From NCBI RefSeq assembly GCF_001557115.1, contig NZ_LSKQ01000178.1, positions 1 to 36,883 of the forward strand: a DNA stretch of 36,883 bases, read 5' to 3'. Under the pieces are notes generated by a model, which saw only the letters and a list, made by a program, of their open reading frames with translations, was not told the DNA's origin and made no database searches. This DNA comes from Erythrobacter sp. CCH5-A1 (lineage in GTDB: Bacteria; Pseudomonadota; Alphaproteobacteria; Sphingomonadales; Sphingomonadaceae). Position numbers and translations under genes: made by a program. The first letter of the stretch is position 1. Every line of letters begins with the position of its first letter. Positions 1 to 36,883 of the stretch are shown here, piece after piece.

Positions 1-134
1 CAGCCAGCGCAGCGCAGAAATACCCTTGCCAACGGAGAGCCGTCCACACAGGGGTCGATAGCCAAAAATGTCCGCTTTCGGCGACGAAATGGCTGACTCT
101 GCCGCTCGCTTTCTCGTCTCCCCGGACTTGCTTG

Positions 135-221
135 CCCCGGCGCAGGCCGGGGATCCGGGTCCCCGCTGCCTTCCAGCGCGGATGGTGAAAAGGAAAGCGG
201 GGTCCCGGGTCAAGCCCGGGA
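135..221. repeat. Nested palindromic intergenic element
   Basis: Three inverted repeats are nested here. CCCCGGC at 135-141 pairs with GCCGGGG at 146-152. TCCCGGG at 203-209 pairs with CCCGGGA at 215-221. A longer pair, 155-167 with 196-208, matches at 12 of 13 positions around the core CCGGG-T/A-CCCCGCT. The 155-167/196-208 arm shares bases with the second small hairpin, so the two folds would exclude each other. Compact intergenic palindromes of this kind are often dispersed many times in sphingomonad genomes. No second copy is seen in this window, so calling it a repeat family is inference. Confidence 0.45.
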
Positions 222-400
222 AGACGGGGCGTCCAGCCGATTTTCCTACACGCCCTTCAGCCGCTACAATGCGCCCCGGCTCTTTCCCATCGTTGTGCTC
301 GGCCTGCGAGGCCGTTGGATCGCCGGGGCGTGGAACAAGCCCCTGCTCCCCTGTCCGTCCGCTTGTAGACAACGGTCATTGATCGTTGAAAATATTGTCG

Positions 401-442
401 AAAAAGCGGAGGGACAAAGCGGACACGGTGTCCGCTTTGTCC
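401..442 (-). terminator. Probable terminator of the GH97 operon
   Basis: GGACAAAGCGGACA at 412-425 pairs perfectly with TGTCCGCTTTGTCC at 429-442, a 14-bp stem with a 3-base loop. It lies 12 bases past the GH97 stop codon. On the minus strand the stem is followed after six bases by a run of five T (plus-strand A run at 401-405). The gap before the T run is longer than in an ideal intrinsic terminator, so some read-through is possible. Confidence 0.6.
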
Positions 443-454
443 GCCTTCCCGCCC

Positions 455-2530
455 TCACTTCACCGGAATGAACCGCACCGCGACCCCGCCTGACGCCGCC
501 AGATGCACCGCGAAGGTATCGCCGCCCGTCACGACCTTCTCCTCGATCACGATGTCATAGGGGTTATAGTCCCAATGCGCGTGCGGGCCGTCGCGGTAGA
601 TCTGGGCGCGGTATTTCCTGCCCGGTTCGAGGAAGGAGAGCGCGAGCGAAACCTCGCGCGGGTTCTCGTCGGTCAGCGCACCGAGGAACCATTCCTTGGA
701 CTTCCTCCCCTGCCGCGCCATCGCCACCCACTGGCCGACTTCGCCATCCAATGCGATCGACTGCTCCCAGTCGGCTTCCACGTCCTTGATGAACTGGAAG
801 GCGTCGAGGCGCTTCTCGTAATTCTCGGGAAGGTCCGCGGCCATCTGCAGCGGGGAGTAGATCGTCACATAGGTCGCGAGCTGCTTCGCCAGCGTCGTCT
901 GCGGGCGGTTCTTCGGGTCGCCGCGCGGCATGTCGGGGCGGACCGGCGGGCGCTCGTTGGGGCGCAGGTCGAAGATGCCCGGCGTGTAGTCGAACGGCCC
1001 GGCGAGCAGCGCGGTGAAGGACAGCATCGCCTCGTGCGAAGGCGGGTTGGGCGGCGTGCCCCAGGCGTTGAACTCCATCCCCCGCGCGCCTTCACGGCTC
1101 ATCCAGTTGGGATAGGTGCGCCTGAGGCCGGTGTCCTTGACCGGCTCGTGGGTGTCCATGGCGATCTGGCGCTCGGCGGCGGCCTTGATCACGGTCATGT
1201 GGTGGTCGATCATCCGCTGGCTGTCGTAATATTCGTAGTGGCGGATGCCCTTGTCATCGACCCACACCGCATCGCCTGCGTCAGAGACATAGCCAGACTT
1301 GACGTAGTGCGAGCCGATCTTGCGGACGAGATCGAGCCCGGCCTCGAGCTGCTTCTCGTAATTGGTGAGGTTGGCCGAAGTCTCGTGGTGGACGATCAGC
1401 TGGACGCCCTTGGAGGCGGCATATTTGCTGAGGGCCTCGATGTCGTAATCGGGATAGGCCTCGGTGAAGCTGAAGACATCGCCGTTGTTGAACCAGTCGC
1501 CGTCCCAGCCCTTGTTCCAACCTTCGACGAGCACGCCCGAGAAGCCGTGCCTGGCGGCGAAGTCGATGTAGCGCCTGGTCTCTTCGGTGGTGGCGCCGTG
1601 GAACCTGTTGCTCGCCCAGGTGCGGTCGTTGATGTGCATCGCCCACCAGATGCCGATGTACTTGCCCGGCTTGGCCCACGACACATCGCCGAGCTTGTTG
1701 GGCTCGTTGAGGTTGAGAATGATGTCGGAATTGATCAGGCCCACCGCCTTGTCGGCGATCTGGATGGTCCGCCAGGGCGACTGGAAGGGCGCCTTGGTCT
1801 TGACCTTGGGCCCGCCTGCCCAGTTGCGCAGGTTCGCCTGGAAGTTGCCCGGGCGCAGCTGGTCCAGCGACATCGAGGAATAGTCGACCAGCGCCGCCTC
1901 GTGGATCGCCATGTAGATGCCGCCCGGGGTGCGGAAGGTGGACGGCGTGTGCGCGTCGTCGACCTGTCCTGCGGGCGCGATGCGGTAGATATACTCGTTG
2001 CGGTTGAACTCGTCGGAGGGGGTGTACCACATGGTGGTCTTCTCCCCGACGCCGAACTGGGTCAGCTCCTCGACGATGGCGATGTCGCCTTGCAGCGCGG
2101 GCTGCTGCTTCAGCTCGTAGCGGAAGCCGATGCCGGTGTCGAAGGCGCGGAAGCGGACGGTGATGTCGCGCGCGGGGCCGTCGGTTTCGGTGCGGAAGGT
2201 GACGGCGAGCTCGTTGTGCTGGTCGCGCACCAGACGGCGCTCGCCCCAGGGCTGCTCCCAGGTGGTGTCCTGCGAGGCGCGGGTCGATCCGGCAATCGCC
2301 ATGCCGCGCTCGAAGCCGTGGTGTTCGGCGAAGAGCATGCCGAGCAGCGAGGGGGCGATCACCTGCTCGCCATTGTAGCTGACGGCATAGGTGGCGCGGC
2401 CGCCGTCATCGGCGACGGTGACGGTGATCTTCCCGTCGGGCGAGGCGAGCGTGAGGCTCTCTGCAGCAGCGGGGGCAGCCGCCCACGCGATGGCGGCCAG
2501 TGCCACGAGGGATTTCCAGTGCTTCGTCAT
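455..2530 (-). CDS. Exported GH97 alpha-glucosidase (SusB-like)
   Basis: This 691-residue protein belongs to glycoside hydrolase family 97, whose SusB-type members release glucose from maltose and maltodextrins. A signal peptide (MTKHWKSLVALAAIAW..., Ala-rich cleavage region near residues 21-24) predicts a periplasmic enzyme. An N-terminal beta-sandwich (about 25-275) is followed by the catalytic barrel (about 285-585) and a C-terminal sheet domain. HHETS carries Glu383, THEP carries Glu462, and SREGARGMEF carries Glu480 and Glu486. The 18- and 6-residue spacings of the last three match SusB Glu508/Glu526/Glu532, pointing to the inverting glucosidase type rather than the retaining galactosidase branch. 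The reading frame is open further upstream, but that part overlaps the amylase gene. The ATG at 2530 follows an AAGGAGAGG ribosome site. It is the last gene of a three-gene operon, 38 bases after the amylase. Confidence 0.93.
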   Translation of the reverse strand: MTKHWKSLVALAAIAWAAAPAAAESLTLASPDGKITVTVADDGGRATYAVSYNGEQVIAPSLLGMLFAEHHGFERGMAIAGSTRASQDTTWEQPWGERRLVRDQHNELAVTFRTETDGPARDITVRFRAFDTGIGFRYELKQQPALQGDIAIVEELTQFGVGEKTTMWYTPSDEFNRNEYIYRIAPAGQVDDAHTPSTFRTPGGIYMAIHEAALVDYSSMSLDQLRPGNFQANLRNWAGGPKVKTKAPFQSPWRTIQIADKAVGLINSDIILNLNEPNKLGDVSWAKPGKYIGIWWAMHINDRTWASNRFHGATTEETRRYIDFAARHGFSGVLVEGWNKGWDGDWFNNGDVFSFTEAYPDYDIEALSKYAASKGVQLIVHHETSANLTNYEKQLEAGLDLVRKIGSHYVKSGYVSDAGDAVWVDDKGIRHYEYYDSQRMIDHHMTVIKAAAERQIAMDTHEPVKDTGLRRTYPNWMSREGARGMEFNAWGTPPNPPSHEAMLSFTALLAGPFDYTPGIFDLRPNERPPVRPDMPRGDPKNRPQTTLAKQLATYVTIYSPLQMAADLPENYEKRLDAFQFIKDVEADWEQSIALDGEVGQWVAMARQGRKSKEWFLGALTDENPREVSLALSFLEPGRKYRAQIYRDGPHAHWDYNPYDIVIEEKVVTGGDTFAVHLAASGGVAVRFIPVK

Positions 2531-2568
2531 GCGTCCTCTCCTTGCAGGCCTTCGGGGGGCGGCCTGCC

Positions 2569-3933
2569 TCACTTGGTCTCGGTGTAGATGCGGTAGCCCC
2601 ATGCGGGCAGATCGAGGCTCTCGCCGCCAGCGAAGAGCGCGGGCGCGCCGGTCATCGCGTCGGTGTAGCTGCCGTGGTGGCGCGCTTGGCTGAAGGTGAT
2701 GCTCTGCGGGCGGGGGCTGAGGTTGAAGACCGCGAAGACCCGCGCGCCCTTCTCCCCCCGCGTGAAGGCATAGACGTCGGCGGCTGCGCTGTTGGGCACC
2801 TCGACCATCGCCGCCCCGAAGCGGCCGTTGTGGAGCGCCGGGTTCGCGGTCTTCAGGGCGATGAGCTTGCGGAACAGGGGGTCGTAGCGGCCCTCCTTCC
2901 ACACGATCGGGTCGCGCTCGAAGAACTTCAGCTGGCGGTTGTTGTCGGCCTCCTGCCCGTTGTAGATCAGCGGCAGGCCGGAGCCAACGAAGGAGAGCGC
3001 GATCGCCGCCTCGTAGGCCGGGCCGTAGATTTGCGCCGCCACCCCGTCCCACGAATTCTGGTCGTGGTTCTCGGTATAGACCATCCGCATCGCCGCGCGC
3101 GGCCAGGTTTCCTGCTGCTCGTTGTAATAGCCGCGGATCGGCCCGGCGCCCTCGCCGCTCTTGGCGAGCTTCTGGAAGGCTTCCTTCCATTTCCACGCGT
3201 AGGTCGCGTCGAAGGAGCGGGCGTGGAGATCGCGCTGCTCCCATTCGGCGAGCAGGAAGACCGGTTTGATGGCGTCGAGCTGCGCCCGCGCCGTTTCCCA
3301 GAAATCGGTCGGCACCCAGCCCGCGACGTCGCAGCGGAACCCGTCGACCCCGTATTCGCGCACCCAGAAGGCGAGGCTTTCAGTCATGTATTGGCGGAGG
3401 CCGGCCTGCGAGTAGTCAAAATCGGCGACGTCGCTCCAGTCCGTGCCCGCAGGCGACATCATCGCGCCTTCGGGGGTGCGGGTGTACCATTCGGGATGGC
3501 TCCGGGTCAGCGGGTTGTCATAGGCCGAATGGTTGGCGACCCAGTCGAGGATCACCTTCAGCCCCAGCCGGTGCGCCTCGTCGACGAAGGCGCGGAACTC
3601 GGCCTCGGTGCCCAGCTCCGGGTTGACCGCGCGGTAATCGCGCACCGCATAGGGGCTGCCGAGCGTGCCCTTGCGGTTCACCTCGCCGATGGGGTGGACC
3701 GGCATCAGCCAGATGATGTCCACGCCCATTGCCGCGAGGCGGGGCAGCTGCTTCTGCGCGGCCTTGAAGGTGCCCTCTGGGGTGAACTGGCGGGTGTTGA
3801 TCTGGTAAAGCACCGCATCGCGCGTCCAATCGGCATTCTGCACTTCGACCACATCGCGGGGCGTATAATCGGGCTCCGCCAGAGCGGGAAAGGCGATCAG
3901 CGCACCCGCAAGCAAACTCAGGGCGAACCGCAT
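2569..3933 (-). CDS. Exported GH13 alpha-amylase-family hydrolase
   Basis: This 454-residue protein has a signal peptide (MRFALSLLAGALIAFPALAE) followed by a GH13 barrel. Conserved region I is DWVANH at 130-135. Region II, GFRCDVAG, places the nucleophile at Asp202. Region III, FLLAEWEQ, places the acid/base at Glu230. Region IV, TENHDQNS, supplies Asp291. It should cut alpha-1,4-glucans or maltodextrins in the periplasm; exact specificity cannot be read from the motifs. Its ATG shares one base with the stop of the transporter gene (TGATG), implying translational coupling. An open frame continues upstream, but that stretch is the out-of-frame transporter gene. The C-terminus ends in the beta domain (LDLPAWGYRIYTETK) typical of complete enzymes. 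Confidence 0.9.
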   Translation of the reverse strand: MRFALSLLAGALIAFPALAEPDYTPRDVVEVQNADWTRDAVLYQINTRQFTPEGTFKAAQKQLPRLAAMGVDIIWLMPVHPIGEVNRKGTLGSPYAVRDYRAVNPELGTEAEFRAFVDEAHRLGLKVILDWVANHSAYDNPLTRSHPEWYTRTPEGAMMSPAGTDWSDVADFDYSQAGLRQYMTESLAFWVREYGVDGFRCDVAGWVPTDFWETARAQLDAIKPVFLLAEWEQRDLHARSFDATYAWKWKEAFQKLAKSGEGAGPIRGYYNEQQETWPRAAMRMVYTENHDQNSWDGVAAQIYGPAYEAAIALSFVGSGLPLIYNGQEADNNRQLKFFERDPIVWKEGRYDPLFRKLIALKTANPALHNGRFGAAMVEVPNSAAADVYAFTRGEKGARVFAVFNLSPRPQSITFSQARHHGSYTDAMTGAPALFAGGESLDLPAWGYRIYTETK

Positions 3934-5525
3934 CACGCCTGCCCCGCCACGGGCTGCAGCGCCCGCGCGCCCTCGCCATCGGCGACGAAGAAGGTCGCGA
4001 CCGCCCCCAGCACCATGCTCACCGCCGAAATCGCCATCGCCCAGATCGGGTGGCCGCCGAACAGGTTGGTCAGCAGGAACCCGAGCAAGGTCGAGGCGAG
4101 GAGCTGCGGCACGACGATGAAGATGTTGAACACCCCCATGTAAATGCCCATCTTTTCCTGCGGCACGCAGCCCGCAAGGATCGCATAGGGCATCGACACG
4201 ATCGAGGCCCAGGCGATGCCGATGCCGATTTGCGGGATCCACAGAAGCGCCGGATCGCGCACCAGCAGCACCGCGGCAAAGCCCGCCGCGCCCATCAAGA
4301 GGTTGATGGCGTGGAGGCGGCAGCGGTCGATCCTAGCGGCGATCATCACGAAGCCGAGGGCGGCGGCGGCGGCGAGGCCGTTTCTGACCGATCCCATCAG
4401 GCTCCACCAGTCGGCCCCGTTCTGGTAGGCGGCGCTCGCGGCATCGCTCGCGCCGAAGTGGTATTCGGTGACCCCCGGCGTGCCGTAGATCCACAGGCCA
4501 AACATCCCGAACCAGCTGAAGAACTGCACCACCGCGAGTTGGCGCATGGTGCGCGGCATGGCGAAAAGGTCCGTGACGACCTCCATGAAGCCGCTCTCTT
4601 CGCGGCCTGCCCCGCGCAAGGCGCCCGCGATCAGCTGAACGATCCCGAACCCTGCGACCAGCGCGGCGAGGACATAGATGTCCTTGGCAATCTCGATCGT
4701 GCCGAGGAAAGCAGGTCGCGGCTCGCTGCGGGCGAAGGCGACGAAGGCTGCGATGGCGAGGCCCGCGATCACCCACAGCATCCCGCCGCTGGTGAACTGT
4801 GCCGCCGTCCGCGCCGCAGCGCCCTCGGTATTGCGCGGAGTGTCTGCGCGCGCGGCCTCGAAACTGGCGAGCTCTTCGGGCGAATATTCCTTGGTGGTGA
4901 ACACCGTCCACATCACCGCCGCCAGTAGCGCCGCGCCGCCGATGTAGAACGACCAATGCACGGTCTCGGGGATCATCCCCTCGGGCGCGGTATTGCTGAG
5001 GCCCAGCCAGTTGGTCATCACCCACGGCAAGGCCCCCGCCATCACCGCGCCTGCGCCGATGAAGAAGCTCTGCATTGCATAGCCCATCGTCCGCTGACGG
5101 TCGGGCAGGTTGTCGCCGACGAAGGCGCGGAATGGCTCCATCGTGATATTGAGCGAGGCGTCCATCACCCACAGCATGCCCGCAGCGACCCACCACACCG
5201 GCGCATTGGGCATGATGAACAGGGCAAGGCTGGCGAGCAGCGCGCCGACCAGGAAGAACGGGCGGCGGCGGCCGAAGCGCGGGCTCCAGGTCTTGTCGGA
5301 CAGGTGGCCGATGATCGGCTGCACGATCAGCCCTGTCATAGGTGCCGCGATCCACAGCAAAGCGAGGCTTTCTACCTCAACGCCCAAGGTCTGGAAGATG
5401 CGGCTGACATTGCCGTTTTGGAGCTCGAACCCGATCTGGATTCCAAGGAACCCGAAACTCATGTTCCAGATCTGCCCCGCGCTCAGCGCAGGCTTGTGGC
5501 CGACGTGCGTCATGGTCGCTTTCAT
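3933..5525 (-). CDS. MFS sugar transporter, probable maltose/maltodextrin importer
   Basis: This 530-residue protein has about twelve hydrophobic helices and the MFS loop signature GHLSDKTWSPRFGRRRPFF between helices 2 and 3, as in sucrose- and maltose-type carriers (SLC45/GPH-like). Caulobacter and related bacteria use an inner-membrane carrier of this kind together with a TonB-dependent maltodextrin receptor. It would bring in the maltose or glucose produced by the co-transcribed GH13 and GH97 enzymes; substrate is inferred from context. A charged loop around residues 210-245 and two long helices (AGLAIAAFVAFA, IYVLAALVAGFGIVQLIAGAL) enlarge the middle. Two ATGs lie four codons apart. The first (5525) sits just after a GGGAGAGGG stretch and is preferred. 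Confidence 0.88.
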   Translation of the reverse strand: MKATMTHVGHKPALSAGQIWNMSFGFLGIQIGFELQNGNVSRIFQTLGVEVESLALLWIAAPMTGLIVQPIIGHLSDKTWSPRFGRRRPFFLVGALLASLALFIMPNAPVWWVAAGMLWVMDASLNITMEPFRAFVGDNLPDRQRTMGYAMQSFFIGAGAVMAGALPWVMTNWLGLSNTAPEGMIPETVHWSFYIGGAALLAAVMWTVFTTKEYSPEELASFEAARADTPRNTEGAAARTAAQFTSGGMLWVIAGLAIAAFVAFARSEPRPAFLGTIEIAKDIYVLAALVAGFGIVQLIAGALRGAGREESGFMEVVTDLFAMPRTMRQLAVVQFFSWFGMFGLWIYGTPGVTEYHFGASDAASAAYQNGADWWSLMGSVRNGLAAAAALGFVMIAARIDRCRLHAINLLMGAAGFAAVLLVRDPALLWIPQIGIGIAWASIVSMPYAILAGCVPQEKMGIYMGVFNIFIVVPQLLASTLLGFLLTNLFGGHPIWAMAISAVSMVLGAVATFFVADGEGARALQPVAGQA

Positions 5526-5827
5526 CCCTCTCCCGCCGCGCCGCCCGGCAAGGCGTGACGCGGCCCGGCCTTTTCGCCTATGCTCCCGTCTCTCATGTCC
5601 GGTAAAGCGGCATGGCGTGGCCGGGGCCTAGTCTGGACGGCCTGCAAAAATTTGCAAGAAACTTTGCGATTTGCGGCAGGAAAAATCGGCAGCTCGTCGC
5701 TCTCCTCCATTCTTTCCCAAGCAAATCAAATGGCTTGAACAGGCATCACCGGTCGCGAGAGGGGCGTCACAAAGATTTGCAAAAACTTTCCCAAAGTGTC
5801 ACAACCTGCGCCGGAGGGAGTTGGACG
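5526..5827. promoter_or_regulatory. Divergent promoter region of the maltodextrin operons
   Basis: This 302-base gap separates the transporter operon (leftward) from the amylase operon (rightward). It is noticeably AT-richer than the flanking genes between about 5640 and 5800. It contains the palindrome TGCAAA-AA-TTTGCA (5643-5656) and a near-repeated string: ATTTGCAAGAAACTTT at 5650-5665 and ATTTGCAAAAACTTT at 5775-5789. These are candidate regulator sites. I could not define -35/-10 boxes with confidence. A GGAGGGAG ribosome site precedes the rightward start at 5828. Confidence 0.6.
5643..5656. promoter_or_regulatory. Candidate operator TGCAAA-AA-TTTGCA
   Basis: Two perfect 6-base arms (TGCAAA and TTTGCA) flank the bases AA, giving a 14-base site with the TG...CA ends and AA/TT positions common in LacI-family operators, but without the central CG. 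It is 118 bases upstream of the transporter start and 172 upstream of the amylase start. The same architecture with GT in the centre recurs at 15473-15488. The binding protein is unproven; the LacI regulator in this locus is the obvious candidate. Confidence 0.5.
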
Positions 5828-7681
5828 ATGAAGCGAATCTTCGCGACGGCTGCGGCTGTGCTGTGCGCAGGCACCGCCCTTATGGGGACACCACTGGCGG
5901 CCGAGACGCCCGCCGCGCCGGCTCCCGCGGCCGCTCCCCTCGCCGAACGCGCGCTCGAGGACGAGATCATCTATTTCGTCCTGCCCGACCGCTTTGCCAA
6001 TGGCGATCCCGCCAACGACAAGGGCGGCCTCAAGGGCGGCCCCTTCCAGCACGGCTTCGACCCGACCCACAAGGGCTTCTACCACGGCGGCGACCTCAAG
6101 GGGCTGACGGCGAAGCTCGACTATATCCAGGGCATGGGCGTCACCGCGATCTGGTTCGCGCCGATCTTCAAGAACAAGCCCGTCCAGGGCATGCCCGGGC
6201 AGGAGAGCGCGGGCTACCACGGCTACTGGGTGACCGATTTCACCCAGGTCGATCCGCATTTCGGCACCAATGCCGAGTTCAAGGCCTTCGTCGATGCCGC
6301 CCATGCGCGGGGCATGAAGGTCTACATGGACATCATCATCAACCACACCGCCGACGTGATCGGCTATGCCGAGGGCGAGGCGGCAGGCTACCGCTATCGC
6401 AGCAAGGGCGAATATCCCTTCAGCCGCCGCGGCGGGCCGAAGGGCAAGCCGATCAACGAGGGCTTCGCGGGCGATTCCGATGCCGATCCGGCCAACTGGG
6501 CCAGGCTCACCGACCCCACCTTCGCCTACACCCCGGTCGTGCCCGAGGCGGAAAAGAACGTGAAGGTCCCCGCCTGGCTCAATGACGTGACGCTCTACCA
6601 CAACCGCGGCAATTCGCACTGGGTGGGAGAGAGCAGCCTCTACGGCGACTTCTCGGGGCTCGACGATCTCGCCACCGAGAACCCGCGCGTGGTCAGCGGG
6701 ATGATCGAGATTTTCGGCCAGTGGATCGACGATTACGGCATCGACGGCTACCGCATCGACACCGCCAAGCACGTGAACCCGGAGTTCTGGCAGGCCTTCA
6801 CTCCGACGATCCTCAAGCGCGCCCATGACAAGGGAATCAAGCACTTCCACATCTTCGGCGAGATCGCCTACGAGGAACCGACCGCGACGCTCGCCGCGCA
6901 GGTGATGGCCGAGAGCGGCCTGCCCTATGCGCTCGACATGGGCTTCGCCAAGGCCGCGCAGATGGTCGCCAGCGGCAAGGCCGGCCCGCGGCTGATGGCC
7001 GAATTCCTCCAGCAGGACGCGATCTACCCCGGCGGCGCGAAGACCGCGCTGGGCCTGCCGACCTTCCTCGGCAACCACGATTTCGGGCGCTTTTCGATGT
7101 TCGTGCGAGACATGAGCGGCAATGCCGACGAGGCCAAGCTGCTCGCCCGCGTGAAGCTCGGCCATGCGATGATGTTCCTGCTGCGCGGGGTGCCCACGGT
7201 CTATTACGGGGACGAACAGGGCTTCATTTCCGACGGCAACGACCAGCTGGCGCGCGAGGACATGTTCCCCAGCAAGGTCGCCGCCTACAACGACAACAAC
7301 CTTGTCGGTAGCGATGCGACCACCGCGCAGGACAATTTCGATCCTGCCCACCCGCTGTACCGTCTGATCGCCGAGCTTTCCGCCGCCCGCACCGCTTCGC
7401 CCGCGCTGCGCCGCGGCCTCACCACGGTGCGCGCCTTCACCGAAACCGGCCCCGGCCTCCTCGCGGTCGAGCGCCACGACCCCGCAACCGGACAGCGCGT
7501 CCTCGCCCTGTTCAACACCGGCGAAAGCCCACTTTCGCAAAGCATCGAGGTCAGCTACGCGGCCCGCGGCGTCGCGCCGCTGGTCGGCCCCTGCCCCGCC
7601 GCGCTCGCCGCGCCGGGATCGGTCAAGGTCAGCCTGCCCGCCTTCGGCTTTGCCGCCTGCATTCTGGAGACCGACAAGTAA
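5828..7681 (+). CDS. Exported GH13 alpha-amylase (SusA/MalS-like)
   Basis: This 617-residue protein carries a signal peptide (MKRIFATAAAVLCAGTALMG..., cleavage near residue 25), an Ala/Pro linker and a GH13 barrel. Region I is IINHT at 170-174. GYRIDTAKH gives nucleophile Asp311, HIFGEIAYE gives Glu345, and FLGNHDFGR gives Asp418. The long insert between residues 175 and 270 resembles periplasmic amylases that act on linear or cyclic maltodextrins. The open frame extends upstream, but the ATG at 5828 has a GGAGGGAG ribosome site about eight bases away and begins the signal peptide. The stop overlaps the next start by one base (TAATG). It is the first gene of the rightward operon and probably shares regulation with the divergent transporter operon. 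Confidence 0.92.
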   Translation: MKRIFATAAAVLCAGTALMGTPLAAETPAAPAPAAAPLAERALEDEIIYFVLPDRFANGDPANDKGGLKGGPFQHGFDPTHKGFYHGGDLKGLTAKLDYIQGMGVTAIWFAPIFKNKPVQGMPGQESAGYHGYWVTDFTQVDPHFGTNAEFKAFVDAAHARGMKVYMDIIINHTADVIGYAEGEAAGYRYRSKGEYPFSRRGGPKGKPINEGFAGDSDADPANWARLTDPTFAYTPVVPEAEKNVKVPAWLNDVTLYHNRGNSHWVGESSLYGDFSGLDDLATENPRVVSGMIEIFGQWIDDYGIDGYRIDTAKHVNPEFWQAFTPTILKRAHDKGIKHFHIFGEIAYEEPTATLAAQVMAESGLPYALDMGFAKAAQMVASGKAGPRLMAEFLQQDAIYPGGAKTALGLPTFLGNHDFGRFSMFVRDMSGNADEAKLLARVKLGHAMMFLLRGVPTVYYGDEQGFISDGNDQLAREDMFPSKVAAYNDNNLVGSDATTAQDNFDPAHPLYRLIAELSAARTASPALRRGLTTVRAFTETGPGLLAVERHDPATGQRVLALFNTGESPLSQSIEVSYAARGVAPLVGPCPAALAAPGSVKVSLPAFGFAACILETDK

Positions 7682-9333
7682 TGGCAACCGCTCTTGCCGA
7701 AACTGCCCTTGCCACCGACGCCGCGCTCGCATGGTGGCGCGGGGCGGTCATCTACCAGATCTACCCGCGTTCCTTCCGCGACACCAACGGCGACGGGATC
7801 GGCGACCTTGCGGGCATCGCCGAGGGGCTCGATTACATCGCCGACCTCGGGGTGGACGGAATCTGGATCAGCCCCTTCTTCACCTCGCCGATGAAGGATT
7901 TCGGCTACGACGTCGCCGATTACTGCGGGATCGATCCGAGCTTCGGCACCTTCGCCGATTTCGACCGGATCATCGAGAAGGCGCACAGCCTCGGCCTCAA
8001 GGTCATCATCGACCAGGTCTATTCGCACACCTCGGACGAGCACGCGTGGTTCCAGGAGAGCCGACAGGATCGCACCAACCCCAAGGCTGACTGGTATGTC
8101 TGGGCCGACCCCAAGCCCTGCGGCTCGCCGCCGTCGAACTGGCAATCGGTGTTCGGCGGCTCGGCGTGGCAGTGGGATGGCCCTCGGAAGCAGTACTACC
8201 TGCACAACTTCCTGACCTCGCAGCCCGATTTGAACGTCCACAACCCCGAGGTGCAGAACGCGCTGCTCGATGTCGCGCGGTTCTGGCTGGCGCGGGGGGT
8301 GGACGGGTTCCGCCTCGATGCCCTCAACTTCTCGATGCATGATCCCGAGCTGCGCGATAACCCGCCGAGCGGCGTGCCGATGGAACTGGTGACCCGGCCC
8401 TTCGACATGCAGATCAAGCGCTACAACCAGTCGCACCCCGACATCGTCGCCTTCCTCGAACGCATCAGGCAGACGCTGGACGAGTTCCCGGGCCGCTTCA
8501 CCGTGGCCGAAGTCGGCGGGCCCGAGCCGCTGGCCGAGATGAAGGCCTTCACCGCGGGCGGCAAGCGGCTCGATTCCGCCTACAACTTCGATTTCCTCTA
8601 CGCCCCGCGCCTCACCGCGCCGCTGGTGCGCGCGTCGCTGTCGCAGTGGAGCGGCGAGGAGGGCGAGGGCTGGCCTTCGTGGGCCTTCTCCAACCACGAT
8701 GCCCCGCGCGCCGTCACCCGCTGGACGCTCGATGGCGGCATGGCCCGCGCCGGGCGATTGAACCTGCTGTTGCTGCTGGCGCTGCGCGGCAACCCGATCA
8801 TCTATCAGGGCGAAGAGCTCGGCCTGCCGCAGGGCGAGGTCGCCTTCGAGGACCTGCAGGACCCCGAGGCGATCGTGAACTGGCCGCATACCCTTGGCCG
8901 GGACGGCGCGCGTACCCCGATGCCGTGGATCGCGGGCGCGCCGCAAGCAGGCTTCTCGAGCGCCAACCGCACCTGGCTCAAGCTCGATCCGGTCCACACC
9001 GGCTTTGCGGTCGACAAGCAGGCGGCCGACCCCGTCTCGACGCTGGCCTATGCCCGCGCGCTGCTGGCGGCGCGGCGCGGGGCTCCGGCGCTGGCGCGGG
9101 GCGGGATCACGCTGCTCGACAGCCCGGAGGACATCCTCGCCTTCCTGCGCGAGGACGGGGAGAGCACCGTGCTGTGCGTCTTCAACCTCGGCGATGCGCC
9201 CGGTCACTGGCGCGCGCCCGAGAGCCTCGGCTCGCTGACGTTGATCGCCACCGAGAGCCATGTTGGCCCGGGCAGCGTGCCCGAGGCGCTGCCCCCCGGC
9301 ACCGGCTACTGGGCGCGCGTGGCGGGCGGCTGA
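7681..9333 (+). CDS. Cytoplasmic GH13 alpha-glucosidase
   Basis: This 550-residue enzyme has no signal peptide, so it should work in the cytoplasm on maltose or short oligosaccharides imported by the transporter. YQIYPRSFRDTNGDGIGDL at 25-43 is the hallmark of oligo-1,6-/alpha-glucosidases of GH13 and includes the calcium-type loop DTNGDGIGD. DQVYSHTS is region I. GFRLDALN gives nucleophile Asp213, FTVAEVGG gives Glu277, and FSNHDAPR gives Asp340. The length is normal for the family. It overlaps the preceding amylase by one base and ends nine bases before lacI, so hydrolase and regulator are co-expressed. Alpha-1,4 versus alpha-1,6 preference cannot be settled by eye. Confidence 0.93.
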   Translation: MATALAETALATDAALAWWRGAVIYQIYPRSFRDTNGDGIGDLAGIAEGLDYIADLGVDGIWISPFFTSPMKDFGYDVADYCGIDPSFGTFADFDRIIEKAHSLGLKVIIDQVYSHTSDEHAWFQESRQDRTNPKADWYVWADPKPCGSPPSNWQSVFGGSAWQWDGPRKQYYLHNFLTSQPDLNVHNPEVQNALLDVARFWLARGVDGFRLDALNFSMHDPELRDNPPSGVPMELVTRPFDMQIKRYNQSHPDIVAFLERIRQTLDEFPGRFTVAEVGGPEPLAEMKAFTAGGKRLDSAYNFDFLYAPRLTAPLVRASLSQWSGEEGEGWPSWAFSNHDAPRAVTRWTLDGGMARAGRLNLLLLLALRGNPIIYQGEELGLPQGEVAFEDLQDPEAIVNWPHTLGRDGARTPMPWIAGAPQAGFSSANRTWLKLDPVHTGFAVDKQAADPVSTLAYARALLAARRGAPALARGGITLLDSPEDILAFLREDGESTVLCVFNLGDAPGHWRAPESLGSLTLIATESHVGPGSVPEALPPGTGYWARVAGG

Positions 9334-9342
9334 GGCACACGG

Positions 9343-10368
9343 ATGGCCGACAACCCCGCTTCCCGGCGCAGCGCCACGCTCGAGGACATCGCGCGCGAAG
9401 CGGGGGTCTCGATCTCGACCGTCAGCCGCGCTTTGAACGACAGCCCGTCGGTCAAGCGGCGCACCAAGCAGCAGATCTGGCAGATCGCCCGCGCCCACGA
9501 CTACGAGTTCCGCGCCTCGATGCCGAGCGGGCCGATCGGGGCCGACGCCACCCTCGCGGTGGTGGTCCCCGCCCCGCAGGGCCGCGACGGGCGGGTGTCG
9601 GACCCCTTCTTCCTCGAGCTCTTGGCGGGCATCGCCGAGGCCGCGCGCGAGCGCAACGCCGATCTCATCATCAGCCACCTCGCCCCGCGCGCCACCGGCG
9701 ATCTCGACTACGCGATGAGCACCAGCCGCGCGACCGGCGTGATCTTCATCGGCCAGTCCTCGCTCCATCACGAGTTCAACGCGCTCGCCGTGCGCGACAA
9801 CCGCTTCGTGGTGTGGGGCGCGGAGTTCCCGGACGCACAGTACTGTGTCATCGGGTCGGACAACCTCGCTGGCGGCAGGCGCGCCACCGCGCACCTCGCA
9901 CGCCTCGGCCGCCGCCGCATCGCTTTCCTCGGCGACAGCGAAGCGCCCGAGGCCGAGCAGCGGCTTCGCGGATACAAGCAGGCGCTCGAGCAGGCCGGGC
10001 TCCCCTTCGACGATGACCTCGTCGTCCCCGCCCATTTCGAGGTCCACTCGGCGGAAGCCGCCGTTCGCAGCGCGCTCGCCCGCGGCCTGAGGTTCGACGC
10101 GATCTTCGCCGCCTCCGACCTCATCGCGATCGGCGCGATCCGGGCGCTGACGCGGTCGGGGATGCGCGTGCCCGAGGACGTCTCGGTGGTGGGATACGAC
10201 AACATCCCCGCCGCCCGCCTCGTTACCCCGCAGCTCACCACCATCGACCAGGACGCAAACCTTGCAGGCCGCATGCTGGTGTCCAAGCTGATCGACAAGG
10301 GCGATGGCCCGGCGATCTCGCAGCGGCTCGAGACGAGCCTCCTGATCCGCGAGAGCTGCGGCGGATGA
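9343..10368 (+). CDS. LacI-family transcriptional regulator
   Basis: This 341-residue protein has an N-terminal LacI helix-turn-helix ([20 protein letters not shown], about 11-30) and a periplasmic-binding-protein-like effector domain from about residue 65 ([12 protein letters not shown]...) to the end, including [21 protein letters not shown] near the C-terminus. It most likely senses maltose or a derivative and represses the operons around it, including its own. The hinge segment between the domains is unusual: where PurR has a helix ending in ARSL, this protein reads ASMPSG, so the minor-groove leucine is missing. Its stop overlaps the halogenase start as ATGA, which couples regulator and halogenase translation. 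Confidence 0.92.
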
Positions 10369-11885
10369 CCGGCAGCCCTGCCCCCCTCAAGTCCATCACC
10401 ATCGTCGGCGGCGGCTCTGCCGGGTGGATGACCGCCGCCGCGCTCGCTCAGGCCGTGGGCGGGGCCTGCCGGATCACCCTCATCGAGAGCGAGGCGATCG
10501 GCACCGTCGGCGTCGGCGAGGCCACCATCCCCCCGATCCGCAACTTCAACCAGCGGCTCGGCATCGACGAGGCGACCTTCGTGCGCGAGACGCAAGGCAG
10601 CTTCAAGCTCGGCATCGAGTTCGTCGACTGGGGCCGCAAGGACCACCGCTACTTCCACCCCTTCGGCCAGTACGGCGCCGAGTTCGACACCGTGCCCTTC
10701 TACCACCACTGGATGCGCGAGCATCTGGCCGGGCGCACCCAAGGCCCGATCGACGACTTCTCGATGTGCTGGGCGATGGCGAGGCAGGGCAAGTTCGCCC
10801 ACCCCTCCCCCGACCGCCGCCTCATCCAGTCGACCTTCGACTACGCCTACCACTTCGACGCCGGGCTCTACGCCGCCTTCCTCCGCCGCTACGCCGAGGC
10901 GCGGGGCGTTGTCCGCGTCGAGGGCAAGGTGGTCGACGTCACCCTGCGCACCGAGGATGGCTTCATCGAGGCCGTTACCCTCGACAGCGGCGAGCGCATC
11001 ACCGGCGAGCTCTTCGTCGACTGCTCGGGCTTCCGCGGCCTCCTGATCGAGGAGGCGCTCGAAGCGGGCTACGACAACTGGCAGCACTGGCTCCCCTGCG
11101 ACCGCGCCGTCGCGGTGCCCTGCGAGCGGGGCGAGTTCACCCCCTACACCCGCTCCACTGCCCGCGAGGCCGGGTGGCAGTGGCGCATCCCGCTCCAGCA
11201 CCGCACCGGCAATGGCTACGTCCACTGCTCGCAGTTCATCTCCGAGGACGAGGCCGCCGCCACCCTCCTCGCCAATCTCGACGGCAAGGCGCTGGCCGAC
11301 CCGCGCCCCTTGCGCTTCGTCACCGGCAAGCGCCGCGAGTTCTGGAAGCGCAACTGCGTCGCCATCGGGCTTGCCGCCGGGTTCATGGAACCGCTCGAGT
11401 CAACCAGCCTCCACCTCATCCAGTACGGCATCCTGCGCCTGATCGCGCTGCTGCCCGACGCCTCCATGTCACCCCTGCTCACCCGCGAGTACAACGCCCA
11501 GACCGCGCGCGAGTACGAGCTGATCCGCGACTTCCTGATCCTCCACTACAAGGCGACCGAACGGGACGACTCCGAGCTGTGGCGCTACTGCGCCGCCATG
11601 CCGATCCCGGACAGCTTGCAGTACAAGATCGACCACTTCCGTGCCCACGGCACCCTCGTCGCCGAGCCGCAGGAGCTGTTCGCCAACCCGAGCTGGATCG
11701 CGGTGTACCTCGGCCAGGGCATCACCCCCGAACGCGCCCCGGCACTGGCCCATATGCGTGACCATGTGCCGGTCGCCGAGCGCCTCGCCCAGATCCGCCA
11801 GGCGATGGACGAGGCGGTCACCGCCATGCCGCCCCACGGCGAGTTCATCGCCCGCCACTGCGCCGCCCCGCCGATCACTGCCTGA
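10365..11885 (+). CDS. Flavin-dependent halogenase, tryptophan-halogenase family (paralogue 1)
   Basis: This 506-residue protein starts with the FAD motif VGGGSAGW (14-21). It keeps the halogenase signatures: WQWRIP (WxWxIP) at 271-276, Lys81 in GSFKLGIEF at the place of PrnA Lys79 (which holds the hypohalous acid), and Glu345 in MEPLESTS at the place of PrnA Glu346. It is therefore expected to be catalytically competent with FADH2, halide and oxygen. The substrate is unknown; such genes are usually labelled tryptophan 7-halogenase by similarity only. No flavin reductase gene is nearby. It is the last gene of the maltodextrin operon, sharing four bases with lacI, and faces the TonB-dependent receptor gene. 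A second copy lies at 16075. Confidence 0.9.
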
Positions 11886-11901
11886 CCCGCGCAGTTGCCG
11901 C

Positions 11902-11920
11902 GTCTCCCCTTGTTGGAGAC
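11902..11920 (+). other. Small stem-loop after halogenase 1
   Basis: GTCTCC at 11902-11907 pairs with GGAGAC at 11915-11920 around a seven-base loop, 16 bases after the stop codon. No T run follows, so it is a weak candidate for transcript end or mRNA stabilisation only. Confidence 0.25.
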
Positions 11921-12090
11921 ACATGAGACACTGTCCAGAGGCGGAAAAGCGGCCCTTGCGCAGAGCCCTTGCACAGACATTCAATCACACGGGAAAAGGC
12001 GGTGCGCATAACCCTTCGTGACACACCCCGCCTCCTGTAGGAAAGCCGAGGTTTCACCGCGCGCCCGCGCCCCGATCCCCAACGCAGGAA

Positions 12091-12114
12091 GGGCCCGCCA
12101 TTTCTGGCGAGCCC
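12091..12114. terminator. Possible bidirectional stem-loop between halogenase 1 and the receptor
   Basis: GGGCCCGCCA (12091-12100) pairs with TGGCGAGCCC (12105-12114) with one mismatch and a TTTC loop. It lies between two convergent genes, where a terminator is expected. The T tracts on both sides are poor, so intrinsic termination is uncertain. The remainder of 11886-12150 shows no gene. Confidence 0.35.
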
Positions 12115-12150
12115 CCCTGCAACCCTCGATGCGACCCGAGGGCGTCGGTC

Positions 12151-14942
12151 TTAGAAGCTCTTGCGCAGCGTGAACTGGAAAGTCCGGCCATAGAGCTCAT
12201 GACGGCTCGGGAAGGACTGGCCCAGCGACACGCCGTTCGAACCGAACAGCTCGTTCTGGGTCACGAAGGGCTCGTCGGTCAGGTTGAACACTTCCGCCAG
12301 CACCTGCACCCGTTGAGGAAGCTGCCTTCCCTGGTGAAGGTGTAGCCGATCTGCGCGTCGAGGATGGTTTCGCTCTGCGCATCCGCGCCTTCGAGACCGC
12401 CCGCGAAGTTCGGCACTTCCGAGAGGAAGCCGCCGCGGTAACGTGCGGCAAGCTTGGCGCGGAAGCCGTACTTTTCGTAGAAGATGTCACCCGACCAGGT
12501 GAGGTCCGAATAGCCCGGGATCGGGATTGCCGAGGTGCCCGGAGGGGTGATCTCGGCGTCCGAATAGGTCAGCGAGTAGAACCCGCCGAAGCCGTCGAGC
12601 GCATCGGTCACGTCACCGAAGTTGACCCGCACCGTCCCTTCGACGCCCGCGATCCGGCCGTCCGAGAAGTTGACCGGCCCATTGAACTGGCCGAGCGCCA
12701 CCTGCGGGTTGGCCTGCAGGAAGGCACCGAAGCCACGGTTCTGGATCTGCTGGGTGAGATCGGCGCTTTCGCCAAGGCTGACCACCCAGTCCGACAAGTC
12801 CTTGTAGAACGCCGCGACGATGATCGCGCTGCCCGGCGTGAAGTATTTCTCGAAGGAGATGTCGTAAGAGGTCGACTTGTACGGCTCGAGCGAGGGGTTG
12901 CCGCCGCTCAGGTCGAAGCAGACCGCCGCCGGGGGGTTGAAGCCCACCACCCGGTCGGGGGTCTGGTCGCCGTTGTCGTCAGGGCAGATTCCGGGCCGGA
13001 CGGTGAGGTTCTGGTTGGCCGCCAGCTGATCGAGCCGCGCGCGGGTGATGGTCTGCGCGAAGGCGACGCGGATGAAGGTATCCTCCATCACCTCGAAGCT
13101 GAGGTTCGCGCTCGGCAGCCAGTTGGAATAGCTGTATTCCACATCGTTGATGCGGCCGCCGGTCAGTGTCCCGGTCGAACCCTGCTTGGTGTCGATATAG
13201 CGCAGGCCGATATTGCCCCGCACCGGCACCGATCCGAGATCGCCGTCGATGTCCGCCTGGATGTAGACGTTGTGAATGCGCTCCTCGACCGTCCATTCGG
13301 TGTCGTCGATCGCGCGCTCGAGGCGGTAGGCGCCGTTGGTCAGCAGACTGGCCGGCTGGTAGGCGATGATGTTCTGCCCGATGCCCTTCGTATCGGTCGA
13401 ACCGACGATGATCGAAGAGGGGATCGCCAGCGAGGAGTTCACGAAGCCGGTGCCGGGCCGCAAGAAGGTGCCGTTGTTGTCGAAGTCCTTGTTGCGGTCG
13501 GTGTAGAGCCAGCCGACGGTGATCTTGTCGAGCAGGCCGCCGTCGAACTCCCAGTAGGTCTCGGCGCGCAGCTGGTGCAGCTCGTCGTTGATTTCGGGCT
13601 CGCGCAGGAAGCCGACCTGGCCCCACCCGCCCGGATCGGTGAGCAGCACGTTGGCCGGATTGGTGTAATCGATCAGCCCGGCGATGGAGTATTCGCCGTT
13701 GCGCGGGAAGGTGAAGGTCAACCGGTCGGCCGGACCCGACCCCGCGCGGCCGGTGCCGGCGTAGCTTTCGTAGTCGACATCGTTGCGGTCGAGAGTCGAA
13801 TAGCCGTAGTCGAGGACGAAGCCGAGATTGTCGGTCGCCTTCCACTCCAAGTTGCCGCCGAAGGCAAGGATGTCCGAATCCGCGCCTTCGGTGTCGGTGC
13901 GCAGGATCGGATAGACGTTGGTGTAGGTGGCGGTGTCGGCGAAGGGACCCGACCCGGTCACCGCGCCAACCTGCGCCCCGCCATTGGTGCTCCACGAGGC
14001 GATCGGGGTTTCGGTGCCGCGGAAGATGCCCTCGTCCTGGGTGCCGGTGTAGAAGCCGTCGATGGTGAGCGAGAGATTGTCGGTCGGCTCGAACTGGAGG
14101 CTGCCGGCGACCGAGGTGCGCTTGAATTCGCGGCTCTGCACGCCCTGGCGCGGGTTGTCGCGCGGGAAGATCACGCCGGCTGCGGTGCGGGCGATTTGCC
14201 CGTTGTTGGTCTTCAGCTCGCGCTGGATGATCTGGGTCGGGATCGACTGCACGGTCGCGCCGAGCGACCAGCCGAGGGTGCCCGCCTCGTTCTGGTCGAC
14301 GTAGCTGCCGAAGAAGCGGTAGCCGCTCGAGCTGAAATCGGGGTTCAGCGAACCGTTGTCGTTGTAGGTGTAGGTGCCCGAGACGGTCAGCTGGCGCTTC
14401 TTGGAATCGAGCGGCTTGACGGTGCGCAGGTCGACTGCGCCGGCGATGCCGATTGCGGCAAGCTGGGCGTCACCGGTCTTGTAGACGATGCCCTGGGCCA
14501 CCAGTTCCGAGGGGAACTGGTCGAACTCGATCCCGCGGTTGTTGCCCGCCGATACGACTTCGCGGCCATTGAGGAGCGCGAGAGAGAAGTCCGGGCCGAG
14601 GCCGCGGATCGAGACTTGCTGCGAACGGCCGCGCACGCGCTGGGCGGTGACGCCGGGCAGGCGCGCGAGCGAGTCCGCGATCGAGAGGTCGGGCAGGAGG
14701 CCGAGGTCTTCGGACGAGATCACTTCGACGATCGAGGTCGCCTCGCGCTTGGCGTCAAGCGAGGACTGGATCGAGCCGCGGATCCCGGTGACGATGATCG
14801 CGTCCTCTTCACCTTCGACCGCAGCCGGTTCTTCGGCCGGCGCATCCTGCGCCAGCACCGGCGTGCCGGTTACCGCGAGCGCCAGAAAGGTCGCGGCCCC
14901 GCACAGCAGGCGCGCGCTTGCATTGATCCCGTTCATTTTCAT
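12151..14942 (-). CDS. TonB-dependent receptor, carbohydrate type, frameshifted near the 3' end
   Basis: This outer-membrane receptor of about 930 residues would import maltodextrins or a related sugar. A signal peptide (MKMNGINASARLLCGAATFL..., ending near PVLAQ) is followed by a TonB-box-like AIIVTG, then the plug domain (SIADSLARLPGVTAQR, QVSIRGLG) and a long beta-barrel. The ATG at 14942 has a GGGAGGGG ribosome site seven bases away. Within CCC at 12309-12311 (plus strand) one base appears missing. The frame as written ends at 12279, but the next frame continues with VQVLAEVFNLTDEPF and ends in FQFTLRKSF at a TAA (12151-12153). This is the expected aromatic-ended last strand. The total length, 2792 bases, is exactly one short of 931 codons. 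Without that 52-residue tail the barrel should not assemble. It is the sole receptor in the locus, divergent from the DUF6445 gene. Confidence 0.88.
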
Positions 14943-15313
14943 CAGAAGTCCCCTCCCGCAAGCGCCGTTCGGCAGCGCTTTTGCAGGTTTTTTCATAGCC
15001 GAACCTGAACCGCAGGTAAATCGCCAAATGCCACCCTTTCGCGGAGACCCCAAAAATCTTGTAATTCGTAGCGTTTTCATGACTTTGAGACGGTATTCCG
15101 AGGGATATCCGGCAGATGATAGCGCTATCATACGTGCAAATGTTGCGCGATTGTCACAGTTTTGCGCCGTGTCGCAGTGCAGCAGGCGATCCTCTGCCGC
15201 CGCGCCCGGCTGAGAGCCCTCTTCGGGCCCGCCTATCGGCCTTTTTTGTAGCATTTCTCGTGCTTTAATCTTGCAGCTTGGAGCCTCGCCGCGCGTTTGT
15301 TAGGCTCCTCCGC
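14943..15313. promoter_or_regulatory. Divergent promoter region between the receptor and DUF6445 genes
   Basis: This 371-base gap has no convincing gene. A TTG-initiated extension of the rightward gene to 15278 is possible but lacks support. Its centre is AT-rich and holds the perfect palindrome listed at 15116-15131. The receptor ribosome site lies at about 14950-14957. Core promoter boxes could not be fixed confidently. Confidence 0.55.
15116..15131. promoter_or_regulatory. Perfect 16-bp palindrome ATGATAGCGCTATCAT, LacI-like operator
   Basis: The sequence is a perfect inverted repeat with the central GCGC typical of LacI-family operators. It lies 174 bases upstream of the receptor start and 183 bases upstream of the DUF6445 start. 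Known LacI-type repressors of sugar receptors bind sites of this length and symmetry. Assignment to the regulator encoded at 9343 is plausible but unproven, because no copy of this exact motif was seen at 5526-5827. Confidence 0.6.
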
Positions 15314-16048
15314 ATGGCCAGCCAGCCCGCCTCGCCCCGACAGGATGCCCCCGCGCGCTGGGGAATTGCCCTCGCTGATGGGCGCGAGGAATATTTTGAC
15401 AATGCAGATCAACGGCTTGTGAGCCTCGACAATTTTCTCGTCGATCCGGACCACGCCATTTCACAAGCGAGTTTGCAAAGTTTTGCAAAAATCACGCCGC
15501 AATATCCCGGCGTGCGCGCACCGCTTGATCCGGCAGTGCAGGCCGCTTGGGCAGCGCAGCTCTCGCCGCTGCTCGACCAGTGGTTCGGCAAGGCGGGCCG
15601 TCCCTGGGCGATGCAGGCATGGTATTCGTTGGTAACCACCCCGCGCGAGGCGCTCGTCCCGATGCAGCGCCTGCCGCATGTCGACGGCACCGATCCGCAG
15701 CAGATCGCGATGATGCTCTACCTCCACCGCACCGGCCACGGCGGCACCGCCTTCTTCCGCCACCGCTCAACCGGGCTCGCGGCGCTCACCGCCGAGACCT
15801 ACCCGCGCTATGCCGCCGCCGTGCGGGCCGAGTATGGCCGCACCGGCCTGCCGCCCGCCGCCTACCCTACCGACGGCGCCCCGCACTTCGAGCGCATCCA
15901 TATCGCCGAGGGGACCTTCAACCGCGCGGTGTTCTACCGCGGCAACCTGCTCCACAGCGGGGTGATCGACAACGACGCCCCCTTGAGCGCCGACCCCCGT
16001 GAGGGCCGGCTGACGATCAACGCCTTCTTCCGCCCGGCCCCCGGCTGA
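15314..16048 (+). CDS. DUF6445-like protein, probable 2-oxoglutarate/Fe(II) oxygenase fold
   Basis: This 244-residue protein resembles DUF6445 proteins found beside TonB-dependent receptors and halogenases (TPQYPGVRAPL at 61-71 is characteristic). The residues of a 2OG/Fe(II) dioxygenase facial triad can be read in order: His122 and Asp124 in LPHVDGTD, His214 in NLLHSG, and Arg232 in GRLTINAFF for co-substrate binding. Family membership and catalysis are inferred from this spacing. No signal peptide is present, so it should be cytoplasmic. The ATG at 15314 is chosen over an in-frame TTG at 15278; neither has a strong ribosome site. Codons 53-59 (agt ttg caa agt ttt gca aaa) are unusually AT-rich and form a palindrome. 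The halogenase gene follows after 26 bases. Confidence 0.8.
   Translation: MASQPASPRQDAPARWGIALADGREEYFDNADQRLVSLDNFLVDPDHAISQASLQSFAKITPQYPGVRAPLDPAVQAAWAAQLSPLLDQWFGKAGRPWAMQAWYSLVTTPREALVPMQRLPHVDGTDPQQIAMMLYLHRTGHGGTAFFRHRSTGLAALTAETYPRYAAAVRAEYGRTGLPPAAYPTDGAPHFERIHIAEGTFNRAVFYRGNLLHSGVIDNDAPLSADPREGRLTINAFFRPAPG
15473..15488. promoter_or_regulatory. Candidate intragenic operator TTGCAAA-GT-TTTGCAA
   Basis: Seven-base perfect arms flank GT inside the DUF6445 gene (codons 54-59). The inner 14 bases match the architecture of the site at 5643-5656 (TGCAAA-NN-TTTGCA). The codons used here are rare for this GC-rich DNA, suggesting that the DNA sequence itself may be constrained. It lies about 160 bases into the gene, where a bound repressor could block elongation. 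Function is unproven. Confidence 0.4.
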
Positions 16049-16074
16049 CGCGGCGAAACATGGGACGAGGACAT

Positions 16075-17601
16075 ATGGAACGGCCTGAAGTGAACAAGCT
16101 GGTGATCGTCGGCGGGGGCACCGCCGGGTGGATCACCGCGGCCGCCTTTGCGCGGCTGCTGGGCCAGCGCCTCACCATCGAGCTGGTCGAGAGCGAGGCG
16201 ATCGGCACGGTCGGCGTGGGCGAGGCGACGATCCCGCAGATCATCCGCCTCAACGCCATCCTCGGGCTCGACGAGAACGCCTTCCTGCGCGCCACATCAG
16301 GCACCTTCAAGCTCGGGATCGAGTTCGTCGACTGGGGGGTCAAGGGCAGCCGCTATCTCCACACCTTCGGCGACACGGGGATGAGTCTCGGTCACGTGCC
16401 CTTCCACCACTACTGGCGGCGCAGCGCCGGGGCGGCGCCTGACCCCAAGGGCTTGTGGGACTATTCGCTCCACCAGATGGCCGCCGATCAGGCGCGCTTC
16501 GGCAAGCTCGATCGGGTCGGCAACACCTCCATGACCGGCCTCGCCTATGCCTATCACTTCGACGCGAGCCGCTATGCCCTGTTCCTGCGCGCCTATGCCG
16601 AGCAGAAGGGCGTCACCCGCACCGAGGGCATCGTCGAGAGCGTCCAGCGCGATGGCGAGAGCGGGGATATCACCTCGATCACTCTCAAGGGCGGCAAGCA
16701 GGTCGCGGGCGATTTCTTCATCGACTGCACCGGCTTTCGCGCCTTGCTGCTCGGCGAGACGCTGGGTGTCGGCTATCAGGACTGGTCGAAGTGGCTCCCC
16801 TGCGACCGCGCGCTGGCGGTGCCTTCCGAGCGGCTGCCGACACTGGTGCCGTATACCCGCGCGACCGCGAAGGATGCCGGGTGGCAATGGCGCATCCCGC
16901 TCCAGCACCGCACCGGCAACGGCCATGTCTATTCGAGCGGCTTCACCACCGACGAGGCGGCGGCCGAGACGCTGCTGGCGGGGCTCGACACCAAGGCGCT
17001 GGGCGATCCGCGCCCGATCCGCTTCACCACCGGGCGGCGCGAGGCCTTCTGGGCGCATAATTGCGCCGCCATCGGCCTCTCCAGCGGGTTCCTCGAGCCG
17101 CTCGAATCGACCTCGATCCACCTGATCCAGTCGCATGTCAGCCGCTTGATCCAGCTCTTCCCGCGCGCCGGAGATCCGGGCGCGATCCGTGAGGAATACA
17201 ACCGGCGCTGCGCGGCGGAGTTCGCGCAGATCCGCGATTTCCTCATCCTCCACTACCACCAGACCGCCCGCGAGGATTCGGAGTTCTGGCGCTACTGCAA
17301 GAACATGGAGGTGCCTGAGAGCCTTACCCACAAGATCGCCCTGTTCGCGCAGGGCGGGCGCGTGGGCCGCGATGTCGACGACCTGTTCCGCGATGCGAGC
17401 TGGGTGCAGGTGATGCTCGGTCAGGGGGTGATGCCGGCGGATTACGATCCGATGGCCGACCAGATCAGCGACGCGCAGCTCGCCGAGTTCCTCGCCAATG
17501 TGAAGACCCTCACCGCGCGTGCGGTGGGCAGCCTGCCCACCCACGAGGAATACCTCGCGCGCCACTGCCCGGTCGACGAAAGGCTGCTCGCCGCCGCCTG
17601 A
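16075..17601 (+). CDS. Flavin-dependent halogenase, tryptophan-halogenase family (paralogue 2)
   Basis: This 508-residue paralogue of the protein at 10365 has FAD motif VGGGTAGW at 12-19, Lys79 in GTFKLGIEF (same number as the catalytic lysine of PrnA), WQWRIP at 270-275 and Glu344 in LEPLESTS. All residues known to be needed for halogenation are present. The two copies share long matching blocks ([44 protein letters not shown]), while the 95-150 and C-terminal regions differ, which suggests different substrates. The start at 16075 follows GAGG at a short distance; an ATG at 16060 in the same frame is the alternative. It forms a two-gene unit with the DUF6445 oxygenase-like gene and ends at a strong terminator. 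The natural substrate is unknown. Confidence 0.9.
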   Translation: MERPEVNKLVIVGGGTAGWITAAAFARLLGQRLTIELVESEAIGTVGVGEATIPQIIRLNAILGLDENAFLRATSGTFKLGIEFVDWGVKGSRYLHTFGDTGMSLGHVPFHHYWRRSAGAAPDPKGLWDYSLHQMAADQARFGKLDRVGNTSMTGLAYAYHFDASRYALFLRAYAEQKGVTRTEGIVESVQRDGESGDITSITLKGGKQVAGDFFIDCTGFRALLLGETLGVGYQDWSKWLPCDRALAVPSERLPTLVPYTRATAKDAGWQWRIPLQHRTGNGHVYSSGFTTDEAAAETLLAGLDTKALGDPRPIRFTTGRREAFWAHNCAAIGLSSGFLEPLESTSIHLIQSHVSRLIQLFPRAGDPGAIREEYNRRCAAEFAQIRDFLILHYHQTAREDSEFWRYCKNMEVPESLTHKIALFAQGGRVGRDVDDLFRDASWVQVMLGQGVMPADYDPMADQISDAQLAEFLANVKTLTARAVGSLPTHEEYLARHCPVDERLLAAA

Positions 17602-17620
17602 CCGGGCGGCGACACGCCCA

Positions 17621-17660
17621 CGAAAAAGGGCGGCGCAGCCATGCTGCACCGCCCGTTTTT
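17621..17660. terminator. Bidirectional intrinsic terminator
   Basis: GGGCGGCGCAGC (17628-17639) and GCTGCACCGCCC (17643-17654) form a 12-bp stem with one mismatch and a three-base loop. TTTTT follows on the plus side (17656-17660) and AAAAA precedes it (17623-17627), giving a T run for the minus strand. It sits between the convergent halogenase and cytochrome genes and can end both transcripts. Confidence 0.85.
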
Positions 17661-17700
17661 CTTGTGCCCTGAGGCGTCTGCCGAATTACTTCGCCAACCC

Positions 17701-18204
17701 TTACTTGGATTGCGCTTCCAGATAGGCGACGAGGTCGGCGCGCTTCTGGTCGTCCTTGACGCCCGGGAAGTTCATCTTGGTGCCCGGGATGTAGCCCTTC
17801 GGGTCCTTGAGGTATTCGAACAGGACCTGCGGCGTCCAGGTGATGCCGCTGTTCTTGTTGGCGTCCGAATAGGCGAAGCCGGCGACCGAGCCCGACTTGC
17901 GGCCGACGATCTTGTGCAGCGACGGACCGACGCGGTTCACGCCTTCATCGAAAACGTGGCAGGTGCGGCATGCGGCGAAAACCTTCTCGCCCGAGGCGGC
18001 ATCGCCGGTGAAGCTGGCATATTCGAGCTTCGCGCCGGCATCGGCGGCAGCAGCCGCCGGAGTGGCAGCGGCGGTCTCGGCCGGAGCGGCCGCTTCGGGC
18101 GCCGCCGGAGCAGCAGCAGTCTCTTCTTCCTTCTTGCCACCGCAAGCCGAAAGGGTGGCGAGTGCTGCCAGCGCAGCTGCGCCCATCAGGAAATTACGCT
18201 TCAT
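17701..18204 (-). CDS. Membrane-anchored lipoprotein cytochrome c (class I)
   Basis: This 167-residue protein starts with a lipoprotein signal whose lipobox LSAC places the lipidated Cys at residue 21. An Ala/Pro/Glu linker (about 25-58) acts as a tether, and a class I cytochrome c domain fills 62-167. CRTCH (79-83) binds heme and Met144 in GTKMNFPG is the expected sixth ligand. GPSLHKIVGRKSG and the KMNF motif match the c2/c552 group of membrane-linked electron carriers to cytochrome oxidase. The ATG at 18204 has an AGAGGA ribosome site; an in-frame ATG seven codons earlier would spoil the signal peptide. It is monocistronic and convergent with halogenase 2 through a shared terminator. Confidence 0.92.
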   Translation of the reverse strand: MKRNFLMGAAALAALATLSACGGKKEEETAAAPAAPEAAAPAETAAATPAAAAADAGAKLEYASFTGDAASGEKVFAACRTCHVFDEGVNRVGPSLHKIVGRKSGSVAGFAYSDANKNSGITWTPQVLFEYLKDPKGYIPGTKMNFPGVKDDQKRADLVAYLEAQSK

Positions 18205-18421
18205 GGTCGTTTGTCCTCTGAACAACTTGTTCCTCCCGCATCCCAGCGGGCCTTACTCCAGATTCTCGGGCGTGGAAAGCGGGAGTTGACGCTTCGCCCG
18301 CACTCCCTCCCCAAGTCCGCAGTGACCCTAACGCACGACAATGCAAGGCGGTTCCGCGCGAGCTGCCGCAAGCCTTGTGCCAGACATTGCCAACCCCGGA
18401 TCGCGCGCTATGGTCGCGGGC

Positions 18422-19234
18422 ATGAACACTTTACCAAAGTCCACCAAGCTGACCCTCGCCCTGCTCGTCATCGCGCCCTTGTGGTTCATGATCGCCGCCT
18501 TCGGTACCAAGTTCGGCATCTGGGACTGGCGCTTCGGGTTGCTGACGATGACGATCACCGCGGGGCCAATCGTGCTCGGCCTGCTCGGCCTCACCGCACT
18601 GGTGGCGCTGGTCCTGGCGATCCGGTCGAAGCCGCGGCGGATGGTCCCGCTGGCGGTGGCGGTCGTCGCGCTCTTCACGGTCGGCGTAGTGTTCGGTCTG
18701 ATGGGGAGCCTCGGGGGCAAGGCGGCCGAAAACCCGATCTCCGACATTGCCACCGACACCGGCAATCCGCCGGGCTTCTCGGCCGACACCATGAAGGCGC
18801 GCACGGAGACCAAGGCCAATCCGGTCAATGACTACCAGACCCCGCTCGGCCAGATCGCGCCTTACAAGGAGCGCGTTTCGGACGAGCTGGCGGTCAAGAG
18901 CCTCGCGCAGATCATCACCGCCAAGTCCGACCGCCCGGCCCCGTTGCCCTTGGGCGGAGCGGACAAGGCAGCCGGCATCGCGGCGGTCAAGGCGGCAATG
19001 ACCGCGATGGGCCTCACCGATATCCGCGCGGATGAAGCCGCCGGCACGGTCGAGGGCGTGGCGACGAGCTTCTGGTTCGGCTTCAAGGACGATGTCGTCG
19101 CCCGCGTCGGCGATGCGCAGATCGATTTCCGCTCGGTAAGCCGGGTGGGCGTGAGCGATCTCGGCGCCAACACCGCGCGCATCAACGATCTGCGTGCGCG
19201 GACCGAGGCGCTGCTCGGAACCGCGGCGCGCTAG
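18422..19234 (+). CDS. DUF1499 membrane protein
   Basis: This 270-residue protein has three hydrophobic segments at about 10-29, 45-68 and 75-97, then a soluble domain of the DUF1499 type. The end of the domain, RSVSRVGVSDLGANTARIN, is its most recognisable part. The biochemical role of DUF1499 is not known. The ATG at 18422 gives a sensible short N-terminus before the first helix; an ATG four codons upstream and longer extensions are possible because no clear ribosome site marks the start. Its TAG stop overlaps the TAG stop of the opposite-strand phosphatidyltransferase in the four bases CTAG. It diverges from the cytochrome gene over a 217-base gap in which no gene is seen. Confidence 0.78.
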   Translation: MNTLPKSTKLTLALLVIAPLWFMIAAFGTKFGIWDWRFGLLTMTITAGPIVLGLLGLTALVALVLAIRSKPRRMVPLAVAVVALFTVGVVFGLMGSLGGKAAENPISDIATDTGNPPGFSADTMKARTETKANPVNDYQTPLGQIAPYKERVSDELAVKSLAQIITAKSDRPAPLPLGGADKAAGIAAVKAAMTAMGLTDIRADEAAGTVEGVATSFWFGFKDDVVARVGDAQIDFRSVSRVGVSDLGANTARINDLRARTEALLGTAAR

Positions 19235-19836
19235 TCCCTGAAGGCTGAGACTGCCATCGCGCTGCGCTGAAACACGGTGAGCGTGCACAGCGCGGCGTAG
19301 GCATAGGCGATCGGCCCGAACCAGGCGGGCATCAGGCACATGGCGATGAAGACCGCGATGGTCTCGGTGCCCTCGGCAAGGCCGGTCGAGTAGAAGAAGC
19401 TCTTCTTCCCGTGCGCCTCGGTGCTCGCCCCGCGCTTGCCCGCGATGACGGCGAAAGCGAGAAAGCTGACGCCGGTGAGCACGAAGCTCGCGACCAGCAC
19501 CAAGGCGGGGAGCGTGTTGGCGGGCGCGAGGATGCCGAAGCCCACGGGCACGGCGACATAGAAGGCAAAGTCGGCGACGATATCGAAATAGCCGCCGAGG
19601 TCAGAGGGCCCGCGAGCCCGCGCCACCGCCCCGTCGAGCCCGTCGAGCACCCGGTTGGCGAGGATCAGCGCAAGTCCCCAGCCGATGTGGCCGAGCGCGA
19701 TGGCGGCGGCTCCGGCAAGGCCGAGGGCGAGGCCGGCGAAGGTGATCGTGTTGGCGGTGATCCCCGCGCCCGCCAACGTGCGGCCGATGGCGTTCAGGGG
19801 CGGGTCGATCAGGGGGCGGAGTTTGGCGTCGAGCAT
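19231..19836 (-). CDS. CDP-alcohol phosphatidyltransferase family protein
   Basis: This 201-residue integral membrane enzyme carries the full family signature D-G-x2-A-R-x-G-x3-D-x3-D: Asp65, Asp68-Gly-Ala-Val-Ala-Arg73, Gly81, Asp85 and Asp89. These residues bind metal and the CDP-alcohol. Several hydrophobic helices follow. It transfers a phosphatidyl-type group onto an alcohol head group in phospholipid synthesis, but the actual head group cannot be told from sequence; it is not obviously PgsA or PssA. It is the last gene of a four-gene operon, starting four bases after the stop of the nucleoside transporter, whose 3' end supplies the GGGGGTGAG ribosome site. Its stop overlaps that of the convergent DUF1499 gene. 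Confidence 0.88.
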   Translation of the reverse strand: MLDAKLRPLIDPPLNAIGRTLAGAGITANTITFAGLALGLAGAAAIALGHIGWGLALILANRVLDGLDGAVARARGPSDLGGYFDIVADFAFYVAVPVGFGILAPANTLPALVLVASFVLTGVSFLAFAVIAGKRGASTEAHGKKSFFYSTGLAEGTETIAVFIAMCLMPAWFGPIAYAYAALCTLTVFQRSAMAVSAFRD

Positions 19837-19840
19837 CCAC

Positions 19841-21118
19841 TCACCCCCACGTCACCAGCCCGATCCACGCGCCGGTCATGGCGCTGGCGAGGTTGCCCGC
19901 GATCCAGCTCTTCATGCCCAGCCCCGCAGCCTCGGCGCGGCGTTCGGGGCAGAGCGTTCCGATGGTCGAGACCAGGAGGCCCACGCTCGCGAGGTTGGCG
20001 ACCCCGCACAGCGCATAGGTCACGATCAGCGTCGCCCGCGGCCCGAGCGTTCCCGGGGCGAGCGCGGCGAGTTCGAGATAGGCGACATATTCGTTCAGCA
20101 CCGCCTTGGTGCCCATCAGCCCGCCGGCGGCCTGCGCCTCGCCCCAGGGCACGCCGAGCAGCCACATGAAGGGGGCCAGCGCCCAGCCGAGCATCCGCTT
20201 CAGGCTGAGCGGCTCGCCTTCCACCGTCAGCGTCGTCGCGGCGAGCGCCATGTCGACCAGAGCCACCAGCGCGAAGACGGTGATGATGACCGCGATCACC
20301 GCGAGGAACAGTTGCAGCCCGTCGAGCGTGCCCTTGATGATCGCATCGATGCTGCTCTCGTACTTGAGGCCCGTCTCCGCGGCGTCGATCTCGGTCGCGG
20401 CATCGTCGGCCGCGGGCGGCACCATCAGCCGCGCGACCAGCAGCGCGGCGGGGAGCGAGATCAGCGAGGCGGAGATCATGTGACCGACCGCATCGGGCAC
20501 GGTGGCTTTCAGGGTGGTCGCGTAGAGGATGAGGATCGCGCCGCTGATGGTCGCCATCGTCAGGGTCATGATCTGGAACAGCTCGGAGCGGCTGACCTTG
20601 CCGAAATAGGCGCGGGTCACGAGCGGTGCCTCGACCACGCCGAGGAACACGCTCGCCCCGCCCGAGAGGCCGACGACCCCGCTCACGCCGAGCGAACGGC
20701 GCAGGAGGAAGGACAGGCCATTGACGGTCCAGCGCAGCACCCCCCAGTGCCACAGCAGCGCCGACAGGGCCGAGAAGACGATCACCAGCGGCAGGATCTG
20801 GAAGGCGATGATGAGCGGCGGCTGCGCGCCCTCTTTCAGCGCGAAGGGCAGTTCCGCTCCGCCGAGATAGCCGAACATGTAGGATGAGCCCTTCAAGGTC
20901 GCCGCCTCGACCGCGCTCACCGCATTGTTGACGAGGCCGACCGCCGCCCACACCGCCGGCACCCGCACGATCAGCACCGCAAGCAGTCCCTGCAAGGCAA
21001 GCGCTCCGGCGATCCAGCGCCAGCCGGGCAAGGTCCTGCGGTTCTCGGAAACGGCCCATGCGAGGCCCATCAGCACGGCGATGCCGATGATCCCGCGCAA
21101 TTGGTCGAACAATTCCAC
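19841..21118 (-). CDS. Concentrative nucleoside transporter (CNT/NupC family)
   Basis: This 425-residue protein has many hydrophobic helices and two CNT landmarks: GGASVFLGVVEAPL (about 163-176) and GTKAVLNEYVAY (about 338-349), the nucleoside-binding G-x-K-x3-N-E motif. It should take up nucleosides by sodium or proton symport in the inner membrane. The start is a GTG at 21118, six bases after the stop of the upstream flavoprotein gene. The MELFDQLRGIIGI beginning is typical of complete members. The residues DAATEIDAAETG form a polar cytoplasmic loop. It lies between a flavoprotein and a phospholipid enzyme in one operon, with no obvious functional link among them. Confidence 0.9.
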   Translation of the reverse strand: MELFDQLRGIIGIAVLMGLAWAVSENRRTLPGWRWIAGALALQGLLAVLIVRVPAVWAAVGLVNNAVSAVEAATLKGSSYMFGYLGGAELPFALKEGAQPPLIIAFQILPLVIVFSALSALLWHWGVLRWTVNGLSFLLRRSLGVSGVVGLSGGASVFLGVVEAPLVTRAYFGKVSRSELFQIMTLTMATISGAILILYATTLKATVPDAVGHMISASLISLPAALLVARLMVPPAADDAATEIDAAETGLKYESSIDAIIKGTLDGLQLFLAVIAVIITVFALVALVDMALAATTLTVEGEPLSLKRMLGWALAPFMWLLGVPWGEAQAAGGLMGTKAVLNEYVAYLELAALAPGTLGPRATLIVTYALCGVANLASVGLLVSTIGTLCPERRAEAAGLGMKSWIAGNLASAMTGAWIGLVTWG

Positions 21119-21124
21119 CCCGCT

Positions 21125-23257
21125 CTAGCCCCGCATCCAGTCGTGATAGCGCTCGACCCACTTCAGCAGGCCTTCGGGCTTGTTGGCGCGCTTCCAGTTG
21201 CCCGCGGCAAACTTGTTGGCCTCGGCCATGGTGGGGTAGGAATGGATCGTGCCGAGGATCTTGTTGAGGCCGATCCCGTGCTTCATCGCGAGCACATATT
21301 CGGCCAGCAATTCGCCCGCATGCGCGCCGACGATGGTGGCGCCGAGGATCTTGTCCTTGCCGCCCGCAGGCGTGAGCACCTTCACGAAGCCCTTGGTCTC
21401 GCTCTCGGCAATCGCGCGGTCGAGATCGTCCAGTTCGTAGCGGGTGACCTCGACGTCGATCCCCTGCTCGGCCGCCTCGCGCTCGTTGAGGCCGACGCGG
21501 GCGACTTCGGGGTCGAGGAAGGTGACGGCGGGGATCACGCGGTAATCGGCCTTGAACTTGCGGAACATCCCGAACAGCGCGTTGACGCTCGCATACCACG
21601 CCTGGTGGCTGGCAGTGTGGGTGAACTGGTAGGGCCCGGCAACGTCCCCCGCGGCGAAGATATTGGGGAATTTGGTCGCGAGGAATTCGTCGGTGACGAC
21701 GGTTTTCGCAACGTCGACGCCAATGGTCTCGAGCCCGAAGCCCGTCAGCCGCGCCTTCCTCCCGATTGCGACGATCAGCGCATCGAAGGGCACCGCGACC
21801 TCGGCCGCGCCATGTTCGGCGATCAGGGTGCGGCCCTCGATCCGCACCGCCTTGTGGCCGGTGAGGACGCGCACCCCGTCGGCTTCGAGCGATTCCTTCG
21901 CCAGCGCCGAGACATCCGCGTCCTCGCGGCCCAGCAGAGCGTCGGCCATCTCGACCTGCGTCACCTCGGAGCCCAGCCGCGCGAGCGCCTGCGACAGCTC
22001 GCACCCGATCGGCCCGCCGCCAAGCACCGCCACGCGCGGCGGCGCGGCGTCCATCTGCGCGAAGGCCTGCCACATGGTCTCGCTGGTAAGGTAGCCACTT
22101 TCGTCGATCCCCGGGATCGGCGGCACCACCGGCTCGGCGCCGCTGGCGATGATGATCGAGCGGGTGGTAAGGCGCTGCGTGCCGCCTTCGTTGCGGGCGA
22201 TCTCGACCGTCCACGGGTCGATGATCGTCGCGTAGCCCTTGACCACATCGACGCCGAGACCCTCGTAGCGCTCGACGCTGTCATGCGGCTCGATCGCCTT
22301 GATGGTGTCGAGCACCCGCGCGATCACCGCCTTGAACGGCACCTCGGGCTCGACCGGCGCCAGCCCAAACCGGTCGGCATGGCGCATCGTCGCGGCGACC
22401 TTGGCGCTCTTGATGATCGCCTTGGAGGGCACGCAGCCCGTATTGAGGCAATCGCCGCCCATTTCATGCGCCTCGACCAGCGTCACCTTGGCCTTCACCT
22501 GCGCGGCGATATAGGCCGACACCAGCCCCGCTGACCCTGCGCCGATCACCACCAGATTGCGGTCGAACTTCTTGGGGCGGGTGAAGCCGGCATAGACCTT
22601 GCGCGCCTTGAGGAAGCCGATGATGCCCTTGGCGATCCACGGAACGATGCTCAGCAGCACGAAGCTGCCGATGATCGCGGGCGAGGCGATGTCCGACGCG
22701 CTCTCGATCTGCGCCAGCTGCGTGCCCGCGTTCACATAGACCAGCGTGCCGAGCAGCGTGCCGATCTGCGTCACCCAGACATAGGTCAGCGTGCGGATGC
22801 GGGTCAGGCCCATCACCAGATTGACCACGAAGAACGGCACCGCCGGAATCAGGCGCAGGCTGAAGAGGTAGAAGGCCCCGTCCTTTTCGAGCCCCGCATT
22901 GATCGCCTTGAGCCGGTCGCCAAAGCGCGCTTCGATGCTGTCACGCAGCACGTAGCGCGAGGAGAGGAAGGCCAGCGTCGCGCCGATGGTCGAGGCGAAG
23001 GACACGATGATCGTCCCTTCGATCACGCCGAACAACGCGCCCGCCGCCAGCGTCAGCACCGCCGCGCCGGGGAAGGACGCGGCCGTGACGATCACGTAGA
23101 TCGCGAAAAACCCGGCGATCACCAGTAGCGCGTTGGCCTGCTGGAACGCCGCGACCTGGGTCTTTACTCCTTCGATCGTCAGATACTGCCCGAGGTCGAA
23201 GACGAAATAGGCGGCGACGAGCGCGGCCAGCACGGCGATAATGACGAGTTTCTTCAC
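21125..23257 (-). CDS. VTT-domain (TVP38/DedA-like) / MerA-like flavoprotein disulfide reductase fusion
   Basis: This 710-residue protein joins two modules. Residues 1 to about 215 form a membrane VTT domain (SFPGAAVLTLAAGALFG, FSLRLIPAVPFFVVN, VTQIGTLLGTLVYVNAGTQ). Residues 232-710 form a class I pyridine nucleotide-disulfide oxidoreductase with FAD motif GAGSAG (239-244), redox pair Cys270/Cys275 in GGDCLNTGCVPSK, NAD(P) motif GGGPIG and a C-terminal HSYPTMAE dimer-interface acid/base. It lacks the N-terminal heavy-metal domain and terminal CC pair of true mercuric reductase, so mercury reduction is unlikely. The GTG at 23257 has an AGGGGA ribosome site seven bases away; the longer open frame upstream overlaps the preceding gene and is not protein-like. 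It lies 46 bases after the NDH-2-like gene. Confidence 0.9.
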   Translation of the reverse strand: MKKLVIIAVLAALVAAYFVFDLGQYLTIEGVKTQVAAFQQANALLVIAGFFAIYVIVTAASFPGAAVLTLAAGALFGVIEGTIIVSFASTIGATLAFLSSRYVLRDSIEARFGDRLKAINAGLEKDGAFYLFSLRLIPAVPFFVVNLVMGLTRIRTLTYVWVTQIGTLLGTLVYVNAGTQLAQIESASDIASPAIIGSFVLLSIVPWIAKGIIGFLKARKVYAGFTRPKKFDRNLVVIGAGSAGLVSAYIAAQVKAKVTLVEAHEMGGDCLNTGCVPSKAIIKSAKVAATMRHADRFGLAPVEPEVPFKAVIARVLDTIKAIEPHDSVERYEGLGVDVVKGYATIIDPWTVEIARNEGGTQRLTTRSIIIASGAEPVVPPIPGIDESGYLTSETMWQAFAQMDAAPPRVAVLGGGPIGCELSQALARLGSEVTQVEMADALLGREDADVSALAKESLEADGVRVLTGHKAVRIEGRTLIAEHGAAEVAVPFDALIVAIGRKARLTGFGLETIGVDVAKTVVTDEFLATKFPNIFAAGDVAGPYQFTHTASHQAWYASVNALFGMFRKFKADYRVIPAVTFLDPEVARVGLNEREAAEQGIDVEVTRYELDDLDRAIAESETKGFVKVLTPAGGKDKILGATIVGAHAGELLAEYVLAMKHGIGLNKILGTIHSYPTMAEANKFAAGNWKRANKPEGLLKWVERYHDWMRG

Positions 23258-23303
23258 GAGACGATCCCCTTTGCGGCCCGGTTCGGTGGCAAACCGCGTG
23301 CCG

Positions 23304-24461
23304 TTACGCCCTTCGCGCCAGTGCGGCGTATTTCGCGATCCAAGCTTTGTCGATCCGGTGCTTGAGCGCAAGCACCCAGCGGCCCTCCGCCGAGACGGGA
23401 CCGTAGCTGAGGATCGCCGAGCCGTCGCCGGTGTTGAGCAGATAGAGGCTGTGGCGGCGCGGATTGTAGCGCGCGCGCGGGGCCTTGCCCTCGATCGCCA
23501 TGCGCAGATTGGCGGCGAGCACCGGTCCGGCGAACACCGCGTGGACCCCGGCATGAGCGAGCGGACGGTCGGTGCGCGCGGCGATGTCTCCGGCGGCGAG
23601 GATGTGGGGATGCGAGACCGAGCGCTGGTGCGCGTCCACCGCGATGAAGCCCGCAGCCTTGGTCGCCACGCCGCTCGCGCGCACCCAGCCGGGCGCGGCG
23701 CTGCCGGTGGCGGCGATGACGCAATCGGCCGGCTCGAGGATCTGGCCGCCTGCCTTCAGCATCCCGCCCTCGAACCGCGCATCTTCCGCGACGACCGCGA
23801 TCCCCTGCCGCGCGAGCGCCCGCAGGGTGCGAGCGCGCACGCCGGGCGCAAAGCCGGGGAGCAACCCGCCCGCCCCCGTCGCAAGCGTCACTTCGGGGCG
23901 CGGGTCAGCGCCCGCAAGGCTCCTCAGACCGAAAGCAAGCTCCACACCCCCCGCCCCGCCGCCCGCGACGACCACGCGCTCCAGCCCGCGCCGAGAGGCG
24001 CGCAAGCCGGCGAGGCTCTCGACCAGCGCGCCGATGGGCCGCACCTCGATGAGCCGTGGATCGTCGCCGAGCAGCCGCGCGCCCTGCCCCTCGCCCCCGG
24101 TGTCGAAGCTGGCGAGGCCGAAGCCGATCTCTTTCCCGCCCGCGGTCGTCACCACACGCGCCTCGGGATCGAGCGCGGTGCACATGTCCAGCACCAGTTC
24201 CACGCCCGCGCGCGCCGCCAGCGCTGCCAGATCGACCAGCCCGTCGCCTTGCGCGTGCTGCCCCGCGAGCCAGCCGGGCACCATGCCCGAATAGCGCAGC
24301 GCCGGCTCCGGGGTCAGCAGCACAGCACGCGCGCCGCCCGAAGCGCCTTGGGGCACACCGTGCCGGATCCAGTCGGCCAGCACCGCGACATGCGCGTGCC
24401 CGCCGCCCACCAGCAGGACATCGGCCTCGATCCGTCCGGTTTGCATGTCCGAGCCTGCCAT
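23304..24461 (-). CDS. FAD/NAD(P)-dependent oxidoreductase (NDH-2-like)
   Basis: This 385-residue flavoprotein begins with VLLVGGGHAHV, the FAD-binding signature of NADH-dehydrogenase-like proteins and of the flavoprotein domain fused to some SelD proteins. TPEPALRYSGMVPGWLAG also fits that group. A second nucleotide motif, VVVAGGGAGGVELA, and the closing FAD motif HPHILAAGDIA complete the fold. No redox CxxC is visible. Its electron acceptor is unknown; it could supply the neighbouring VTT-disulfide reductase, but that is only inference from the operon. The ATG at 24461 follows AAAGG at good distance. GTG at 24464 and ATG at 24446 are alternatives. It is the first gene of the leftward operon. 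Confidence 0.85.
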   Translation of the reverse strand: MAGSDMQTGRIEADVLLVGGGHAHVAVLADWIRHGVPQGASGGARAVLLTPEPALRYSGMVPGWLAGQHAQGDGLVDLAALAARAGVELVLDMCTALDPEARVVTTAGGKEIGFGLASFDTGGEGQGARLLGDDPRLIEVRPIGALVESLAGLRASRRGLERVVVAGGGAGGVELAFGLRSLAGADPRPEVTLATGAGGLLPGFAPGVRARTLRALARQGIAVVAEDARFEGGMLKAGGQILEPADCVIAATGSAAPGWVRASGVATKAAGFIAVDAHQRSVSHPHILAAGDIAARTDRPLAHAGVHAVFAGPVLAANLRMAIEGKAPRARYNPRRHSLYLLNTGDGSAILSYGPVSAEGRWVLALKHRIDKAWIAKYAALARRA

Positions 24462-24724
24462 CACCCGCCTTTCATTGCGCGCGGTTCATCTGCCCGCAAG
24501 CTTTGCTCGCTATCGGGGCGCGATACTTTATTACCTCTCATCAACTGCCAAACCCTGTATCTTCGCGAATTTGCACATCTTGTCCGGCAAGGAACCGGCA
24601 CCGCTCTCGGCCATTGTTCGCTTGCGCAGCGGGACGGTTGCAATAGAGGCAATATTGTCCGGCGGCGCCCCGGTTCCGGGGCAAAGCATCGCAGGCACAC
24701 GGGTTTCGCAACGGAAAGGCTGAC
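24462..24724. promoter_or_regulatory. Divergent intergenic region before the ABC-type operon
   Basis: This 263-base spacer lies between the leftward NDH-2-like operon and the rightward export operon. The part 24515-24590 is AT-richer than the surrounding genes, as expected for promoters. GTTGCAATAGAGGCAATATTG near 24640 is the most AT-rich string close to the rightward gene, but I cannot define promoter boxes. No gene is seen. Confidence 0.4.
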
Positions 24725-26443
24725 ATGGCAGGCCAAGGCCAGAGTTACGGGTCCAAGATCAGCCTCGTGAAGTTCTTCAGGATCTTCTTCGACATCCTGA
24801 AGCCCGAGGCGAGTTTCTACTGGCTGGCCGCCGTCTACGGGATCGGCATCAGCCTGCTGAGCCTTGCCACGCCGATCTCGGTGCAGATGCTTATCAACAC
24901 CATCGCCAACACCGCGCTGACCGCGCCGCTGGTGGTGCTCTCGCTCACCCTGTTCGGCCTGCTCACCATCTCGGTGCTGCTCTACGCCTTGCGCGTCCAC
25001 CTGATGGAACTGTTCGCCCGCCGGTTCCACGCGCGCATGGTGGCGGAGATCGCGCTGATTTCGGTCTATGCGCAGAACCCGTTCTTTTCGGACGCCAAGA
25101 AGGGCTCGCTGTTCAACCGTTATTTCGACGTGGTCTATGTCCAGACCGCGATCCCGATCCTGATGATCGGCGGCTTCACTACGCTGCTCCAGATCGCGGT
25201 CGGCTTCGTGCTGGTGAGCCTCTACCACCCCTATTTCCTCGGCTTCACGCTGGTGATGATCGCAGCGATCTGGGTGGTGTGGCTGGTGTGGGGCGCGCGG
25301 GCGCTGCGCACGGGTGTCGATGTCAGCCACGCCAAGCACGCCACCGCCGCCTGGCTCGACACGATCGGCCATTCGAACGGCTTCTTCAAGTCGCAGCGCC
25401 GGATCGACTACGCGCTCGACAAGACCGACGATTTCACACGGGTCTACATCAACGACCGGCGGCGCCACTTCCGCCACCTGTTCGCGCAGACCCTCGCCTT
25501 CCTGCTGATGTATGCCGGCGCCAGCGCCGCGCTGTTGGGGCTGGGCGGGTGGCTGGTGATCCAGAACGAGCTCACTCTCGGACAGCTGGTCGCGGCCGAG
25601 CTGGTGCTGTCGGCCGCCTTCGTCGGGGTTTCGCAGCTCGGCAGCTACCTCAACTATTTCTACGACCTGTTCGCCGCGATCGAGGAAATCTCGCAGTTCT
25701 ACGATGTCGAGCAGGAACAGCCCAAGGGCGCCGATCCCTTCGACGGGCCGGACCACACCATCGTGATGAAGGGCGTCAAGGGCCGCGCGCGGCACGAGGA
25801 GGCGCAGTTCGATCTCGACATCCCCTCGGGCTCGATCATCATGGCCGCCGCCAGCCAGCACGGCGTGCAGCGGCTGTTCACCAACCTGCTCAAGATGCAC
25901 GTGTTGCCGCAAGGAGGCATCGCGACGCTGGGCGGCATCGACATGAAGGCGATCGAGGCGCACCACCTCAGGAAGAACGTCCACGTGCTCGACCGGCCGA
26001 GCATCGTCGAGATGACGATCCGCGAATATCTCGCCCTGTCCTGCCCCGACACCGCCCCGCAGCGGATGCTCGGCGCGTTGGAGACGGTGGGGCTGGCGGG
26101 CACCATCGCGACGCTGGAGAAGGGCCTCGACACCCCGCTGGCCTCGACCGGCTATCCGCTCTCGGCGGTCGAGCTCCAGCAGCTGAAACTGGCGAACGCG
26201 CTGCTCGAGCGGCCGCGCATCCTGGTGCTCTCGCGCCTGTTCGACCTGCTCGAGCCCGAACCGATCGAACGCGCGGTCGCCGAACTGCGTGCGCAGGCCT
26301 ACACCACCGTGATCTATTTCTCCGGCCGGCGGATCGATCTCGGCTTCGACCGCTTCCTCTATCTCGAGGCGCACCAGCAGCGCACCTTCGCCAGCTTCGA
26401 AGCCTTTGCCGCCGCCACCGGCATCGCAGTGCAGGGAGCCTGA
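24725..26443 (+). CDS. ABC exporter-like protein with a degenerate nucleotide-binding domain
   Basis: This 572-residue protein has the layout of a type I secretion ABC exporter: six hydrophobic helices at about 31-50, 66-88, 141-165, 168-190, 256-280 and 285-308, then a cassette-like domain at 345-545. The domain keeps its order and hydrophobic pattern but not its chemistry. The Walker A site reads AAASQHGVQR (374-383) without the GKS/T. The Q-loop reads VLDRPS without Gln. The signature LSGGQ reads LSAVE (479-483). Walker B ends LVLSRLF (500-506) instead of DEP. The H-loop reads YFSGRR without His. ATP hydrolysis by this subunit is therefore not expected. The gene is intact and followed after two bases by an HlyD-type adaptor and a TolC-type channel gene. 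The start has a GGAAAGG ribosome site. No functional ABC ATPase is encoded in the window. Confidence 0.85.
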   Translation: MAGQGQSYGSKISLVKFFRIFFDILKPEASFYWLAAVYGIGISLLSLATPISVQMLINTIANTALTAPLVVLSLTLFGLLTISVLLYALRVHLMELFARRFHARMVAEIALISVYAQNPFFSDAKKGSLFNRYFDVVYVQTAIPILMIGGFTTLLQIAVGFVLVSLYHPYFLGFTLVMIAAIWVVWLVWGARALRTGVDVSHAKHATAAWLDTIGHSNGFFKSQRRIDYALDKTDDFTRVYINDRRRHFRHLFAQTLAFLLMYAGASAALLGLGGWLVIQNELTLGQLVAAELVLSAAFVGVSQLGSYLNYFYDLFAAIEEISQFYDVEQEQPKGADPFDGPDHTIVMKGVKGRARHEEAQFDLDIPSGSIIMAAASQHGVQRLFTNLLKMHVLPQGGIATLGGIDMKAIEAHHLRKNVHVLDRPSIVEMTIREYLALSCPDTAPQRMLGALETVGLAGTIATLEKGLDTPLASTGYPLSAVELQQLKLANALLERPRILVLSRLFDLLEPEPIERAVAELRAQAYTTVIYFSGRRIDLGFDRFLYLEAHQQRTFASFEAFAAATGIAVQGA

Positions 26444-26445
26444 CC

Positions 26446-27489
26446 ATGGCGACGCTCAAGGAAGACATGGCGCACTTCACCACCCTCGCCTCCATCCGGG
26501 TGCCGCGGGTGATGCGGGTGGTGTTCTACATGATCCTCGCCGCGATCATCATCGCGGTCGCTTTCCTCGTCTACGTCCCGTGGGTGCAGACCACCTCGGG
26601 CAACGGCGTGGTGACGACGCTGAGCCCCAACGAGCGCAAGCAGGACATCAACGCGCTGGTGCCCGGCCGGATCGAGGAATGGTACGTGCGTGATGGATCT
26701 TCGGTGAAGAAGGGCGATCCGATCGTCCGCATCGCCGATATCGATCCCAATCTGGTCGAACGCCTGCAGGCCGAACGCGCGCAGATCGCGCTGCAGCTGG
26801 AAGCCGCCAAGTCCGCGCTCGCCACCGCCCGGCTCGACGAGCGCCGCAGCCGCGAGCTGTTCGAGGCGGGGCTTGCCGCCCGGCGCGATTACGAAGCCGC
26901 GCAGATCCGCATCGCCGAGCGCGAGGGCCAGGTCGCCGCCGCCGAGGCGGCGCTGAACCGCGCCGACGTCAACCTCTCGCGCCAGTCCGAACAGATCGTG
27001 CGCGCGCCGCGCGACGGCTTCATCCAGAGCCTCAACGCAGGGGACGCGGCAACCTTCATCAAGGCGGGCGACGTGCTCGCGACCTTCGTGCCCGACGGCG
27101 CGGCGCGGGTGATCGAGATCTTCATCGACGGGCGCGATGTCGCGCTGGTGCGGCCGGGCGATGCCACCCGCATCCAGTTCGAAGGCTGGCCGGCGGTGCA
27201 ATTCTCCGGCTGGCCCTCGGTCGCGGTCGGCACCTTCGGCGGCCGGGTCATCGCGGTCGACCGCTCGGCCCAGATCGACGGGCGCTTCCGCGTGCTGATC
27301 GCCGAGGAGAAGCTCGACGGCTACGGCTGGCCTGAGGAGCGCTACGTCCGCTTCGGCGCGGCGGTGCAGGCCTGGGTGCTGCTTGAGACGGTGCCGGTCG
27401 GCTACGAGATCTGGCGCCAGCTCAACAACTTCCCCCCGCAGCTGCCGGCTGCCCAGAGCACCTCGTCAGGCACCGGGACGAAGCAGTGA
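26446..27489 (+). CDS. HlyD-family membrane fusion (periplasmic adaptor) protein
   Basis: This 347-residue protein has one membrane helix (about 27-47, YMILAAIIIAVAFLVYVPWV) followed by a periplasmic adaptor. A biotinyl-lipoyl-like half (GRIEEWYVRDGSSVKKGDPI) comes first, then an Ala/Glu/Arg-rich helical hairpin (about 105-185), the second lipoyl half (RAPRDGFIQSLNAGD) and a beta-barrel. It should bridge the inner-membrane ABC-like protein and the outer-membrane channel. The ATG at 26446 lies two bases after the ABC stop with a CAGGGAG ribosome site inside that gene. A longer open frame reaching back into the ABC gene is an out-of-frame shadow. Its end overlaps the next start by four bases (GTGA). 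Confidence 0.9.
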   Translation: MATLKEDMAHFTTLASIRVPRVMRVVFYMILAAIIIAVAFLVYVPWVQTTSGNGVVTTLSPNERKQDINALVPGRIEEWYVRDGSSVKKGDPIVRIADIDPNLVERLQAERAQIALQLEAAKSALATARLDERRSRELFEAGLAARRDYEAAQIRIAEREGQVAAAEAALNRADVNLSRQSEQIVRAPRDGFIQSLNAGDAATFIKAGDVLATFVPDGAARVIEIFIDGRDVALVRPGDATRIQFEGWPAVQFSGWPSVAVGTFGGRVIAVDRSAQIDGRFRVLIAEEKLDGYGWPEERYVRFGAAVQAWVLLETVPVGYEIWRQLNNFPPQLPAAQSTSSGTGTKQ

Positions 27490-28970
27490 CGCAACTGCGC
27501 CGGCCTGTCCTGATGCTGCCGGGTGCGGCGCTGGCGCTGCTTTGCGCCGCGCCAGCGCCCGTGTCCGCGCAGGACATCGCCCCCAATCCCGAGCCGCTCG
27601 AGGCCGCGCTCAGGACCGGCCCGCTCACCCCCGAAGAGGTCCTGCGCTCCTCGGCGCTGACCTTCCCGCAGGTGCTCGAGGCCTTCGAGCGCGAGGCGGC
27701 CGCACGCGCCGACCAGCTCGGCGCGGATGGTGCCTTCGACCTGATGCTCAAGGGGGAATATTACGACCGCCTCACCGGCTTCTATTCGGGCGGCTATGGC
27801 AAGGTCGAGGCGCGCCAGCCCTTGCGGCTCTATGGGGCGGAGGTCTTCGGGAGCTACCGGGTCTCCAACGGCGACTTCCCGACTTACGAGAACTACAACT
27901 ACACCAACGCCTTAGGCGAAGTGAAGGTCGGCGCGCTGTTCTCGCTGCTGCGCAACCGCGACATCGACAGCCGCCGCTTCGCGATCGAGGACACGCGCCT
28001 CGCCGCCTCGCAGGCGAAGCTCGACGTGATGCTGGTGCAACTGAACGTCCAGCACGAAGCCTTGCGCGCCTATTGGCGCTGGGTCGCGGCGGGCGAGGAA
28101 ATCCGGGTGTTCGAGGAACTGCTCGAAATCGCCGAGGCACGCCAGGTCGGCCTCACCCGCGAGGTGAGCGAAGGCGCGCGCGCGCGCATCGCGCTGACCG
28201 AGAACGAGCAGAACCTGCTGCGCCGCCGCACCTTGCTCGAACAGGCGCGGCGCGACTTCCTCACCGCATCGAACAGCCTCGGCTTCTATCTGCGCGGCGA
28301 GGCCGGGGAGATGATCGTCCCCACCCGCGAGATGCTGCCCGATCTCGGCCGGATGCGCGCCATCGCCAAGCCCGAGGTGCTGGCCGCAACCCCGGTGAGC
28401 GAGGTGATCCGGAACCGCCCCGAGCTCCAGACCTTCGAGATCGCGCTCGAGCGGGCAAACAACCGGGTCGCGCTGCGGCAGAACGACCTGCAGCCCAAGC
28501 TCGACGCCTCGGTCGAGCTGTCGCGCGATTTCGGCCAGATCGGCCCCGGGGGTCCGGGTTTCGATTCGACCGATACCGTGGTCGGCCTCACGTTCAGCGT
28601 GCCGCTCCAGCGCCGCACAGCGCAAGGCGCGGTCCAGCGCGCCGAGGCCGAGCTGCGCGAGACCGAGCTGCGCCAGCGCCGCATCACCGACCAGATCACC
28701 ACCGATGTCGCCAACATCCTCGCCAATCTCGGCGCGGCGATCAGGCTCGCCGATCTGGCCGATGCGGAGGTCAAGCAGGCCAATGCGATGGTGCAGGCCG
28801 AACGCACCCGTTTCCGCCTCGGCGCGGGCGAGTTCTTCCTCGTCAACGCGCGCGAGGAAACCGCCGCCAACGCCCGCATCAGCGCGATCCGCGCGCAGCT
28901 CGCCGGGCGCCTTGCCGAAGCGAGCTACAACGCGGCGACGATGAACCTTAAGGCGCTGGGGCTGGATTAG
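27486..28970 (+). CDS. TolC-family outer membrane channel protein
   Basis: This 494-residue protein has a signal peptide (MTQLRRPVLMLPGAALALLC..., cleavage near VSAQD) and the repeated long helices of outer membrane efflux proteins (for example LAASQAKLDVMLVQLNVQHEALRAY split around residue 185, and the second repeat near 430-490 ending NARISAIRAQLAGRLAEA). It should form the trimeric outer-membrane duct for the exporter operon. It starts with GTG overlapping the adaptor stop, so the three genes are translationally coupled. Its TAG stop overlaps the TAA stop of the convergent minus-strand gene in TTAG (28967-28970), leaving no room for a separate terminator between the two transcripts. Confidence 0.9.
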   Translation: MTQLRRPVLMLPGAALALLCAAPAPVSAQDIAPNPEPLEAALRTGPLTPEEVLRSSALTFPQVLEAFEREAAARADQLGADGAFDLMLKGEYYDRLTGFYSGGYGKVEARQPLRLYGAEVFGSYRVSNGDFPTYENYNYTNALGEVKVGALFSLLRNRDIDSRRFAIEDTRLAASQAKLDVMLVQLNVQHEALRAYWRWVAAGEEIRVFEELLEIAEARQVGLTREVSEGARARIALTENEQNLLRRRTLLEQARRDFLTASNSLGFYLRGEAGEMIVPTREMLPDLGRMRAIAKPEVLAATPVSEVIRNRPELQTFEIALERANNRVALRQNDLQPKLDASVELSRDFGQIGPGGPGFDSTDTVVGLTFSVPLQRRTAQGAVQRAEAELRETELRQRRITDQITTDVANILANLGAAIRLADLADAEVKQANAMVQAERTRFRLGAGEFFLVNAREETAANARISAIRAQLAGRLAEASYNAATMNLKALGLD

Positions 28971-29566
28971 AAGGTCACGCTCGCCATGATCTTCTCGACC
29001 TCGGCCTTGTCGCGCTCGAAGAAGTGGGTGGCAGGCGCGAGGAAGCTGATCAGGTAGAGCTGGCCCTTGACCATGGTCCCGATCGCCATCCCGCGGCGCT
29101 TCAGGGGGCTGCCCTCAACCGAATATTCGAAGGCGAACTTGACCGCGTCCTGCCCACCCAGCTTGGCCGGTTCGACCGAGGTCATCTGGAACACCGAGGT
29201 GTTGAGCACCAGCCGGGTCGAGCTTTCGTAGAATTCCGGGATGTCCGTGATGTCGAGGTTGGCCGCCAGCTTGGGGAGCGGGCGCTCCTTCTTCTGCGCG
29301 TCACGGTAGAGCGTCGTCCCGGCGGGCAGGCCGGCAACGAAGTAGAGTTCGTTGAGGTTGGTGCCGTCGCGCGTCCAGACCTCGCCCTGCTTGATCGGGC
29401 GAACGCTCCAGCGGTTCCAGTTCTCCGACGGGGTCGCCTTCATCGTGCTCTTGGCGACCGCCACCGGCTTGTCCTCCTCGACGATCTTCCACCCGGCGAG
29501 AACGGGGGCGGCGGGGAGCGCGACCAGCGCGGCGGCAAGAGCCAGGACAGACAGCCTCTTCATCAT
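28967..29566 (-). CDS. Exported protein of unknown function
   Basis: This 199-residue protein has a clear signal peptide (MMKRLSVLALAAALVALPAAPVLAG) and no recognised catalytic motif. The mature part has a PsbP/lipoprotein-like feel: a strand-rich fold with paired Trp (GWKIVEE, ENWNRWSVRP) and a C-terminal segment that would place it as a compact periplasmic domain. The family is not recognised. The first ATG (29566) overlaps the M48 stop as ATGA; the second ATG (29563) has better spacing from AGGAG. Both imply coupling to the protease gene, so it may be a partner or substrate of it, by context only. Confidence 0.75.
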   Translation of the reverse strand: MMKRLSVLALAAALVALPAAPVLAGWKIVEEDKPVAVAKSTMKATPSENWNRWSVRPIKQGEVWTRDGTNLNELYFVAGLPAGTTLYRDAQKKERPLPKLAANLDITDIPEFYESSTRLVLNTSVFQMTSVEPAKLGGQDAVKFAFEYSVEGSPLKRRGMAIGTMVKGQLYLISFLAPATHFFERDKAEVEKIMASVTF

Positions 29567-30759
29567 TGTACTCCTGCTAGGGTGCTCACCATGGCGCGGT
29601 CCGGGGCATTGGGGACGCGGCCGAGATATTCGCGGAAATCGGCGCGGGCCTCTTCGGCGCGGCCTGCCTTGCGCAGCGCATAGCCGCGGCCGCGCCACAA
29701 TTCGGGCAGATCGCCGCCGCGCACGATGGTGTCGGTGTAGAAGCCGATCGCCGCTTCCGCATCGCCCGGCGCGCCGCGGCGGCGGTGGAACTCGGCGCGG
29801 GCAAAGCCGCTCCACGGGGTCCAGCCATTGGCCTTGTCGATCGAATCGATAAGAAACAGGCTGCTGCCGTCGTCATTGAGCTTCAACTGGTCGTCGAGGA
29901 ACTGCGGCCACCAAGCCGCCAGCCTTGCGCGGTAGCGTTCCTCGCCCTTGGTGAGCGCCGGAACGCCGGCCTGCTGCGCGAGAGCGGCGCGCAGGTAATC
30001 GACCCGCGCTTGGCTCGGCGGGTGGGTATCGAACATTCCGGCCTTGGCCTTGCGCTTGTCCTTGTCGCGCCCGCGCGCCACCAGCGTCGCGTCGCGCTCG
30101 TCGAGCATCTGCTCCCAGATCAGCGGCACCTGCGCCGGATCGTAGCCCGCATCGGTGACGAGCCTGAGCCCGTCACGGTCGGCCTCCTCCTCCATCTCGC
30201 GCGAGAAGGCGAAGAGCGATTCGAGCATGCCGATCGAGAACAGCAGGCCCACCCCGGTCAGCGCGAGGAAGGCGGCCGCGTTGCTCTTCTCCTTGGCCTC
30301 GCGGAAAAGCTGGAGACTGTGGCGGCGCTTGAAGTGGGCGAATTCGTGGCCCATCACCGCCGCCAGCTGCGCCTCGTTCTGGGCGCGCAGCAAGAGGCCC
30401 GACCACACGGTCATCACCCCATTGGGGGCCATGGTCGCGTTGAAATAGGGCGAGCGCAGGACATAGAGCCGGATATTGGCGCATTCCGGCCCGACGGTGC
30501 GGCACAGCACCTCGCGCAGATAGGCGTTCAATTCGGGATCTCGGATCACCTGCTGCGAGATCTTGAGCGAGCGCTCGGACTCGGCCATCTGGTGCCACAG
30601 CCCGCGTTCCAGATCGTCGGACGGCTGATAGGGGCCCTCGAAGGTGCCCTCGACAGCCGGCTCGGGCGCCGGCGCAGGCGGCGCGGCGTCCTGCCCGGCC
30701 AGCGGGCTCGCCGCGGCCAGCGCCAGCAGCGGGAAGGTGTTAAGGAGAAGTCTGCGCAT
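29563..30759 (-). CDS. Exported M48 family metalloprotease with C-terminal TPR-like region (BepA/YfgC-like)
   Basis: This 398-residue protein has a signal peptide (MRRLLLNTFPLLALAAASPLAG) and an M48 peptidase domain. HEFAH at 138-142 gives two zinc ligands and the catalytic Glu139, and E-x-x-A-D at 190-194 gives the third ligand. A hydrophobic stretch (163-185) may lie against the membrane. The C-terminal part (about 315-390, with alternating helices such as GRGYALRKAGRAEEARADFREY) resembles TPR repeats, as in BepA, which monitors outer-membrane protein assembly. The ATG at 30759 starts the signal peptide; the longer open frame overlaps the upstream gene. It is the middle gene of a three-gene exported-protein operon. 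Confidence 0.9.
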   Translation of the reverse strand: MRRLLLNTFPLLALAAASPLAGQDAAPPAPAPEPAVEGTFEGPYQPSDDLERGLWHQMAESERSLKISQQVIRDPELNAYLREVLCRTVGPECANIRLYVLRSPYFNATMAPNGVMTVWSGLLLRAQNEAQLAAVMGHEFAHFKRRHSLQLFREAKEKSNAAAFLALTGVGLLFSIGMLESLFAFSREMEEEADRDGLRLVTDAGYDPAQVPLIWEQMLDERDATLVARGRDKDKRKAKAGMFDTHPPSQARVDYLRAALAQQAGVPALTKGEERYRARLAAWWPQFLDDQLKLNDDGSSLFLIDSIDKANGWTPWSGFARAEFHRRRGAPGDAEAAIGFYTDTIVRGGDLPELWRGRGYALRKAGRAEEARADFREYLGRVPNAPDRAMVSTLAGVQ

Positions 30760-30827
30760 CGGGCGATCCCAGGCGGCACCTGCCGGGCAGGTGGCCGCTC
30801 CCTTTCGAAGCCTGCGACCCCGGGGCC

Positions 30828-31634
30828 TCAGCCCGGAGCCTTTGGGAGAACCACGCCGGCGCGCAGCGGGAATCCGTCCATCAGCTGGCCGACCCGCTTT
30901 TCCGCGCCATCCACCTCGCGCGGGTCGCCGCCCATGGCGAGATCGGTGTTGAACCACACGACATCGCCGGTCGAAAGGTCGACAAGCCCGGCATAGCCGA
31001 CATGGATGCCCGAAGGCACCATCACGCACACCCCGATGAGGCAGCCGAGCATCCCCGCCGCCTGCGCCGCCTTGCGCCCGGCGTCGCCATAGGCGTCGTT
31101 GGTGAACACGAACATCGCGTAGTCCGCGCCGGTTGCTTCCTTGAGCTTCGCCGCACCCGGCCCGAGCGTCCAGTCGAGCGTACTGACCTTGCGCGGGCGG
31201 GCGCCCGGCACCGTGGTATCGGTCACGAGCTTCTGCTTGGTGGCGAGCTTATCGCCGATCGTGACATGGGTGAAGATCGCGCCCGACACCGCCTCGAACA
31301 GCGCGCGGTATTCGGTCAGCACCTCGGCGTTCTCGCCTTCGAGCTCGTCGACGAACTGGAGCTGGGCGTTGAGCAGCTTGGCGCGCTCGGTCAGCTTGGC
31401 CTGGATGTTGGCCCGCGCGGTTTCGGTCCAGTCGGCATTGGGCTCGACGATCCCGCCCGCCTTCTGCGTACCGACGCTGACATCGGGGCGGAAGACCACG
31501 ATCTTCATGCTGCCATCGGCGGGGAAGGCAAAGCCGTCGCGGGTGGTGTCCCCGGCCATGGCCGGTGCCGCGAAGGCAAGCATGCTGGCCCCGGCAAGAG
31601 CGATCACGCCCGCACGCACAGTCTTCAAATTCAT
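30828..31634 (-). CDS. Exported protein of unknown function
   Basis: This 268-residue protein has a signal peptide (MNLKTVRAGVIALAGASMLAFA..., cleavage near AMAGD). The mature part contains YAMFVFTNDAYGDAGRKAAQ followed by a Gly/Cys-rich hydrophobic segment (AAGMLGCLIGVCVMVPSG) and VGYAGLVDLSTGDVVWFN. That pattern resembles periplasmic GNA1162/CsgG-like proteins that present a conserved sheet, but I do not recognise the family firmly. It lies 68 bases upstream of the M48 protease in the same direction and probably starts that operon. The ATG at 31634 follows CAGGGGC at nine bases. The 121 bases between it and the trmL-like stop should hold its promoter. Confidence 0.75.
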   Translation of the reverse strand: MNLKTVRAGVIALAGASMLAFAAPAMAGDTTRDGFAFPADGSMKIVVFRPDVSVGTQKAGGIVEPNADWTETARANIQAKLTERAKLLNAQLQFVDELEGENAEVLTEYRALFEAVSGAIFTHVTIGDKLATKQKLVTDTTVPGARPRKVSTLDWTLGPGAAKLKEATGADYAMFVFTNDAYGDAGRKAAQAAGMLGCLIGVCVMVPSGIHVGYAGLVDLSTGDVVWFNTDLAMGGDPREVDGAEKRVGQLMDGFPLRAGVVLPKAPG

Positions 31635-31755
31635 TGATTGCGCCCCTGAAAACATCTCCATGCATAGGGATATCAGACGATTTTCGGCCCGCAACGGTTT
31701 TTGACAAAGACAAGCAATTTTCGACTAGCCGGGCGGCAGCCGCGTCACAGGCAGC

Positions 31756-32226
31756 TCAGATCTTCCCGCGCATGGCCTGATAGGCGGCCGCCGCAACCGT
31801 GTTGGCGAGGTTCAGGGAGCGGATCACTTCGGAGCGCATCGGCAGCTTGAACAGGCGGTCGGCGTGGGCTTCGATGATCGCTTGGGGGATGCCCTTCGTC
31901 TCCTGCCCGAACACCAGATAGGCGTCTTCGGGATAGTCGGGCTCGTAGAAACTGCGCGCGCCGAATTCCTCGAACAGGAACAACTGGTCCGCACGCGGAG
32001 TGCGCGCTTCGAGGAACGCGTCCCAGCTGGCATATTCGGTGAGCCGGACGTGCGGCCAGTAATCGAGGCCCGAGCGCTTCACCCGCTTGTCGTCGATGGT
32101 GAAGCCCAGCGGGTGGATCAGGATCAGCTCCATGTCGAGCGCCACGCAGGTCCGCCCCACCGCGCCGGTGTTGCCGGGGATCTCGGGCTGGACGAGGACG
32201 ATGGAGAGGTTAGGGGCGAGCGACAG
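31756..32226 (-). CDS. trmL: tRNA (cytidine/uridine-34 2'-O)-methyltransferase, TrmL-like SPOUT protein, unusual start
   Basis: TrmL methylates the ribose of wobble base 34 in certain leucine tRNAs, using S-adenosylmethionine bound in a SPOUT knot. The knot motifs YLVFGQETKGIP and IRSLNLANTVAAAAYQ are present near the C-terminus. Starting at the first usual codon (GTG, 32160) gives 134 residues and lacks the conserved opening strand. In the same frame upstream the DNA encodes LSIVLVQPEIPGNTGAVGRT, an excellent match to the family N-terminus. The frame is closed by a TAG at 32236-32238, and no ATG, GTG or TTG lies between. CTG at 32226 would give 156 residues, the usual length, and sits nine bases after the stop of the preceding gene. 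I annotate that start with reservation. Confidence 0.8.
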   Translation of the reverse strand: MSLAPNLSIVLVQPEIPGNTGAVGRTCVALDMELILIHPLGFTIDDKRVKRSGLDYWPHVRLTEYASWDAFLEARTPRADQLFLFEEFGARSFYEPDYPEDAYLVFGQETKGIPQAIIEAHADRLFKLPMRSEVIRSLNLANTVAAAAYQAMRGKI

Positions 32227-32235
32227 GGGCGCAGC

Positions 32236-33102
32236 CTAGAAATTGTCCGGCACGCGCTGCCCGGTGACGGCGTCGATCACCTTGCCCGCGTCGTAATCGA
32301 GCACCCCCGGTACCCGCACCAGCCGCGCGATATTGACCGTGTTGGGGGTGAAAAAGCGGCCCACCGCGCGATAGGACGCTGCTACCACCCGGGCGTCTGC
32401 CAGCCCCGGCGCACGCGAGCTGTCTGCCCGCACCGGACGGACCGTCGCGGAATAGCCCTGCGCGCCTTCGAGTTCGGGAATCCGCGAGGCCTGCGAAGCA
32501 TAGTCACTGATCAGGTAGCCAAGGTCGGTCACCTCGCCCGCCTTCGCCGAAAAGCCCACCGAGCCGAGGCACATGCACACCATCAGACGCGGCAGGCCGG
32601 TGCTGGGGGTGAAACCATAGAGCACGTAGTCGCCCGGCAGCGCCTCGACCAGAAATGTCTCTTCCTCGGCGCCGCGTGCGAACTTTCGCCCGAAGTCGAC
32701 ATCCTGAAGGTTGGCGACTTCGTCCCACGAAAAAGCGAAACTCTCGATCGATGGCGCAGGTGGCGGCGAGCCTGCCTCAGCGCCGGCCATGCGATACTGC
32801 TCCATCGCACGCTGATGCGCCTTCGTGAGATCGGGCAGCGCCTTGGCAAAGGCGGCGGCGCGGGCCGCTTCGTAACGCGCGACCTCGTCGCTACCGGGAA
32901 TGCGCATCAGCAGCGGCTCGAGCGGGTTGCTGTTCTGCGGGCGGGGGACGCGGAACAGCAGATAGGCCCGGTCTGCGCGCAAGGTGACGGGCTTGCCGCC
33001 GGCGATCTCGACCAGTTCGTCAGCGGGCTTGGCGGCGAGGCTGTGGAGCGGCGCCACCAGCGCGGCGAGGGTCGCGACGACCGCAAGGACAGACGGGCGC
33101 AT
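32236..33102 (-). CDS. Exported protein of unknown function
   Basis: This 288-residue protein has a signal peptide (MRPSVLAVVATLAALVAPLHSLAA) and no family I recognise. The mature part includes AYLLFRVPRP, a long charged helix (about 75-110), GDYVLYGFTPSTG and a Cys pair in LMVCMCLGSVGF, which could bind metal or form a disulfide. Its ATG shares a base with the stop of the upstream exported gene (TGATG), and its own stop lies nine bases before the likely trmL start. The two exported unknown genes are thus coupled and probably work together in the periplasm; the link with trmL may be only transcriptional. Confidence 0.72.
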   Translation of the reverse strand: MRPSVLAVVATLAALVAPLHSLAAKPADELVEIAGGKPVTLRADRAYLLFRVPRPQNSNPLEPLLMRIPGSDEVARYEAARAAAFAKALPDLTKAHQRAMEQYRMAGAEAGSPPPAPSIESFAFSWDEVANLQDVDFGRKFARGAEEETFLVEALPGDYVLYGFTPSTGLPRLMVCMCLGSVGFSAKAGEVTDLGYLISDYASQASRIPELEGAQGYSATVRPVRADSSRAPGLADARVVAASYRAVGRFFTPNTVNIARLVRVPGVLDYDAGKVIDAVTGQRVPDNF

Positions 33103-33671
33103 CAGCGGCGCTCCGGAAGGGGCTCTGCATCGGGGCGCGGGCCCGAAGCGATCCGCGCCCGCAGCGCTGCGGGATCGGCAACGCGCTCCTCATTCATCGC
33201 CTTCCATGTCGCCTTGGGAACGGGGAAGCGCTGATAGCCGAGCGGCTCGAGGCAGGTGCGCAGCCGCCCCTGTGTGGCAAGCGGTACCGCCGAGCCGAAC
33301 AGCAGCGCGCCCATGATATCGCCCACCAATCCATAGCCGTGATCGGGCGCAGGCGCATCGTCCCGCGCCTCGGACGAGCCGCGCCATGCGATGAACATCG
33401 GCAACAGGGGCGCGTTCACATCTCCCATCGGGGTGAAGCGATAGCAGTCCGCAAAATCGGCATAGGCCTGCTCGTAGGACGTGTCGGCGCGCCAGAAATA
33501 GTAATATTTCTCGCCGTCGCGCACCACCGCAGGATCGCGTCCGCCCGAAAGGTCGGGGACGGTGATCGTGGCGGGATCTGGAATGGCAGAAGGTCCCGCC
33601 TGCGCCCAGGCCGGGGCGCTGACGGTGGCGGCGGCGAGCACGGTCGCTGCGGCGATCAGTCCGATACGCAT
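33102..33671 (-). CDS. Exported protein of unknown function
   Basis: This 189-residue protein has a signal peptide (MRIGLIAAATVLAAATVSAPAWAQ). The mature part contains RDGEKYYYFWRADTSYEQAY, DCYRFTPM and RLRTCLEPLGYQRF, with two cysteines that could pair, and a Gly-rich segment (GYGLVGDIMGALLFGSAVPL). I do not recognise the family. It begins 30 bases after the gatB stop and overlaps the following exported gene by one base, so it could be transcribed with the gatA-gatB operon or from its own promoter; no terminator was seen between them. Confidence 0.72.
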   Translation of the reverse strand: MRIGLIAAATVLAAATVSAPAWAQAGPSAIPDPATITVPDLSGGRDPAVVRDGEKYYYFWRADTSYEQAYADFADCYRFTPMGDVNAPLLPMFIAWRGSSEARDDAPAPDHGYGLVGDIMGALLFGSAVPLATQGRLRTCLEPLGYQRFPVPKATWKAMNEERVADPAALRARIASGPRPDAEPLPERR

Positions 33672-33701
33672 GTCATGCCGCCCCCGGTTATGCCGCCAGC
33701 A

Positions 33702-35194
<1,493 letters not shown>

Positions 35195-35198
<4 letters not shown>

Positions 35199-35353
35199 TT
35201 CCGTTCCTCGTCCTCGATCACCTTGCCATCCGGCCCGAAGCGCATCTCGCCGTGATCGACGTTCTTCCTTACCCAATTGGCGACCATGAAGGTCAGCGGC
35301 ACCGCCAGCATGATGCCGATCCCGGCGATCCACAGCGGCAGGTCGGGTGTCAC
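35195..35353 (-). CDS. Small single-span membrane protein between gatA and gatB
   Basis: This 52-residue protein starts at a GTG that overlaps the gatA stop (GTGA) and ends in a TGA that overlaps the gatB start (ATGA). GGAG lies eight bases before the GTG. It has one hydrophobic helix (about 7-27, [21 protein letters not shown]) and a charged tail ([24 protein letters not shown]). The tight fit between two housekeeping genes and good codon use make it likely to be real. The helix implies an inner-membrane location, odd for a partner of a cytosolic amidotransferase. I do not recognise a family. Confidence 0.75.
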
Positions 35354-36831
35354 CACCACTTCTCCGGCTTGGCGGTGAACCCGGCGCGCTGCTGGATCGC
35401 GAGGCCGGCGTCGAGCACGCCCTGCTCGTCGAAGGGCTTGCCGACCAGCTGGAGGCCGAGCGGAAGGCCGTCGGCGTTGATCGTCGCGGGCACGCTCATT
35501 GCGGGCAGGCCCGCGAGGCTGGCGGGCACGGCGAAGACGTCGTTGAGATACATCGTCAGAGGGTCTTCGTTCATCGAGCCCAAGGGGAAGCTCGCGGTCG
35601 GCGTGGTCGGCGCGAGGATCACGTCGCACTGCTCGAAGGCCAGCGCGAAATCGCGGGCGACCAGCGCGCGGACCTTCTGCGCCTGGGTGTAATAGGCGTC
35701 GTAGAAGCCCGCCGAGAGAACGTAGGTGCCGATCAGGATGCGGCGCTTGACCTCGTCGCCGAAGCCGGCGGCGCGGGTGGCGGCGTACATGTCCTGAAGG
35801 CCGACGCCTTCGGGCAGATCGCGAAGGCCGTAACGCACCCCGTCATAGCGGGCGAGGTTGCTCGACGCCTCGGCGGGCGCGACGATGTAGTAGGCGGGCA
35901 GCGCGTATTTGGTGTGGGGCAGCGAGACGTCGACGATCTCGGCGCCCGCGTCCTTGAGCCACGCCTTGCCCTGCTCCCACGAATCGAGGATCGCCTGATC
36001 GGTGCCCTCCATCCGGTATTCGCGCGGGATGCCGACCTTCTTGCCCCTCAGGTCAGAGTTCAGCGCGGCTTCCCAGTCGGGCACGGGCATGTCGAGGCTG
36101 GTCGCATCCTTCGGATCGAACCCCGCCATCGCGCCGAGCATGATCGCGCAATCCTCGACAGAACGCGCCATCGGCCCGGCCTGATCGAGCGAGGAGGCGA
36201 AGGCGACGATGCCCCAGCGCGAGCAGCGGCCATAGGTCGGCTTGATCCCGCAAATGCCGGTGAAGGCAGCAGGCTGGCGGATCGAGCCGCCGGTGTCGGT
36301 GCCGGTCGCGGCAGGCGCGATGCGCGCGGCTACCGCGGCAGACGAGCCGCCCGAAGAGCCGCCGGGGCTCATCGCGGCGTTCGACCCGGCCTTCTTCCAC
36401 GGCGAGGTGACGTTGCCGAAATAGGAGGTTTCGTTCGACGATCCCATCGCGAACTGGTCAAGATTGAGCTTGCCCAGCATCCCCGCGCCCGCATCCCACA
36501 GCTTCTGCGAGACGGTGCTTTCGTAGCGGGGGGTGAAGCCCTCGAGGATGTGGCTCGCGGCGGTGGTCTGGACGCCGTGGGTGGCGAACAGGTCCTTCAT
36601 GCCGATCGGCACGCCCGCCATCTTGCCGAGCGGCTCGCCCGCAGCGCGCGCCGCGTCCACCTTGTCGGCGGCGGCGAGGGCGTGGTCGGGGGTGGTGACG
36701 ATGAAGGCGTTGAGGCTCGCTGCCTCGGCCACGGCGGCGTTGAAGCTCTCCGCCACTTCGCGCGCGGTGAAATCGCCCTTAGCGACACCGTCGCGGATGT
36801 CTTTCACGCCGAGAGAGGTAAGGTCGGTCAT
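35350..36831 (-). CDS. gatA: Aspartyl/glutamyl-tRNA(Asn/Gln) amidotransferase subunit A
   Basis: This 493-residue amidase-signature enzyme releases ammonia from glutamine for GatB. The Ser-cisSer-Lys triad is visible as Lys79 in IGMKDLF, Ser159 in [10 protein letters not shown] and Ser183 in [11 protein letters not shown], with the same 24-residue spacing as in known GatA proteins. [21 protein letters not shown] and [13 protein letters not shown] are further family blocks. The length is normal and the ATG at 36831 is the only good start. It overlaps the small membrane-protein gene by four bases. The expected gatC is not visible because the window ends 52 bases upstream of gatA. Confidence 0.97.
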
Positions 36832-36883
36832 TTCATCTCCCCTCCCGCCTGCGGGAGGGGAGATGAAATGACCGACCTTACCT
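36816..36883. repeat. Perfect 33-bp inverted repeat at the window end
   Basis: Bases 36816-36848 are the exact reverse complement of 36851-36883, with CT between. The inner part (CTCCCCTCCCGC/GCGGGAGGGGAG) looks like a natural intergenic hairpin. The outer part repeats the beginning of gatA, including ATGACCGACCTTACC, on the opposite strand. A mirror copy ending exactly at the last base suggests an assembly or amplification foldback more than biology. Confidence 0.85.

What the first reader, a model, noticed from the sequence alone, without database searches (positions are those of the whole stretch)
24725..26443. Export operon whose ABC protein has lost all ATPase motifs
Seen in sequence: an intact six-helix exporter with a cassette-like C-terminal domain in which Walker A (AAASQHG), Q-loop, signature (LSAVE), Walker B (LVLSRLF) and H-loop (YFSGRR) are all altered at catalytic residues. 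There is no stop or frameshift, and coupled HlyD-like and TolC-like genes follow. Known: heterodimeric exporters may have one weakened site, but normally keep Walker A. Inference: this is a pseudo-ATPase exporter scaffold, either driven by a separately encoded ABC partner, powered another way, or turned into a regulated channel or assembly platform. It could represent an undescribed envelope system.
Basis: partly seen in the sequence, partly recalled or inferred. Interest (0 to 1): 0.8.

Follow-up and report, generated by a model that had tools for sequence, protein, structure and literature searches.

The report
Three-gene exporter with dead ATP motor
A bacterial three-part export system, found in two bacterial phyla, keeps the membrane half of an ATP-driven pump but has lost its ATP-burning motifs, so it is probably powered or used in another way.

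Summary
The ORF at 24725-26443 is an intact six-helix ABC exporter whose nucleotide-binding domain (NBD) has lost Walker A, Q-loop, LSGGQ, Walker B and H-loop residues. It heads a tight operon with an adaptor (26446-27489) and a TolC-like channel (27486-28970).

This is not decay. The adaptor follows in 80 of 80 related loci, the channel in 77 (three end at a contig edge). NBD dN/dS is 0.03-0.18 in 20 pairs. A sister branch (mostly Bacteroidota) usually keeps Walker A but lacks LSGGQ and almost always catalytic Glu and H-loop His. Of 446 distinct clade sequences none has the LSGGQ glycines; one has both Walker B acids.

Conservation is inverted: the membrane domain is better conserved than the NBD, opposite to canonical exporters. 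E292 is in all 446 and in 0 of 18 canonical proteins.

Best reading (mechanism inferred): a tripartite exporter whose membrane dimer works without ATP hydrolysis, perhaps ion-coupled, with the NBD as a clamp. Canonical ABC genes lay near in only 2 of 80 loci, over 6 kb away. My paper searches found no description of the ATPase loss.

The parts
24725..26443 (+). Pseudo-ATPase ABC exporter half-transporter, 572 aa: six-helix TMD (about 14-326) and degenerate NBD (about 345-556)
24764..25702 (+). TMD (residues 14-326), the best conserved part across the clade; Q54, R132, K204 and E292 without exception in all rows that reach them, H168 in 458 of 460
25757..26392 (+). Pseudo-NBD (residues 345-556): fold kept, ATPase motifs lost; conserved R383, R424, E483 in the former ATP site
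26446..27489 (+). Membrane-fusion (periplasmic adaptor) protein, 347 aa, MacA/EmrA-like fold, family signatures FEGWPxxQFSGWP and YE[IL]WRxxNxFPP
27486..28970 (+). TolC-like outer-membrane factor, 494 aa
24465..24724 (+). Intergenic stretch before the operon (presumed promoter region; the scan found no sigma-70-like site in it)
   Evidence: inference

Best explanation
SHOWN: the operon encodes an inner-membrane ABC-exporter-fold protein with a conserved NBD that lacks the ATPase residues, an adaptor and an outer-membrane channel, inherited together as one clade of three-gene systems. INFERRED: two half-transporters form a homodimer; the NBDs of the window's branch no longer bind or hydrolyse ATP but stay as a structural dimerisation clamp (perhaps held by new Arg-Glu contacts across the former ATP sites: R383/R424 of one subunit, E483 in the former signature of the other). 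The membrane dimer passes a substrate to the adaptor and the TolC-like channel without ATP hydrolysis, either coupled to an ion gradient through conserved ionisable membrane-domain residues (above all E292 in TM6; also R132, K204 and the nearly invariant H168) or by facilitated diffusion through a gated path. In the sister branch nucleotide binding without effective hydrolysis may still gate it.
For: Motif loss: LSGGQ glycines in 0 of 446 distinct clade sequences against 18 of 18 canonical; full Walker A in 0 of 307 distinct sequences of the sets WIN + 80 loci + two lists of 120. Purifying selection on the NBD, omega 0.027-0.179 in 20 pairs. Conservation inversion: TMD identity exceeds NBD identity in 594 of 595 proteobacterial-branch pairs, 91 of 91 Bacteroidota pairs, 487 of 490 between them, 15 of 15 pairs of loci picked through the MFP alone and 28 of 28 pairs from profile searches; canonical 0 of 153, and 0 of 18 canonical pairs with TMD identity above 30%. 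In 52 aligned members 17 residues are invariant, all in the TMD and none in the NBD; in the larger set of 461 rows E292, L271, G286 and A290 have no exception, P50, Q54, R132, F134 and K204 none except the fragment L055 that does not reach them. E292: 0 of 18 canonical. Operon: MFP in 80 of 80 loci, OMF in 77 of 80, ABC-MFP gap -17 to +14 nt in 80 of 80. TMD-only tree: 52 members monophyletic against 18 canonical, support 99. Precedent that an ABC membrane domain without its NBD can move drugs with protons: LmrA-MD and MsbA-MD (PMC6155054 passages; PMC4979069 passages).
Against: No transport, binding or energetics data exist here. In the MsbA work the NBD-less protein was active but the full-length mutant lacking the Walker A Lys was not (PMC4979069 passages), so a dead NBD can also block transport. 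E292 was not shown to match the LmrA Glu (E314) and may serve adaptor docking. H168 is Ser in L153 and Leu in P0281. No substrate gene was seen to travel with the operon. The sister branch keeps Walker A (113 of 120), so nucleotide may matter there. The NBD is still under selection and has its own conserved motifs, so it may do more than clamp.
Confidence: 0.45

Rival explanations
1. Anchor or gate, not a pump: the pseudo-ABC is a static inner-membrane platform for the adaptor-channel conduit, and the substrate enters from the periplasm (as held for MacAB-TolC; recalled) or the TMD acts as a regulated channel.
Against: Conserved residues also lie in the predicted cytoplasmic half (R132, K204, W210, Y313), which a mere anchor would not need; the whole six-helix fold is kept.
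Confidence: 0.27
2. Driven in trans by a canonical ABC half-transporter elsewhere in the genome (mixed dimers or mixed hexamers as in HlyB-HlyD).
For: Each of the four genomes has three or more other ABC_membrane proteins; the HlyB-HlyD complex holds three HlyB dimers per six HlyD (PMC11026475 passage), so mixed assemblies are conceivable. Without size matching, carriers in one genus have more ABC_membrane hits than non-carriers (4.35 in 60 against 3.43 in 40, mean genomes 3.18 and 2.75 Mb).
Against: Canonical ABC ORFs within the held flanks in only 2 of 80 loci, 6.9 and 9.0 kb away. The genome of L032 (record titled Erythrobacter sp. NAP1) has only three other ABC_membrane hits; one passes the MsbA_rel cut-off and none reaches a type I secretion cut-off. 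At 2.9-3.6 Mb carriers average 4.53 hits (49 genomes), which may include the pseudo-ABC itself, against 4.31 (16 genomes). Walker A and signature are both lost, so no complete composite site in a mixed dimer (inference).
Confidence: 0.12
3. The NBD still uses nucleotide in an unorthodox way, or binds another cytoplasmic ligand as a sensor that opens the TMD.
Against: No Walker A and no Walker B Asp in the window's branch; the NBD is the less conserved part.
Confidence: 0.12
4. Decaying pseudogene or sequencing artefact.
For: Motif loss in one gene could look like decay.
Against: No Walker A, LSGGQ glycines or Walker B Asp in any of the window plus 80 loci, 96 to 47% identical; omega 0.03-0.18; 60 of 100 genomes sampled in the genus carry a match.
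Confidence: 0.02

Closest known systems
Type I secretion ABC transporters, LssB/HlyB type (TIGR03375, TIGR01846), with HlyD and TolC
   Same: Gene order ABC-MFP-OMF in a tight operon; six-helix TMD plus NBD; TIGR03375 is the best NCBIfam model for the window protein (82.4 bits), for the Persicobacter relative (191 bits) and for L144 (174 bits). By sequence profile the adaptor scores nearly the same to an HlyD (8dck_C, 60.8 bits) as to a MacA (4dk0_A, 62.1 bits).
   Different: Far below the 693-bit cut-off; no C39-like domain listed in the window protein; ATPase motifs lost; adaptor below the HlyD type I cut-off (71.4 of 208.65 bits); no substrate gene seen to travel with it.
Heterodimeric ABC exporters with one degenerate site (TmrAB, TM287/288, BmrCD, TAP)
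   Same: ABC exporter fold; tolerance of a degenerate site.
   Different: Those keep one active site and a cognate partner (passage for TmrAB; the rest recalled); here no partner gene was found next to the operon and both halves of the site are lost in the same protein.
MacAB-TolC and EmrAB-TolC tripartite pumps
   Different: MacB is another ABC fold with an active ATPase and EmrB is an MFS protein (recalled); the inner-membrane subunit here is neither.
LmrA-MD / MsbA-MD, NBD-less ABC membrane domains shown to do proton-coupled transport
   Same: ABC membrane domain working without ATP (PMC6155054, PMC4979069; passages read).
   Different: Laboratory truncations of normal ATPases; here the loss is natural and the NBD is kept as a domain without ATPase residues.
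Blastomonas fulva 'HlyBD2-OMP2 efflux system' (PMC9505733, passages read)
   Same: Three-gene ABC/HlyD/OMP operon in a sphingomonad, named by similarity to Novosphingobium aromaticivorans; Blastomonas loci carry this family, so it is probably a member (its sequence was not compared).
   Different: Described there as an ordinary ABC pump; the loss of ATPase motifs is not mentioned in the passages I saw.

Membership tests
Type IV (B-type) ABC exporter fold | Six-helix TMD fused to an NBD fold | tested here: met
ATP-driven ABC transporter | Walker A GxxxxGK[ST], LSGGQ, Walker B DE, H-loop His | tested here: not met
   none in the window protein; full Walker A in 0 of 307 distinct sequences of its branch sets; LSGGQ glycines in 0 of 446 of the clade
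ATP-driven ABC transporter | ATPase activity | not testable with these tools
   needs purified protein
Type I secretion system (LssB/HlyB) | Score over TIGR03375/TIGR01846 cut-off | tested here: not met
   82.4 of 693.1 bits and 80.2 of 725.55 bits
Type I secretion system (LssB/HlyB) | HlyD of TIGR01843 type | tested here: not met
   71.4 of 208.65 bits; BLAST to three canonical T1SS HlyDs E 2e-7 to 6e-5 against 4e-37 or better to the 14 family members compared; but a profile of the family hits an HlyD chain at 60.8 bits
Type I secretion system (LssB/HlyB) | Co-encoded secreted substrate (RTX or double-Gly peptide) | tested here: inconclusive
   no candidate seen in the visible part (25 loci, output cut; ORFs under 90 aa not listed); substrates may lie elsewhere
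Heterodimeric ABC exporter with degenerate site | Cognate active partner gene beside it | tested here: not met
   canonical ABC ORF (motif pattern) within the held flanks in 2 of 80 loci, 6.9 and 9.0 kb away; a partner elsewhere in the genome is not excluded
The pseudo-ATPase tripartite clade defined here | TMD monophyly, family-type MFP, LSGGQ lost | tested here: met
   TMD-only tree support 99 for 52 members; MFP signatures; LSGGQ glycines 0 of 446

The most novel reading that the evidence does not exclude
A naturally evolved class of tripartite exporters in which an ABC transporter has become a secondary-active (ion-coupled) or facilitated transporter: the ATP motor was dismantled in steps (signature first, then hydrolysis residues, then ATP binding), the NBD dimer was re-locked by new Arg-Glu contacts, and transport is run by a fixed set of membrane-domain residues (E292, R132, K204, Q54, and nearly always H168 and Y313).
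Probability: 0.3. Interest if true: 0.87.

Novelty: new variant of a known kind. Interest (0 to 1): 0.73.

Why it matters
ABC transporters are named for their ATP-binding cassette, and whether their membrane domains can run on ion gradients has been argued from truncated LmrA and MsbA. Here nature has apparently done the experiment: a clade spread over two phyla in which the cassette has lost its ATPase residues in the main branch and most of them in the other, while the membrane domain is unusually well conserved. That makes the question directly testable in a simple three-gene system, gives intermediates for how a motor is lost (L144 and L153 keep Walker A; L144 also keeps both Walker B acids), and warns that annotation as 'ABC transporter ATP-binding protein' is misleading for a large family.

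Tried and rejected
Decay or artefact: rejected. Neighbouring ABC partner: a Walker A + signature pattern was sought in the window and 80 loci (flanks up to 10 kb, shorter at contig ends); 2 of 80 had one, far off. The later loci (plasmids, L136-L153) were not scanned this way. A dedicated genome-wide partner: counts of ABC_membrane proteins in 100 genomes of one genus; unmatched, carriers have more (4.35 against 3.43) but also larger genomes; matched by size, 4.53 against 4.31. This is a weak test, since it is unclear in which genomes the pseudo-ABC itself passes the E limit and genome quality is not given. Substrate from gene context: in the visible part what recurs beside the three genes is shadow ORFs antisense to them, shared neighbourhood among Erythrobacter kin, LysR regulators at varying distance (L039, L056, L058, L045; L089 and L131 by annotation) and an acetyl-CoA-synthetase-like gene in a few; one locus has His-Xaa-Ser radical SAM genes nearby (L090). 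Equivalence of E292 with LmrA E314: not tested, not claimed. Phage carriage: no match among 50,697 phage records at E 1e-20.

Limits that cut against me: the pattern scan used two TMD peptides, and the protein searches take words from the first 500 residues, so these sets favour TMD similarity; I therefore repeated the TMD-versus-NBD test on loci picked through the MFP alone and through full-length profiles, with the same result. Between clade and canonical proteins the NBD is the more similar part (TMD ahead in 37 of 936 pairs). The genome searches score only a few candidates per genome (3, 4, up to 9), so prevalences are lower bounds. Prevalence in Bacteroidota was not measured. Protein searches list only the best 120 of 2802, 2042 and 6613 hits, so the census describes those best hits plus the loci, not the whole family. 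Of the 16 Halieaceae-family genomes I read four loci (G784, G785, G792 and the second copy of G694), besides G006, known as L045. L055 is a 312-aa fragment, left out of alignment A2 but kept in the 80. Only 60 of the 81 sequences went into A2. dN/dS is a simple pairwise NG86 estimate; the largest dS values (about 1 to 1.5) are near saturation. One search ended by time limit after the TMD and NBD trees; there the proteobacterial group had support 49 on the TMD and 85 on the NBD. One search, with 12 more sequences, gave 74 (TMD) and 96 (full) for the 35-member branch; trees were rooted on three canonical proteins, and the long stem of the clade (1.8 on the TMD) leaves its place among canonical exporters unsettled.

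Full report
WHAT IS THERE. The window most likely comes from an Erythrobacteraceae genome: the best homologues are Erythrobacter and Porphyrobacter; no whole genome is held for it. The finding's ORF, 24725-26443 (+), encodes 572 aa with six long helices and an NBD-like domain. Pfam recognises the membrane domain (37.7 bits, over cut-off) but the NBD stays under the cut-off (22.1 of 25). It is followed at +2 nt by a membrane-fusion protein (26446-27489, 347 aa) and, overlapping by 4 nt, a TolC-like protein (27486-28970, 494 aa).

THE MOTIFS. Aligned with 18 canonical ABC exporters (counted), the window protein has Q382 for the Walker A Lys, R383 for the Ser/Thr, D423 for the Q-loop Gln, LSAVE for LSGGQ, S503-R504 for the Walker B Asp-Glu and G534 for the H-loop His. 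The best 120 database homologues (84-93% identical), all 80 loci of a scan of one genome per species (96 to 47% identical) and the best 120 homologues of a distant gammaproteobacterial member, L060, have in common that none has a full Walker A, the LSGGQ glycines or the Walker B Asp (0 of 321 rows with the window). Single columns do sometimes match the canonical residue: Lys at 382 in 12, Glu at 504 in 30, Gln at 423/424 in 15 and His at 534 in 1 of the 321 rows. In a census of 461 clade rows (446 distinct over the alignment columns) the LSGGQ glycines are present in 0 of 446, both Walker B acids in 1 (L144) and the H-loop His in 2 (L074, L146); the 18 canonical proteins have all motifs.

A SISTER BRANCH WITH HALF-DEAD CASSETTES. 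A plasmid search turned up relatives in Persicobacter. The Persicobacter protein (L087, 724 aa) has the same three-gene order; where its 120 best homologues carry an organism name it is a Bacteroidota one. They keep Walker A (113 of 120 complete) but lack the LSGGQ glycines (120 of 120), the Walker B Asp (119 of 120), the catalytic Glu (120 of 120; Asp in 119) and the H-loop His (120 of 120). Aureibacter and Riemerella plasmids carry the same operon. Divergent proteobacterial members show further mixtures: L144 (gammaproteobacterial class search) keeps Walker A and both Walker B acids but has LSSSQ and no H-loop His; L145 and L146 keep the Walker B Asp; L153 (phylum-wide search, class not told) keeps Walker A with LSTTQ and a His one column off the H-loop position. 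A tree from the membrane domain alone, which convergent motif loss cannot mislead, puts all 52 sampled members in one clade against 18 canonical exporters with support 99 (full protein 100); it splits into a 35-member proteobacterial branch (support 74 on the TMD, 96 on the full protein) and a 17-member branch of Bacteroidota plus L144-L146 (95 and 96). So LSGGQ was probably lost in or before the common ancestor, and ATP binding was lost later in the window's branch and at least once more (Aureibacter). This order is my inference from the tree.

SPREAD. Carriers (lower bounds, few candidates scored per genome): 60 of 100 genomes of the genus of the L032 genome (record titled Erythrobacter sp. 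NAP1), 36 of 298 of its family, 3 of 385 of its class; 16 of 140 in the family of L045's genome (titled Halieaceae) and 9 of 274 in its class at a looser limit. It also sits on plasmids: 15 of the 17 plasmid records are from Sphingomonadales genera; I fetched three of them. This patchy but recurrent pattern suits an accessory system.

SELECTION AND WHERE IT ACTS. Pairwise NG86 omega in 20 pairs of close relatives is 0.027-0.179 for the NBD and 0.011-0.193 for the TMD. The pattern of conservation is inverted: within the proteobacterial branch the TMD is 55% and the NBD 38% identical on average, TMD ahead in 594 of 595 pairs; Bacteroidota 91 of 91; between branches 487 of 490; in canonical exporters the NBD is ahead in all 153 pairs. 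Because some searches favour TMD words, I repeated this on six loci chosen by their adaptor (15 of 15 pairs) and eight chosen by full-length profiles (28 of 28), and on canonical pairs of similar closeness (0 of 18). Seventeen residues are invariant in 52 members, all in the TMD: L47 P50 Q54 L72 R132 F134 G160 Y167 H168 K204 W210 L271 G274 G286 A290 E292 Y313. Over all 461 rows E292, L271, G286 and A290 have no exception; P50, Q54, R132, F134 and K204 none but the fragment L055, which does not reach them; H168 is replaced in two (L153 Ser, P0281 Leu), Y313 in two, and G160 in 29 rows. E292 is found in 0 of 18 canonical proteins, H168 and K204 likewise.

HOW IT PROBABLY WORKS. With Walker A, Walker B, signature and H-loop residues gone, ATP-driven cycling is very unlikely in the window's branch. 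A mixed dimer with a normal ABC subunit would not rescue it, since each composite ATP site needs Walker A from one subunit and the signature from the other and this protein lacks both (established NBD-sandwich knowledge, applied by inference). Canonical ABC genes are near in only 2 of 80 loci, at 6.9 and 9.0 kb. The L032 genome has only three other ABC_membrane hits: one over the MsbA_rel cut-off, the other two best matched by MsbA-type models below cut-off. In size-matched genomes carriers average 4.53 ABC_membrane hits, which may include the pseudo-ABC, against 4.31 in non-carriers; unmatched the figures are 4.35 and 3.43. I therefore favour ATP-independent work of the membrane dimer. Truncated LmrA and MsbA without NBDs do proton-coupled drug movement, and LmrA needs a TM6 Glu (PMC6155054 and PMC4979069, passages only); against this, full-length MsbA without the Walker A Lys was inactive. 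Ion coupling through E292 and its fellow ionisable residues is a fair hypothesis, not a result. The NBD likely remains as a clamp: R383, R424 and E483 are conserved in 287, 293 and 303 of 307 distinct proteobacterial-branch sequences, at the places where ATP was once sandwiched, and are absent or nearly so (0, 1 and 0 of 120) in the list that keeps Walker A. A platform or gated channel fed from the periplasm is the main rival.

IS IT KNOWN? Ten full-text searches of the open-access library were made; seven aimed at this question, three at LmrA, Riemerella and HlyB. In the listings I saw no paper on an ABC exporter family with these losses; subscription journals and preprints are not held. A Blastomonas fulva genome paper names a HlyB/HlyD/OMP operon that is probably a member and treats it as an ordinary ABC pump (PMC9505733, passages). 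A large review of tripartite systems mentions degenerate ATP sites only in heterodimers in the passages I saw (PMC8277102; only the first 300,000 characters of the text are held). PMC11026475 was seen in passages.

VERDICT. Observation confirmed; interpretation partly supported and enlarged. The conserved pseudo-ATPase clade is well supported by several independent tests; the mechanism is inferred.

Noticed in passing
window 21125-23554 (-): VTT (DedA/TVP38-like) membrane domain fused to a mercuric-reductase/lipoamide-dehydrogenase-like FAD oxidoreductase in one ORF.
   Followed up: no
window 12279-17601: A large outer-membrane-receptor-like ORF (-) beside a possible 2-oxoglutarate oxygenase (+) and a tryptophan-halogenase-like flavoprotein (+); labels by eye from the translations, not searched.
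   Followed up: no
L090:1422-7547: In a Sphingobium baderi plasmid the operon lies beside His-Xaa-Ser radical SAM maturases HxsB/HxsC, a subtilase and an AAA ATPase.
   Followed up: partly
L039:8640-9647, L056:8990-9871, L058:8876-9793, L089:6869-7777: LysR-type regulators close upstream of the operon in several divergent hosts (three by Pfam; L089 by annotation), hinting at control by a small molecule.
   Followed up: partly
L087:5473-5930 and L144:4586-5020 (approximate): The Persicobacter member and L144 carry an extra N-terminal stretch of about 140-150 residues before the membrane domain, with no Pfam match in L087; in this place HlyB has a C39-like domain (passage).
   Followed up: no
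G004:C1 and C14; G694:C8 and C1: Two genomes hold two divergent copies of the pseudo-ABC.
   Followed up: no
L074 and L146, column of window residue 534: Two members keep a His at the H-loop position although the other motifs are lost.
   Followed up: no
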